This document shows, in pieces, positions 1 to 50,462 of a stretch of DNA of 50,462 bases. Numbering within the stretch: the first letter of the stretch is position 1; every line of letters starts with the position of its first letter. Origin of the DNA: ANME-2 cluster archaeon (GTDB lineage Archaea; Halobacteriota; Methanosarcinia; Methanosarcinales; Methanocomedenaceae); assembly GCA_014237145.1 (NCBI GenBank), contig JAAXOC010000038.1, positions 1 to 50,462 of the forward strand, written 5' to 3'. A program made the position numbers and the translations under genes. A model generated the notes under the pieces. The model was not told the origin of the DNA. It did no database searches and saw only the letters and a program-made list of their open reading frames with translations.

Positions 1-251
1 AGTCCGTCGCCATCCGTGTCTGTTTTGTTAGTTGAGACTTCTATGAGTTTGGTCACGTCCAGCTCCATACCCGGTAGATCCTGGACCTGAAGCTGGGACA
101 GCATTTCCAGAGCTGATACGGTTTCCACTGACAGGTAGGACGTTTTTTGGTCTGTGTTTTGATCAAAACTGCTTGACGCCACTGCTGTTTGGAACTGAGC
201 AGCTATGAGGATTATTATGACTGCAATTATCCAAATCCGACCACCCTGCAT
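1..251 (-). CDS. N-terminal part of a secreted protein, cut by the window edge
   Basis: The reading frame starts at an ATG at 251 and runs off the left edge, giving about 83 residues. A purine-rich ribosome binding site (GGGGGAGGA) lies about 9 bases upstream of the ATG. The first 25 residues form a typical export signal: a short basic start, a run rich in Ile, Val, Leu and Ala, then AVAS. The last visible residues, TDTDGDG, look like the start of a calcium-binding loop of the dockerin or thrombospondin-3 type, which is common in archaeal surface proteins. The rest of the protein is missing, so no function can be given. Export is well supported; the calcium-loop reading rests on seven residues. 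Confidence 0.6.
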   Translation of the reverse strand, partial: MQGGRIWIIAVIIILIAAQFQTAVASSSFDQNTDQKTSYLSVETVSALEMLSQLQVQDLPGMELDVTKLIEVSTNKTDTDGDG

Positions 252-362
252 GGAATGATTCCTCCCCCTCCTATATAATTATAATGGTTGTATTAGTACA
301 TATATATATTCCCATAATGTCCTTTTTAAAAAACTCAGTATGTTATATGAAAAAGAATACAT

Positions 363-383
363 GCAGCCGATTCTTCCGGCTGC
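363..383 (-). terminator. Hairpin terminator after fae-hps
   Basis: A 7-bp GC-rich stem (GCAGCCG / CGGCTGC) with a 7-base loop lies 13 bases past the stop codon of the Fae-Hps gene. Read on the minus strand it is followed by a T-rich stretch (ATTCTTTTTC), as expected of an intrinsic terminator. Confidence 0.55.
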
Positions 384-395
384 TAAAATTTGATT

Positions 396-1589
396 TTAGA
401 AATCAGTCATGACCCTGTACTGGTCGATCTCAGCTTTTTGCATGTCTTCCAGGAATACCTCGGTAGCCAACCTGACATCCTTGGCCTTGGTAATGGACCT
501 GCCGACCACAATAATATCGGCTCCGGCATCACAGGCATCGCTTACTTTCGCAGAACCCGCTTCCAGCTTACCTATACCGCCAGCTACAGCCACCAGCAAC
601 TTGGGATGAACCTTCTTCATATCAGGAATGCTGCCCCATGCGTATGCGCTGTCCTCTGCATCAATAGCCCTGTGCAGTTCAATAATATCCGGCTTCACGC
701 TCAGGTCCTTGAGCACCTTTACCGGGTCAGGCACATTGAGCATGTCAATACATGCATAGATGCCAGTCTTCTTTGCTTCCTTGATGGCCTTCTCAATAGT
801 AGAGAGCGGCGCCAGTCCTGATATTACAATAGCATCGGCAGTAGCATCAGCCACCATCCTGGCCTCCAGGTTGCCGGTATCCAGGGTCTTCAGGTCAGCC
901 ACAATAAACGCATTGGGCCGCGCCTCGCGTATATTTGACACCACATCCAGGCCGTAGCGCTTGATAAGGGGTGTACCGGCCTCGATTATCAGGTGGTCGC
1001 TCTGTGGCAACTGATTCAAGACCTTCTTCACGAAATCCATATCCGGGATGTCGATAGCTACCTGCAGGTACGGCGGATCCCATAACCTTGTCACATTGAA
1101 TCCCATTATGGGGTGCATGGTCCGATCCTTCTCATCCATCACAGTATCAACATCAGGGAAGCCTTCCATGGCCCTCTGCACTGCCAGTTTGGTAGCTCCA
1201 TAGTTGTACCTGTATATCTTATTGTAATCCTCGGCCTGTGGGTGGATGAATACGCTGGCCACAATTACAATGTCCTCAGCCTGTTCCTTTGGTATGATAC
1301 CCTCATCCATGGCATCGGCTACTGCCCGTGCAACCGCACTTTGGGCCGGTCCGAATATCTTGGCCGCACCATCCATATTTTGTACCGTCACCTTTGGTAC
1401 GATAAGCGTTGCCGGTTTGGTAAGTAGGTTTGGTCGTATCACAGAAAGCAGGGGCGTGTGCCCTGCTGACAACTGGGTGAACCCAGTAGCAAAAGCCTGC
1501 CCGGCAGGCCCGTTTTTATCTCCAATGATAATATCAACATGTGCAAGTTCTGGTTCCTCGCCAATAAGTGCTTCTCCGATTAAAAACAA
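396..1589 (-). CDS. fae-hps: Bifunctional formaldehyde-activating enzyme / 3-hexulose-6-phosphate synthase
   Basis: This is the archaeal Fae-Hps fusion, 397 residues. The N-terminal half (about 1-160) is Fae, which condenses formaldehyde with tetrahydromethanopterin. The C-terminal half (about 170-397) is Hps, a TIM-barrel enzyme that joins formaldehyde and ribulose 5-phosphate. In methanogens the fusion is thought to run towards ribulose 5-phosphate to supply pentoses. The start is a TTG at 1589, preceded by AGAGGTG with an 8-base gap. From this start the protein begins [17 protein letters not shown], which puts the catalytic His at position 17 as in known Fae proteins. A longer reading to 1664 would add 25 residues that do not resemble the family. 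A TATA-like CCTTAAATAC lies at about 1628-1637 on the minus strand. The MFS gene diverges from it. Confidence 0.93.
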
Positions 1590-1597
1590 TATTATTA

Positions 1598-1604
1598 CAC
1601 CTCT
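1598..1604 (-). promoter_or_regulatory. Ribosome binding site that fixes the TTG start of fae-hps
   Basis: AGAGGTG on the minus strand is followed by an 8-base spacer (TAATAATA) and then TTG. No ATG or GTG in frame has a comparable site. Together with His17 of the product this settles the start. Confidence 0.7.
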
Positions 1605-1712
1605 GGGCGATATTAATGACAAAAAAGTATTTAAGGATACCGTGAAACCTGCCCGACAATCCACATTTTATTTCAGGAAAACTTAATTAGCCACATCAAC
1701 TTTCTATCCACC

Positions 1713-2912
1713 ATGTCCCATACAGCACTGGACTGCTCCAGACTCCCCCGTAACAGGATCATGTTTATCCTAACCATGGGCTTGTTAATTGTTTTCATGT
1801 CGATCCTGTCCCTTATCCCAATGCTTCCTGCAGTATCCTGTGAACTGGATGTAAGTAAACCCATGATGGGTATGATTATGGGCTCGTTCATGGTGTTCAT
1901 GGCAATCCCCCAGATACCGATCGGCGTACTTTCTGACAGGTACGGTCGCCGTCCCTTTATCATCATCGGTATACTAGTATTCAGCTTCGGGCTACTAATT
2001 TTCGGAACTGCCAGTTCAGGATTACAATTATTGGTGGCCCGCTCCCTGTCGGGTCTGGGGGTGGCTATGTTCTTCCCGGCTGCATATGCCATTGTAGGAG
2101 ATATATATCCAATCAGGGAAAGGGGAAAGGGGTTTGGTATAGTTGGTCTGGCAGTTGGTCTTGGAACTGTATCCGGCTACATATTAGGTGGTGTAGTGGG
2201 CGGATTATTCGGATGGAGGACCGTATTCCTGTCTATGTTCTGGGTGTCACTGGTAATTGCAGGGGTCAGCCTGTGGCTGACCGAGACCAGCTCCTGTAGC
2301 AGGGATCTGGGTTTCGGAGCCAGAAAAATGATGGTGTCCACCCTACTCATGTTTAAGGACAGGAACATTTTAATGGCAGGCATTGTGAGCATGCTGTGTG
2401 GTGTATCAGTTATTGGGGCATCCTACGTACTCCCTTTCTTTGCCAGCGGCACTGTTTCTCCCGTCCAGATGGGTTTTATTTTCATCCCTTACGCCATAAC
2501 CAGCAGCCTGGGCGCATCCGTTACCGGTACACTGAGTGACAGCATTGGCCGGAAACCTCCCCTCATTGCTATGATCATCCTGGGAGGTGGCGCATTGCTG
2601 CTAATGTCACATGTGACCCTAAGCCCATTGATGATAGCCATAAATTTTGCTTTTGTGGGATTGTGCCTGGGTCCGGTGGTTACACTGACTATAGCTATTA
2701 TGGCAGACCAGGTAGTGAAAAAGGACACCCGCCTTCTTGGCACATCACTGGGTGCATTTAACATGATCAGATGGCTGGGGGCAGCCGCCGGTCCTATGAT
2801 TGCGGGCCTGGTCATGGAACTCGAAGGTGCCAGGACAAGTTTTTTGGTACTGGCAGCACTTGCGGGCCTGGCAACTGTTATTGCTTTTTTCCTGAAGGAA
2901 ACCGTGGAATAG
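1713..2912 (+). CDS. Major facilitator superfamily transporter, 12 membrane segments
   Basis: This 399-residue protein is hydrophobic throughout with about 12 membrane segments. It carries the MFS loop 2-3 signature GVLSDRYGRRP at about residues 71-81, and a second related motif, GTLSDSIGRKP, in the C-terminal half. That places it in the drug/H+ antiporter-like part of the superfamily. The substrate cannot be read from sequence. The 1713 ATG has no clear ribosome binding site; an ATG at 1761 would remove 16 polar residues and is a reasonable alternative. It diverges from fae-hps, which does not by itself suggest a shared role. Confidence 0.88.
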   Translation: MSHTALDCSRLPRNRIMFILTMGLLIVFMSILSLIPMLPAVSCELDVSKPMMGMIMGSFMVFMAIPQIPIGVLSDRYGRRPFIIIGILVFSFGLLIFGTASSGLQLLVARSLSGLGVAMFFPAAYAIVGDIYPIRERGKGFGIVGLAVGLGTVSGYILGGVVGGLFGWRTVFLSMFWVSLVIAGVSLWLTETSSCSRDLGFGARKMMVSTLLMFKDRNILMAGIVSMLCGVSVIGASYVLPFFASGTVSPVQMGFIFIPYAITSSLGASVTGTLSDSIGRKPPLIAMIILGGGALLLMSHVTLSPLMIAINFAFVGLCLGPVVTLTIAIMADQVVKKDTRLLGTSLGAFNMIRWLGAAAGPMIAGLVMELEGARTSFLVLAALAGLATVIAFFLKETVE

Positions 2913-2974
2913 AACAATACCGGGTTGTGACGTGCGAAATTAAACATTTTTTCTAGACTTTTTAAACAGTTAAG

Positions 2975-2982
2975 TTTATATA
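2975..2982 (+). promoter_or_regulatory. TATA box of the heat-shock operon
   Basis: TTTATATA lies about 100 bases upstream of the regulator gene. An archaeal start site about 25 bases downstream would fall near 3002-3006, inside the operator array. A repressor bound there would block polymerase entry. Confidence 0.6.
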
Positions 2983-2987
2983 CGTTT

Positions 2988-3052
2988 AACACTAACAAAA
3001 GGTTAGTAACCAAGTGTTAATAACTATAAGTTAGTAACCTGATGTTACTAAC
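2988..3052 (+). promoter_or_regulatory. Operator array: GTTANTAAC repeated every 14 bp
   Basis: Four 9-bp near-palindromes lie at 3002 (GTTAGTAAC), 3016 (GTTAATAAC), 3030 (GTTAGTAAC) and 3044 (GTTACTAAC), spaced exactly 14 bp apart. A degenerate fifth (AACACTAAC) sits at 2988. The spacing also creates a series of TAAC-N5-GTTA inverted repeats. The first, CTAAC-AAAAG-GTTAG at 2992-3006, is an exact match to the CTAAC-N5-GTTAG site described for the Archaeoglobus heat-shock regulator HSR1 (from memory of that work). It is most likely the binding site of the adjacent regulator. Confidence 0.78.
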
Positions 3053-3081
3053 TATATGTAAATAATCACTCAAATATCAGG

Positions 3082-3759
3082 ATGAAAAGGTCTATGGAGT
3101 CAACACAACTGCTGGATTTGCTTGGGAACGAGAACAGGAGGAATATAATCCAACTACTCGCCTCCAGGCCCTACTATGTAAGCGAGATCGCCGAGCGCCT
3201 TGGTGTAGGTCCCAAGGCAATACTGGGGCATCTGGAGCAGCTTGAGCAGACCGGACTGATCCGTGCAAAAACCAATAAACAGCGGCGCAAATACTACCAC
3301 ATAACAGAGAACCTGAAACTGGAAGTATTTGTGTCGCCGTACTCCTATACTATGGAAACATGCACGGTCCTGCAGCAGCCACAATCGGAAAAGCCGAAAA
3401 GTCCCCACCGGGGTCCCACGGATGATTCAAAATCCATTGAGACTTTGAAAAAACTGAACACGGAATTGTTCGAACTGGAATCCCGGAGGCGGCAGCTTGC
3501 AGACCAGCAGCACAAGATCGAAGGGGAAATGACTGATGTTATGGCAGAGTGTGTCAAATGGATCCATGAAGTGGTAGAGAACTACCCTGAAGAGGAGATA
3601 TTGATGACAGTCCTGAAAAAACCGCAGGATATGCGCTCCCTTTCCATGAGCATGGGGCTGCCCGAATATTTCATGGAAGAACCTATCCGGTCACTGATGG
3701 ACAGAGGAATAATAAACGAACGGCAAATAAACAACAGGCAGTTATTAACCCTTATCTAA
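3082..3759 (+). CDS. HSR1/Phr-like winged-helix heat-shock regulator (ArsR-type)
   Basis: This 225-residue protein has an N-terminal winged helix (about residues 8-75), with the ArsR-like segments LLGNENRRNIIQLLASRP and YVSEIAERLGVG and a wing ending in KQRRKYYHIT. A coiled-coil-like stretch follows at about 120-160, and the C-terminal part may form a second small winged domain. The gene order, regulator then Cdc48-type ATPase then Hsp20, is the same as the hsr1-cdc48-hsp20 operon of Archaeoglobus and matches the targets of Pyrococcus Phr. Its own promoter carries the matching operator array. The inferred role is a repressor of the operon, released on heat stress. Start 3082 has only a weak ribosome binding site; the ATG at 3094 is possible. 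Confidence 0.85.
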   Translation: MKRSMESTQLLDLLGNENRRNIIQLLASRPYYVSEIAERLGVGPKAILGHLEQLEQTGLIRAKTNKQRRKYYHITENLKLEVFVSPYSYTMETCTVLQQPQSEKPKSPHRGPTDDSKSIETLKKLNTELFELESRRRQLADQQHKIEGEMTDVMAECVKWIHEVVENYPEEEILMTVLKKPQDMRSLSMSMGLPEYFMEEPIRSLMDRGIINERQINNRQLLTLI

Positions 3760-3827
3760 AGCAACAAGTAATTAATACTAGTCATTAATAGATATAATCT
3801 ATAAGAATAAGTAAAGGAGGCAAAAAA

Positions 3828-6086
3828 ATGGCCAAGGAACTGACACTCAGGGTTGCGGAATCCCACCACCGTGATGTGGGACGCGACATCGCACGTATCG
3901 AGCGGGAAAAGATGGAATTGCTCGGACTGGTAAGCGGCGATTATATAGAGATTGTTGGTAAGGATACCACATATGCCATCGTATGGCCTGCTTATCCTGA
4001 AGATCGAGGAAATGACCTGATCAGGATCGATGGTAATATTCGTAATAATGCCGGGACAAGTCTGGATGACAAAGTAAAGATCAAGAAAGCAGAGGCTAAA
4101 GAAGCAAAGAGGGTTACACTTGCACCTACCCAGGCCATAAGGCTGGTAGGCGGTGCCCAGTATATTCACAGGCTACTTGAAGGCAGGCCTATAAATAAGG
4201 GACAGCAGATCAGGGTAGAAACTGTCAGCAACCCCCTGAACTTCGTGGTATTATCTACCAGCCCTAACGGCCCTGTATTTGTGGGAAAGAGCACAGCCAT
4301 CAACCTCAAGGATGAGATTGTGGATGAAAGCAAGCTTAAAGGGTCGCCAAAGACAACTTATGAAGATATCGGGGGTTTAAGGCGCGAGATCGAACTTGTC
4401 AGGGAGATGATCGAACTCCCACTGCGCCATCCCGAACTTTTCCAGAAATTGGGAATTGACCCGCCTAAAGGCGTACTGCTACATGGTCCGCCTGGAACAG
4501 GCAAGACCCTGATAGCTAAGGCAGTGGCTAATGAGACAGATGCTAATTTCGTATCCATCAGCGGTCCCGAGATCATGTCCAAATACTACGGTGAAAGTGA
4601 GAAACATCTCAGGGATATGTTTGATGAGGCAGAAAAGAACGCACCTACAATCATATTCATTGATGAGATAGACAGTATCGCACCAAAACGTGGTGAGGTC
4701 ACAGGTGAGGTCGAACGCCGGGTAGTGGCACAGTTGCTCAGCCTGATGGATGGGTTGAAGAGCAGGGGCGAGGTAATTGTAATTGCGGCTACAAACCGGC
4801 CAAATGCCATTGATGAGGCTCTGCGACGTGGTGGACGGTTCGACAGGGAGATCGAGATAGGTATCCCTGACATGAACGGCAGACTGGAGATATTACAGGT
4901 ACACACCAGGGGCATGCCCCTATCCCCTGAACTTAATGATGAAGGTAACGATGCAGGCAAACTGAAAAGGATTGCGGAACGTACACATGGGTTTGTGGGT
5001 GCCGACATGTCATCACTTTGTAAAGAAGCGGCCATGCACGCACTGCGAAGGTTCCTTCCTGAGATCAATATGGATGAGGAGATCCCTGCCGAAGTCATAG
5101 AAAAATTGGAAGTTACTAACAAGGATTTCGATGAGGCGTTTAAGAATATCGAACCCTCTGCATTGAGGGAAGTGTTCTTTGAGATACCCCAGGTGCGGTG
5201 GACCGACATCGGTGGACTGGATGCCATCAAACAGGAATTGATAGAGGCAGTGGAATGGCCGCTTAAGTACCCTGAAGCTTTCGAGGCCATCAACACAAAA
5301 CCACCCAAGGGTATACTTCTCTTCGGGCCTCCGGGTACAGGCAAGACCATGCTTGCCAAGGCAGTAGCAAACGAGAGCGAGGCTAACTTCATCAGCATCA
5401 AGGGACCTGAGATGTTGAGTAAGTACGTTGGTGAGAGTGAGAAAGCCGTACGTGAGACTTTCAGGAAGGCTAAACAGGCCAGTCCGGCGATTATATTCTT
5501 TGACGAAGTGGACAGCATTGCACCCATCAGGGGAACAAGTTCCGACAGCCATGTCACTGAACGGGTCATCAGCCAGATACTGACTGAAATGGACGGCATG
5601 GAAGAACTTAAGGATGTACTGGTAATAGCAGCTACCAACAGGCCTGACATGGTGGATTCGGCATTGCTCAGACCTGGAAGACTGGACCGGTTGATCTATG
5701 TAACGCCGCCTAGTGCTGATGCCAGGAAGGCTATCTTTGAGATACACCTGGATGGCAAACCGCTGGATGACAAAGTGGACCTGACCGAGCTGGCCAGGAT
5801 GACAGACGGATATGTGGGTTCTGATATCGAGGCCATTTGCCGGGAAGCATCCATTATGGCACTCCGGGAGAAGATCACGCCCGGTATGGACAGGGAAGAT
5901 GCTAAAAAGATCAAGAATTCCATTGTCATCACAATGGACCATTTCGATAGTGCCATGACACGGGTTAAGCCCACTACGTCCAGTGGTAAACTCCAGGATT
6001 ATGAAAAGCTTGCCATTGAATTCGCCAGGTATGCTATTGTGGGTTCAAAGGATGAAACTGAGGAAAAATACAAGATATATGCATGA
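3828..6086 (+). CDS. cdc48: Cdc48/VAT-type AAA+ ATPase
   Basis: This 752-residue protein has the full Cdc48/p97 layout: an N-terminal double-psi-barrel substrate domain (about 1-180) and two AAA modules. Walker A GPPGTGKT occurs at about residues 219 and 500, and Walker B motifs FIDEIDS and FFDEVDS at about 276 and 557. The enzyme unfolds proteins and feeds them to the proteasome. The tail ends KYKIYA, so the proteasome-docking HbYX ending is not evident. The start is firm: AAAGGAGG lies 7 bases before the ATG. It is 68 bases downstream of the regulator and 25 upstream of hsp20, so the three genes are probably co-transcribed. An internal promoter in the AT-rich gap before it is possible. Confidence 0.95.
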
Positions 6087-6111
6087 AAATAAATTAACAC
6101 GGTGATTGATA

Positions 6112-6636
6112 ATGTTGAATAGACGACGAAAGGATTTATTTGAGGATATTTTCGAAGATATTGATGACATAATCAGAGGTATGTTCGAATCCAGGATCGA
6201 TACTGAAGAGATGGGTGAACCCCTTGTATGGGGCTATTCCATGACCCAGCGCGGGAACGAACCGCCTGAGATCAGGGAGTTCGGTAATGTAAGCCTGAGG
6301 GATGAAATGTTCTCCGGGCTTGGGTTGGAGCATCATGGTGGTGTTGCACATTTGGAACCAGGTATGCGCAAGCCTCTTGTTGATATCATAGAAGCTGAGG
6401 ATAGCTTGCATGTGGTTGTGGAAATGCCTGGTATTACCAAGGAGGATGTCAGCCTTGAGATTTCCGGGACTGTGCTGAACATTAAGGCAAAGAATGGGGA
6501 CCGGAAGTATTCCGAACGTGTGGAACTGCCTGCCAGGGTGCTGGCTGATTCGGCAAAGGCCACTTATAAGAATGGAGTGCTGGAAGTGGTGTTCAAGTAC
6601 GACAGGTCTGATAATAAATCTATTAAGGTCGATTAG
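6112..6636 (+). CDS. hsp20: Small heat-shock protein Hsp20 (alpha-crystallin family)
   Basis: This 174-residue protein has an acidic and arginine-rich N-terminal arm of about 85 residues, then an alpha-crystallin domain (about 86-170) containing PLVDIIEAEDSLHVVVEMPG and the typical ending YKNGVLEVVF. It acts as an ATP-independent holdase for unfolding proteins. The C-terminal IxI motif used for oligomer contacts is not seen; the protein ends KSIKVD. The ATG at 6112 follows GGTGAT closely. A TTG six bases upstream is also open but less likely. It is the last gene of the heat-shock operon. Confidence 0.92.
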   Translation: MLNRRRKDLFEDIFEDIDDIIRGMFESRIDTEEMGEPLVWGYSMTQRGNEPPEIREFGNVSLRDEMFSGLGLEHHGGVAHLEPGMRKPLVDIIEAEDSLHVVVEMPGITKEDVSLEISGTVLNIKAKNGDRKYSERVELPARVLADSAKATYKNGVLEVVFKYDRSDNKSIKVD

Positions 6637-6655
6637 GCATCGCTATTGGATTTAT

Positions 6656-6700
6656 GCCGGTTGAGTGTGTTTTTACCGGCGTTGTTTTCTTTTTTGTTCT
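6656..6700 (+). terminator. Terminator of the heat-shock operon
   Basis: GCCGGT at 6656-6661 pairs with ACCGGC at 6675-6680 across a 13-base loop, followed by a T-rich run to 6700. It lies 20 bases past the hsp20 stop codon. Confidence 0.5.
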
Positions 6701-6791
6701 CTTTGGTATTTTGTTTGATTATCTTTTTTTCTTGTGTTTCAAAGCACTCCGTCGCACTACTCCTAAGTGAATTCGAAGGCATTTGTGGAAT

Positions 6792-7061
6792 TTACAGTGA
6801 GTTCGCTTTTAAGAGTTGAATAACGCTATTAGTTCCCTCTAATATACCATTATTAATTCTTGAATTGAAATAATTCAATATTCCATTCCAATGAGATTTA
6901 ATGGTCTTTGCAACCTCAATCATCGGTTTTAATCTGCTATACGTAGCCCAAAAATACCATTTTTTAAGATAATCTTCAGCAAGAAGGCGTTCATTGATAC
7001 TCCAGAATTCAAGTGTCAGATTGTAAAGGGCATAGGTCATATGGCACAATTCTAAAATCAA
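6792..7061 (-). pseudogene. C-terminal fragment of an ISL3-family transposase
   Basis: The 89-residue open frame matches only the last part of ISL3-type DDE transposases: a segment like FWATYSRLKPMIEVAKTIK, then GILNYFNSRINNGILEGTNS, which is the conserved region around the final catalytic Glu. The N-terminal three quarters are missing, and the frame stops about 15 residues before the usual end of the family. Upstream it is cut off by a palindromic repeat (7082-7151). No terminal inverted repeats of the original IS were recognised. It is dead debris. Confidence 0.75.
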
Positions 7062-7081
7062 ATTATTTCAATAATTTCAAT

Positions 7082-7151
7082 AGACGCAGATTTACGCAGA
7101 TTTACGCAGATGCAACCTTAAATCGGCGTTAATCTGTGTAAATCTGCGTCT
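7082..7151. repeat. 70-bp imperfect palindrome built from a GCAGATTTAC unit
   Basis: The left arm starts AGACGCAGATTTACGCAG, and the right arm is its reverse complement with a few mismatches (ending AATCTGCGTCT). The arms are about 30 bp and internally repetitive. This is a type of intergenic palindrome found scattered in environmental genomes. It abuts the transposase fragment. Confidence 0.7.
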
Positions 7152-7233
7152 TAAAAATAACTGAAAAATGGAACAGTGTCAGATCATATATCTAGCGATA
7201 TTGTATGGTTGACTCGCAAGTTCCCCATACTAA

Positions 7234-7395
7234 AGAGCGAAGAGCCAAAAAGTTGCCGACTCGCTATCATATGTCATTGCAACGGAAACCTCAGTGGCTA
7301 CTCCTGAAATAGTGCGATTATTCAACCTGCAGGAAGGCAAAACATACGATTGGAAAAATATTAATGGCTTCCCTGCCCTACGTGAGCGGAGATAA
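7234..7395 (+). other. Open-frame remnant without a start codon
   Basis: Fifty-three codons read without a stop and have protein-like composition (for example PEIVRLFNLQEGKTYDW), but no ATG, GTG or TTG with a ribosome binding site precedes them. It may be the tail of a lost gene. I do not recognise it. Otherwise the stretch 7152-7479 holds nothing that I can support. Confidence 0.2.
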
Positions 7396-7479
7396 AATTA
7401 TTTTTTCAAAGCTTCGGCGATTCTTTCGGGCAGATTGCCGAGTTTTTCATTCATACTATGTAATACCTACGTATTTTCA

Positions 7480-7620
7480 AGACCGTTACAATTTGTGTTG
7501 GTTAATCTAATTAAACCACAGATGAACACAGATGAACACAGATTTTCAGGTAGCGTATCCGCGTTTATCCACGTTCATCTGCGGTTAGTTTGATAATACC
7601 AACATTTAATGTAACGGTCT
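7480..7620. mobile_element. 141-bp palindromic MITE-like element with 9-bp flanking repeats
   Basis: The terminal inverted repeats are AGACCGTTACA at 7480-7490 and its exact reverse complement at 7610-7620. Inside, AACCACAGATGAACACAGAT is answered by a matching right arm (GTTCATCTGCGGTT), so most of the element could fold into one hairpin. The 9-mer CGTATTTTC occurs at 7470-7478 and again at 7621-7629, as expected of a target-site duplication, with one extra A on the left. It has no coding capacity. It is either a MITE or a palindromic intergenic repeat that moved as a unit. Confidence 0.7.
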
Positions 7621-7648
7621 CGTATTTTCTTATAGTAATGCGATTTGC

Positions 7649-7722
7649 TCGGTTAATGTTGAACTTTGGTCTTTTAGTATAATAGTATGTTCGGCTAATG
7701 TTGGACTTTGGTCTTTTAGTAT
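7649..7722 (+). repeat. Two tandem copies of a 32-bp unit at 42-bp period
   Basis: A unit starting TCGGTTAATGTTGAACTTTG (7649-7680) is repeated at 7691-7722 with two mismatches. Both copies end CTTTTAGTAT. The function is unknown. It lies about 180 bp upstream of the 87-residue protein gene. Confidence 0.65.
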
Positions 7723-7905
7723 GCTTCGGGCTTTTCTTCATGGCATGCCTGATTTGGCAGGCACCGGATTATTGTCGTGCCGCCGATACATATAAATTAT
7801 AGATTGCCGTTTGTAGATATATTTCAATCAGCTGATGTATTGAAGCTGATAGTAATCTATTCAGCCCGGGCGTAAACATACCAAGTAATTCGTGAAGGTA
7901 ATCAA

Positions 7906-8169
7906 ATGAGTATAGAATACGGCGTTAAGACAAAAACAAGACCAAATCTTGTAAAGGACCTGATACCTGGAGATATTCTCCAAGTAGGGTCTGAGGAAAA
8001 TGGAGACGTTTTCAAAGTAGTCAAGATTAATAATAAAGAATATCTATTCCAACAGAAAAACACCGAGGCTGCTTACGCTTACAGCCGGGGTGTAATGAAC
8101 CAGAAGATCATGGACTTCGATGTACTTTATGATGCATATTATATCGTCACACATGAAGACCTTGAATAA
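7906..8169 (+). CDS. Small protein of unknown function, 87 residues
   Basis: A compact soluble protein with mixed charge and normal codon use. The ATG at 7906 has a fair ribosome binding site (GAAGGTAA). The central part (GDILQVGSEENGDVFKVVKI) alternates hydrophobic and polar residues, as in a small beta barrel, followed by a more helical half. I do not recognise a family. It stands alone among repeats. A run of nine T bases at about 8191-8199 just after the stop could act as its terminator. Confidence 0.6.
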   Translation: MSIEYGVKTKTRPNLVKDLIPGDILQVGSEENGDVFKVVKINNKEYLFQQKNTEAAYAYSRGVMNQKIMDFDVLYDAYYIVTHEDLE

Positions 8170-8214
8170 TAGGCCTAAGGTTCTTTATCTTTTTTTTTCA
8201 TAAATATTACTGTT

Positions 8215-8250
8215 CAGGCTGTCCCAAAACCCTAATAAATCCACAAATTT
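8215..8250. repeat. IS-end-like repeat, copy A (CAGGCTGTCCCAAAACCC)
   Basis: The 36 bp starting here match the 36 bp at 9242-9277 with about five differences, in the same orientation. The first 15 bases also match the MITE end at 25597, and the first ten match the putative IS1182-type end at 12103. It is probably a solo IS end. Confidence 0.6.
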
Positions 8251-8335
8251 TCACATTTGCATATAATAGTTCACATGAGTTTTGTTTTTTAGTTTTCAAA
8301 TGCATTTCCCCTTAAATAATCTAAATAACTATACC

Positions 8336-8352
8336 CCGCAGCAGAGCTGCGG
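8336..8352. terminator. GC-rich hairpin between convergent genes
   Basis: CCGCAGC and GCTGCGG form a perfect 7-bp stem with a 3-base loop between two convergent genes. No T run follows on either strand, so termination is only a guess. Confidence 0.3.
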
Positions 8353-8414
8353 TTGGGTGTGCCATTGCAACGTTTGACCTTATTCCTGCTTTAGCGTTAG
8401 ATGTCATTGCGTAT

Positions 8415-9155
8415 CTATTTTACTACTGGTGAAGCTTCTTGGTCAAAGGGGTTCCTTCTCATGGCCAGGGAGAACAGGTAAGGGTAATTGCCTTGCAAGT
8501 ATTTCATATAATCCAGCCAAGAGTGGACCAGCAGGGTATATGCCCGTTTTATGTCGCCACCCAGGTGTTCATAATCGGAATCTGGCAGTTGGGTTACATC
8601 TTCCCTGCTGGCCAGCTCCTCTGTGAGGTGGAACACTGCCCTGAGTAGTTCTGTGAAGGATTCATGTTCAAGCAGGACAGGATTTTCCAGCAGCCTTACC
8701 ATGAAATCCCTCCTCCCGATTAAGAAATCGTGCAGTTTAACCAGATCTATTTGTGCCATATCAACATTAAATTCATAATTCCTCAGATGTTTATCGCCAC
8801 TGGAAAAATCCTGGTCAGACCAATCACCTGTCACTATGAGCCCTTCTTTGATTCCGTCCAGGCCCGGGTCGTGGTCTGAAAAGAGGGTGAGCAGTCTGGT
8901 CCCAACCTCGCTGAAGAAAGTTCCTATGACCATGTTCAGTTTTTCCATTCTGGCATGTTTTTCTTTCCTATCGAGCAGTTGGTGTATTATCAGGGTGACC
9001 AGCAGGACTTCGATGGGAACGAATGCGATGTCCCCTATCAGGTAGATTAAGATGTGATGGGCGTCATGGAAGACCAGATAATGTACGAAGTACCAGAGTG
9101 CTGATAACAGGACCAATGCCGTGCCGAAGAAGATTTGCCATTTTATGGATTTCAT
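8415..9155 (-). CDS. Membrane protein of unknown function, 246 residues
   Basis: Two membrane segments occupy about residues 8-28 and 33-58, separated by a His-rich turn (FHDAHH). A soluble, mostly helical domain of about 185 residues follows, with YLQGNYPYLFSLAMRRNPF near the end. The start is an ATG at 9155. It resembles uncharacterised methanogen proteins with a two-segment anchor and a cytoplasmic helical domain, but I cannot name a family. The gene lies between two direct copies of an IS-end-like repeat (8215 and 9242), which suggests that it may have been carried in. Confidence 0.7.
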   Translation of the reverse strand: MKSIKWQIFFGTALVLLSALWYFVHYLVFHDAHHILIYLIGDIAFVPIEVLLVTLIIHQLLDRKEKHARMEKLNMVIGTFFSEVGTRLLTLFSDHDPGLDGIKEGLIVTGDWSDQDFSSGDKHLRNYEFNVDMAQIDLVKLHDFLIGRRDFMVRLLENPVLLEHESFTELLRAVFHLTEELASREDVTQLPDSDYEHLGGDIKRAYTLLVHSWLDYMKYLQGNYPYLFSLAMRRNPFDQEASPVVK

Positions 9156-9241
9156 GGATTTTATTTAACACTCAATCAACTTAGATGTTTTGACTTCCGT
9201 TACCGCCTTAATGGCGCACATGCTCTCATGCGTTGTAGTGG

Positions 9242-9277
9242 CAGGCTGTCCCAAAACCCCCATAAGTCCAGCAATTC
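9242..9277. repeat. IS-end-like repeat, copy B
   Basis: Second copy of the repeat at 8215-8250, in the same orientation. A weaker echo (CAGGCTGTCAAAAATT) follows at about 9302. The rest of the 9156-9551 gap holds scraps of open frame, one with a WQVE-like stretch faintly like an IS4 transposase tail, but nothing I can support as a gene. Confidence 0.55.
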
Positions 9278-9551
9278 CCGCTCTCTCATCTTATTTTCAT
9301 CCAGGCTGTCAAAAATTATACCGCCGCACGTCATTGATTTGCTTTATGACATGGCAAGTAGAAGCATGTAATATCATAAAATGTTTACGGAATAGCAAAG
9401 AAACAAGTTTTCGCTTGTATGCGTTTATAGCCATAGCGGGAATTTCTGCCAGAACTTCAAGATATCGTGAAAAGTTGTTTTGGAGACAGCCGGTGTTGGA
9501 TCCTTACCCTGTGCCCTTGTACCGTCATTGTAATAACAATCCTGCAATACT

Positions 9552-12041
9552 TTATCCTTTGTACACGCTTCCAACCACTTCCCTGATACGCTGTGCTGTT
9601 TTCGGGCCGATGGATTCCACTTCCATCAGTTCATCCGGACCAGCCCTCATTACACTTTCCACACTCCCGAAATGCTGCAACAGCTTGCGGGCGGCGACGG
9701 GGCCAATATTGGATATGGAAGATATAATATATTTCTGCTGCTCACTCAACGTCATTGCCGTTTTCCTGCCATGGAGACTGGGCGTGCGTTTTTCATCCAC
9801 CTGCTCACGTTTTGCTATCACCTGGATCAGGGCCGCCGTATCCTGGGCATCTCTGGTGCTTATTATCGGAATACCGAAATCAGTTGCAATGGATGCCAGC
9901 ACTCCTCTTATGGCGTTGGGATGTATCTGCCTGGCCGTATACAGATTGGCACCTTCGATAATAAGTACGGGCCTGTCATAGGTCCTGGCCAGGTCAGAGA
10001 GCTGCCCGAAAATGTTCCTGTCCTTATCAATAATAGAATCCAGAAAGTCCACATCGGTCTTACGCTCGATAGCCACCCTGTCACTTACGATATAATCCCC
10101 CACTTCCAGTGTGGTCAGTATGACATCATTGCCTGCACTCTCAAGAGCCCGGGCCACACCAGAGCGTATCTCGCGCTGGTCTACATATATCTGCAGTTTT
10201 TCACCTGAATAATCGAGCAGTTGTTTTTGTCCTGCTTTTTCTGCAGGCTGTTCCGGCACCCCCTGTACCCCCGGCATCTCCGACTGTTCTGGTACCCCAG
10301 TCATCCCCGGCTTCTCCGGAGTACCCGGTACCCCCGTTATCCCCAACTGCTCTGATGTCCCCATCACCCCTGTATCCAGCGTCCCCAACGTCCCTGAAGT
10401 CCTCAGCATTCCAGTACCCGGAATACCTGGTATTTCACCAAACGTCCGGGCATTTCTGGTATCGCTCAACTGACGCATCTTGCTGTTCATGGTCTTCTCT
10501 TTACGGCGGCTGCTCCAGTAATATGCCTCGTCCTTTGTACCCTTGGCTACCAGCACCACCACCTTCCCGGCATGACTGCGTCCCGTCCTGCCCTTACGCT
10601 GGATACTGCGAATCTCTGAGGGTACGGGTTCGTAGAACAGTACCAGATCAGTGGCAGGGATATCAAGCCCTTCCTCTGCTACTGAGGTGGCCACCAGGGC
10701 ATTATATTCTCCCGACCTGAACTTATCCAGTATCTCTACCTGCTGTTTCTGGGTCAGGCCCGTATCCTTGTACTTGCTCGCCTGCCCCACGAACCTAACC
10801 GGGCGCACGTTGTCAGCACCCTCCAGGTTCCGGGTCACCAGTTCTGACATATCCCTATAATTTGTGAAAATTATCACCCTGGAATCGGGATTGTTACGCA
10901 GCTGCCCGGACACAATATCCTTAACGATCTCAAGCTTTGGATGCGTGACATCCATTTCCTTGAGTGCATACATGGCCTGGCGCATATACACATCCTCCAC
11001 CAGCCTGCGGGAAGCTTTACTGCCGGATTTTGAGCCTGCCTCATGCTCCAGCCGTTCGAAATATTTAGCAAGGGCCTCAGGTCCCTGGGTCTCAGTTATC
11101 TCGATGGCATGGCTTACTTTTAGTATCTCTGCCACCAGGGATATGGCCTTGAACACCTGCTGGTCCGGCCCACTTCTCAATCTGGACTGAAGCCTGGATT
11201 GGAGGTCCAGAAGTTCCCGTTTATTCAGATATTTCCTGTTCGGGTCAATAAAATCCAGTTTAGTCAGTTGTTCAATCCTGTTATCTAAAACCCGCTGCAT
11301 AGAATCCTTCAACCCCTTAATTTCCACTGGAACAGTAATATGCCGCCATTCAAGGTCACGATAGTGGACATAGGGCTTTACATCAGGGTCGTCATCGGTT
11401 CTTACCTGTACTTTTGATGTGGATAGGTTGCGGCAGACCTCCTCTATCTTCTCGCTGCTGGCACCCGGACTGGCTGTTATGCCCAATACCAGCGGGTCTT
11501 TTGCCTGAAACTGGTATTTTTCGGCTATATAGACATAAGCATAGTTACCAACTGACCTGTGGGCTTCGTCAAAGGTAATATGGACCACATCAGACAGGTC
11601 TATCCTGTGCGATAACAGGTCGTTCTCTATTACCTGGGGTGTGGAAACCACTATGCGGGCATCCTTCCAAAGCGCTATGCGTTTTGCGGATGGTATACTA
11701 CCTGTGAACACCACGATCTCATCAGGCGGCAGGGTCATGAACTTTTTCAAAAATGAGGCATGCTGCTCAACCAGGGGTTTGGTGGGAGATAGAATTATGA
11801 CTTTACCGCTCATTGCCTGGAGCCGGTTGGCTATGACGATCAGGGCCACTATGGTCTTACCAAGGCCCGTAGGCAGCACCACAAGTGTGGACTGTTTAAG
11901 TGCGGCTGCGGCCAGGTTGAGCTGGTACAGCCTCTGCTCGATAGCATCCGGTTTAATAAGCGGATGGGTGATAAAATCAGTGGTCTGCTTATCAGTGTCC
12001 TGTTGGAGTAGGTGTGTTTCCATCTGGGATATTGTAGTCAT
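9552..12041 (-). CDS. hef: Hef helicase/nuclease (archaeal FANCM/XPF-like)
   Basis: About 829 residues. The N-terminal part is a superfamily 2 helicase with Walker A LPTGLGKT, DEAH box TFDEAHRS and motif VI RSIQRKGRTGR. The C-terminal part is an XPF-type nuclease with GDYIVSDRVAIERKTDVD (the ERKx3D active site), followed by two helix-hairpin-helix units (ISNIGPVAARKLL and VESIGPKTAQRI). Hef processes stalled replication forks and branched DNA. Between the two halves is an odd linker of about 75 residues made of degenerate GxPG/GVP-type repeats, so the protein is longer than usual Hef (about 750). Candidate starts are GTG 12047, ATG 12041 and ATG 12023; none has a strong ribosome binding site. 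It stands alone as a transcription unit. Confidence 0.93.
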   Translation of the reverse strand: MTTISQMETHLLQQDTDKQTTDFITHPLIKPDAIEQRLYQLNLAAAALKQSTLVVLPTGLGKTIVALIVIANRLQAMSGKVIILSPTKPLVEQHASFLKKFMTLPPDEIVVFTGSIPSAKRIALWKDARIVVSTPQVIENDLLSHRIDLSDVVHITFDEAHRSVGNYAYVYIAEKYQFQAKDPLVLGITASPGASSEKIEEVCRNLSTSKVQVRTDDDPDVKPYVHYRDLEWRHITVPVEIKGLKDSMQRVLDNRIEQLTKLDFIDPNRKYLNKRELLDLQSRLQSRLRSGPDQQVFKAISLVAEILKVSHAIEITETQGPEALAKYFERLEHEAGSKSGSKASRRLVEDVYMRQAMYALKEMDVTHPKLEIVKDIVSGQLRNNPDSRVIIFTNYRDMSELVTRNLEGADNVRPVRFVGQASKYKDTGLTQKQQVEILDKFRSGEYNALVATSVAEEGLDIPATDLVLFYEPVPSEIRSIQRKGRTGRSHAGKVVVLVAKGTKDEAYYWSSRRKEKTMNSKMRQLSDTRNARTFGEIPGIPGTGMLRTSGTLGTLDTGVMGTSEQLGITGVPGTPEKPGMTGVPEQSEMPGVQGVPEQPAEKAGQKQLLDYSGEKLQIYVDQREIRSGVARALESAGNDVILTTLEVGDYIVSDRVAIERKTDVDFLDSIIDKDRNIFGQLSDLARTYDRPVLIIEGANLYTARQIHPNAIRGVLASIATDFGIPIISTRDAQDTAALIQVIAKREQVDEKRTPSLHGRKTAMTLSEQQKYIISSISNIGPVAARKLLQHFGSVESVMRAGPDELMEVESIGPKTAQRIREVVGSVYKG

Positions 12042-12102
12042 TACCACAATAAAACGCTATTTATTTAATGAGCTCCAGCTTTGTATACTGCTAAGGACTA
12101 TA

Positions 12103-12117
12103 GAGGCTGTCCCCCAT
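12103..12117. repeat. Probable IS end linked to the IS1182-type remnant
   Basis: The sequence from 12103 (AGGCTGTCCCCCATT) shares its first ten bases with the repeats at 8216, 9243 and 25597. It lies about 105 bp beyond the stop of the transposase tail at 12221, where the terminal repeat of that IS would be expected. Confidence 0.4.
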
Positions 12118-12220
12118 TCCAATTCAGGTAAATGTACAAATTAACACAATAATACAAAAAAACTTGAAATTCCTAAAATCCTCTCATCTCAAAAGCCAAT
12201 TCCACAACCAAACCCACAAT

Positions 12221-12413
12221 CTAACACAAAATATCTTTATTTCCCCCCATTTTACCCCATACAACTGTCAGATTATGCGCAATGCATGTTAAATTGAACA
12301 AAACGGACTTTCACATTTTTCAATTTCCGTGTTAAAAACTCCCTAAATCCCAGATTCTGCTTAATATTTCCAAATGGCCATTCCACAGTTTCCTTTCGTT
12401 TTTTATATTAAGT
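12221..12413 (-). pseudogene. Frameshifted C-terminal tail of an IS1182-type transposase
   Basis: Reading leftwards from about 12398, the frame gives RKETVEWPFGNIKQNLGFRE and FLTRKLKNVKVRF. After a one-base shift it continues FNLTCIAHNLTVVWGKMG. This matches the conserved end of IS1182-family transposases (ETVE-FG-IKQ-GFR-FL-RG, then IAHNL). About 90% of the gene is missing. The frameshift was found by hand translation. Confidence 0.7.
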
Positions 12414-12433
12414 TCATTATATGAAATTTATGG

Positions 12434-12574
12434 GAGATTGTCGGAAAAGTACCTAAAAAGGGCTTAAATTGAAACTTTCAAAATTATTATTCCAACTAAA
12501 TCATTATGCTGTGCCATGTCGAGTTTAGACCGTAAAGCTGGAATATTGAAAAACAAGGCTTTTCCGACAGTCTC
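12434..12574. mobile_element. 141-bp MITE with 16-bp inverted repeats and TATGG duplication
   Basis: The left end GAGATTGTCGGAAAAG (12434-12449) and right end CTTTTCCGACAGTCTC (12559-12574) are inverted repeats with one mismatch. The element is flanked on both sides by TATGG (12429-12433 and 12575-12579), which fits a 5-bp target duplication. It has no coding capacity. The ends resemble those of IS1634-type elements, from memory. It ends 62 bp before the glycosyltransferase gene, so it may affect that promoter. Confidence 0.75.
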
Positions 12575-12636
12575 TATGGATTTAAGCGACACTTTCTAAA
12601 CCAAAACCTTTATGGATAATCGGTAAATGGTTCTTA

Positions 12637-13386
12637 ATGATGCAAACTGAAATATCTATCATAATACCTACACTCAACGAAGAAAAATATATTGATACTA
12701 CACTTAAAGCACTGGTAAAGCAGAATACTAATGTCCCGTATGAAATAATTGTTTCAGACGGCGGCAGTGATGATGGCACCATTGGAGTTGCAAAACTCTA
12801 CACTGATAAGGTGATTCACTGCAAAGATGTTGGTATAGGATATGGCAGACACTTTGGTGCATTAAACGCATCTGATAGCAGCAAGTACTTCGTGTTTGTT
12901 GACTCAGATACAATACTGCCTAGCTATTTTCTTGCCTGGATGTATGATCGGTTCATGAACAATCCTGGTGTTGTTGCCTTTTCAACACATTTCGATTTCT
13001 CTGAACAGTCGCAGCAGTTGAAGCTCGCACAACAGGTTTCGAACCATTATTTTGAAATGCGGGACAAACTGTTCACGGCAACACTTCCAGGATTCATCAC
13101 GTGTGTGCGCAAAGCTTCTTACTTTAAATGTGGAGGCTACCGTAATGTTTTACTTGAAGATGTGGATTTTAGCAGGCGGATCTGCAAGGAAGGTAAATTG
13201 AGATATTTCAACGATATCACAGTTATAAATTCATCCAGGCGGCTTGAAAATATGGGACTTATTGGAACTATATACTACTATGCTCAACTTGATATTGGAA
13301 GAAAAATCGATTCTACAATTGTCGATAAAATTACAAATAAACTCGGTATTGCAGACCTTCGTGAATATATCGGCATACGTGAGTGA
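12637..13386 (+). CDS. Family 2 glycosyltransferase
   Basis: A 249-residue GT-A fold enzyme. The N-terminus ISIIIPTLNEEKYI and IIVSDGGSDDGT are the nucleotide-sugar binding segments of family GT2. VFVDSD (about residues 87-92) is the DXD metal site, and LLEDVDFSRRI (about 170) carries the acidic acceptor-side motif. There is no membrane segment, so it is likely a cytosolic or membrane-associated enzyme acting on lipids or surface glycans. ATGATG at 12637 has no clear ribosome binding site. A MITE lies just upstream. The next gene starts 9 bases after the stop. Confidence 0.88.
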   Translation: MMQTEISIIIPTLNEEKYIDTTLKALVKQNTNVPYEIIVSDGGSDDGTIGVAKLYTDKVIHCKDVGIGYGRHFGALNASDSSKYFVFVDSDTILPSYFLAWMYDRFMNNPGVVAFSTHFDFSEQSQQLKLAQQVSNHYFEMRDKLFTATLPGFITCVRKASYFKCGGYRNVLLEDVDFSRRICKEGKLRYFNDITVINSSRRLENMGLIGTIYYYAQLDIGRKIDSTIVDKITNKLGIADLREYIGIRE

Positions 13387-13395
13387 CCAGACTTA

Positions 13396-13674
13396 ATGAA
13401 AATTGTCCCCTCAAAACCCACCCGAGATATTAGATTCCAAGTTAGACAGATGATAGTATTTTTTGAAGATAATGAAGCATCTTTTGCCCATAACTATCCA
13501 ATTTTGTCAGGAAAAACCATTCAACAGTTTAAATTTCATCATAAAAATTATATGAAAACCACTGTTTTTAATCAAAATCAGCACCTTACCGAACTCGTAA
13601 AAGCCATGGTGGACATAGCTAATAAATCCGAACATGCAGCAGACTGCTTGATGACTATGATACTTAAAAGATAA
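13396..13674 (+). CDS. Small protein of unknown function, 92 residues
   Basis: A soluble, mostly helical protein with many Phe, His and Asn residues (for example FKFHHKNYMKTTVFNQNQH) and no membrane segment. It starts 9 bases after the glycosyltransferase, so it is probably in the same transcript. No family was recognised. No strong ribosome binding site is visible, which fits translational coupling. Confidence 0.5.
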   Translation: MKIVPSKPTRDIRFQVRQMIVFFEDNEASFAHNYPILSGKTIQQFKFHHKNYMKTTVFNQNQHLTELVKAMVDIANKSEHAADCLMTMILKR

Positions 13675-13694
13675 AACCTGCCTTAGTGCAGGTT
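13675..13694. terminator. Hairpin shared by two convergent genes
   Basis: AACCTGC and GCAGGTT form a 7-bp stem with a 6-base loop. The hairpin sits right after the stop of the 92-residue gene and covers the stop of the oxidoreductase gene on the other strand, so it can serve both transcripts. Confidence 0.5.
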
Positions 13695-15167
13695 CCCGTC
13701 TTCGTTCAACGCACCCAGCATCTCTATGATCGAATACGCAGCGCGGGTTATGCCCATACTCCGGCTATCCGTATCCGTGCCAGCCAGATACAAGTTTTTG
13801 ATCGGAGTCCTTATATCTGCGATTTTTCCATTAATGGTGACAGCCGCTTTTTCAGGAATTGTGATCTGTTCATGCTGCATTTCAACATGTCTTTCTATGG
13901 ATGGCAGGGCACGGTAAACAGTATCATACGCATTCTTTATAACTGAATCTTCAGATCTGTCATCATCCATCACAAATCCGAACCCTACGAGCTGTTTTCC
14001 CTTTGGTGCAAGAGATGGGTCAAAATTACTTATCGGCATTGCCCAGTATGGGGTGTCCTTGAACCATACCTCTGAACCCATATAGTTGAACTCGTCCATC
14101 TTCCTGTCAAGACCTAACCAGATAGTCAGGCTCTTGGTCTGGACAATTCCGCCAAGATAGTTAATATAAGATATTGGCAGATCTTCAACAATATCAGGCA
14201 GGTTCTTTGCAAAACCTGTGTAGACCACGAGATCGGCATAGTAAGTCTGGTCCGTTTCTACACCTATGACTTTCCCCTCATTTGTGAGGATGCGTTTTAC
14301 CTCACACTGAGTCTGAATCTCAACCGTTTCCGGAAGAGAGTAGAGAACAGCATTTAACATTGATCTGAGCCCTTTACGCGGATACCCTTGAGCTTGGGCA
14401 GTATCACTATTGGCTACAAACCTACTGATCGATGCAAGCGAGATTGGAACAGTGCTTTTGATCTGAAGTGATGATTCCAGTATCCCTGACAATGTTAACC
14501 CCAATGATGTATGAAAATTGGAGTGTAATATGGACTGAAGAATAGATTCAGTATGTTGCAGCATTTCTTTTGGCCCCACAATACTTTCAAACTGCTCCTG
14601 TGTGACACTGTCGCGTATGAAACTGCTGCCGGTCAGCATCCTGTGAACAGATGTCTCCTTCATAGATTTCCCTGACAGGAAATATGATATTGCGTTGACA
14701 AAATCATATGTATCCTTTGACAGGGTACGCGGCAGTGAGTCATACACCGATTGTTTAGAGAGGTCTGTACCAAAAGTTGATAGCGTAAGAACTTTTGTGG
14801 CTGCCTGTGACAGCACAAGCCTGTCTTTTTTTGGAAGAATGTCGTATGTGATAAATTCCTTCAAATTCGATGGGACCTTCTGGAAACTGTCTTCTGTTCT
14901 GATAAAATAATTGCCATAATCCTCAAACACTGGCACGTAATTGAAATAGTTATCCATCAGCCTCTTTAATGGTCCAACTGCAAGATGCGTGATGGCATGG
15001 GGACCGGTATCGACCTGATAATCATCCACTATGTAACTATTGCAATTTCCACCTACATGCCCCGTTTTTTCGAGCACCAACACTCTGTTACCATGTTTTG
15101 ACAGTGTAAGCGCAGCCAGAAGTCCGCTAATCCCCGCACCTACAACTATAACGTCAAACTTATTCAT
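13683..15167 (-). CDS. FAD-dependent oxidoreductase, phytoene desaturase (CrtI)-like
   Basis: The 494-residue protein opens with the dinucleotide-binding signature VIVVGAGISGLLAALTLSK and LVLEKTGHVGGN, followed by DYQVDTGPHAIT. This is the layout of the CrtI / carotenoid isomerase / amine oxidase group. The end, LYLAGTDTDSRSMGITRAAYS, is the second FAD contact. Such proteins desaturate, saturate or isomerise polyprenoid chains; the substrate here is unknown. Archaeal members include geranylgeranyl lipid and carotenoid enzymes. It lies 112 bp downstream of the TrmB gene in the same direction and may be read from the same transcript. Confidence 0.8.
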   Translation of the reverse strand: MNKFDVIVVGAGISGLLAALTLSKHGNRVLVLEKTGHVGGNCNSYIVDDYQVDTGPHAITHLAVGPLKRLMDNYFNYVPVFEDYGNYFIRTEDSFQKVPSNLKEFITYDILPKKDRLVLSQAATKVLTLSTFGTDLSKQSVYDSLPRTLSKDTYDFVNAISYFLSGKSMKETSVHRMLTGSSFIRDSVTQEQFESIVGPKEMLQHTESILQSILHSNFHTSLGLTLSGILESSLQIKSTVPISLASISRFVANSDTAQAQGYPRKGLRSMLNAVLYSLPETVEIQTQCEVKRILTNEGKVIGVETDQTYYADLVVYTGFAKNLPDIVEDLPISYINYLGGIVQTKSLTIWLGLDRKMDEFNYMGSEVWFKDTPYWAMPISNFDPSLAPKGKQLVGFGFVMDDDRSEDSVIKNAYDTVYRALPSIERHVEMQHEQITIPEKAAVTINGKIADIRTPIKNLYLAGTDTDSRSMGITRAAYSIIEMLGALNEDGNLH

Positions 15168-15279
15168 TTTTTTATTCCACTTTAATGAGATGTGTATTGC
15201 TCAAATATTTCGGGCACAATGCAACCTATAACTCTATTCTGTTAGTTTCTCTATTGTCTCTCTGTGTATCAATCACAAC

Positions 15280-16065
15280 TTATTCTGGAATTGTGCATGC
15301 TCTCCATTCGGCATCAACAAAATGCTTAAAAATAGAGATGACCTCATTCCCGTTTGACCAGATCGCAGTTAGATCTTCGTTTCCAATCTCTTCTTTAATG
15401 ATAGCGATTAAAACTTCAGTATCGTCTACCACTAATATTCCACCCTTCACGGGAGCCATTGTTATTTTATCGGAATATGTCCGAATTTCTGCCCCTGGGA
15501 GAACTTCTGCAATTGCATCGGCATCATGTTGTGTACTGCCCGTGATTTTTACCTTGACACCTTGTTCCAGTCTTTTTTGTAGCGCCAGTTTTAGTTTTTC
15601 AAGAACCGGATAGGCTTCCATTATTTTGTGAAATGAAGGATATGAAGCTGCAAAAATAATCTCAAAAGTTGCGCTTTCAATCATTTTTATCATCCGGTCA
15701 TTAACGTTTTTCACACCGTTGATGGTCCAGACAATTTCTTCTTTTAAATCTACTTCATGGGTTTTGTAGATGTTTTCTAACATCTCAAAGGCTTTCTGGC
15801 TTTCAGCGTAATAATCTTCTTTAAGTTTTTCAAATGCTCTGTCAGGTGATACGGCCCTGAATTTCATTGGTTTGGTGTGCTGGACCTCAATGATCCCCTT
15901 CTCATTGAGCTTTGTCAGTACACCATATACTGCAGACCTGGGTATTCCAGACAGGACGTGAATGTCTGTTGCAGTCCCGCTGCCGGCTTTCGTTATTGCA
16001 GCGAACGCTTTTGCTTCATAATCTGTCATACCCAATTTCCGAAGAGTTTCAATTAGATCATTCAT
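15280..16065 (-). CDS. TrmB-family transcriptional regulator
   Basis: The 261-residue protein has an N-terminal winged helix (about 1-75) with the TrmB signature LRKLGMTDYEAKAFAAI and SGIPRSAVYGVLTKLNEKGI. A short coiled linker is followed by a phospholipase-D-like fold regulatory domain (about 110-255), the usual TrmB layout. TrmB proteins sense sugars or other small ligands. It follows the COG1361-like gene by 24 bases and is transcribed with it and the RND exporter, so it probably controls that export locus. Confidence 0.88.
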   Translation of the reverse strand: MNDLIETLRKLGMTDYEAKAFAAITKAGSGTATDIHVLSGIPRSAVYGVLTKLNEKGIIEVQHTKPMKFRAVSPDRAFEKLKEDYYAESQKAFEMLENIYKTHEVDLKEEIVWTINGVKNVNDRMIKMIESATFEIIFAASYPSFHKIMEAYPVLEKLKLALQKRLEQGVKVKITGSTQHDADAIAEVLPGAEIRTYSDKITMAPVKGGILVVDDTEVLIAIIKEEIGNEDLTAIWSNGNEVISIFKHFVDAEWRACTIPE

Positions 16066-16089
16066 TTAAACCACTAATCGTCCTATATG

Positions 16090-17169
16090 TCATTCAATAG
16101 TTATTTTTTTTCGTTTAATATACAAGTATATTGGTGTCCCGATAATCCCAAGAACCATCAATATTAAAACAGTTGGACTCTCTTTAACCTTATCCATAAA
16201 AGGGACAGCTGGTTTTACATTAACTGTAGCCTTCAAAGCTTTCGAATACTGGATATCTCCATGTTCATCATCATATTTGATTTCGTTCTTTATTGCATAA
16301 CTTTTTGATGTTGCTGTTTCATCCACGTTAATCTTGTATAATGCTGTCCTTGACTCACCCGTTGCCATATCTCCAAGGTATGCCTGATCGTCAGTTGTAC
16401 TGAACGGATCCACTGTGCTGATTCTTGCAATTGCGTCATAAGCTGTAACATCTCCTACATTCTTATATGTTACTTTCAACATCCCGCTTTCACCTGCTGT
16501 CAGATATGATGTAGTTTCTGTTACTTCAAAGAATGGTTGCTCTTCGATTTCGATATTAATTATTGCAGTCTCGTTTCCTTCCACATTCCAGAAATAGGTC
16601 TCACCATAGGGAGCTGAGACTGCAGAATCTTTCTGGTAAGTATATGTAATGTCAAGTCGAAGTTCATAGATACCTGCCCTGGCATTATCATATATCCGGA
16701 TCGGGAAGGTAAGTGGATCTTCTGTGGACTTCCCTTCCTGAAGCGAGTCTATCAGTACAGTATTTATTTTTATTTCCAGAGGTGTACCAGCATTCACCAA
16801 TGACAGTTTTCCTGTCATGGATTTTGCGGTTGTGACCTGGCGGTCTAAATTCAGTTCCTTTGCCGCAAGACCCATTACAAGGTCTGGACCGTAATCAGCA
16901 ATATCATCATCCAGTTCGTCATTATCTGCTTCAAAGCCATAGGTCTCGCCGTCATTGAGCAGTGTAATAAAAAGGGTACCTTCGTCTCCCCGTTTGAATG
17001 TGTTGTCACCTGATATGACAGCAGTTATATGCGGCTGGCCGTACACGTTGTAATAGTCATCACTGATCTCACCGACATTGTATTCATCCAGTACCGCTGA
17101 TGCACTAAATATAGTATTGCACAACAGCAGAGCAGTTATTATTGCGAGTAGTACTTTTCTTGATCTCAT
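16090..17169 (-). CDS. Secreted COG1361-like (S-layer-related) protein with C-terminal anchor
   Basis: The 359-residue protein has a signal peptide (KVLLAIITALLLCNTIFSAS), then two beta-rich domains of the NEW3/CARDB kind. Characteristic pieces are GDEGTLFITLLNDGE and AGESGMLKVTYKNVGDVTAYDA. It ends in one membrane segment (about 335-352) and a basic tail, so it stands on the outer face of the membrane. The gene sits between the RND exporter (upstream, 47 bases) and the TrmB gene. COG1361 proteins next to RND exporters are common in methanogens, and the pair is likely a transport unit, with this protein as the extracellular partner. Confidence 0.8.
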   Translation of the reverse strand: MRSRKVLLAIITALLLCNTIFSASAVLDEYNVGEISDDYYNVYGQPHITAVISGDNTFKRGDEGTLFITLLNDGETYGFEADNDELDDDIADYGPDLVMGLAAKELNLDRQVTTAKSMTGKLSLVNAGTPLEIKINTVLIDSLQEGKSTEDPLTFPIRIYDNARAGIYELRLDITYTYQKDSAVSAPYGETYFWNVEGNETAIINIEIEEQPFFEVTETTSYLTAGESGMLKVTYKNVGDVTAYDAIARISTVDPFSTTDDQAYLGDMATGESRTALYKINVDETATSKSYAIKNEIKYDDEHGDIQYSKALKATVNVKPAVPFMDKVKESPTVLILMVLGIIGTPIYLYIKRKKITIE

Positions 17170-17216
17170 TTATTCATCTTCCTTTTTATTAATAATTATA
17201 TTTATTTTTTAAAATT

Positions 17217-19556
17217 CTAAATTATTGGGTTTTTTTTCTGGATCTTCCTTTTTGACCTCCAGATGTCAAGGTGCACCATAACAGGAGGCAGGACTATGAG
17301 AGTGCTCAGTAGTGAAAATCCAACAGCGATGACGGTAACAACACCGAAATCGCTTAGGATTGGAAAGGGCGTTGCAATAAGGGCTGAAAATCCGAATATC
17401 ACCGTAGAACCAGAGGCAATTATTGCTGGTCCAATCTTTGCTGAAGCGGTTTCCATAGCTTCCATGGGGATAAGCCCGTTTTCACGCTCTTCGAAATACC
17501 TTTCCATCATGAGTATAGTAAACTCTGCCCCGATCCCGAGAACCAGTGCCCCAAGGGTGGCTGTTAGAGGATTATATTCCATTCCCAAAAGATACATAAC
17601 ACCACCTGACCATCCTGTCACCATGAGGATCGGCAGGATTGGTACAAATGCCTTCAGCCAGTCCCTGTAAATAACAAGTAGTCCAAAAAAGATCAACGTA
17701 AGTCCCAGATATCCCATAGCTATCCTACCTGAGGTTAGTGCATCCAGGACAGAGGTCATAGTAACCTGCCGACCGGTAACGGTGGTTGATACACCTATTG
17801 GTGGAGGATACCATTCAATATCGCTCTTAACATTCTCAATCAGTGCTGCAATCTGTTCGGTCTTGAGATTTTGGTCAATCTTCAAGTTCAAGATTCCTAA
17901 ATCACCGCCCAGCACATATCGGTCTTTAATCGTACCGGGCAAACCGTCCACAATGCTGTTCACAACAGCAGGATCGGACGGAACAGCACCATATGCTACC
18001 TTAATAGGAGTTGCAAGGCTGTCCGAACTTATTATGTCTTTTTGTTTTTCAACTTCACTCCGGCCAAAACTATCCATCCAATGTATGACGGAAGGGTCTG
18101 TAACATCATCTGCTCTAATAATGATGTTCAGTTGATCCATGCCCCCTATTAGATTGTTCAATTTGTCAAAATCATTCAAAGGCTTAAGGTCCTGCGGTAT
18201 GAAGTTTTTAATATTGGTCTGGATACCTACATGCTCATCTGCGTACAGTCCCCCTATTGTTAACAGACTCGCAATTCCAATAACAATCAACGGGTTTTTC
18301 GCCATTGTGACGGTAAAATGTCCAAGGAATCGGCCGAAGCCTTCGGTGCTATCATTTTTTGTTATGTTTTCAGCTTTAATGGTGCTTTTACTGTTACCAC
18401 CATTGCAGCGGGCTTTTTTTAATGCTTTTTTCTCTGCTCTACTGTCCAATAGGTATAGCACAGGCAACAGTATAAACATAGACACGAAGTAGCTGAGAAT
18501 CACACCGATTAAGCTCATCTTTCCGAAATCCCGGATCATTGGGACCGGGGAGGTAAACAGGGCTACAAAACCGAGACTGGTTGCAACTATCGCTGTGCCT
18601 ACAGCAGGTCCCATATGTTTTATGCTCTCGATAATGGCCTCGGATGCGGTTTCTCCCCGTGCCAGTTCTTCCTCCGCTCTATTATGAAACTGGATGGCAT
18701 AGTCCACACCAAGACCGATGAGGATGGGAAATACTGCCATTGATACCATTGTCATGGGTACATTTGTAAAGCCCATAGCTCCGAAGGTATATATGATTCC
18801 TATCAGGACTATGGGTAAAGGAAGGAGTTTCCAGCGTACATGTTTGAATGCTATTAGCAGTGCAACTGCCATTAGAAGTCCTGAAATGGCAAGCATCAAA
18901 CCCATACTTTTATTCATCTCTTCCTGAATTGCTATCATAAAAGCAGGTTCACCAGTAACGATTGTGGATGTGCCTGGCGGGAAATTCGCCCATGTAACTG
19001 CAGTTTTGGTCTCTGACAGCACCCATTCCGTATTCTCAGTCGTAACATCCTCTCTCATTTCAATCATGACAATTGCGTGGCGGTCATCAGGCATTAACAG
19101 GGCAAGATATTCCTCAGGAGTGCGGGAAATAATATGTTGGATGGTATGTTTATCTTCGGGTATATCGGAATGACCGTACTGCTGGGATGCAAAATCTTTT
19201 ATGATTGTGGCGATGCTGAATGTACCTTTGACATCTTTTTTGCCTTCCATCGATGTTCCCAGTCTGTCCATAGCTTTCAGTACTTCAGGGTCAGAAATGT
19301 CATCTGATTCCACAAGAACGATTATTGCCTCTGCACCGAAATTTTGTTTAAAAAGGTTATTATAATCTTGATACAGTTTCGAGGATTTTTCGGTAAAAGT
19401 ATCTTCACCGGTTTCAGTACTGATTTTTCCGGCACCGTAGAATGAGACAAATATTAAAAGAAATGCTACCAGAAGGATTAACAAAGTGCGTTTTTCTATG
19501 AATATTCCGATTTTTTCGTAGATGTCTTTTATGGACAAATTCATGCGATGCTTCAA
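17217..19556 (-). CDS. RND superfamily exporter, MMPL/HAE3 type
   Basis: The 779-residue protein has about 12 membrane segments in two repeats, each with one segment, a large external loop of about 170 residues, and five more segments. Conserved pieces are FPILIGLGVDYAIQFHNR in the first half and LGALVLGIGAEFTILMMERY in the second. These carry the proton-relay acidic residues of the family. It belongs to the hydrophobe/amphiphile exporter 3 group, which handles hydrophobic molecules such as lipids or hopanoids in other organisms. It is the first gene of the locus. ATG codons at 19556 and 19544 both fit, and there is no firm ribosome binding site. Confidence 0.9.
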   Translation of the reverse strand: MKHRMNLSIKDIYEKIGIFIEKRTLLILLVAFLLIFVSFYGAGKISTETGEDTFTEKSSKLYQDYNNLFKQNFGAEAIIVLVESDDISDPEVLKAMDRLGTSMEGKKDVKGTFSIATIIKDFASQQYGHSDIPEDKHTIQHIISRTPEEYLALLMPDDRHAIVMIEMREDVTTENTEWVLSETKTAVTWANFPPGTSTIVTGEPAFMIAIQEEMNKSMGLMLAISGLLMAVALLIAFKHVRWKLLPLPIVLIGIIYTFGAMGFTNVPMTMVSMAVFPILIGLGVDYAIQFHNRAEEELARGETASEAIIESIKHMGPAVGTAIVATSLGFVALFTSPVPMIRDFGKMSLIGVILSYFVSMFILLPVLYLLDSRAEKKALKKARCNGGNSKSTIKAENITKNDSTEGFGRFLGHFTVTMAKNPLIVIGIASLLTIGGLYADEHVGIQTNIKNFIPQDLKPLNDFDKLNNLIGGMDQLNIIIRADDVTDPSVIHWMDSFGRSEVEKQKDIISSDSLATPIKVAYGAVPSDPAVVNSIVDGLPGTIKDRYVLGGDLGILNLKIDQNLKTEQIAALIENVKSDIEWYPPPIGVSTTVTGRQVTMTSVLDALTSGRIAMGYLGLTLIFFGLLVIYRDWLKAFVPILPILMVTGWSGGVMYLLGMEYNPLTATLGALVLGIGAEFTILMMERYFEERENGLIPMEAMETASAKIGPAIIASGSTVIFGFSALIATPFPILSDFGVVTVIAVGFSLLSTLIVLPPVMVHLDIWRSKRKIQKKNPII

Positions 19557-19684
19557 TACCTGAATAGTATTTAACTCTTTTTATTATTAAAATAACAACC
19601 GATATGTTTTAATTATTATTACAAAAACTATATGTATTATAACTACACATGATAAATATTCAGTGAATACAGCATATATCTGGT

Positions 19685-20192
19685 ATGTTAAAAATGAAGG
19701 AAACAAAATCAATTTTCCCGGTATGCCATAATCTGATTGATGCGGTAATTTTTGATAATGACAATAAGACATGCATTGAAAAGAACTGCAAAGACCATGG
19801 AACGTTCAGGGATGATAACATAAATATAAAGAGTATACCTAAGAATATGATATATACAGGTAATACACCTTATATTAAAGCAGTTCTGTCTGCCAGTGAT
19901 ATATTCTTTTTTCCTTCCATACATGAGACTCAGGGTCTTGCTATTGTTGAAGCAGAAGCCAATAGCCGCCCAATTGTTTCAAAATCTGCCTGTATTCAAA
20001 GAATGGCTGACCCATGGGTGCGACTGCGTGATGGGGACATGTGTAAATGATTTTGCCGCGCATATACAGACATTAATTGAAGATGAGGATTTTGCAGTTA
20101 GGTTAGGGAGGGAAGCTCGTAGATCTGCTGTGAAACATCATGATATTAATAGGACATCCAGATCACTGGCTGGAATATATGAAGAGCTATAG
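19685..20192 (+). pseudogene. Chimera of a Tes-like radical SAM N-terminus and a glycosyltransferase C-terminus
   Basis: The first 45 residues (TKSIFPVCHNLIDAVIF, then IEKNCKDHGTFRD) match the N-terminal zinc-binding region of radical SAM proteins of the tetraether synthase (Tes) group, with the first Cys of the usual CPxC replaced by Phe. At about 19826 the frame switches to the last third of a family 1 glycosyltransferase (MIYTGNTPYIKAVLSASDIF, PSIHETQGLAIVEAEA). Near 20035 a frameshift follows, and the frame then ends VNDFAAHIQTLIEDED and SLAGIYEEL at 20192. It looks like a deletion joining two genes that later decayed. Neither half can be functional as it stands. Confidence 0.7.
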
Positions 20193-20270
20193 GGTATCAC
20201 AACCATTCGTGCGAAAATGCATAAAAATATTAATAATTAAACATCTAACATAAAATAGGAGTTTTTGTAT

Positions 20271-20579
20271 ATGATTGAAACTATCAGGAAATTGGGTCTT
20301 TTGGGAATTGGTGCCTGGGCACTCACTGAAGAAAAGATCAACGAAATCGCAAAAGAACTTGTTGATAAAGGTGAGATTAACAAGGAAGAAGGCAAGAAAT
20401 TTGTAAAGGAACTTATTGACGAACAGAAGAAACAGAAAGAGGATCTCGAAAAAAGGATATCCGAAAAAGTGAAGGAAACGTTCAGCAAGGCTAAAACTGA
20501 AACAAAGGAAGAGATAGAACGTCTTGAGAGAAAGATTGACAAGCTCGAAGAGGCAATAGATAAGAAACTCTCAGAATAA
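20271..20579 (+). CDS. Phasin-like small coiled-coil protein
   Basis: A 102-residue protein. A short hydrophobic start (TIRKLGLLGIGAWAL) is followed by an almost wholly charged helix rich in Glu and Lys with a heptad pattern (ERLERKIDKLEEAIDKKL). This is the layout of the phasin-like family often annotated as polyhydroxyalkanoate granule-associated. No polymer synthase is in the window, so a granule role is unproven and a general membrane or envelope coiled coil is equally possible. AGGAG lies 9 bases before the ATG at 20271; a TTG at 20265 is too close to it. Confidence 0.7.
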   Translation: MIETIRKLGLLGIGAWALTEEKINEIAKELVDKGEINKEEGKKFVKELIDEQKKQKEDLEKRISEKVKETFSKAKTETKEEIERLERKIDKLEEAIDKKLSE

Positions 20580-20591
20580 TTCTCCCAATCA

Positions 20592-20636
20592 CAGTAATGT
20601 TGCAATTGATACTGCAATGTTACTGTAATCTTTTAT
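20592..20636 (+). terminator. Terminator after the phasin-like gene
   Basis: CAGTAATGTTGCA and TGCAATGTTACTG form a 13-bp stem with two central mismatches and an 8-base loop, followed by TAATCTTTTA. It lies 12 bases past the stop codon. From 20640 to 21000 the sequence is AT-rich, with no gene that I can see. Confidence 0.5.
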
Positions 20637-21034
20637 AGCAAGTTGAAGGTTGACACGGGAATTGTTAACTCGCTACTTTAATATTGTACGTATTGACTAT
20701 TTTTACCAAATACACAAAAACATTAGTTAGTATTTATACAGTATGCAACTCAGTAGCTTACACTTTTTTATATTTCGTTATCTTAAGACGATATAAATCA
20801 ACTATTTAGAAATAAACCTTCATGCCCCATCCAATACATTCATGAGCATAAAAATGCTATTTTCACAGCAACAAAAATCAATTTATATATCCTTCTGTAG
20901 CTAACATTTATAAAACTTCACTACCTTAATAAATTCTTCGATTTCATATATTTCATAGTTTAGATATAAAAAATCATAAAAAAATATAGATGGGATGAAT
21001 GTTTATGGGGAATGTTTGTTACTTACAGGAAACC

Positions 21035-21668
21035 ATATTGAAACTATTCTTAGAAATTAATTTGAATTTATCAAAACCATTAAGAATGTCGCTTTCAAGT
21101 TTAATTGTCTGTTTGCTGGAAAAAATGAAGCACATATTTCGAAATTGAGTGAGCCCCTATCTGTTAATGGTACAAGTGTTACAGCTTGTGCACAACGGAT
21201 ACGGCGGTTTTTATCAACAGAAAGATATTGCCTACTATGACGGTTATACCGTTGATCTATTTATTACGTCCAAATCTCTCGAAACTTTCTATGATTGTGC
21301 TGACAATGGACCGCACCGACTGGAAAAAACGCTGTAAATGCATCAACATCCTATCGGTTGCTGTCAGTTATCAAGGGGCGTGCCATAACGTTATTTTGGA
21401 TTGTTCTAGATTGGAAAGGAAATAGCTCCTTTGATCACTGGAAATATGTCTTGACACCAATTACTGAAGGATTACAGCAGATGTGGTGGCTTTCTGGCAT
21501 ATCCATTATTGTTGTTGCGGATAAAGAATTTGCCAGTCCAAAACTGGCAGAATAGCTTAAAAATACATATGGTGTGGACGCAACGCTACGAATAAAATCA
21601 AGCATGTACTTGAATGGCGATAATATGCCGGAAATAAAAAAGAAGAAGCAAAATTATTGCGGACAGTA
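21035..21668 (+). pseudogene. Broken IS4-family transposase
   Basis: Pieces in different frames add up to an IS4-type transposase. SLSSLIVCLLEKMKHIF is the N-terminal helix region. LTMDRTDWKKRCKCINILSV carries the first catalytic Asp (DRT). GRAITLFWIVLDWKGNSSFDHW is the central beta region, and IIVVADKEFASPKLAE carries the second catalytic Asp. Then come an in-frame stop and LKNTYGVDATLRIKSS. Several frameshifts and a stop are present, and the part with the catalytic Glu is missing. No terminal repeats were identified. Confidence 0.78.
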
Positions 21669-21782
21669 ATTGTTAGACAACCTCTATAACGGGAAAAGGA
21701 GCATCGTCAAAAGAACTTTTAAATTAGTTGACTGAAGTGGTGTAGTTATTTAAATATATAAGATATTACAAAATAGTACGAT

Positions 21783-23759
21783 GTGACTTTAGAAACTGTT
21801 GCAATATTAACCGATTTTGTATTGATCTTCAGCCTGTCAATAGGCATTGTTTTCTTATTTCATAAACTGCGTATCGTCCCTATTGTAGGATATCTTGTCA
21901 CAGGTGTGATAATCGGTCCTTCCGTAATTGGTCTGGTAAAAGACCAGACAATGATCGAACTATTTGCTGAGATAGGGGTCATACTATTACTGTTCACAAT
22001 AGGTATCGAGTTTTCACTACAAGAATTGATAAGATCCAGGAGAACTATCGTGATGGGGGGTGGGATGCAGGTGCTCCTGACCATTGTAGTTGTGACTTTG
22101 ATCGCACTTGCGGCAGGACAATCCATGGGAATTGCGATATTCCTAGGATTTTTAGTATCAATGAGCAGCACAGCCATTGTACTCCGTATACTGTCTGAGA
22201 GGGCTGAAATGGAGAGTCCGAACGGAAGAGTTACTATTAGTATTCTGATATTCCAGGACCTGGGCATCATCTTGATGGTCCTGCTTGTACCATTGCTTGC
22301 AGGTACTGCCGGCACATCGTCATCTGCAATGATATTCTCGATACTAAAAGCTCTTGCAATCGTTTTATTATTAATAGTAGCAGGAAGGTTCATTGTACCC
22401 ACCGTATTATACCACATTGTCAGGACCCAGAACAGGGAACTGTTCCTCCTGGGTATGATCGTGATCTGCCTGGGTACGGCTACATTGACCTCTATGGCAG
22501 GATTATCCCTTGCCATAGGGGCGTTCATAATTGGTTTGATCATCTCGGAATCTGAGTTCTCCCATCAGGCGCTCAGCGAGATACTGCCCCTCAGGGACGT
22601 GTTCAATAGCCTGTTCTTTATATCAATAGGCATGCTTCTGGACCTGGGATTTGTACTGGATAATTTTTCAATTATACTGTATGTAGTTATCATAATTATC
22701 CTGATCAAGTTCATGCTGACAATGATCACTACCGTTGTATTGAAATATCCCATACATACCGCCTTCCTTGTAGGACTTTCCCTTGCCCAGATCGGTGAGT
22801 TCTCTTTCGTGCTCTCGTTGATAGGTATCCAGCATGGCCTGTTGAATAATGATATTTACCAGGTATTCCTGGCCTCTGCTATACTGACCATGATAGCTAC
22901 GCCATTCATGATCCAGATGGGGCCAAGGATAGAGGACTTTATAACCCGTCATGGTAAGGAATCTGATCACATCCGGAAAGAAACAATAGGGTCTAAAATT
23001 GAAAAACATGTGGTTATCGCTGGCTACGGTATAAACGGAAGAAATCTTTCAAGTGTGCTTTCTGCTGTAAAAATCCCCTTTGTAGTGGTGGAAATGAACC
23101 CTGAAATTGTGATATCTGAAAAAAGGAAAGGTCTGCCCATATTCTATGGCGATGCCTCAAAAGAGGATATCCTTAAACTTACTAATATCTCAAAAGCAAA
23201 GATACTGGTTGTTGCCATATGTGATGCTGCACATACCCGCATGATGGTCAAGAATGCACGTAAACTGAATCCCGGAATCTATATAATTACCCGTATACGC
23301 TATGTCAGCGAACTGGAAGAACTATACGAACTGGGTGCAGATGAAGTGATACCGGCAGAATTCGAAACTTCCATCGAGATATTTTCCAGGGTGCTGTCAA
23401 GGTATCTTATCCCAAAGGAAGAGATCCAAAAGAATGTTGAAAGGGTGCGAAAGGATGGATATGAAATGATCAGGGATATATATCACCGACCCAGGTCTCT
23501 TGATGATCTGGGACATCACCTGACAAACATTGAGCTCGAGACTTTCAGGGTGATGGGGGGATCAATTGCCGATGGAAAAACCCTGGCAGAACTGAACTTA
23601 AGGAAGCAATGGGGTTTCACAGTGCTGGCAATCCAGAGGGGAAATGATGTGCTGAACAATCCTGATGGGGAGGATAAACTCCTGGAAGATGATATTGTTG
23701 TCCTTATGGGAAACAGGGAAAGACTTCATGATGTATCTTCAGTTTTTGCTGCTTCATGA
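21783..23759 (+). CDS. Kef-type monovalent cation/proton antiporter with RCK domains
   Basis: 658 residues: a CPA2-type sodium/proton exchanger domain of about 12 membrane segments (1-390), a TrkA-N (RCK) NAD-binding domain starting HVVIAGYGINGRNLSSVL at about 408, and a TrkA-C domain (about 575-655). It probably exports K+ or Na+ against protons under nucleotide control. The start is a GTG at 21783; the preceding ATG runs straight into TGA. No clear ribosome binding site is seen. It follows the transposase ruin by about 110 bp and shows no operon partners. Confidence 0.9.
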   Translation: MTLETVAILTDFVLIFSLSIGIVFLFHKLRIVPIVGYLVTGVIIGPSVIGLVKDQTMIELFAEIGVILLLFTIGIEFSLQELIRSRRTIVMGGGMQVLLTIVVVTLIALAAGQSMGIAIFLGFLVSMSSTAIVLRILSERAEMESPNGRVTISILIFQDLGIILMVLLVPLLAGTAGTSSSAMIFSILKALAIVLLLIVAGRFIVPTVLYHIVRTQNRELFLLGMIVICLGTATLTSMAGLSLAIGAFIIGLIISESEFSHQALSEILPLRDVFNSLFFISIGMLLDLGFVLDNFSIILYVVIIIILIKFMLTMITTVVLKYPIHTAFLVGLSLAQIGEFSFVLSLIGIQHGLLNNDIYQVFLASAILTMIATPFMIQMGPRIEDFITRHGKESDHIRKETIGSKIEKHVVIAGYGINGRNLSSVLSAVKIPFVVVEMNPEIVISEKRKGLPIFYGDASKEDILKLTNISKAKILVVAICDAAHTRMMVKNARKLNPGIYIITRIRYVSELEELYELGADEVIPAEFETSIEIFSRVLSRYLIPKEEIQKNVERVRKDGYEMIRDIYHRPRSLDDLGHHLTNIELETFRVMGGSIADGKTLAELNLRKQWGFTVLAIQRGNDVLNNPDGEDKLLEDDIVVLMGNRERLHDVSSVFAAS

Positions 23760-24212
23760 ATGTGAATGCTCTATATTCAGTTCAGGAAGACCAGATATGT
23801 CAGTTGTTCCACATAAGATATTCCAAAGCCCTTTGGTCATCGATAATTTGCCTTAGTCAAATGGATTCTAATCCAATTTATTGGTATATAAACAGGTCAA
23901 TATGGCTGAGATGGTTATTTTCAGGAATGAGGATATTTTAGCCATATATGGTCTGGGGTCATGCCTCATGCTTACTATTCACGATCCAACCAGTTAGCTT
24001 TTGATCCACAAATACCATTGAAGTTGAATTGATGAAGTGAATGACCTTAGATTTCGTTACGCTCTGTCAGGGGCATCGGGGAGGATGAAAAAAACCGGGA
24101 GAATTGTTGGGATGATTAAGATAGTTAAAGGAGTGGTTTGAGAGCAGTGGAATGTTTGGAGATGTAATTTCAAAAAAACAAAAGCCTGAAACTTCATTCT
24201 AAACTAATGATC
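23760..24212. other. Gap of 450 bp with one diverged repeat
   Basis: No convincing frame, RNA gene or terminator was found. The only structure is a diverged direct repeat at about 24080-24161 whose partner lies at about 25287-25358, on the far side of the HepT/MntA pair. Confidence 0.4.
24080..24161 (+). repeat. Direct repeat on the left of the HepT/MntA pair
   Basis: It shares ordered blocks with 25287-25358: AGGATGA, AAACC-GGAGAAT-GTTGGGA, TAAAGGA and TGGAATGTTTG, with small gaps between them. Both copies have the same orientation and bracket the toxin-antitoxin genes. Confidence 0.5.
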
Positions 24213-24590
24213 TTATTTTTCCAAATACGATTCAATTGTACTTTTAAACACATAAAAATCATCAAGATAATTGGTTAAGTAATAGTAGACCATATCATCA
24301 GCCAGGTGTGGATAACGATGAATTAAAACATTTCTAAATCCCTTAAGGTTTTTCAGTTTGTCACCAAATTCACTGGATATGACCAATTTTCCTACCAGTA
24401 TATCGAAAATGCCTTCTTCGCTTGCAGGCAGGCCAAATTTTCCAGCAGAGACTATCATTGCCGATACATCGATTAATGATTCGATGGCCACCTCGATCGT
24501 CTTTTCGCATGCCCGCCTCCTAATTAAGTGCTGTAAATATTCTTCTTTATCTGGTAGCATTTCCTTGAGTTCTTCGACGTACCTTGTCAT
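24213..24590 (-). CDS. hepT: HepT-like HEPN toxin (DUF86)
   Basis: A helical HEPN protein with the active motif RNVLIHRY (Rx4HxY) near residue 87, which is the RNase or AMPylation-target site of the family. It pairs with the MntA-like nucleotidyltransferase encoded just upstream (type VII toxin-antitoxin). The first ATG (24590) leaves out about 15 residues that look like the true N-terminus (KDRTRIFSKLDE). That frame stays open back to the mntA stop but contains only an ATA (24635), which sits 6 bases after GGGGGTG. Either an ATA start is used, or the internal ATG is used, or the start was lost by mutation. Confidence 0.83.
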   Translation of the reverse strand: MTRYVEELKEMLPDKEEYLQHLIRRRACEKTIEVAIESLIDVSAMIVSAGKFGLPASEEGIFDILVGKLVISSEFGDKLKNLKGFRNVLIHRYPHLADDMVYYYLTNYLDDFYVFKSTIESYLEK

Positions 24591-24638
24591 CTCATCAAGT
24601 TTCGAAAATATGCGCGTCCTGTCTTTTTGTTGTATGCA

Positions 24639-25046
24639 TTACACCCCCAGACCTGAATAATACATATCAAGACGCGGCTTGAAATGCTCAAATTCCCTGA
24701 TAGTTCTTAGAAAAGTGCAGAATAGTTCCCTGTAGCCCTTATAATAAATAACATTGCCAGACGACACAATGTCTTTCTGGATGTAGAGCGGTAGATCCTG
24801 GAAGGTTTGAATATCAAATTCATTGCTGACCCTGCCAAGAACCTTCACCCTGAAATCAAATCTTTCTTTCTTATCACCCTCATAGAACACAGCCAGGTCG
24901 ATATCAGATAATTCTGTCATTTCCCCTTTTGCTGCAGAACCATATAAAACGACAAACCGTACCTTATCTCCACCAATAGTTTTAATTTTCTCGACCACAC
25001 CCGATATACCAGATACCAGATTGCTCTTTAATGCCAATACTGCCAT
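24639..25046 (-). CDS. mntA: MntA-like nucleotidyltransferase antitoxin
   Basis: A 135-residue minimal nucleotidyltransferase. LYGSAAKGEMTELSDIDLAV carries the GSx10DxD catalytic motif at about residues 36-50, and a third acidic position follows in EFDIQTF. In known pairs this enzyme adds AMP to the Tyr of the HepT RxxxxHxY motif and silences it. All catalytic residues are present. It is the first gene of the pair, with hepT right after it. The two genes sit between diverged direct repeats. Confidence 0.87.
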   Translation of the reverse strand: MAVLALKSNLVSGISGVVEKIKTIGGDKVRFVVLYGSAAKGEMTELSDIDLAVFYEGDKKERFDFRVKVLGRVSNEFDIQTFQDLPLYIQKDIVSSGNVIYYKGYRELFCTFLRTIREFEHFKPRLDMYYSGLGV

Positions 25047-25286
25047 AAATTACCTTTTCTGATGCTTATTACAAGATTTACCTGATTATTACTATCTATT
25101 TCATTCCATAAATTTGTTTGCTCGTAGCACCGATATAATATCCCTGCCTCATACATGTTATACATTTTCCGCTACCTATTGCATACATGGAAAGGCTCAA
25201 TACATCGTGAATCTTTTTTTGACAACTAATGGGACTAAATAGCAGCAACAATGAGTTTTGAGTGCATCGTTTCAGTCAGGTAGTGT

Positions 25287-25358
25287 AGGATGATGAGGGA
25301 AACCAGGAGAATAGTTGGGAGAGGTAAAGGAATGCTGCTGGATTGGTGGAATGTTTGA
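25287..25358 (+). repeat. Direct repeat on the right of the HepT/MntA pair
   Basis: Partner of the repeat at 24080-24161, in the same orientation. Other than this, 25047-25596 is AT-rich and holds no gene that I can support. Confidence 0.5.
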
Positions 25359-25598
25359 GTTTTTACCAAGAACTTATGTTGAAGCTATTAATCATTTTAA
25401 CCTGGAAGTGAATTGCCCTAGATAATATCAGTCCGGTATGAACCAGCAAAGGAATAGGGCAAATGCAACTAACATAAACTAATTTATGCTGGTACTGCTT
25501 GTTATAGTAATGAGGTTAAATAATAGAACTGAGTCACAAAAAACTTGGAATAAGCATTATTGGAAACAGAATGACTCCTGAGATAATGCTTCTTGCAG

Positions 25599-25740
25599 GC
25601 TGTCCCAAAACTAAAAGCGTGTGTACAAATCAAATGAAATCTATCTCATCTGGGATAATAACATTGAATTATAATCAATAATTGCCCAATTATGATAAAA
25701 TATAGCCGAATTGTATAATATAAATTGGTTTTGGGACAGC
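25599..25740. mobile_element. 142-bp MITE (GCTGTCCCAAAAC ends) inserted in a toxin-antitoxin gene
   Basis: GCTGTCCCAAAAC at 25599-25611 is the exact reverse complement of 25728-25740. The end shares its sequence with the IS-end-like repeats at 8215 and 9242. CTTGC occurs on both sides (25592-25596 and 25740-25744) and may be the target duplication, although it overlaps the right end by one base. The first readable codon of the UPF0175 remnant lies directly at the right end. Confidence 0.68.
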
Positions 25741-26008
25741 TTGCTTGAAAGTTTTTGCGAATATCTTGAGCGTTTACCTGAAAACATTCGGATATCTATC
25801 AGTGAGGTCAGCTCATTCAAATCCCTTGTTATATGTTGAATTGTACAGGAACAATCAAATAACTCTTGGTAAATTTGCTGAACTTGCAGGAGTGCCCATC
25901 CATAATGCTGCAAAAATTCTGGAAAGCCAGGGCATTACACCCGAACTTGGAAGCAGCACAATAAAAGAATTGGATGAAGAGATAAAGATTGCCAGAAGGA
26001 TCGGGTAG
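25741..26008 (+). pseudogene. Broken UPF0175 antitoxin
   Basis: The second half (VELYRNNQITLGKFAELAGV and so on) is a clear UPF0175 helix-turn-helix segment. The first half is found in a different frame (LERLPENIRISISEVSSFKSLVI), so a frameshift lies near 25835. The MITE occupies the place of the original 5' end. An open frame from 25745 exists, but it reads the first part in the wrong frame. Confidence 0.7.
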
Positions 26009-26013
26009 CCTGT

Positions 26014-26190
26014 ATGATAGTGTTGAACAACACTATACTAAGTGTATTCAAACGACTTGATGAAACCAATCTGTTAAAAGAGCTACTGTTAGGCGAGGTT
26101 CTACTTCCAACAGCAGTCGTGAAAAAATACCTTGAGATTGAAAAAGAAAGTGAACTGAAAGGATTTACGAAAATTAAAGCTATTTCCCGG
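26014..26190 (+). pseudogene. Truncated DUF3368 PIN-type toxin
   Basis: It starts MIVLNNTILSVFKRLDETNL, with LLLGEVLLPTAV following, as in DUF3368 PIN proteins paired with UPF0175 (compare the intact pair at 33098-33855). The first catalytic Asp is replaced (LNNT instead of the usual xDNT or SDT). The match is lost by about 26190, where it runs into the end of the phospholipase-D-like gene on the other strand, so two thirds of the domain is missing. Confidence 0.65.
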
Positions 26191-27895
26191 ATTTACCCAT
26201 CCATTGCTTTATTAAATAGATCATTGATACAGCGAGCAGTATCATCACCACCACTATTAAGAAATTTATGATTGTTTTTGATGATTTATTCTCTGTTATG
26301 CCCAGGTTCCAGTCATATAGAAAGACTTCAGTATAGTATGCTGCAAGCTTTGGATTTTCGATTATGATGCCGATCTCTCTGTTATAGGTAGGGCTATGTT
26401 TGTTCCAGTTTATCGAAGAGATCAGTACCCTTTGGCCGTCAACGATCACACCTTTATTGTGAATTTTTGTAATTCCATCCCGTTTCACAAGCCGTGCTTC
26501 AAGGTTCAGGTTCTCCTGCGAAGCGAGATCGTTCAGATAGTTGCAGAGTTCATCATTATCATTCTCCTCGTTTGTGTTGTACCACATTGAATCAAGGAGG
26601 ACTTTCACTTCCACACCCTGCATTGCAGCATTGATCGCAGATTGAAGGTAAGGGCTCTCATCGTTTCTCCAGTCCCTTCTTATATACGCCTGCTCGATAT
26701 AGAGCGTCTTTTCAGCAGAGTTTATCGTTTCGATGATCGTTTCATAATGGAGGGTATTGTCAGGTCCGATAATTATGCTCGCTGTGAACTCACCGTTTAT
26801 ATCCTTTGCTTCAAACACCGTATGCCCGATACGGTCACCTGGCTCATCCGAATCTGATTTAGATCCCTGCGGCAGGTCATTGGGACTAACCTTTATTCCA
26901 TGTGCCCAGTCATGCTCAAACACGGAAGACATATCATGGAATATCTCCCTGTCGCTTATGACAACACCCCAGCCGCGATTTCCGATGGAACCATCTGGCG
27001 GATAACCACCAATGTTCCAGTTCTCAGAACCGAGAATAAGGGTATCGCTGTCTATCAGTGCGTACTTTGCATGGTTCAGCCGGTAAAGCGAATCATTACT
27101 GAAACGAACCTCTCCCCCTTTTTCTATGATGTGCCTGAGTATTTTGACTTCATAATCGCTGATACCGCCAACAGGACTGCCCTCGATGAGAATATACACA
27201 GTTCCACCTCGACTGAGCAGATCTATCACCTCACGTTCAATATCCTGGCTTTCAAAGAGATAGACATTCACTTTGAGAACGGATGCACTCCGGATCTCCT
27301 TTTGAAGAATCTCAAGACTGCAATCTGGCGACACAAAGACTGTGACCTCGCCTGAAAATGATTTAGAAGATGGCATAAACTCTGACTGCCCGCGGTAATA
27401 CTCTTTAAGAGGCAGCCACTCATATGCAGTATCAGTGTCATTATCAAGATAGAAGCGCCTGAATATGCGCTCTTCAGAAGCGCTGCCAAGAACGGAACCC
27501 TGCCAGCCTTCCCCTTCATACTCAGAGCCTCTGTAAATGACACAATCCACCATGCGTGACGTACTATCGAGAAGTATCACCTCGTCTCCACTGTTACTGA
27601 GCTGGATCCCATTTGCCGGAAGTTCGATTTGGTAGTTCGATTCCGGATCAAGAATTGTTCCACTAGGAATTTCAAACTCTCCCTCAAGGTCTGTGAGAGT
27701 AAAACCGGATATATCAATTCCCTGACCTGTCGGGTTGTAGATAACCACATACTCGCCCTGATCCATCAGAGCTTGTGGATTTGGAAGAAACTCGAGTATT
27801 ACCGGATGTGTGATGCCGGATGCTGACGATGGATTTATGGCAGATGTTGCGAGAAGAAGAGCGCATAGAAGTATAACGAAATTAAATCTAATAAT
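26180..27895 (-). CDS. Secreted phospholipase-D-like protein with lamin-tail domain
   Basis: Domains in order: signal peptide (VILLCALLLATSAIN), lamin-tail domain (VILEFLPNPQ to about residue 130), two PLD domains, and a C-terminal membrane segment with a basic tail. The HKD motifs are HAKYALID and HNKGVIVD, each followed by an SxNW or SENW site, so the enzyme looks active. It should hydrolyse phosphodiesters of nucleic acids or lipids outside the cell. The first ATG (27766) cuts off the signal peptide and the start of the lamin-tail domain. The open frame extends to 27910 without ATG, GTG or TTG. ATT at 27895 or 27892 follows AAGGAAGGG at a fitting distance, so I place the start there. A sequence error is the alternative. 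Confidence 0.82.
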   Translation of the reverse strand: MIRFNFVILLCALLLATSAINPSSASGITHPVILEFLPNPQALMDQGEYVVIYNPTGQGIDISGFTLTDLEGEFEIPSGTILDPESNYQIELPANGIQLSNSGDEVILLDSTSRMVDCVIYRGSEYEGEGWQGSVLGSASEERIFRRFYLDNDTDTAYEWLPLKEYYRGQSEFMPSSKSFSGEVTVFVSPDCSLEILQKEIRSASVLKVNVYLFESQDIEREVIDLLSRGGTVYILIEGSPVGGISDYEVKILRHIIEKGGEVRFSNDSLYRLNHAKYALIDSDTLILGSENWNIGGYPPDGSIGNRGWGVVISDREIFHDMSSVFEHDWAHGIKVSPNDLPQGSKSDSDEPGDRIGHTVFEAKDINGEFTASIIIGPDNTLHYETIIETINSAEKTLYIEQAYIRRDWRNDESPYLQSAINAAMQGVEVKVLLDSMWYNTNEENDNDELCNYLNDLASQENLNLEARLVKRDGITKIHNKGVIVDGQRVLISSINWNKHSPTYNREIGIIIENPKLAAYYTEVFLYDWNLGITENKSSKTIINFLIVVVMILLAVSMIYLIKQWMGKSGK

Positions 27896-28215
27896 GCATC
27901 CCTTCCTTAACTACCAGGAGTTGACTATTTCTATTTGCATGCAGACACATCGTCTAAGAACTTGCTTATTAATTTATTAGCTTTCCCATAGCAATCTCTT
28001 ATCTGCTCAGTCAGGGCAGAGAATTGATATTGCCAAAAATATAATCACGTTTAAGACTGCACTTGATAAGATGGTGGTCATTTTTTCGCAGGACTACCTC
28101 GACCATGTTAAACACTTCTGCGAACAGGGCAGGTGTTAGACTAATATGTGCACCTATGTCTACCTCGGACTTCTACAACGAACTGATTGTGAATATTGGA
28201 TACACTCTAAACATG

Positions 28216-28223
28216 TATAAATA
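28216..28223 (+). promoter_or_regulatory. TATA box of the VapBC-like pair
   Basis: TATAAATA lies about 42 bases before the antitoxin start, giving an expected transcription start near 28245. The stretch 27914-28215 has no gene that I can support. One frame reads FSQDYLDHVKHFCEQG, which may be a gene scrap. Confidence 0.5.
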
Positions 28224-28257
28224 CAAGTTATACCTATTACTTAACAGGGATTGTAGC

Positions 28258-28500
28258 ATGGAATCTATAATGAAAGTTGGTCCAAAAGGGCAGGTAGTGA
28301 TTCCCCATGAATTCAGGCATGCTTTGCATATCTATCCTGGGTCAAGGGTACTGTTCAAGCTAAAAGACAATAAACTGGAAATAGAAAAACCACCGATAGA
28401 TGCGGTTTCTGTTTTCAGGGAGACCGCAAAAGGCATGGGCAAACTTAAATTAGAGCCTCACGAAGCATATGAAGAAGAACTGGAAGAGAGGGTAAATTGA
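28258..28500 (+). CDS. AbrB/MazE-type antitoxin (VapB-like)
   Basis: An 80-residue protein with the swapped-hairpin AbrB fold: MKVGPKGQVVIPHEFRHAL, then GSRVLFKLKDNKLEIEKP. A C-terminal tail of about 35 residues would wrap the toxin. A longer frame from 28063 adds 65 residues of unlikely composition; the TATA box at 28216 argues for 28258. It overlaps the PIN gene by four bases (TTGA), so the two are co-translated. Confidence 0.85.
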   Translation: MESIMKVGPKGQVVIPHEFRHALHIYPGSRVLFKLKDNKLEIEKPPIDAVSVFRETAKGMGKLKLEPHEAYEEELEERVN

Positions 28501-28898
28501 ACTATCTGGATTCCAATCTTGTCATCTACGCCATTCTTGATGATACAGAACTTGGTGAATGGTCGAGAGGGGTACTGGAAAGTGTGCAGAATGCACAAAT
28601 GCCAGCCTGCACGTCTTTTTTAACATTTGATGAGGTTTTTTACAAGGTAAACAAGATTAAAGGCATAGACATTGCAATTAAAAACCTTGAAGCGTTTCTA
28701 TCTATGCCAAATATAAGATTCATTGATGTCTCCGACATCATAATATGGAAAGCTCTCGAACTTATCAAAGAATATAAGCTTCTCCCAAGGGATGGCATCC
28801 ACGCAGCAACTGCTTTTATTGCAGGTGCTGAGACCATAATTTCGCAGGATGCGGATTTTGATAATATTAAAGGTCTGAAAAGAAAGTGGATGATTTAA
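28497..28898 (+). CDS. PIN-domain ribonuclease toxin (VapC-like)
   Basis: A 133-residue PIN domain. The acidic site residues are in NYLDSNLVIYAI (Asp5), TFDEVFYKV, RDGIHAATA and ISQDADFDNI, all in place. It starts with TTG overlapping the antitoxin stop. It is expected to cut RNA when free of its partner. No sign of decay. Confidence 0.87.
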   Translation: MNYLDSNLVIYAILDDTELGEWSRGVLESVQNAQMPACTSFLTFDEVFYKVNKIKGIDIAIKNLEAFLSMPNIRFIDVSDIIIWKALELIKEYKLLPRDGIHAATAFIAGAETIISQDADFDNIKGLKRKWMI

Positions 28899-29028
28899 GT
28901 GACCAATTCTGTAAAATGATATGTTAGCGACGTCACAGTAGTGAATTGGTAAAGCAGATAGTGGAAGATGAATTTGCATCTATAACAGCTTCACAAGTGC
29001 TAAATATGATCTTTTTAATCTGAATGTT

Positions 29029-29667
29029 ATGAAAATAACATACTTCGGGCATTCGTCTTTTTTGATCGAAGACCTGCTAACAGACCCGTTTTTAAGCGGC
29101 AATCCCAAATGCAGGACAACACCTGATGAGGTCAGTTGTAACATTATCTGCCTGACCCATGACCATGATGACCATCTGGGAGATGCCTTTGAGATAGGAA
29201 AACGCAATGATGCAGTGATTGTTGCCATTCATGAAATTGCGAAATATGCTGATTCGGAAGGGTTGAGAACCGAAGGGATGAATATCGGCGGCACAATAAC
29301 TGTCGGTGACTGGGATATCAAGATGGTGGAAGCACTGCATTCTTCAAACATGGGTCATCCGGCAGGATTTATCCTTAAGCACAGGGAGTTCAACAAGACC
29401 ATATACCATGCAGGGGATACAGGGCTGTTTAGTGATATGAGATTGACAGGGGATGAGGGGATTGATATTGCCATGCTCCCGATCGGGGATCGGTACACCA
29501 TGGGAATCAAGGATGCGCTGCGGGCGGTTGAACTGATAAGGCCTGAACTTGTTATTCCCATGCATTATGGGTCATTTCCTGCGATATCAGTGAATCCCTG
29601 GGATTTCAAACAGGATTGCCCGGTCAAGGTTGAGATATTCAAGCCGGGTGAGGAAAAGAAATTATAA
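29029..29667 (+). CDS. UPF0173 metallo-beta-lactamase-fold hydrolase
   Basis: A 212-residue metallo-hydrolase with the zinc motif THDHDDHLGD (about residues 43-52), further ligands in TIYHAGDTGLF, and the late His in IPMHYGSFPA. It matches UPF0173/UlaG-like proteins; the substrate is unknown. The start ATG (29029) opens with the typical MKITYFGHSSFLIE. It converges on the tRNA gene. Confidence 0.9.
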   Translation: MKITYFGHSSFLIEDLLTDPFLSGNPKCRTTPDEVSCNIICLTHDHDDHLGDAFEIGKRNDAVIVAIHEIAKYADSEGLRTEGMNIGGTITVGDWDIKMVEALHSSNMGHPAGFILKHREFNKTIYHAGDTGLFSDMRLTGDEGIDIAMLPIGDRYTMGIKDALRAVELIRPELVIPMHYGSFPAISVNPWDFKQDCPVKVEIFKPGEEKKL

Positions 29668-29696
29668 CTCATCTCTAAGGTGCAAAAATAGAAAAA

Positions 29697-29769
29697 CGCC
29701 CGGACCGGGATTCGAACCCGGGTCGGAGGCTCGACAGGCCTTCATGATAGTCCCCTACACTATCCGGAC
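29697..29769 (-). tRNA. tRNA-Asp (GUC)
   Basis: 73 bases fold as a full cloverleaf. The acceptor stem is GTCCGGA with TCCGGGC, with one G-U pair. The T arm is CCGGG-TTCGAAT-CCCGG, the anticodon loop CTGTCGA carries GUC, and the discriminator is G as usual for Asp. CCA is not encoded. The anticodon stem has an A27-C43 mismatch at its end. No intron. Confidence 0.93.
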
Positions 29770-29847
29770 GCTGTGAAATCCGTGTATACACACGATGTTT
29801 CGGGTACTTCTGAATGCGATTCATTACATTTAAGCCTTACGTTGGAC

Positions 29848-29870
29848 CACTGATATCTAACATATCAGTG
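29848..29870. promoter_or_regulatory. Perfect 9-bp inverted repeat upstream of the metal transporter
   Basis: CACTGATAT and ATATCAGTG are separated by CTAAC. A TATA-like TTTAAG at 29829-29834 puts a transcription start close to the centre of the repeat, as expected of a repressor site. It lies about 250 bp before znuA. It may equally be a simple hairpin. Confidence 0.5.
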
Positions 29871-30019
29871 AAAAATATGAGCTGCTGATAAGTGAAAATA
29901 AAGTGATTGAACTGGAAATGAATCCCATAGAACCGGAGTCGATGGAAAGACTTAATAAAGGTCTTTATAGACTAAACACGTTTGACATCCGTGGTCCGGA
30001 TGGAAACTGTACAATGTAA
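29861..30019 (+). other. Short open frame before znuA, possibly a small gene or remnant
   Basis: The frame is open for 52 codons, with protein-like content in the second half (VIELEMNPIEPESMERLNKG, then LYRLNTFDIRGPDGNCTM). A GTG at 29903 would give 38 residues. No ribosome binding site was seen, and I do not recognise it. Confidence 0.25.
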
Positions 30020-30042
30020 TGTTTGAATAGCAAGTGATTATG

Positions 30043-30050
30043 TTTAAATT
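30043..30050 (+). promoter_or_regulatory. Possible TATA box of znuACB
   Basis: TTTAAATT about 70 bases before the znuA start, with a predicted transcription start near 30072. It is the closest TATA-like site to the operon. Confidence 0.4.
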
Positions 30051-30118
30051 GGCAGGATAACTTGAATATCCGCAACTCATATACTTGCACATTATCCTTA
30101 AAGTGGGTGGCAATCAAA

Positions 30119-31027
30119 ATGAATTACAAAATACTGCACGTCATAATACTTCTCATTGCAGTCGTTCTGGGCAATGCATGTATAGAGAAAGCCCAACCGC
30201 AAAGCAGCCAGGAAAAGCTAATTGTTGTGGTCAGCATCCTGCCGCAAGCTGATTTTGTGGAGCAGGTCGGCGGCGATAAAGTGGAGGTCATTATCATGAT
30301 ATCACCAGGGGCCAGTCCGGCTACCTATGAGCCCACTGCAAGTCAGCTAAAGGCAGTCAGCAGTGCCAAAATGTATGCCAAAATCGGATCGGGGCTTCCG
30401 TTCGAAGAAGTCTGGCTGGATAAGATCAGGTCCGTCAACCCGGATATGCTGCTGGTTGACACATCAGAAGGTATCACACTAATAGCAATGGAAGAACACC
30501 ATCATGATGAAGAAATTTCCGGGCATGATGGTGACATAAGTGGTATGGATCCACATATCTGGTTATCTCCTGAGAATGCAAAGATCCTGGTGCAGAATAT
30601 TTGTAATGGCCTGGTCCGTGTCGATCCAGCCAATAAAACGTATTACGAACAGAATAAAGAGCATTATATCCATGATCTTGAGGCCCTTGACTTAGATATC
30701 AACGAGTCCCTATCAGGTTTAAAGAACCGTACCTTCATGGTTTTCCATCCCTCCTGGGGCTATTTCGCACGCGACTACAACCTGACAATGATAGCGGTTG
30801 AGGTCGAGGGCAAAGAACCAAGTGCCAGTGACCTGGAGCATCTGATTAAAACTGCTAAAGAGAAAAATATCAGGGTTATCTTTGTCCAGCCCCAGTTCAG
30901 TACAAAGAGTGCAGAAGTAATAGCAAAGGAAATTGGAGGTAATGTTGTACCTGTAGATCCTCTGGCAAAAGACTATATAACAAATCTGCGCAAAGTTTCT
31001 AATACAATTGCTCAAGGTCTTACATGA
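30119..31027 (+). CDS. znuA: Metal (Zn/Mn) ABC transporter substrate-binding lipoprotein
   Basis: A 302-residue cluster A-I binding protein. The signal peptide ends in a lipobox (VVLGNAC), so the protein is probably lipid-anchored. The binding domain has VVVSILPQADFVEQVGGD, the metal-site His in a His/Asp-rich loop (EEHHHDEE, SGHDGD) and MDPHIWLSPENA, and the later ligands FHPSWGYFARDY and VPVDPLAKDY. The His-rich loop favours zinc. The start at 30119 follows GTGGGTGG; a TTG at 30062 would place extra residues before the signal peptide. It overlaps znuC by four bases. Confidence 0.9.
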   Translation: MNYKILHVIILLIAVVLGNACIEKAQPQSSQEKLIVVVSILPQADFVEQVGGDKVEVIIMISPGASPATYEPTASQLKAVSSAKMYAKIGSGLPFEEVWLDKIRSVNPDMLLVDTSEGITLIAMEEHHHDEEISGHDGDISGMDPHIWLSPENAKILVQNICNGLVRVDPANKTYYEQNKEHYIHDLEALDLDINESLSGLKNRTFMVFHPSWGYFARDYNLTMIAVEVEGKEPSASDLEHLIKTAKEKNIRVIFVQPQFSTKSAEVIAKEIGGNVVPVDPLAKDYITNLRKVSNTIAQGLT

Positions 31028-31782
31028 ACATGACTGCCGATGTTGTCGTTATCAAGGATGTCTGGGTGCATTATGACAGTATACCCGTACTCGAAGAGAT
31101 AAATCTTGTTATAAAAGAGCACGATTTTTTAGGCATCATAGGAGTGAACGGGGGAGGAAAGAGCACTCTACTTAAGGTTATATTAGGATTGATCAAACCC
31201 AGCAAAGGGACAGTCAGGGTGTTTGGTGATATGCCTCAAATATCCAGGAAATACATTGGATATGTGCCTCAATACAGCCTTTTTGATCTGGAATTCCCTG
31301 TGAGCGTCTGGGAAGTTGTTTTAATGGGACGTCTGGGCCATACCGGTATGTTCAAACGATACAGTGAAGATGATAAAAAAGCGGCTTTGGATGCACTTGC
31401 AAAAATGGATATGCTTGAGTATAAAGAGAGACAGGTAGGAAAACTCTCAGGTGGGCAGCAGCATAGAGTTTTCATAGCAAGAGCACTGGCTGCCAATCCG
31501 AAATTGCTTCTCCTGGATGAACCTGCAGCAGGTATAGATACGATCATACAGGAAGAATTTTATGAATTGTTAGAAAAACTAAAAACTAAAATGGCGATTG
31601 TTTTAGTATCGCACGATATCAGTGCGGTTTCTGTTTATGTGGATAAGATCGCCTGCCTGAACCACAGGCTGTATTACCACGACTCAAAAGAACTGACTGC
31701 TGAGGATCTGGAAGCTACGTATCATTGCCCTGTCGAGCTGATCGCTCACGGTGTTCCGCACAGGGTACTGAAGAAACATTGA
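31024..31782 (+). CDS. znuC: Metal ABC transporter ATP-binding protein
   Basis: A 252-residue ABC ATPase: Walker A GVNGGGKST (about 41-49), signature KLSGGQQHRVFIARAL, Walker B LLLLDEPAAGID, and the switch His in VSHDIS. The ATGA overlap with znuA and the permease gene 12 bases downstream show a single operon. Confidence 0.93.
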   Translation: MNMTADVVVIKDVWVHYDSIPVLEEINLVIKEHDFLGIIGVNGGGKSTLLKVILGLIKPSKGTVRVFGDMPQISRKYIGYVPQYSLFDLEFPVSVWEVVLMGRLGHTGMFKRYSEDDKKAALDALAKMDMLEYKERQVGKLSGGQQHRVFIARALAANPKLLLLDEPAAGIDTIIQEEFYELLEKLKTKMAIVLVSHDISAVSVYVDKIACLNHRLYYHDSKELTAEDLEATYHCPVELIAHGVPHRVLKKH

Positions 31783-31793
31783 AGGGTTTTTAC

Positions 31794-32597
31794 ATGATGG
31801 AACTGCTGCAGTACGAATTTATAAGAAATGCTATCATGGCCGGCATACTTGCCAGTATTTCCTGCGGGATTATCGGGGTTTATGTGGTAGTGAAACGGAT
31901 CGTCTTTATCAGCGGCGGGATCGCCCATGCATCGTTTGGGGGAATCGGACTTGGCTATTATCTCGGGATCAACCCTATTCTTGGAGTGCTGCCGTTCAGC
32001 ATTGCTTCTGCACTGAGCATGGGGTGGGTGAGTAAACGATCCAGGCTCCCGGAAGATACTGCTATTGGGATATTGTGGGCGATGGGAATGTCTATCGGGA
32101 TCATCCTTGTCAGCTTGACGCCGGGCTATGCTCCGGACCTGATGACATATCTGTTCGGGAATATCCTGACAGTGCCGTTCTCTGATATCGTCCTGATGCT
32201 GGTACTCGATGCAATAATTATCCTGGTGGTGTATTCGTTTTATAAGGAATTCCTTGCACTGTGTTTTGATGAGGAGTTTGCAACTGTGCGCGGCGTTCAC
32301 GCAGAGCGCCTGTACCTTATCCTGTTATGCCTTATTGCTCTTACCATTGTGGTACTGATACGTGTGGTTGGTATAATCCTGGTCATTGCCCTGTTGACGA
32401 TCCCTGCGGCTATGAGCCGGCAGTTTACCTCAAATCTTAAAAAGATGATGATGCTTTCTATTCTGTTCGGTGCGGTTTTCAGCAGTGGCGGGATATGGCT
32501 GTCGTATCTGTTCGACGTGCCGTCGGGGGCTACGATCGTTCTGGTCATGTCTGTGGTTTACCTGCTGTATTCACTTGTGAAAGGTATCAGCAGTTGA
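31794..32597 (+). CDS. znuB: Metal ABC transporter permease
   Basis: A 267-residue membrane protein with about eight segments of the ABC-3 family: FISGGIAHASFGGIGLGYYL near the start and LLTIPAAMSRQFTSNL late. It completes the znuACB set. The ATG at 31794 follows GAAGGG; the longer frame from 31725 would overlap znuC with unrelated residues. A hairpin (CCATGC/GCATGG, 32619-32635) follows the stop, without a T run. Confidence 0.92.
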   Translation: MMELLQYEFIRNAIMAGILASISCGIIGVYVVVKRIVFISGGIAHASFGGIGLGYYLGINPILGVLPFSIASALSMGWVSKRSRLPEDTAIGILWAMGMSIGIILVSLTPGYAPDLMTYLFGNILTVPFSDIVLMLVLDAIIILVVYSFYKEFLALCFDEEFATVRGVHAERLYLILLCLIALTIVVLIRVVGIILVIALLTIPAAMSRQFTSNLKKMMMLSILFGAVFSSGGIWLSYLFDVPSGATIVLVMSVVYLLYSLVKGISS

Positions 32598-32639
32598 GCT
32601 GCTATCCGGTCCTGACATCCATGCGCTGAGCATGGGTTG

Positions 32640-32830
32640 GAAGTGGAGTGTGCGGGCGGTGGCCTCGGGTGTTGATGGGCGCAGCCGGTGGCGGGAATGG
32701 CTGTTAAAATATATAATTAATTAAATATTATACTGTAAAGTACGTAAAATTAAAGCAACATTGTCTTTACGGACTTTGCGGTGAAAAACTTAACAGTAAC
32801 CTTCAATCAGCGTGTATCTGCGGTTCACAT
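32640..32830. repeat. Intergenic repeat, copy 1, beside the UPF0175/PIN pair
   Basis: It shares ordered blocks with 34063-34215, in the same direction: GTGCGGG-GGTGGCCT-GGGTGTTG, AAATATTATAC, GTCTTT-CG-ACTTTGCG, GCGGTGAAA and CAGTAACCTT, with inserts. The block ACTTTGCGGTGAAA belongs to the palindromic ACCGCAAAG family also seen at 44885. Confidence 0.55.
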
Positions 32831-32869
32831 TGAAATGCTGTCCAGCCAGTTTTTCTACAAACAGCGTGG

Positions 32870-33055
32870 TCACATAAATTTGATTAAGTTCCCCACCACA
32901 TCCACCACCTCAATCAGCCCCTCCTTAATGAACCGCTCAATCTCATCCCGCTTCTTATTCATAATGTAGTAAATTCCAAAATCAATATCCGCAGAATCGA
33001 ACTGGAATAGTTTCCCTAATATATTCTGAAGTTTCCCCTTATAATTATCTGCTAT
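32870..33055 (-). pseudogene. N-terminal stub of an adenine-specific DNA methyltransferase
   Basis: A 61-residue frame reads KLFQFDSADIDFGIYYIMNK and KRDEIERFIKEGLIE. This is the conserved N-terminal helix region of large site-specific adenine methyltransferases of restriction or phage-defence type. The rest of the gene is absent, and the place of the start codon reads ATA. It is a leftover of a lost defence gene. Confidence 0.6.
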
Positions 33056-33097
33056 ATCCCCTCATTCCCTCCAAGTATAAATAAATTTAATCTGCAC

Positions 33098-33592
33098 TCA
33101 AGTAGTATTATCGGATAAAACCCATTCTTCAAGATCATCTGTGAAATACAATACCTCATGAAGCATTTCAACTGATTGTCTCAATTCATTCTTACCAATC
33201 AAATTCCTTTTACGGGCCAATCTCAAAATCCCCAGAGTTCCAATAACATCCAGTCCAAGTTCTTTAGCGATTTTTCTTGGCTTGAGGTCATCTGTTACAA
33301 TTAAACATTTTTCAGATATGCAAATTGCAATTGCATATCGTTCTCCCGGCCCCAGAGCTTTCGGTAAGCTCTCTGCATACTCAATATCCTTTTGAGTAGA
33401 CTTGATCACTTTAATCTGACCCTTTTCAATGCACTTTTTAATCCTATCCACTCGGTTTGATTTTTTAGCCTTCAGCACACCTTCATAATAAACACATTCA
33501 GGTATATGGGTATCTCCAAATAATTTTAAAGGGATGTTGAGTTTATCGATATGCGCTAAGGCTGAAAGAGCAGTGTTATCCAAAATGATCAT
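33098..33592 (-). CDS. DUF3368 PIN-domain toxin
   Basis: A 164-residue PIN-like nuclease: MIILDNTALSALAHIDKLN (first Asp), PGERYAIAICISEKC (central Glu) and LIVTDDLKPRKIAKELG (late Asp pair), then VIGTLGILRLARKR, a DUF3368 hallmark. All expected acidic residues are present, unlike the broken relative at 26014. It overlaps the UPF0175 gene by four bases (ATGA) and is translated after it. Confidence 0.87.
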   Translation of the reverse strand: MIILDNTALSALAHIDKLNIPLKLFGDTHIPECVYYEGVLKAKKSNRVDRIKKCIEKGQIKVIKSTQKDIEYAESLPKALGPGERYAIAICISEKCLIVTDDLKPRKIAKELGLDVIGTLGILRLARKRNLIGKNELRQSVEMLHEVLYFTDDLEEWVLSDNTT

Positions 33593-33855
33593 TTAAGATA
33601 CTTCTCTGCCATATTTTCTTCTTCCTTTGCCTCAGATATACCCAGTAGCGAGTAAATCTTCATTTTTCTATTTTTAAGTTCGCTAATAAAATCCTCAAAG
33701 GGCATATCAGCGAGTTCAGCGGCTTTTCCCGAAGATATCTCTCCTTCCCGGTATAATTCAGTTGCAATGAGGATTTTGCTTTCTTTTTCAATGCTTTTAT
33801 GCGCTCCTATGATGCTTATTATATCATACGGGAGTTTAACATTTACATTTGACAA
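33589..33855 (-). CDS. UPF0175 antitoxin
   Basis: An 88-residue protein: KLPYDIISIIGAHKSIEKES, then the helix-turn-helix LIATELYREGEISSGKAAEL of UPF0175. It is the first gene of the pair. The pair sits between copies of an intergenic repeat (32640-32830 and 34063-34215). The family is read as antitoxin from its constant pairing with DUF3368 PIN genes. Confidence 0.85.
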   Translation of the reverse strand: MSNVNVKLPYDIISIIGAHKSIEKESKILIATELYREGEISSGKAAELADMPFEDFISELKNRKMKIYSLLGISEAKEEENMAEKYLK

Positions 33856-34010
33856 TTTTTCACCTTCTATTTATGAAACACGTCACCATAACATAAATGT
33901 TTATTCTTAACCTCCCAACAACGTATTTCTGCTTTTTCGATTCACTTCTTATAGTTCCTGCCATCCCATCCATCCTTGCATTCTCCTACCGCCTCGGCAT
34001 CTGCACTTTC

Positions 34011-34215
34011 CCTGCCACCGCAGCCCGTCAGGGCGGCATGGTGGCAGCCAGCCTTGTGGATTCGTGCGGGTGGTGGCCTTGGGTGTTGAAATATAAAATT
34101 TATGAAATATTATACCGCAAAGCACGCAAAGTTAAGGTTACAACGTCTTTGCGAACTTTGCGCCCTTCGCGGTGAAACAGTGAACGGTAACCTTAAACCT
34201 GCATCCATCTGCGGC
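34011..34215. repeat. Composite intergenic repeats, copy 2 plus a GC-rich block
   Basis: 34011-34061 is the reverse complement (with some changes) of the GC-rich block at 46650-46698, ending in GCCAGCCTTGTGGAT. 34063-34215 matches 32640-32830. An inner palindrome is made of ACCGCAAAGCACGCAAAG and CTTTGCGCCCTTCGCGGTG. Together with 34221-34250 these fill the 33856-34251 gap. There is no gene here. Confidence 0.6.
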
Positions 34216-34220
34216 AAATA

Positions 34221-34250
34221 TTTTATTGATATTATGCAGCAGACTATAAT
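34221..34250. repeat. 30-bp dispersed repeat, copy A
   Basis: TTTTATTGAT followed by ATTATGCAGCAGACTATAAT recurs at 47583-47613 with a single extra base. Each copy lies just past the stop codon of a minus-strand gene (2 bp here, 30 bp there). Confidence 0.7.
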
Positions 34251-34251
34251 A

Positions 34252-36720
34252 TCACCGTTCCCTACCCTTGCGCCTCGTCTTAATATCAATAATACCCTTT
34301 GCCCGTCTCATAATCACTTCTCCCAGGAAGACCAGTAGCGCAGTAATCAGGAACAGCCAGCTCAGGCTCACATGTTCTTCACTTGTCATGATAGAGTTCT
34401 TCCGGATATCGCTAAACAGCAGTGACCTTGCCTGGTCAACATTGTAGACCCCGCCGCCGTTACGCTTCACAGCTTCTAGGAAGTCAGGGTCGTTGCCTAC
34501 GTCCCTGTATTCCAGGGGATAGTTCACTGCAGCCGTATCTTCCAGCGTAACACCACCGGCCGATACTTCCAGGTAGAACAGACCTATGTGGTCGGGTTCT
34601 ATCACTCCTTCGTAAGTACGTTCCCCGGTCTGGCTGACCGGCACATCCTGCCCGCCAAATACCACGGCTGGCATTTCGTCACTCCGTATGATAACGGTTC
34701 CAGGGGAGCCAAGGTTCATATCACCTGAATAGACCACAATACCATCTTCGGGCCTGGGGTCACCAACAGCCCAGTTGACCATACTTGGGAACAGGCGGGC
34801 ATTCTCTCCCGAGTACAGTGCACCGCCCCACAGGTTGCCGTTATCCGAACTGAGGCTTACCACCCGCCCCATGCCGAACTCCCATACTGTGACCACGGGT
34901 TTGCCCATACTTGTAGTGACCAGCCGTCTGGCACCTACCTTCTGGGTAACGTCATTGTAACCAGAGATGCTGCCTGAGATGTTCAGGTAACGTGTGATGA
35001 AATGCTCCTCGTCCAGCCGGACGATGGCATAAGCATCGAGTCCGTCCTCTGGCAGGTCAGGGGCTTCCTGGCCGAACGTTAGGTCAAGCCGCTGGTCAAC
35101 TTCAAGCTGGATAAAATCGCCTCCAGCCTGGTCGGCAAGCACTTTCAGGAAATAGTCACCCCTGTTATTATCGGTCTTTACCTCACGTTCCTTTACCACA
35201 TTGGTCTTTATCATCACAAAGATCATTTCAGTGACAGTGGTATCCATGCTTAAGATCTCTATTTTGCTATCCTCGAAACTATCCTTCACAGCCCCGTCAG
35301 AGAACACAAGCATATATTTCTGGCCGCTGGTATTATCCAGCATCCGGGCAGCAGTGATAATACCTTCATCCATGGATGTGCCGCCATACCCGGTCTTTAG
35401 CTTTGACACCCTTTCCATCAATGCATTACGGTTAGCATGGCTGGACATGGGCAGCACCCCGTTACTTACCGAGATGGCATCTCCGCCATAAGCCACCACA
35501 CCCACATTTGTATCACTGCCCATATCCCCCAGCAGTTTGATGGCCATGGCCTTTTCATCGTCCAGCGCCTCATGGGCGCTGATACTGCCGCTGATATCCA
35601 GCACAAGCACCACATTAACACTGCCTGCATAGGCACTGGAATACGATTCTACAGGTAGTATGGCCTCAATAGATGAATCCAGGTAGTCACCATAATCATA
35701 ACTATTATCGCCCCCAACCACGAGCAGCCCGCCTCCGCCTGCAGTATATTCCCGCAATTTCCCGATGGAACTGGCTGATAACCGGCCATCATTGATATTG
35801 TCCAGCACCACGGCCTTGTAATCAGTCAGGTTTGCATCATCAAGGGAGGAAAAAGTGTTTGTTTCGTACAGGTTCCTGAGTACCTTGTAAAGGGGTGAAT
35901 CTGCATCAGGTGAGACCAGTAATATCCTGGGTTTGGGTACAACATAGATGGTCTTATTGAACACATTGTTCCCGGCCCGCATATCATTACCAGAGTATAT
36001 CCTTGCAGTGATCAGATGCGGTCCCAGCGACTGGAAGGTACTTGAGAAACCTACAATCTTTATGGGATTGGTCTGGGTCACAGTCTGGCTGGATACAGGA
36101 CTACCGTCCACCTCTATGGACAGCTTGTAGGTGGTATTGCTCTCTGCCTGCCTGACCTCCACACCAACAAGGTTCTCGTTACCAAGCACTGCGGTCCTGG
36201 CACCCGTTATCTCAACGCTCAAGTCATTCTCCTTCGGTGCCTGCGTCACAGCATATACGACTGTGCCGGTGCCAGAAACAAAATCAATTGTCTCGGCCAG
36301 GTCGCTGCCAAAGTTATTGTTCCCGTCAGAGACCACAATAATATGGTCGTCGCCTGTAGACGATGCCAGTATCTCATCACCAATATCAGACCGTAAACCC
36401 CCCATCTTCTCCATCCTGGCAGGAGTGGTATCCTGCAATTTATCAAATATCCCCTGTGCTGTACCGCTTTCGAATATATCCATACTTTCGGTCTCATCAG
36501 AGAGCACAGCAATGGTAGGTGTTTCATTGATCTCTGTCACAGTCACCGGATTATACGGCCCGGACAGTGCAACTACCAGCAGGGATACAATGATTATACG
36601 GCTCAGTATCAGGCTGCGCCTGGCCCCTTTATGTATCAGGACCCAGCCAATGACAATGACAGGGAGCACACCCAGCAGGTATTCAATATTCTCAAAGGCT
36701 ATCGGAACAGAGGCTGTCAT
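34252..36720 (-). CDS. Large membrane protein with VWA and glutamine-amidotransferase-like folds
   Basis: 822 residues. Two membrane segments come at the start (about 12-52), then an external or cytoplasmic region with a first, degenerate VWA-like fold (SDETESMD in place of DxSxS). A segment with VLDNINDG and GGGLLVVGGDNSY resembles the class I amidotransferase-like domain. A complete VWA domain (about 370-560) has the MIDAS motif VLDISGSIS and GYGGTSMDEG. A last membrane segment (LSWLFLITALLVFLGEVI) and a basic tail end the protein. It is the last gene of the MoxR operon, and its ATG overlaps the stop of the previous gene by four bases. Confidence 0.85.
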   Translation of the reverse strand: MTASVPIAFENIEYLLGVLPVIVIGWVLIHKGARRSLILSRIIIVSLLVVALSGPYNPVTVTEINETPTIAVLSDETESMDIFESGTAQGIFDKLQDTTPARMEKMGGLRSDIGDEILASSTGDDHIIVVSDGNNNFGSDLAETIDFVSGTGTVVYAVTQAPKENDLSVEITGARTAVLGNENLVGVEVRQAESNTTYKLSIEVDGSPVSSQTVTQTNPIKIVGFSSTFQSLGPHLITARIYSGNDMRAGNNVFNKTIYVVPKPRILLVSPDADSPLYKVLRNLYETNTFSSLDDANLTDYKAVVLDNINDGRLSASSIGKLREYTAGGGGLLVVGGDNSYDYGDYLDSSIEAILPVESYSSAYAGSVNVVLVLDISGSISAHEALDDEKAMAIKLLGDMGSDTNVGVVAYGGDAISVSNGVLPMSSHANRNALMERVSKLKTGYGGTSMDEGIITAARMLDNTSGQKYMLVFSDGAVKDSFEDSKIEILSMDTTVTEMIFVMIKTNVVKEREVKTDNNRGDYFLKVLADQAGGDFIQLEVDQRLDLTFGQEAPDLPEDGLDAYAIVRLDEEHFITRYLNISGSISGYNDVTQKVGARRLVTTSMGKPVVTVWEFGMGRVVSLSSDNGNLWGGALYSGENARLFPSMVNWAVGDPRPEDGIVVYSGDMNLGSPGTVIIRSDEMPAVVFGGQDVPVSQTGERTYEGVIEPDHIGLFYLEVSAGGVTLEDTAAVNYPLEYRDVGNDPDFLEAVKRNGGGVYNVDQARSLLFSDIRKNSIMTSEEHVSLSWLFLITALLVFLGEVIMRRAKGIIDIKTRRKGRER

Positions 36721-38633
36721 GACAGCTCCCTCCTGCGTTTAATGATAATAAGTTCAAGTATGATCAGGCCCAGTACCACCCAGATAAGATATGGGGTAAT
36801 ATCTTTTTTCACGTCCACACGGACCACTTCCGGTCGTTCAATGTACCTGCTGGTGACACTACTTGCGTCCAGGGAAATTTCATTCACATCAGATTCACGG
36901 GCATCGTACAGGTTTGCAGCTATCACCTGCGGCCCGATATGGTATAACCCGGCCTGGTCCACCCACAGGCTGGATGAAGTAAGAGTGCTGCCGTCGGGAT
37001 AGGTAATTGTTTGCGTGGAAGGCATCCTGATAACAGTGCCTGTCCTGATATTGTGCTCGCTACTGTCAGTGCCCCCAAGCCAGTTAAGCATCTGCTTCCA
37101 GAAGATAGGGAATTGCGGCGTGGCTGCAAACCCTGACCAGGCATCATCGCCTGTGACATCGTTTAGCCCCAGGTAAACAACGGTCCCCTCACCCTGCCTG
37201 CGGTAGGAGAGTATAGGCGAATCGTCGGAAGCCTCCATCAATATAGTAGCATCTTCGGGTGCACTTCCCCTGATATGCCGTACTACCTCCAGGTCCACCT
37301 TCGGGTCATCCTCCTGGTCCTTCATCGGGATTCCGGCAGTTACCGGGTTTTCTCGGACCACCTTTAGGTCGGTCTCATTTGACATGCCTGTAATGTTAAT
37401 TGGCAGCAAGCTGCCTCCTATAAGTGTCAGGCCAGGTGATGCAGTGGCGATCACCACACCCCCACTGTCCACGAATCCGGTAAGTATGGCCGCAGGGTCA
37501 GGACCCAGGGAATTATTATCCACCATTCCCAGGATAACAATTCCGTAACCGGACAGGTCCTGCGGCAGGGATGAACTGTATTCAACATCTCCTGCAGGTA
37601 GTAACAACTCCAGGGCAGTCATGGTGGCAGTCCTAGTATGAGTCCCGGTGGCAGTCTGCTCCCTGGTATCCACCAGTAAAACACGTCCCTCTGCGCCCAC
37701 CGGGATATAAACGTAAGCAGTATCATCGATATTCAGCTCACCGCCGCCAGTGATGGTGATTTCGGTTATTCCGGTTTTCAGGTTGGGCACAATGTATGCA
37801 CGGGTACTGCCTGCAGGGATGCTGAGGGTACCGCCTCTTTTTTCATTACCTGTCCTGATATCCAGTGACACCGTAGCCTTTCGGTCGTTGAAGTTCTTTA
37901 CAGCCAGGTTCAGGTTGTATGCCCCATCCTTCACTTCAAGCCAGCCATTCACAATGCCAATATTATTACTCTTCCCGCCCACCTGTACGAACTCCACCCT
38001 TACCCCGTTGTATTCTGCCAGACCCTTTTCCACCAGCGGGTCATTCCCGCTCCATGTAGCAAAGTCAGAGAATACTATAACGGTCCCGCCAGATCCTGCC
38101 AGCCGCTGGCTATAGGTTATGGCGGCGGCGATATCGGCTGATATCGCCCGCTGGGGTGTAAGGGCGATGACCTCCTTTGCCCGGGTTTTGTCACCTTCTT
38201 TTAATGCAAGTACAGGAACATTTTGCGCCCATACCACGCTGTTTACAGCCGAGAGCCTCTCTACTGCCATGGCTTTTGCCTCATCCAGCCTGCCGCCTGC
38301 CTGCATGCTGGCCGAGTTGTCTATCACAATAACCGTATGCTGGCCAGATACTTTCTCCTCCATGATATAGGGGGCGGCAGCGGCAAGGCTTAACAGTATC
38401 AGTACAAGCAGTTGTATTAAAAACAGCGGGTCACGGATGAGCTTTCTCAGCAGCAGTGATAGTTTATTGCGCTGCACCTCACGTTTTAAGAAGAACAGCA
38501 GTGAAGGTATATCAAGATCAATGGTCCTGGGGCGTAGCAGGTATAGGATTATCAGCGGGATGATACTGGCCAGGGCCAGCAGTGCCAGCGGACTGGAGAA
38601 CAGGATATCAGATATGGCAGCCAATAATATCAT
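36717..38633 (-). CDS. BatA-like membrane protein with VWA domain
   Basis: 638 residues. The N-terminal BatA-type region has two membrane segments with LLYLLRPR-like text between them (ILYLLRPRTIDLDIPSLLFF). A VWA domain follows with a full MIDAS (VIVIDNSASMQ) and DFATWSGNDP, then CARDB-like beta domains. The late part (YGIVILGMVDNNSLGP, GGVVIATASPG) is again amidotransferase-like. A membrane segment (YLIWVVLGLIILELIIIKR) ends it. It overlaps the DUF58 gene upstream and the next VWA gene downstream by four bases each, so translation is coupled. Confidence 0.87.
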   Translation of the reverse strand: MILLAAISDILFSSPLALLALASIIPLIILYLLRPRTIDLDIPSLLFFLKREVQRNKLSLLLRKLIRDPLFLIQLLVLILLSLAAAAPYIMEEKVSGQHTVIVIDNSASMQAGGRLDEAKAMAVERLSAVNSVVWAQNVPVLALKEGDKTRAKEVIALTPQRAISADIAAAITYSQRLAGSGGTVIVFSDFATWSGNDPLVEKGLAEYNGVRVEFVQVGGKSNNIGIVNGWLEVKDGAYNLNLAVKNFNDRKATVSLDIRTGNEKRGGTLSIPAGSTRAYIVPNLKTGITEITITGGGELNIDDTAYVYIPVGAEGRVLLVDTREQTATGTHTRTATMTALELLLPAGDVEYSSSLPQDLSGYGIVILGMVDNNSLGPDPAAILTGFVDSGGVVIATASPGLTLIGGSLLPINITGMSNETDLKVVRENPVTAGIPMKDQEDDPKVDLEVVRHIRGSAPEDATILMEASDDSPILSYRRQGEGTVVYLGLNDVTGDDAWSGFAATPQFPIFWKQMLNWLGGTDSSEHNIRTGTVIRMPSTQTITYPDGSTLTSSSLWVDQAGLYHIGPQVIAANLYDARESDVNEISLDASSVTSRYIERPEVVRVDVKKDITPYLIWVVLGLIILELIIIKRRRELS

Positions 38634-39496
38634 CTCCCGTGGATGGTCCTGTAGATTGCCTCAAGAATAGGCAGGTTGGTTTGAAACGTAAAGAAATCAG
38701 CACCCAGCCTGTCGCACTCATATTTCAGGGCCGCATTGTGGGACTGCAGTTCACTACCATATTCCAAAACAAGGCCGGTATTGATATCTGTGAACATCTG
38801 CTCTTGGGTCTCAAGGTCACGTAGTTTAACAGCTCCCAGTTCTGCCAGTTCAATTTCTCTTGGGTCCAGCACCTGGATAACGATCAGGTCATGCCGTCCC
38901 AGTCTGTACAGGGCAGGCTTGATATCATCCAGCGGTGCAAGAAAATCAGAAATGATAATGACCCTTGATTTTGATTTAATAACACTGCTATACTGCTGTA
39001 CTGGCTCGTTAAATCCTGTGGAACCGCCGGGTTTAGTGGCATTCAACTGATCGATTGAGGCCAGCAGGTTCACCCTCCCCCTGCCTGGTTTGGATATATT
39101 GATATCGTCAGTGAATGTGGATATAGCGAACTTCTCGTTATCCTTCATGACCAGGTAGGCAAATCCCAGTGCCAGCATGGCACCATATTCGTATTTGTTC
39201 AACCCTTCAGCAGGATAATCCATGCTGCCACTGGTATCAAGCAGGATATGGGTGACCAGGTCCCGGTATTCCTCGAACTGCCTGACATACAGTTTCTCGG
39301 TTCGCGCATATACCCTCCAGTCTATTGTCCTGAAATCGTCTCCCCTTTCATATTCACGGAAACCATAGGCATCTGTACCCCTTCCCACCTTTGTGGAACG
39401 CCGGGCTCCTGTATACTGGCTGGATACCCTTTTTTGTGCCACAAAAGAGAAACGTTCAAGTTCGCGTAGGAAATCGGTCGATATCATGCTGGTCAA
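38630..39496 (-). CDS. DUF58 protein
   Basis: 288 residues with the DUF58 core REYERGDDFRTIDWRVYART followed by a VWA-like fold (HILLDTSGSMDYP). The family always accompanies MoxR ATPases. The frame starts at a TTG (39496), with AAGG about 9 bases upstream; an ATG at 39487 is the alternative but lies too far from that site. It comes 19 bases after moxR. Confidence 0.9.
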   Translation of the reverse strand: MTSMISTDFLRELERFSFVAQKRVSSQYTGARRSTKVGRGTDAYGFREYERGDDFRTIDWRVYARTEKLYVRQFEEYRDLVTHILLDTSGSMDYPAEGLNKYEYGAMLALGFAYLVMKDNEKFAISTFTDDINISKPGRGRVNLLASIDQLNATKPGGSTGFNEPVQQYSSVIKSKSRVIIISDFLAPLDDIKPALYRLGRHDLIVIQVLDPREIELAELGAVKLRDLETQEQMFTDINTGLVLEYGSELQSHNAALKYECDRLGADFFTFQTNLPILEAIYRTIHGR

Positions 39497-39515
39497 AGGA
39501 TCCGGACCTTATTCA

Positions 39516-40487
39516 TTAGAGTATTTTGGCGTGTTTAATGATACCATCGATCACATGTTCAAGGGTTACGCCCTTACGCTGGGATTCGAAGTTCAGGATG
39601 ATCCTGTGTTTTAATACAGGATAGGCCATTTTCACCACATCCTCCTCACTGACAAAGTTGCGCCCGTTGATCAGTGCCCTTGCCTTGGCTACCAGGATAA
39701 GCCCTATACTGGCCCTGGGTGAAGCACCGAATTCAATAAATTCAGCATCTTTCCTTGTCTGGATAACAATATTGATGGCTCTCTTTTTCATTTCATCTGA
39801 AATGGGCACGTCCCTCACCAGGGTCTGGAGTTCAAGTAGTTTATCCCTGGTCAATGTCCTGCTGACGCTGGGAACCACATTCTTGGTGTATCTCTCCACG
39901 ATCTCATCTTCTTCCTCAGATGTGGGATAGTCCAGGTTGATCTTCAGTAAAAAGCGGTCCAATTGGGCCTCAGGCAGGGGGAAGGTTCCTTCCATTTCAA
40001 TTGGGTTCTGGGTGGCCAGTACAAAGAACGGTCTGTCAAGCTTAAAGGTCTCATTGCCAACTGTAACCTGTTTTTCCTGCATGCTTTCCAGCAGTGCGCT
40101 CTGGGTCTTTGGTGATGCCCTGTTAATTTCATCGGCAAGTACGATATTGGCAAATACAGGCCCGGGTTCGAACCTGAATTCCTTGCCGCCGCCCTTTTCT
40201 TCCACCACATAGGTACCTGTAATGTCGGACGGCATCAGGTCGGGAGTACACTGTATTCTTTTGAATTTCAGATCAAGTACTTGTGAAATGGTACTGACTG
40301 TAAGTGTCTTACCAAGCCCGGGATTGCTCTCGATAAGGGCATGCCCGTCGCACAGGATGGCGATCAATATCTGGGTCACTGCCTCCTGCTGTCCCACGAT
40401 CACTTTTCCTATCTCGTCAAAGATCGACTGGAATATGTCGCTGGAACGCCGGTATGTATCTGACCGGTCTACGGTGTTTTTATTCAT
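39516..40487 (-). CDS. moxR: MoxR-type AAA+ ATPase
   Basis: 323 residues. Walker A SNPGLGKT at 54-61, Walker B LADEINRAS (about 118), sensor 1 ATQNPIEMEGTFPLPEAQLD, and sensor 2 region GASPRASIGL. MoxR ATPases remodel or insert metal and cofactor into partner proteins bearing VWA domains. The three VWA-type proteins encoded next are the natural partners. The gene is 98 bases after the membrane protein gene. Confidence 0.93.
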   Translation of the reverse strand: MNKNTVDRSDTYRRSSDIFQSIFDEIGKVIVGQQEAVTQILIAILCDGHALIESNPGLGKTLTVSTISQVLDLKFKRIQCTPDLMPSDITGTYVVEEKGGGKEFRFEPGPVFANIVLADEINRASPKTQSALLESMQEKQVTVGNETFKLDRPFFVLATQNPIEMEGTFPLPEAQLDRFLLKINLDYPTSEEEDEIVERYTKNVVPSVSRTLTRDKLLELQTLVRDVPISDEMKKRAINIVIQTRKDAEFIEFGASPRASIGLILVAKARALINGRNFVSEEDVVKMAYPVLKHRIILNFESQRKGVTLEHVIDGIIKHAKIL

Positions 40488-40585
40488 TCAATACCTCGCT
40501 ACATTCTTTATTTATTCATTAAATCTATCAATTAAATTATTCATTAATATATCAGTTATATTATTCATTTGATGTATCAATTCTA

Positions 40586-41455
40586 TTAGTGTTGGCTCAG
40601 CCGGATGGCATATTCCTTTATCAGGTCCCTGTCCAGGATGGACAATTGCTGGAGCAACTGGTAGCTCTCATCAGCAGCAGTTGAGGATTCCACATCAACG
40701 GGATAGGTCTGGGACGGTACGAACTGGATATCATCATCCTGGCCGACATGCCGTATGATGACAGAGGTCCCGATACCCGGAATTATGACCAACTCCACAT
40801 TTTCCCCTTCGATGCTGGCAATTGATGTTTCCCCGTATATCTCTTCATCCAGTCCTCCGACAGGAGAAGTTGTCTGGTTGTCTTTGAACGCAAGAGTACT
40901 GTCAGGCAGTTTACCTCCCAGTTCATCCACCAGACCGGTAATATCTTCAGGGGTAATGTCCACATGGGTCTGGGTGGTAAATAGTCCGGCTGACACTATC
41001 GTCAGCATGACAGATGCTATTATCATAGTAAGCAGATGCCGCCTGTCAAGGAATGAGCCTGCATCCACGGCCTTTAATTTTGAAGTTACCTGGTTCCTGA
41101 GGTCGACCGCCACCAAATTATCGTCGTTTCTTGTGTCGTAGGCAGCCTTGAGCCTTTCCTGCATCCATTCATACCTGGATTCGATCATCCCGATTGTGTC
41201 AATGGCAGGCTTTCTTATATACAGTATAATGACCAACACCGCCGAGACCAGAATCGATAATGCCATTACCAGTATCTCGTCAAGGGAAATTGCATCTACA
41301 ATATAGTATTCAATATATTGTGAGAACAGTGAAACGACATTGAAGTAATATGACAGGGTGTAGAGTATCAGGGCGAGGGCTATAAAATCTACCAATTTGT
41401 AATAGAACCTTTGCCTGTGGAATGCCTGGGATATTTTTTCAATATCGTCGTACAT
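40586..41455 (-). CDS. Membrane protein heading the MoxR operon
   Basis: 289 residues with about four membrane segments: two near 20-50 (LVDFIALALILYTLSYYF), one at about 60-80 (ILVMALSILVSAVLVIILYI) and one near 150 (IIASVMLTIVSAGLF). A charged segment lies between, and an external acidic C-terminal domain follows. No family name is certain. Similar proteins precede moxR in other archaea, to my memory. Its place as first gene suggests that it is the membrane partner of the ATPase. Confidence 0.72.
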   Translation of the reverse strand: MYDDIEKISQAFHRQRFYYKLVDFIALALILYTLSYYFNVVSLFSQYIEYYIVDAISLDEILVMALSILVSAVLVIILYIRKPAIDTIGMIESRYEWMQERLKAAYDTRNDDNLVAVDLRNQVTSKLKAVDAGSFLDRRHLLTMIIASVMLTIVSAGLFTTQTHVDITPEDITGLVDELGGKLPDSTLAFKDNQTTSPVGGLDEEIYGETSIASIEGENVELVIIPGIGTSVIIRHVGQDDDIQFVPSQTYPVDVESSTAADESYQLLQQLSILDRDLIKEYAIRLSQH

Positions 41456-41810
41456 AGGACCCTCGAATGTTGATATAGACTTAATGTGTTATTATTTCTA
41501 TATGTTGTAAGTAACATCATAAAGGTTTATCTTTAAGTACGGATGAGCTTGTAGTTTGCAATAACAGCATCAATACCAAAGGTTATATTCTGTTTGCAGT
41601 TTATGTGCTATGGAATTAATAAATGGTATTACTTATGTAGCAAGAAACAATTTAATATGGAAAAATATACTTATAATGGGAAATATTATTATAAAGGAAT
41701 ATATTTAAATAATTTGTTGACATATATATTTCATGTTTGTGTAATAAATTGTATCGCAATTGTGTAACTAATTATTTATTACAATATGATAAAAAGTAGG
41801 TGAATATAAA
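41456..41810. other. AT-rich divergent promoter region
   Basis: 355 bases between the MoxR operon and the DUF1699 gene, very AT-rich, with several TATA-like strings (for example TTTAAATAATTT near 41705). No gene, repeat or RNA was recognised. Confidence 0.4.
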
Positions 41811-42197
41811 ATGAAAATAAGAGTAGTCAGTGCAAAAGACGAGATTAGTACCATTGGAGAAGAGGAGATTGTCCACTTGGCATTCAGGCCGTCTAACAAG
41901 GATATTTTCACCCTTGTCCAGACATGTAATAACCTAAAGGCCATTCATATACCAAGCTCGTATAACAAGACAATATCCAAATCCATCCAGATGTTCCTTG
42001 ATATGCAGAACATTGCCCTTCTTGAAGGCGATGTATGGGGTCACAGGAAGGATATCAATGAATACTATGAGATCAAACCACAGATATTTGACCGCATAGA
42101 GGATCTCAGGAAGGAAGGAAACTCAAATGATGAGATACTGGACCGCCTTGGTATGGAGACCAGGCTCAGTAAAGATCTTATCAGGTTCTTAATCTAA
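41811..42197 (+). CDS. DUF1699 family protein
   Basis: A 128-residue protein that matches DUF1699, a family known from methanogens and their relatives: MKIRVVSAKDEI, LAFRPSNKDIFTLVQTC and LEGDVWGHRKDINEYYEI. The function is unknown. AGGTGA lies 7 bases before the ATG. A T-rich stretch after the stop (42240-42275) lies between it and the convergent RaSEA gene. It is a useful lineage marker. Confidence 0.85.
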   Translation: MKIRVVSAKDEISTIGEEEIVHLAFRPSNKDIFTLVQTCNNLKAIHIPSSYNKTISKSIQMFLDMQNIALLEGDVWGHRKDINEYYEIKPQIFDRIEDLRKEGNSNDEILDRLGMETRLSKDLIRFLI

Positions 42198-42264
42198 AGT
42201 ACAAAACAACAAACTGATATTCCGGTGTTTACCAGAATTATCATTTTTTATATTTTTTATATTT

Positions 42265-43269
42265 TTATTTTACAAGAAACGAGCCGAAGGCACAATCCTC
42301 AAGTTCAACCACTTTTTCCCATAAAGAGTAACATTCACATTCAAGCCAGGACAATGCCTCAATATCCTGGGTGATTGAAAAATCACGCAGTGCCTGGGCC
42401 ACATCACTGTCACAATTCCTGCAATTATGGGGTCCCCTTTTCGTACCGCCAGCTACCGGGTCAGATACTAATGTAAGTCCAGGGAATTTCTCCTTTGCAG
42501 TTCTAAGAACAAATACAGCACTCCAAAGCCATGGAGGCCGGTAATCCCTGCGGTTGTACAGTTCTTCAACAATTGTACCTTTCTGGATATTGGTCAGGTT
42601 CAGGGAGATGGTAGTGGCATACGGCGCAGCATCTGATATTGATGCCAGGGAATCCTCGATTGCTGTTTTCTCAGACAAAAACGGGGGTTTTTGCAACAGG
42701 TACGCTTTGGTGGATACTCCCATCTTCGAAGCTATCTCCGAGGCCCTGGTAAAGTCATTAAAAGTAAAACCCTTGTTTATACAGTCCTTGCGTATAGTAT
42801 CACTGCTGGTCTCAAGTCCGATTGCGACCTCGAACTTTATGTCATATTTTTTAAGTATGTCAAGAATGTTACCAAGAATTTTTTCATTAACAAACTCAGG
42901 CCTGGTCTCTGCCATGATCTTTTTTATAGAACCGGTTTTTCCTATTCTTTCCATCATTGCATTTCTTACCTCTTGGGATACCTCCCTCTCATCAAGAAAA
43001 CTGCCTGATGTAAAGATCTTTAGCAGGGATGTTCCGGTTCCCATTTTCTCCAGGGCATGTTCAAGCTGGGACAGCAGGTCACCTTCTAAGGGGGGTTCAT
43101 CTGCAGCATCATTGAAATATCCGCACATTGTGCACCCGCTTTTACGGCTCCAGTAGCACCCAATGGTACGAAAGATCACAGTCATTGAATCAACTGCCGT
43201 TCCTTCCTGCGGGTCGCGTCCGGTCCAGACTGCTACTGGCATACCAGGAGAATATCGCTTTTTTTTCAT
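42265..43269 (-). CDS. Archaeosine biosynthesis radical SAM protein RaSEA
   Basis: 334 residues with an unusual cluster motif CYWSRKSGCTMCGY (Cx7CxxC) at about 34-46, then IFTSGSFLDEREV and VAIGLETSSD. The C-terminal zinc-like CRNCDSD completes it. It matches the COG1244 radical SAM protein that works with ArcS to turn lysine-modified preQ0 in tRNA into archaeosine. All key Cys are present. It is on its own strand-wise, 144 bases from guaAb. Confidence 0.88.
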   Translation of the reverse strand: MKKKRYSPGMPVAVWTGRDPQEGTAVDSMTVIFRTIGCYWSRKSGCTMCGYFNDAADEPPLEGDLLSQLEHALEKMGTGTSLLKIFTSGSFLDEREVSQEVRNAMMERIGKTGSIKKIMAETRPEFVNEKILGNILDILKKYDIKFEVAIGLETSSDTIRKDCINKGFTFNDFTRASEIASKMGVSTKAYLLQKPPFLSEKTAIEDSLASISDAAPYATTISLNLTNIQKGTIVEELYNRRDYRPPWLWSAVFVLRTAKEKFPGLTLVSDPVAGGTKRGPHNCRNCDSDVAQALRDFSITQDIEALSWLECECYSLWEKVVELEDCAFGSFLVK

Positions 43270-43340
43270 GGTAAAACACTCAGAATGTTATTTTTCATGG
43301 AATATACATATCAGCTATGGTTTTTAGCTATGGTTTTGGC

Positions 43341-43421
43341 CTAACTTGACCTGGTACCACATTTGGGGCAGATCTTCCAGCATGTATCCAGTTGTTCAAC
43401 ATTCTCTTCATCTTCATTCAA
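43341..43421 (-). CDS. Possible zinc-knuckle microprotein overlapping the guaAb stop
   Basis: A 26-residue frame starts with TTG inside the last codons of guaAb and reads [20 protein letters not shown] then CGTRSS. The CPKCG knuckle with an extra Cys four residues earlier is typical of very small methanogen zinc proteins. The start is weak and no ribosome binding site is seen, so translation would depend on coupling to guaAb. Confidence 0.4.
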
Positions 43422-44328
43422 ATTCGATGGTAGCCGGAGGTTTTGGTGAAATATCATAGACTACCCTGGCAACACCCGGGATCTCACTGGTTATTAGTGA
43501 TTCAATTTTTTTCAATGTCTCCCAAGGGAGTTCCATTGGTACGGCAGTCATACCATCTCTGGATTCCACTGCACGCACTGCTATGATCCAGCCGTGGATG
43601 CGCTGGTCACCTTTCACCCCGGTCCCTTTTCCAAGCAGGGCTGCAAAGGTCTGCCAGGGTTTGAACTTCTCAAGCAGTTCATTTTCAACGATGGCATTTG
43701 CTTCCCTGACAGCGGCTATTTTTTCTTTTGTAACTTCCCCGATTATCCTCACAGACAGGCCCGGCCCAGGGAAGGGCATTCTCTTTGATATCTCGTCGGG
43801 AAGTCCAAGGGCATGGGCCACTTCCCTTACCTCATCTTTATACAATTCAGATACGGGTTCAATTATTTCATCAAAATCTATGACTGATGGTAATCCACCG
43901 ACGTTATGGTGCGATTTGATCCCGCCTTCGGATTCGATCCTGTCCGGGTAGATAGTACCCTGGATGAGGTATCTTGCATTGAGTTCCCTGGCCTCTTCTT
44001 CAAATACCCTGATGAACGTCTCACCTACAGCCATGCGCTTCTCTTCAGGGTCGGTAAGTCCTTTCAATGCTTCTATAAACCTATCACCGGCGTCTATCAC
44101 CTGGAGGTTCATATCTAAAAAGACTTCCTTGATCTGCTGTGTTTCCCCTTTTCGCATCAGGCCGGTGTCAATGTAGATCGGTGTCAGCATGTCCCCTATG
44201 GCTCTATGAGCAAGGACGGCACATACTGAACTGTCCACACCACCAGAAAGTCCGATAATGGTCGGTCCGTCAATACTTGTTTTTAATTGTTTTACTGCGT
44301 TTTCAATAAACTTATCCACTTTAACCAT
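43414..44328 (-). CDS. guaAb: GMP synthase subunit B (PP-ATPase)
   Basis: 304 residues. The ATP-pyrophosphatase loop LSGGVDSS is at about 27-34. The protein goes on [13 protein letters not shown], then [14 protein letters not shown], and ends with the dimerisation domain [10 protein letters not shown]. It adenylates and aminates XMP, with ammonia from a separate amidotransferase (guaAa, not in the window). The two-gene form is usual in methanogens. Length is normal. The ATG at 44328 follows a very AT-rich promoter region. Confidence 0.95.
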
Positions 44329-44517
44329 TGGATATTTTCCCCGGATATATATTTTTATTAATAAGATCTTGTAGATACTACAATACTTCTCAGTTAATAT
44401 TTAATTTCATTTACTCAATCAAATTCTTATGTAATTTATGATATTTAAACGATAACTCGATTAATAACACAATAATTAAATACTATCATTTTTTTTACTA
44501 ATTTATGAGGTTGGTTC

Positions 44518-44811
44518 ATGCTGAGTGATGGTGTAGAATCCGAACTTGAACTGTTGGAACGCCATATTATCATACTAAAGGTTGTTATTAAAAATGGACC
44601 TATCGGAATTATGAAAATGTCTGAGGAAACTGGTATACCAAATCACAGGGTTCGTTATTCTTTGAGGGTGCTTGAACATGAAAGTTTGATAATTCCATCT
44701 ACCTCCGGTGCTGTAGCCACTGACGAGGCCAGGGAATATATTGTGGGTTTTGAATCGGTCATTACACGTTTAACAGAAAAAATGAACGATATTAAGAAAA
44801 TAAAGCAATAG
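44518..44811 (+). CDS. Small winged-helix DNA-binding protein
   Basis: 97 residues: an N-terminal acidic helix, a winged helix (ILKVVIKNGPIGIMKMSEET, GIPNHRVRYSLRVLE), and a C-terminal helix ending in Lys-rich residues. This is a common small euryarchaeal regulator type, and its target is unknown. GAGGTTGG lies just before the ATG. It stands alone between guaAb (divergent) and a palindromic repeat. Confidence 0.78.
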   Translation: MLSDGVESELELLERHIIILKVVIKNGPIGIMKMSEETGIPNHRVRYSLRVLEHESLIIPSTSGAVATDEAREYIVGFESVITRLTEKMNDIKKIKQ

Positions 44812-44884
44812 ATATTCTGTGATGGATTCTGTAAGGGATTTTGCAGTACTAAATACCCCCCGAAATTGTACGTCTGTTTTAACC

Positions 44885-44975
44885 ACTTTGCGATCTTTGC
44901 GTACTTTGCGGTGATAAATAATTGTAGTGGTAAGACATTGTTTTCAAACATATTGCCACCGCAAAGGTCGCAAAG
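44885..44975. repeat. Palindromic ACCGCAAAG-type repeat
   Basis: The left arm, ACTTTGCGATCTTTGCGTAC then TTTGCGGTG, is answered by CACCGCAAAGGTCGCAAAG at 44957-44975, with a 43-base AT-rich loop. The same CGCAAAG unit occurs at 32760-32795 and 34120-34175. It lies in the 238-bp gap before the DHPS-like gene. Confidence 0.65.
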
Positions 44976-45049
44976 AGTAAGTTTTATTTGTTTAGTTTTT
45001 AACTATAAAATAACAAACCTTTTTGCATTTAACACAAAATTAAGATAAC

Positions 45050-46528
45050 ATGCAAGTACTGGTTGTAACAGGGCGTAAGGCCGCAGGGATAGTACGTAAG
45101 TCAGTTGGAAATCTGGCCGAGGTTTTGGTACTTGATATTAATGTTGCTGCATTTACAACGCCGAACCGTCTTGAAAAATCCCTCATTGGGCAAGAATTTG
45201 ACCTTATTATCATACCAGGGCTCGTCTCTGCCGATTTTTCAGGGCTCGAAAAGCAACTGGAAACTCCTATTCGGCTGGGTCCGAAACATGCTGTTGACCT
45301 GGGATTCGTGCTGTCAAGTTATGGTGATGTTGAATTATCGACCACCATACCCGCTTGTGAACTACTAATGCAGCAGCGACGGGATATTGCTTTATCAAGT
45401 CTTGCAGAGATTGAAAATGCCGCATCACCAGCTTTAGTGTTGAGCCACCTCAAGATCGGCGGGGATTCGACCATAAAAGTGATGGCAGAAATAGTGGATG
45501 CTACTGCCCTGCCCGGTGATAAACTTATTGAGAGGATACATATTTTCCAGTCCAAAGGTGCAGATATCATTGACCTTGGTGTAGGCATGGCCGCTACTGC
45601 AGGTGATGTTCGGCGCACGATCAAGGCAGCCAGGAAAGTTGTTTCGGTACCCTTAAGTATTGACACACTGGAGCCCGAACTGATCGTCGCGGCAGTGGGA
45701 TCTGGCGTTGATATGGTATTGAGCCTGAATTCTGGCAATATCCCGCAGGTTGCACCCGTTATTTCCCAAATGGATATTGCTGCGGTTGTTATTCCTGACA
45801 GCGATGGTGGCATGGACAGCCTGGAGGCAAACATCAAGTCTGCAAAGGATGCAGGCATCTCGAAGATCATAGCAGACCCTGTGCTGGACCCACCGGGGCA
45901 GGGCATGGTTGAATCCATGACACGGTATAAACAATTCAGGCGATCACATCCCCACATCCCTACCTTCTTCGGTGTCGGTAATATCACTGAACTCATTGAT
46001 GCCGATTCGGTTGGAGTGAATGCGATGCTCGCTTCCATTGCAGGTGATGTGGGTGCAGATATTTTGTTTACACCCGAATACAGCGACAAGGCCAGGGGCA
46101 GTATAGCCGAACTTAAAACTGCGGCCGGGATGACGGCACTGGCCGGGCGGCGCAGCACTCCCCCCAAGGACCTGGGACTTGACCTGTTCGTGTTGAAAGA
46201 AAAACGGTTCAGGCCCTTTGAAAGTTTGCCTGAAGAGTTCATAGAGGGCGAAAAAATCTACCAGTGGATGCGGGACCCTGCCGGGAGTTTCAGGATAAGT
46301 ATCTCTGATCAATGTTTCATGGACGGCGAGTTCGGGCAGGGCAGGATCATTGCCAGACATGCAAAATATACCATTGTGGGGGATAATGCAAAGGAGGTGC
46401 TGGATACTGCCCTTGACTTGGGATTGGTATCAAGGCTGGACCATGCTGCTTACCTGGGTTCGGAATTGATGAGGGCCGAACTGGCTATTAAACTGGGGCG
46501 TAGTTATTCCCAGGATGATGATTTTTAG
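45050..46528 (+). CDS. Dihydropteroate synthase-related protein
   Basis: 492 residues, of the methanogen family related to dihydropteroate synthase. The N-terminal domain (1-130) is a Rossmann-like fold (VLVVTGRKAAGIVRKS). The middle (about 145-370) is the pterin-binding TIM barrel with KGADIIDLGVGMAAT, VSVPLSIDTLEPELI and FFGVGNITELID. The C-terminal domain is unique to the family. It may act in tetrahydromethanopterin synthesis, but its reaction is unproven. The start at 45050 has no clear ribosome binding site. Confidence 0.88.
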   Translation: MQVLVVTGRKAAGIVRKSVGNLAEVLVLDINVAAFTTPNRLEKSLIGQEFDLIIIPGLVSADFSGLEKQLETPIRLGPKHAVDLGFVLSSYGDVELSTTIPACELLMQQRRDIALSSLAEIENAASPALVLSHLKIGGDSTIKVMAEIVDATALPGDKLIERIHIFQSKGADIIDLGVGMAATAGDVRRTIKAARKVVSVPLSIDTLEPELIVAAVGSGVDMVLSLNSGNIPQVAPVISQMDIAAVVIPDSDGGMDSLEANIKSAKDAGISKIIADPVLDPPGQGMVESMTRYKQFRRSHPHIPTFFGVGNITELIDADSVGVNAMLASIAGDVGADILFTPEYSDKARGSIAELKTAAGMTALAGRRSTPPKDLGLDLFVLKEKRFRPFESLPEEFIEGEKIYQWMRDPAGSFRISISDQCFMDGEFGQGRIIARHAKYTIVGDNAKEVLDTALDLGLVSRLDHAAYLGSELMRAELAIKLGRSYSQDDDF

Positions 46529-46649
46529 ACGAGCTATAGTTTCCTGCCAAATATCAGTTCAATACTAACTGCAGAGTTTGCCGAGGTACGCAGAGAGGGG
46601 TAAAAATGCACTGCGCAGTCCGGTCCCTGGCGGTTCAAAGTTCACACAA

Positions 46650-46698
46650 ATCCACAAGGTTGGCTGCCACCTGCCGCCCTGTCGGGCTGCGGTGGCGG
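46650..46698. repeat. GC-rich dispersed repeat (plus copy)
   Basis: It starts ATCCACAAGGTTGGCTGCCA and ends CTGCGGTGGCGG. It is the inverted counterpart of 34011-34061. It is G/C-rich next to an AT-rich gene. The 46529-46962 gap holds only repeats. Confidence 0.65.
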
Positions 46699-46809
46699 GG
46701 GTAGGGGGGGCAACCATGCACATGTCATTTATTATATATTTTAACTGCTTCCGGCAGCAAACAAACACAACATCCACTTCGCACCCCACGGACCGCTGGA
46801 AATCCATTC

Positions 46810-46866
46810 ATCCACAAGGCTCCACAAAAGCGCCTGCCTATCCCCACATCACAAGGGCGAGCGGAG
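46810..46866 (+). repeat. 57-bp direct repeat, left of the small membrane protein
   Basis: 47 of 57 positions match 47438-47494, in the same direction. It starts ATCCACAAGGCTCCACAAAA. The two copies bracket the gene at 46963-47406. Confidence 0.72.
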
Positions 46867-46962
46867 AGTTGTAGAATGGGTGGGGGCTCAAATTTAAATA
46901 CAGATACCTTGATGTGAAGTACTTTAAAAAAATATATAGTATATAGAATTCATTTTACACAT

Positions 46963-47406
46963 ATGGGAAATAAATTTTTGTTTTTAATGATATTTACAAT
47001 CCTATTTTCACCTCAGTTTGCTTCTGCTGATGTGATTATTCCCGTATCATTTCTTACTATCCCCTTGATTCCCCTCATAGTAATAATTGAGGCTGTTACT
47101 TTCTGGGAAATAGCAAATAAAATCATAAAGGTTCCTATTGGTTTCTGGAAATTAATCCAGATTACATTTATTGCAAATGTAGTAACATCATTACTGGGGA
47201 CTTTTATTCCGATGTATAAATATACTTCTGAAAATTTAATTTGGATAGGAGTTGCACTTGTATTATCAGTATTTATTGAATGGGGGATTTACATTCCATT
47301 TTTAAGGAAAAACACTATAAAAATCATAAATATACTAAAAATTTCTTTTGTATGCAATTTAATTACTTATTCAATCCTTGTTTTCTTTCTATTAATGTCA
47401 GTCTGA
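46963..47406 (+). CDS. Small AT-rich membrane protein of unknown function
   Basis: 147 residues with a signal-like start (FLFLMIFTILFSPQFASAD) and four further membrane segments. It is a small integral membrane protein with no polar domain. Codons are clearly richer in A and T than in the neighbours, and the gene lies between two direct copies of a GC-rich 57-bp repeat. Both point to transfer. I do not recognise a family. No strong ribosome binding site. Confidence 0.62.
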   Translation: MGNKFLFLMIFTILFSPQFASADVIIPVSFLTIPLIPLIVIIEAVTFWEIANKIIKVPIGFWKLIQITFIANVVTSLLGTFIPMYKYTSENLIWIGVALVLSVFIEWGIYIPFLRKNTIKIINILKISFVCNLITYSILVFFLLMSV

Positions 47407-47437
47407 CGTTTCCGTAATCAATCACTGCTCCCCATAC

Positions 47438-47494
47438 ATCCACGAGGTACCACAAAAACGCCTGCCAGCCCCCACACCACAAGTGCGGGCGGAG
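47438..47494 (+). repeat. 57-bp direct repeat, right of the small membrane protein
   Basis: Partner of 46810-46866. It is followed by about 70 bp of G-rich sequence up to about 47575. Confidence 0.72.
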
Positions 47495-47582
47495 CAGAGC
47501 GGGACGGGCACCCGGGCAGAGTGAAGACGAGAGGGGGTGGCAGGAGAGTCAGGAGAAAGATGGGGGCTGGAATCAGTTAGTA

Positions 47583-47613
47583 TTTTATTGATCATTATGC
47601 AGCAGACTATAAT
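47583..47613. repeat. 30-bp dispersed repeat, copy B
   Basis: Same unit as 34221-34250 with one inserted C. It lies 30 bp beyond the stop of the 47644 gene. Confidence 0.7.
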
Positions 47614-47643
47614 TTAAACAAGGTAATTTAACCTCTGCAATAT

Positions 47644-48075
47644 TCAACCAAAAAGAGACTTCTTCTCAGGTACATCCATTGCACCCATTTCTTTATATCC
47701 TTCATCCAACATGAACAACGTAAGCGTCTTACGTCCCTCTTTTTTTTGAGTATATATTATCTGTCCGCCCAAATCCATATACTGTGAATAAACGCCATCG
47801 AACTGCTCTTTCTCCTGCTCCTTAAGCTCAATGAACAGGGTTTTATCGCGCAACTGGTCATATGCCACTACCACATCAGCCTCGCGCAGACGCTTAAGTT
47901 CAGTGATAAGCTCAGGGTCTGTGGATTCGTCGATATACACACTTTTTTTATGTTCCGGGGACCAGCCAATCCTGCGTTTTTCAATCTCCATGACAGTAAT
48001 AGCGGTCCATTCACCCTGTTTCTGACGACGGGCAGATCTGTTCACGATGTCACCTGTGCTAAGTACAGCACCCAT
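47644..48075 (-). CDS. Protein of unknown function, next to marker protein 11
   Basis: 143 residues from the ATG at 48075 (MGAVLSTGDIVNRSARRQKQ). A longer frame from 48117 would add 14 residues and run into the shared promoter. The first third reads like a small beta barrel, followed by a charged middle (DPELITELKRLREADVVVAY) and a strand-rich end (GGQIIYTQKKEGRKTLTLFM). It has no membrane segment and no Cys motif. It is divergent from the marker protein gene with only 58 bases between them, so a shared promoter region is likely. I do not recognise it. Confidence 0.6.
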   Translation of the reverse strand: MGAVLSTGDIVNRSARRQKQGEWTAITVMEIEKRRIGWSPEHKKSVYIDESTDPELITELKRLREADVVVAYDQLRDKTLFIELKEQEKEQFDGVYSQYMDLGGQIIYTQKKEGRKTLTLFMLDEGYKEMGAMDVPEKKSLFG

Positions 48076-48133
48076 AAATAAATAATCTTTTAAACACCAA
48101 AGTACATTTAAAATCACGACCGGAGCCTTTTAA

Positions 48134-49036
48134 ATGCACCTGAACGACCCTTATGTTGTAACTTATGAAGGAATATATGCTATTTGCGACCGCGAGAACC
48201 GGTTTGTTGAAATAATAGAGAACTCCAGATGTTATGGCGGCTCTGCCTGGACCATGCATCACTATGCCAGCAGTCCGTTGATAATTGATGTCAGGTCTGT
48301 GGGTAATATGATACGCTACCGCACCAGGGTCGGTACGTCAGAACTCACACTGGAAGCGTCGGTTGCCGCTGCCGGAATTGAATCGGTCATAGTAAAAGGT
48401 GATGAAGTGGAGATCACCTATGCCGGTCTTGGCGGCGGGGGCGTGGGTGCCACTGTGTGCCGTGCTAACAGCCGGGGCGTGCTCAGGTCCGATATCACCG
48501 AATCGGGCGGAGGCAGGGCAGCCAAAGGCACGATAGTCGTGCCGAGAATGGAGCGTGTACTTGTAGGAATCGATGATACTGATAACAAAGAAGAAGGGGC
48601 CACATGGTCCCTGGCACACAACATCGCAAGCGAACTTGACAGTGAAGATGCCAGGTACCTGTCCCATTCCCTTATCCAGTTGTTCCCCGCACCTTCCAAG
48701 ACCCAGAACTGCGTGTCCACAGTGCTGGAATTCGGGTGCATGAACAGTAAAGCAAAACAATCATTGCTGCAGGATATTAAAGCAGCACTGGAACAATACA
48801 GCGTATCCAGTGAGACCGGGATGGTGGTCATTGACGGTTTTGATGCTTCACATCTTGAGGATTACAGCAAGGAATGCAGGACCCGGATACTCACAAAAGA
48901 ATATGCCGAGCAGACCGCCCGGGCTAATGATGTCCAGGTGTGGATGGACGGCAACGGCATTATAGGGGCACTGGCAGCCCTGCCCTGGTTTGACAGGCCC
49001 AATAAGTCAGTAAAGATAGATAGAACTCATCTATGA
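48134..49036 (+). CDS. Methanogenesis marker protein 11
   Basis: 300 residues that match methanogenesis marker 11, found in methanogens and methane oxidisers: YAICDRENRFVEIIE, SVGNMIRYRTRVG, EITYAGLGGGGVGATVCRA and VLVGIDDTDNKEEGATWSLA. The GIDDTD part is shared with TiaS-type tRNA agmatinyl transferases and related ATP-using proteins. The exact role is unknown. A TATA-like TTTAAAAT at 48107-48114 lies about 24 bases before the ATG, so the transcript may be leaderless. The end overlaps the convergent VWA gene by ten bases. Confidence 0.88.
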   Translation: MHLNDPYVVTYEGIYAICDRENRFVEIIENSRCYGGSAWTMHHYASSPLIIDVRSVGNMIRYRTRVGTSELTLEASVAAAGIESVIVKGDEVEITYAGLGGGGVGATVCRANSRGVLRSDITESGGGRAAKGTIVVPRMERVLVGIDDTDNKEEGATWSLAHNIASELDSEDARYLSHSLIQLFPAPSKTQNCVSTVLEFGCMNSKAKQSLLQDIKAALEQYSVSSETGMVVIDGFDASHLEDYSKECRTRILTKEYAEQTARANDVQVWMDGNGIIGALAALPWFDRPNKSVKIDRTHL

Positions 49037-50103
49037 CGTCTTACCATCACAACGGCAGATGCGACTACAAGTAATAATGCAACGAATGACAGACCTAAAA
49101 GGGTAGGAATATCCTTGTTATCATCCAGTGGTACACCGCCAGTACCATTATAATGTGGACTACCTGTTTTGTTAAAGGTATCTGTATAACTGACACCTGC
49201 TTCCATTGCTGCTGATCTCATGCCCCACCCTGTAATACTGTTCAGGTTGCTGATGAGTATTGTACCTGATTTTTCATCATAAGTGGTATCCTTGGACGCA
49301 TCTGCATATTCAGGTGCTACCATTTCAGATTCGTAATAATCCACTGCCACCACGCGCCTGTATTCGAGGCGTTCGTATTTGCCACCAGTGGTCTTTGATA
49401 TCTCTTTGAACACGTCTGTGCCGTGGTTATAGTCCTTTATGCCGCTACAGCCAAGACTATGTATGGTAATACCCAATTCGGCAGCAAGTTCACTCTCTTC
49501 CAGATAATCATAACCCAGCGGGCAGCCCTGCTTAAACGAACTGTCACCGTTCCCCTCAAGACCATGAGGTGGTGCATCACCTATCAAGAATATGACCATC
49601 ATAGCATCACCGGACCAGTCCATATCATGTACTGCAGCATGCAACCCATCTGCCACAGCTTCAGGACCATCCCCTCCGCCCATGGCATTAATGTCACGCA
49701 GGTCATCCATTACCTGATCTATATCAGTGGTCAGGTCGAACATTTTGTAAATATATGTTTCATCCTCAGGAGAATGGTCGCGGTATGTAACGATGCCTAT
49801 CCTGAGATCGGGCCTGGGGTTGCCGCTCATGGTATCTTCTAGAATGTTCTGTATATGGCTTTTGACAGAAAGTATTTCATCACTCATACTGCCTGTGGAA
49901 TCCAGCAGGAATACAACTTCGATGAGGGGAATATCAGAATCATTGGGTAAGACTGGACTATTACTGTTGGGATTATCTGGTAATTCAGCTGTTACCGCAG
50001 GAATAAATGACAGGACAGATATTGTTAATGCAACTATTAAGTATGTAAATAAATCGTTTATTCGTGGTTTATCAAAAATTAATTTGTAAATTTCAATTAT
50101 CAT
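49027..50103 (-). CDS. Secreted VWA-domain protein with C-terminal sorting-like anchor
   Basis: 358 residues. A hydrophobic export segment occupies about 18-38, followed by a Pro/Asn-rich stretch. The VWA domain (about 65-260) has the MIDAS variant VFLLDSTGSMSDEI and the later motifs GGGDGPEAVADGLHAA and IGDAPPHGLEG. The C-terminus, IPTLLGLSFVALLLVV, is followed by VRRHR: a short motif, one membrane segment and an Arg-rich end, as in archaeal surface anchoring signals. It is probably displayed on the cell surface. The partner is unknown. The start ATG at 50103 gives the usual long N-region; a later start is possible. Confidence 0.82.
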   Translation of the reverse strand: MIIEIYKLIFDKPRINDLFTYLIVALTISVLSFIPAVTAELPDNPNSNSPVLPNDSDIPLIEVVFLLDSTGSMSDEILSVKSHIQNILEDTMSGNPRPDLRIGIVTYRDHSPEDETYIYKMFDLTTDIDQVMDDLRDINAMGGGDGPEAVADGLHAAVHDMDWSGDAMMVIFLIGDAPPHGLEGNGDSSFKQGCPLGYDYLEESELAAELGITIHSLGCSGIKDYNHGTDVFKEISKTTGGKYERLEYRRVVAVDYYESEMVAPEYADASKDTTYDEKSGTILISNLNSITGWGMRSAAMEAGVSYTDTFNKTGSPHYNGTGGVPLDDNKDIPTLLGLSFVALLLVVASAVVMVRRHR

Positions 50104-50462
50104 GAGATATACACCTCAATTTTAGTATATTTGATGTAAAAACACTTAAAAATTGCTTTAACTATTAATCAATTCGTAGTTAGCTCTTATTTTAATAAAA
50201 TATACTACATTATGTGTATAATCCAGAACTATGGATGAGAGCCACAGAAGTAAACGATCAAGAAGGGAGTGGTTAAATCATAATTGCACATATATATGCA
50301 TTAAAATATTAATATGTTTATATAGGGCATTGGGTTCCTGCCTCCAAATATATATCCTTATTTTTATATAAAAAATCAATCATAAATCTTAACTACATTC
50401 ATCCCAGCCCATACCTCAGGCTTGAATAAAAATGAGATTATGGAAAAACGAAGATGCCAGGG
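50104..50462. other. AT-rich upstream region at the window edge
   Basis: 359 bases with many TATA-like strings, no open frame of note and no repeat seen elsewhere in the window. Probably the promoter of the VWA gene plus intergenic sequence. Confidence 0.35.

Follow-up and report, generated by a model that had tools for sequence, protein, structure and literature searches.

The four adjacent genes examined here are best explained, with fair probability, as two independent units lying side by side, namely a hydroxyarchaeol-synthase-family gene acquired by transfer and an accessory exporter cassette, whose adjacency does not constitute a pathway. They occupy positions 13683-19556 of the window, i.e. 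the whole stretch of 50,462 nucleotides analyzed from contig JAAXOC010000038.1 of an ANME-2 cluster archaeon. The source genome is of the ANME-2a type (Ca. Methanocomedens); Table 1 of PMC9012536 assigns S7142MS1 to ANME-2a and HMMV-459B1 to ANME-2c. All four are open ORFs on the minus strand, in the order RND exporter, surface protein, TrmB regulator and FAD-dependent protein (hereafter FAD-w), with intervening gaps of 47 (RND/surface), 24 (surface/TrmB) and 112 (TrmB/FAD) bases. The sequence-only reading that preceded this work had proposed the same order, direction and gaps, which an ORF check confirms, and the same gene identities, with which the profile matches agree. Another genome of the same family (G007) aligns to window positions 15278-19814 with 88% DNA identity and an unchanged gene order, which argues that the arrangement is not an accident of assembly.

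FAD-w (13683..15167, minus strand, 494 aa) belongs, judging from its Pfam matches, alignments and position in trees, to the MA0127 hydroxyarchaeol-synthase family, and is probably itself a hydroxyarchaeol synthase, the lipid in question being a well-known membrane biomarker. A hydroxyarchaeol synthase has been reported from Methanosarcina acetivorans (Mori et al. 2015, through citations in PMC9128505, PMC10821996 and PMC12669819); MA0127 is its gene number. The same species also carries a gene of the FAD-w type (window type). FAD-w matches PF01593 and PF13450 above cut-off, none of the 25 NCBIfam models shown exceeds its own cut-off, and the residues G10, G12, G15 and E33 of the FAD-binding motif are invariant in alignments of 11 and 25 members. 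In a full-length alignment it shows 50.3% identity over 493 columns to a gene in G122 which we take, from the ORF count, to be MA0127. The sequence-only reading, which had seen in it a polyprenoid-modifying enzyme, was therefore right in kind, the family being one of isoprenoid-modifying proteins. A Protein Data Bank sequence search matched the FAD-binding start only, and as the predicted model is moderate (mean pLDDT 69.8, with residues 180-259 unreliable) we make no claim on the active site.

Family membership, together with the identity of the organisms that make the lipid, points to a specific activity: FAD-w would probably act on an archaeal lipid precursor, hydrating the 2',3' double bond in a geranylgeranyl chain to yield the 3'-hydroxy chain found in hydroxyarchaeol. 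Methanohalophilus and Methanococcoides each have one detected member of the family, of the window type (genomes sampled at E <= 1e-60, with a second search at 1e-80), and hydroxyarchaeol is reported from species of both genera (lipid reports, three species). These makers of the lipid also weigh against the alternative, which we judge unlikely, that FAD-w, though related to MA0127, catalyzes a different isoprenoid-lipid reaction (for example hydration at another position or on the other chain, double-bond reduction or desaturation), the inherited copy of the family elsewhere in the same genome being the one that makes hydroxyarchaeol. Such a difference is conceivable because the MA0127 candidate, at about 50% identity, lies in another subgroup: it falls with the inherited copies, in a 32-row clade (support 98) that does not contain the window protein. 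The apparent dispensability of FAD-w fits this alternative too, since among the eight ANME-2a/b genomes that are at least 90% complete three lack it and all eight keep the inherited copy.

The other three genes (15280-19556) would make up an accessory cassette in which TrmB controls the export of a hydrophobic or amphiphilic molecule, a class of substrate suggested by the RND family. The exporter (17217..19556, minus strand, 779 aa) is of the HAE3 family, reaching 639.1 bits with TIGR00921 (cut-off 351.9). The TTG start of its ORF at 19556 is mechanical, and an in-frame ATG lies four codons inward. Its partner (16090..17169, minus strand, 359 aa), predicted to be a membrane-anchored surface protein with homologs beside RND genes in relatives, matched no Pfam family. 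In its model (mean pLDDT 82.9) a beta-rich part is framed by one helix at each terminus; as the structures it matches are generic beta-sandwiches with low TM-score, we give the fold no name. The TrmB-family transcription regulator (15280..16065, minus strand, 261 aa) matches PF01978 (69.7 bits against 25.6) and part of PF11495, and TrmBL2 structures match it with E 2e-10; it reaches none of the named NCBIfam equivalogs (TrmB, TrmBL1, TrmBL2), the best score being 92 bits against 650. The exporter and surface protein, earlier noted as a pair known from methanogens, do form a recurring unit, with TrmB included (in G042 and in ANME-2c). The dN/dS values of the three cassette genes between the window and G007 are 0.17-0.23, and those among pairs of FAD-w are 0.14-0.39.

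The relation between the two units becomes apparent from comparison with relatives, most of the genomes compared being metagenome bins. Among 60 relatives the four-gene order occurs in G007 only, where the cassette is intact and the FAD gene broken. G006, G010, G012 and G013 have an intact FAD-w and the cassette as short remains only; in G005 FAD-w is intact, and in G003 it lies in contig pieces, in both cases without the cassette and in other surroundings. The pairing goes back to an ancestor common to several of the family's genera, as witnessed by the window, G007 and the four genomes with remains, and these patterns suggest that FAD-w and the cassette do not need each other. The two would have become neighbors in that ancestor and later been lost independently. 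Being old but eroding from both sides, the adjacency is probably an accident of neighborhood, and the independent loss of the halves argues against a pathway of making, sensing and exporting a product. The proposal that the four genes form one functional locus is accordingly not borne out, each half surviving without the other inside the window's own family. The check on conserved gene order that came with it gave the refuting outcome: in 76 of the 80 named loci that contain the oxidoreductase gene, the available DNA gives no match to the RND, surface or TrmB genes, some of the flanks being short (more than 1 kb upstream of the gene in 73 and more than 3 kb in 64) and at least nine of the 80 being contigs also present in the whole-genome set.

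A parallel in ANME-2c is a point against independence. By a separate transfer, ANME-2c has received a Methanosarcinaceae-type FAD copy that sits in broadly the same gene neighborhood (in G017 and G028 a similar copy and TrmB are no more than 2.3 to 8 kb apart), a placement that would be surprising if the location meant nothing. Flanking genes of the window that are common to that neighborhood are a GT2 glycosyltransferase (12637..13386, plus strand) and a phasin-like protein (20265..20579, plus strand; PF05597, 30.8 bits). On this basis one might tentatively view the ANME-2a/2c neighborhood (TrmB-RND-surface protein, GT2, UbiB-type kinase and phasin-like protein) as a cell-surface lipid module into which a Methanosarcinaceae-type hydroxyarchaeol synthase was drawn on two independent occasions, with the enzyme's product or placement linked to the module; ANME-2 would then have two synthases, inherited and captured, with different roles. 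We consider this proposal doubtful.

The single operon of the sequence-only reading, in which TrmB responds to the modified isoprenoid made by the oxidoreductase, or to a related lipid, and the RND exporter with the surface protein exports or places it, is in our view quite improbable. It may draw on the ancestral pairing and the ANME-2c copies near TrmB, and the shared direction and short gaps of the four genes in the window do count against independence; a simple motif scan saw no promoter in the 112-base gap. On the other side stand the loss of either half with retention of the other, and the situation in Methanosarcinaceae: 19 of these genomes have a window-type surface gene, and in the four with both genes on one contig the FAD gene lies 97-808 kb from it. 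Moreover, FAD-w and the cassette differ in their closest relatives, the cassette exporter grouping with Methanolobus (in an RND tree from which one row, L138, was dropped), and in ANME-3, Methanolobus and others it is purC, not an exporter, that precedes the FAD gene.

The reading of two independent units is given further depth by the origin of FAD-w, which on the joint testimony of trees and flanking remains is a second copy acquired from a related ANME-3-like lineage, adding to the inherited copy, which lies at C110:72249-73643 of the same genome and to which it is 60% identical. A neighboring gene common to the inherited copy and Methanoperedens received no name in the Pfam scan. FAD-w groups with ANME-3 (Methanosarcinaceae) in two trees with SH-aLRT 100, and is 78-84% identical to its counterparts in all seven ANME-3 genomes. 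The trees are unrooted and come from quick searches with SH-aLRT support only, with a long-branch warning for g23_G082; 112 loci were offered, five of them (L039, L049, L104, L165 and L188) without a usable ORF, and seven duplicate rows were left out of the later tree. Topology tests reject a single clade uniting the two ANME-2a/b copies (p-AU 4.5e-9) and likewise one transfer common to ANME-2a/b and ANME-2c (p-AU 4.6e-9), both values being optimistic because the tested groups were named, on family and gene-order grounds, after the tree had been seen.

FAD-w appears to have entered the ANME-2a/b family together with the ends of the donor's two flanking genes. ANME-3 has a complete purC - FAD - DUF47 - PHO4 array, an order common to Methanolobus, Methanococcoides and Methanomethylovorans. 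In the window, purC (SAICAR synthetase, upstream in ANME-3) survives only as its 3' end, at 15201..15272 on the minus strand, and the DUF47 (PhoU-like) gene, downstream in ANME-3, likewise as its 3' end, at 13582..13674 on the plus strand, where it closes a small ORF (13396-13674). Compared with the ANME-3 locus L037, the DUF47 remains are 76.7% identical over 30 residues (E 6e-11), and the purC remains 68% identical over 72 alignment columns, scoring 47 where 60 simple letter shuffles reached no more than 32. With as many shuffles for every row, six of the seven ANME-3 rows lie above their own shuffles (L043 is below, 31 against 34), and so do two of seven rows from other Methanosarcinaceae (L048 and L060). 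As the donor group has complete flanks and ANME-2a only fragments, we infer a direction from an ANME-3-like lineage into ANME-2a/b. The reverse transfer, from ANME-2a to ANME-3, is very improbable, for although the unrooted trees do not settle the branching order among L037, the other ANME-3 and ANME-2a, the remains already disfavor it. A joint transfer of the cassette and the FAD gene from ANME-3 was likewise considered and rejected, the window-type surface gene being found in none of the seven ANME-3 genomes (E <= 1e-75). In the open-access literature searched, no title or abstract start among those listed concerned such a gene transfer.

Sediment studies use sn-2-hydroxyarchaeol as a standard marker lipid for ANME-2. 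Should its probable synthase have passed between ANME-3, ANME-2a/b and ANME-2c, with several genomes holding two types, neither the presence of the lipid nor its isomer pattern need follow lineage in a simple way. The two enzyme types in one genome also make a direct comparison possible. More generally, half-deleted copies in relatives can decide whether closely spaced genes are a functional unit.

Among known systems, MA0127 shares with FAD-w its protein family and the conserved FAD-binding start, and differs in subgroup. CrtI-type carotenoid desaturases share the fold class (3ka7, 4rep and 5mog are among the Foldseek matches), but a CrtI-type phytoene desaturase was rejected as an identity for FAD-w, which scores 51.3 bits against a cut-off of 238.1 for TIGR02734/crtI_fam and falls far below the cut-offs of all other CrtI-type NCBIfam models listed. 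The exporter resembles HAE3/MmpL-type RND exporters, with HpnN (a solved relative) and MmpL5 among its weak structure matches, and is distinguished by an accompanying membrane-anchored surface partner and TrmB regulator. The latter shares with TrmB/TrmBL2 regulators the DNA-binding domain and some of the effector domain but stays below their equivalog cut-offs. A further parallel is the window-type member downstream of purC in Methanosarcinaceae (ANME-3, Methanolobus, Methanococcoides and others): it is of the same subgroup as FAD-w, yet whereas it adjoins whole purC and DUF47 genes, FAD-w adjoins the exporter cassette and the ends of both.

Re-checking of the open reading frames bore out the four minus-strand genes, their shared strand and the intergenic gaps: an RND exporter (17217-19556), a surface protein (16090-17169), a TrmB regulator (15280-16065; these three hereafter the cassette) and an FAD protein (13683-15167; hereafter FAD-w). 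The exporter scores over the curated cut-off as an HAE3 exporter and TrmB over its Pfam cut-off, the surface protein gave no match in a Pfam search, and FAD-w contains Amino_oxidase and NAD_binding_8 domains, with none of the NCBIfam models listed passing. A motif scan for TATA-like octamers with at most one mismatch, which cannot prove a promoter present or absent, saw them upstream of the RND gene and in the RND-surface gap, and none in the 112-base gap between TrmB and FAD-w. The genome itself comprises 2.97 Mb in 118 contigs (the window being C38), and the named relative nearest to it in the FAD protein (94%) is S7142MS1 (G005, same genus), which Table 1 of PMC9012536 assigns to ANME-2a, Ca. 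Methanocomedens. Elsewhere in the window, positions 26180-27766 encode one protein combining a lamin-tail domain with phospholipase-D-like domains. ORF pieces at 19685-20192, which may be a decayed gene, match portions of a 353-aa ORF in the ANME-2a/b genome G003 (L237:4958-6019) that adjoins a phasin-like gene. Phasin-like proteins adjoin an ABC1/UbiB-type kinase in G007 (also ANME-2a/b) and in ANME-2c, the loci noted being L206:1140-2822 and L194:706-2400; in the window the kinase does not adjoin the phasin-like gene (20265-20579).

The genome encodes two close members of the FAD family, FAD-w and an inherited copy on contig C110 (FAD-p), which are 60% identical. FAD-p groups with Methanoperedens in two trees (SH-aLRT 93 and 92), and it has an adjacent gene (cluster 23) in common with Methanoperedens; it comes after genes for topoisomerase VI, gyrase B and A, ScpA and ScpB, all in one direction (L170:8241-17996). 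FAD-w groups with ANME-3 (SH-aLRT 100 in two trees, the branching inside the group being partly unresolved), with identities of 78-84% to all seven ANME-3 genomes; for ANME-2c copies of full length the figure is 72-73%, and for other Methanosarcinaceae 49-73%. A single clade of ANME-2a/b FAD-w and FAD-p was rejected (p-AU 4.5e-9). The gene order purC, FAD, DUF47, PHO4 occurs in ANME-3 (g26; G152 = L041, G153 = L037), Methanolobus (g16; G111 = L091), Methanococcoides (g15; G081 = L076), Methanomethylovorans (g24; G118 = L107) and others, and differs in Methanosarcina (g25; G149 = L085) and three of four Methanohalophilus loci (g11; G087 = L078), these handles having been matched to genus names through equal coordinates in two search sets. 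The window matches the ANME-3 locus L037 over 13582-15222 at 83.7% DNA identity, extending past the FAD gene on both sides. The end of purC is recognisable in the 112-base gap by comparison with L037 (72 columns, 68%, score 47 versus at most 32 in 60 shuffles) and L039 (score 53 versus 34 in shuffles), and six of seven ANME-3 rows scored above their own shuffles. Downstream of FAD-w, the end of a small ORF (13396-13674) retains the last 30 residues of DUF47 (76.7%, E 6e-11). As purC and DUF47 are whole in ANME-3 and fragments in ANME-2a, we infer that the gene passed from an ANME-3-like donor to an ANME-2a/b recipient.

The cassette recurs in the same order in the Methanolobus genome G042 (54, 49 and 49% for RND, surface protein and TrmB), whose FAD gene lies 0.69 Mb away. 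In the RND tree the window and G007 proteins group with that of G042 (SH-aLRT 100), separately from the RND that is common in the order; the window's genome also has a copy of the latter, on C73, with two surface genes after it. The ANME-2c arrangement is TrmB - RND - surface - surface. At E <= 1e-75 the window-type surface gene is present in 19 of 111 Methanosarcinaceae (12 Methanolobus, six Methanomethylovorans and one of genus g18) and none of seven ANME-3 genomes. In four of the 19 it shares a contig with the FAD gene, at distances of 97 to 808 kb, and in 15 the FAD gene is on a separate contig, where closeness is not thereby excluded. Of the 80 named loci carrying the FAD gene, 76 lack any match to the RND, the surface protein or TrmB in the flanking DNA searched, which is short in some; the remaining four are L036 (fragments), L053 of ANME-2c (TrmB and RND at about 8 kb), and L064 and L113 (weak distant matches).

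The 17 ANME-2a/b genomes (including that of the window) provide a natural dissection. FAD-p is present in 15 and FAD-w in eight: complete in six (the window's own genome G000, plus G005, G006, G010, G012 and G013), in contig pieces in G003 and broken in G007. Among the eight genomes at least 90% complete, all have FAD-p, four an intact and one a broken FAD-w, and three (G002, G008, G009) none. The window-type RND is found in two of the 17, the window and G007; G007 has an intact cassette, and its FAD-w is missing nucleotides 1-355 as well as everything beyond 1361, and contains an in-frame TGA and an insertion of 2 bases. Intact FAD-w follows a remnant covering the end of the surface gene and the beginning of TrmB in G006, G012 and G013 (window about 16009-16130, 79-83% DNA), and remnants of the RND (18338-18431, 94.7%) and surface genes (16151-16234, 92.9%) in G010. 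In G005 and G003 FAD-w keeps the purC remains, and the window match stops at 15249 and 15275, respectively, followed by other genes; G003 still has GT2 on the downstream side. The three partly overlapping FAD-w pieces of G003 lie on three contigs (L173 on C60, L236 on C80, L188 on C130) and represent either two copies or mixed strains. These remnants and one-sided survivals thus indicate that an ancestor shared by several genera had the pairing, which was later lost from either side. Both units look functional by dN/dS (0.14-0.39 among FAD-w pairs; 0.17, 0.19 and 0.23 for TrmB, surface protein and RND between the window and G007), and their linkage looks dispensable. The sequence-only reading, of one locus that makes, senses and exports or places a modified isoprenoid, is unsupported, as either half survives without the other in these genomes. 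Judged from sequence, a transferred lipid gene, flanked on either side by remains of its donor's neighbours, sits here next to an accessory exporter cassette.

A point that speaks against this reading of two unlinked units is that ANME-2c also carries a Methanosarcinaceae-type FAD copy, of separate origin by tree: one clade with the ANME-2a/b copies was rejected (p-AU 4.6e-9). In G032 it lies between a phasin-like and a YjeF gene, which adjoin without it in G043 and G049. The neighbourhood includes a 286-aa gene, GH35, GT2, a UbiB-type kinase and the phasin-like gene; in G028 it includes the TrmB cassette too, at a distance of about 8 kb, and in G017 2.3 kb separate TrmB from the FAD gene. GT2, the phasin-like gene and the cassette are common to ANME-2a and this neighbourhood, and the two captures in one neighbourhood may reflect function, an insertion hotspot or region exchange between ANME-2a and ANME-2c.

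Members of the FAD family occur in 58 of 60 relatives at E <= 1e-60 and in 107 of 111 Methanosarcinaceae at E <= 1e-80. A phytoene-desaturase-like gene of Methanosarcina acetivorans makes hydroxyarchaeol, according to the passages of PMC9128505, PMC10821996 and PMC12669819 citing Mori et al. 2015. By analogy with that enzyme, as cited in PMC12669819, FAD-w would probably catalyze an FAD-dependent, non-oxidative hydration of the geranylgeranyl 2',3' double bond. A hydroxyarchaeol-synthase role for the window type is supported mainly by two observations together: the Methanococcoides and Methanohalophilus genomes searched yielded only one family gene, of window type (E <= 1e-60; E <= 1e-80), and hydroxyarchaeol is reported, in the relevant passages, for three species of these genera, Methanohalophilus mahii (PMC3017947), Methanococcoides methylutens (PMC6775961) and M. 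burtonii (PMC4823666). The cassette would comprise an RND superfamily pump and a partner that is membrane-anchored and beta-rich in structure models, and its families suggest TrmB control through a putative ligand. Several Methanosarcina genomes have two or three window-type copies (G123, G124, G125, G126, G134, G149, G151). A contig filed as ANME-1 GoMg2 (L055) bears a window-type FAD gene grouping with Methanosarcinales bins (L050, L052, L054), either by transfer or as a misplaced contig.

We take the M. acetivorans hydroxyarchaeol gene to be MA0127, and G122 to be M. acetivorans C2A. G122 has two family members at E <= 1e-80: that at 3,704,201 belongs to the window type, matching the window protein at 66-68%, and that at 153,013-154,401 is preceded by 115-131 ORFs (length cut-off 100 to 80 aa) and is therefore probably MA0127. 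Genes of this latter type are patchy, occurring as a second copy in six Methanosarcina genomes; their nearest match is one type of gene from Methanoperedenaceae (70-75%), and the characterized enzyme may therefore itself have been acquired by transfer. The loci behind this observation are L219 (G122:C1:153013-154401), L182, L184 and L221-L225. The MA0127 candidate shares 50% identity with the window protein and groups, apart from it, with the copies inherited in ANME-2a/b, ANME-2c and Methanoperedens (SH-aLRT 98); by this identity and tree position, the window protein is thus placed inside the MA0127 family and outside the MA0127 subgroup.
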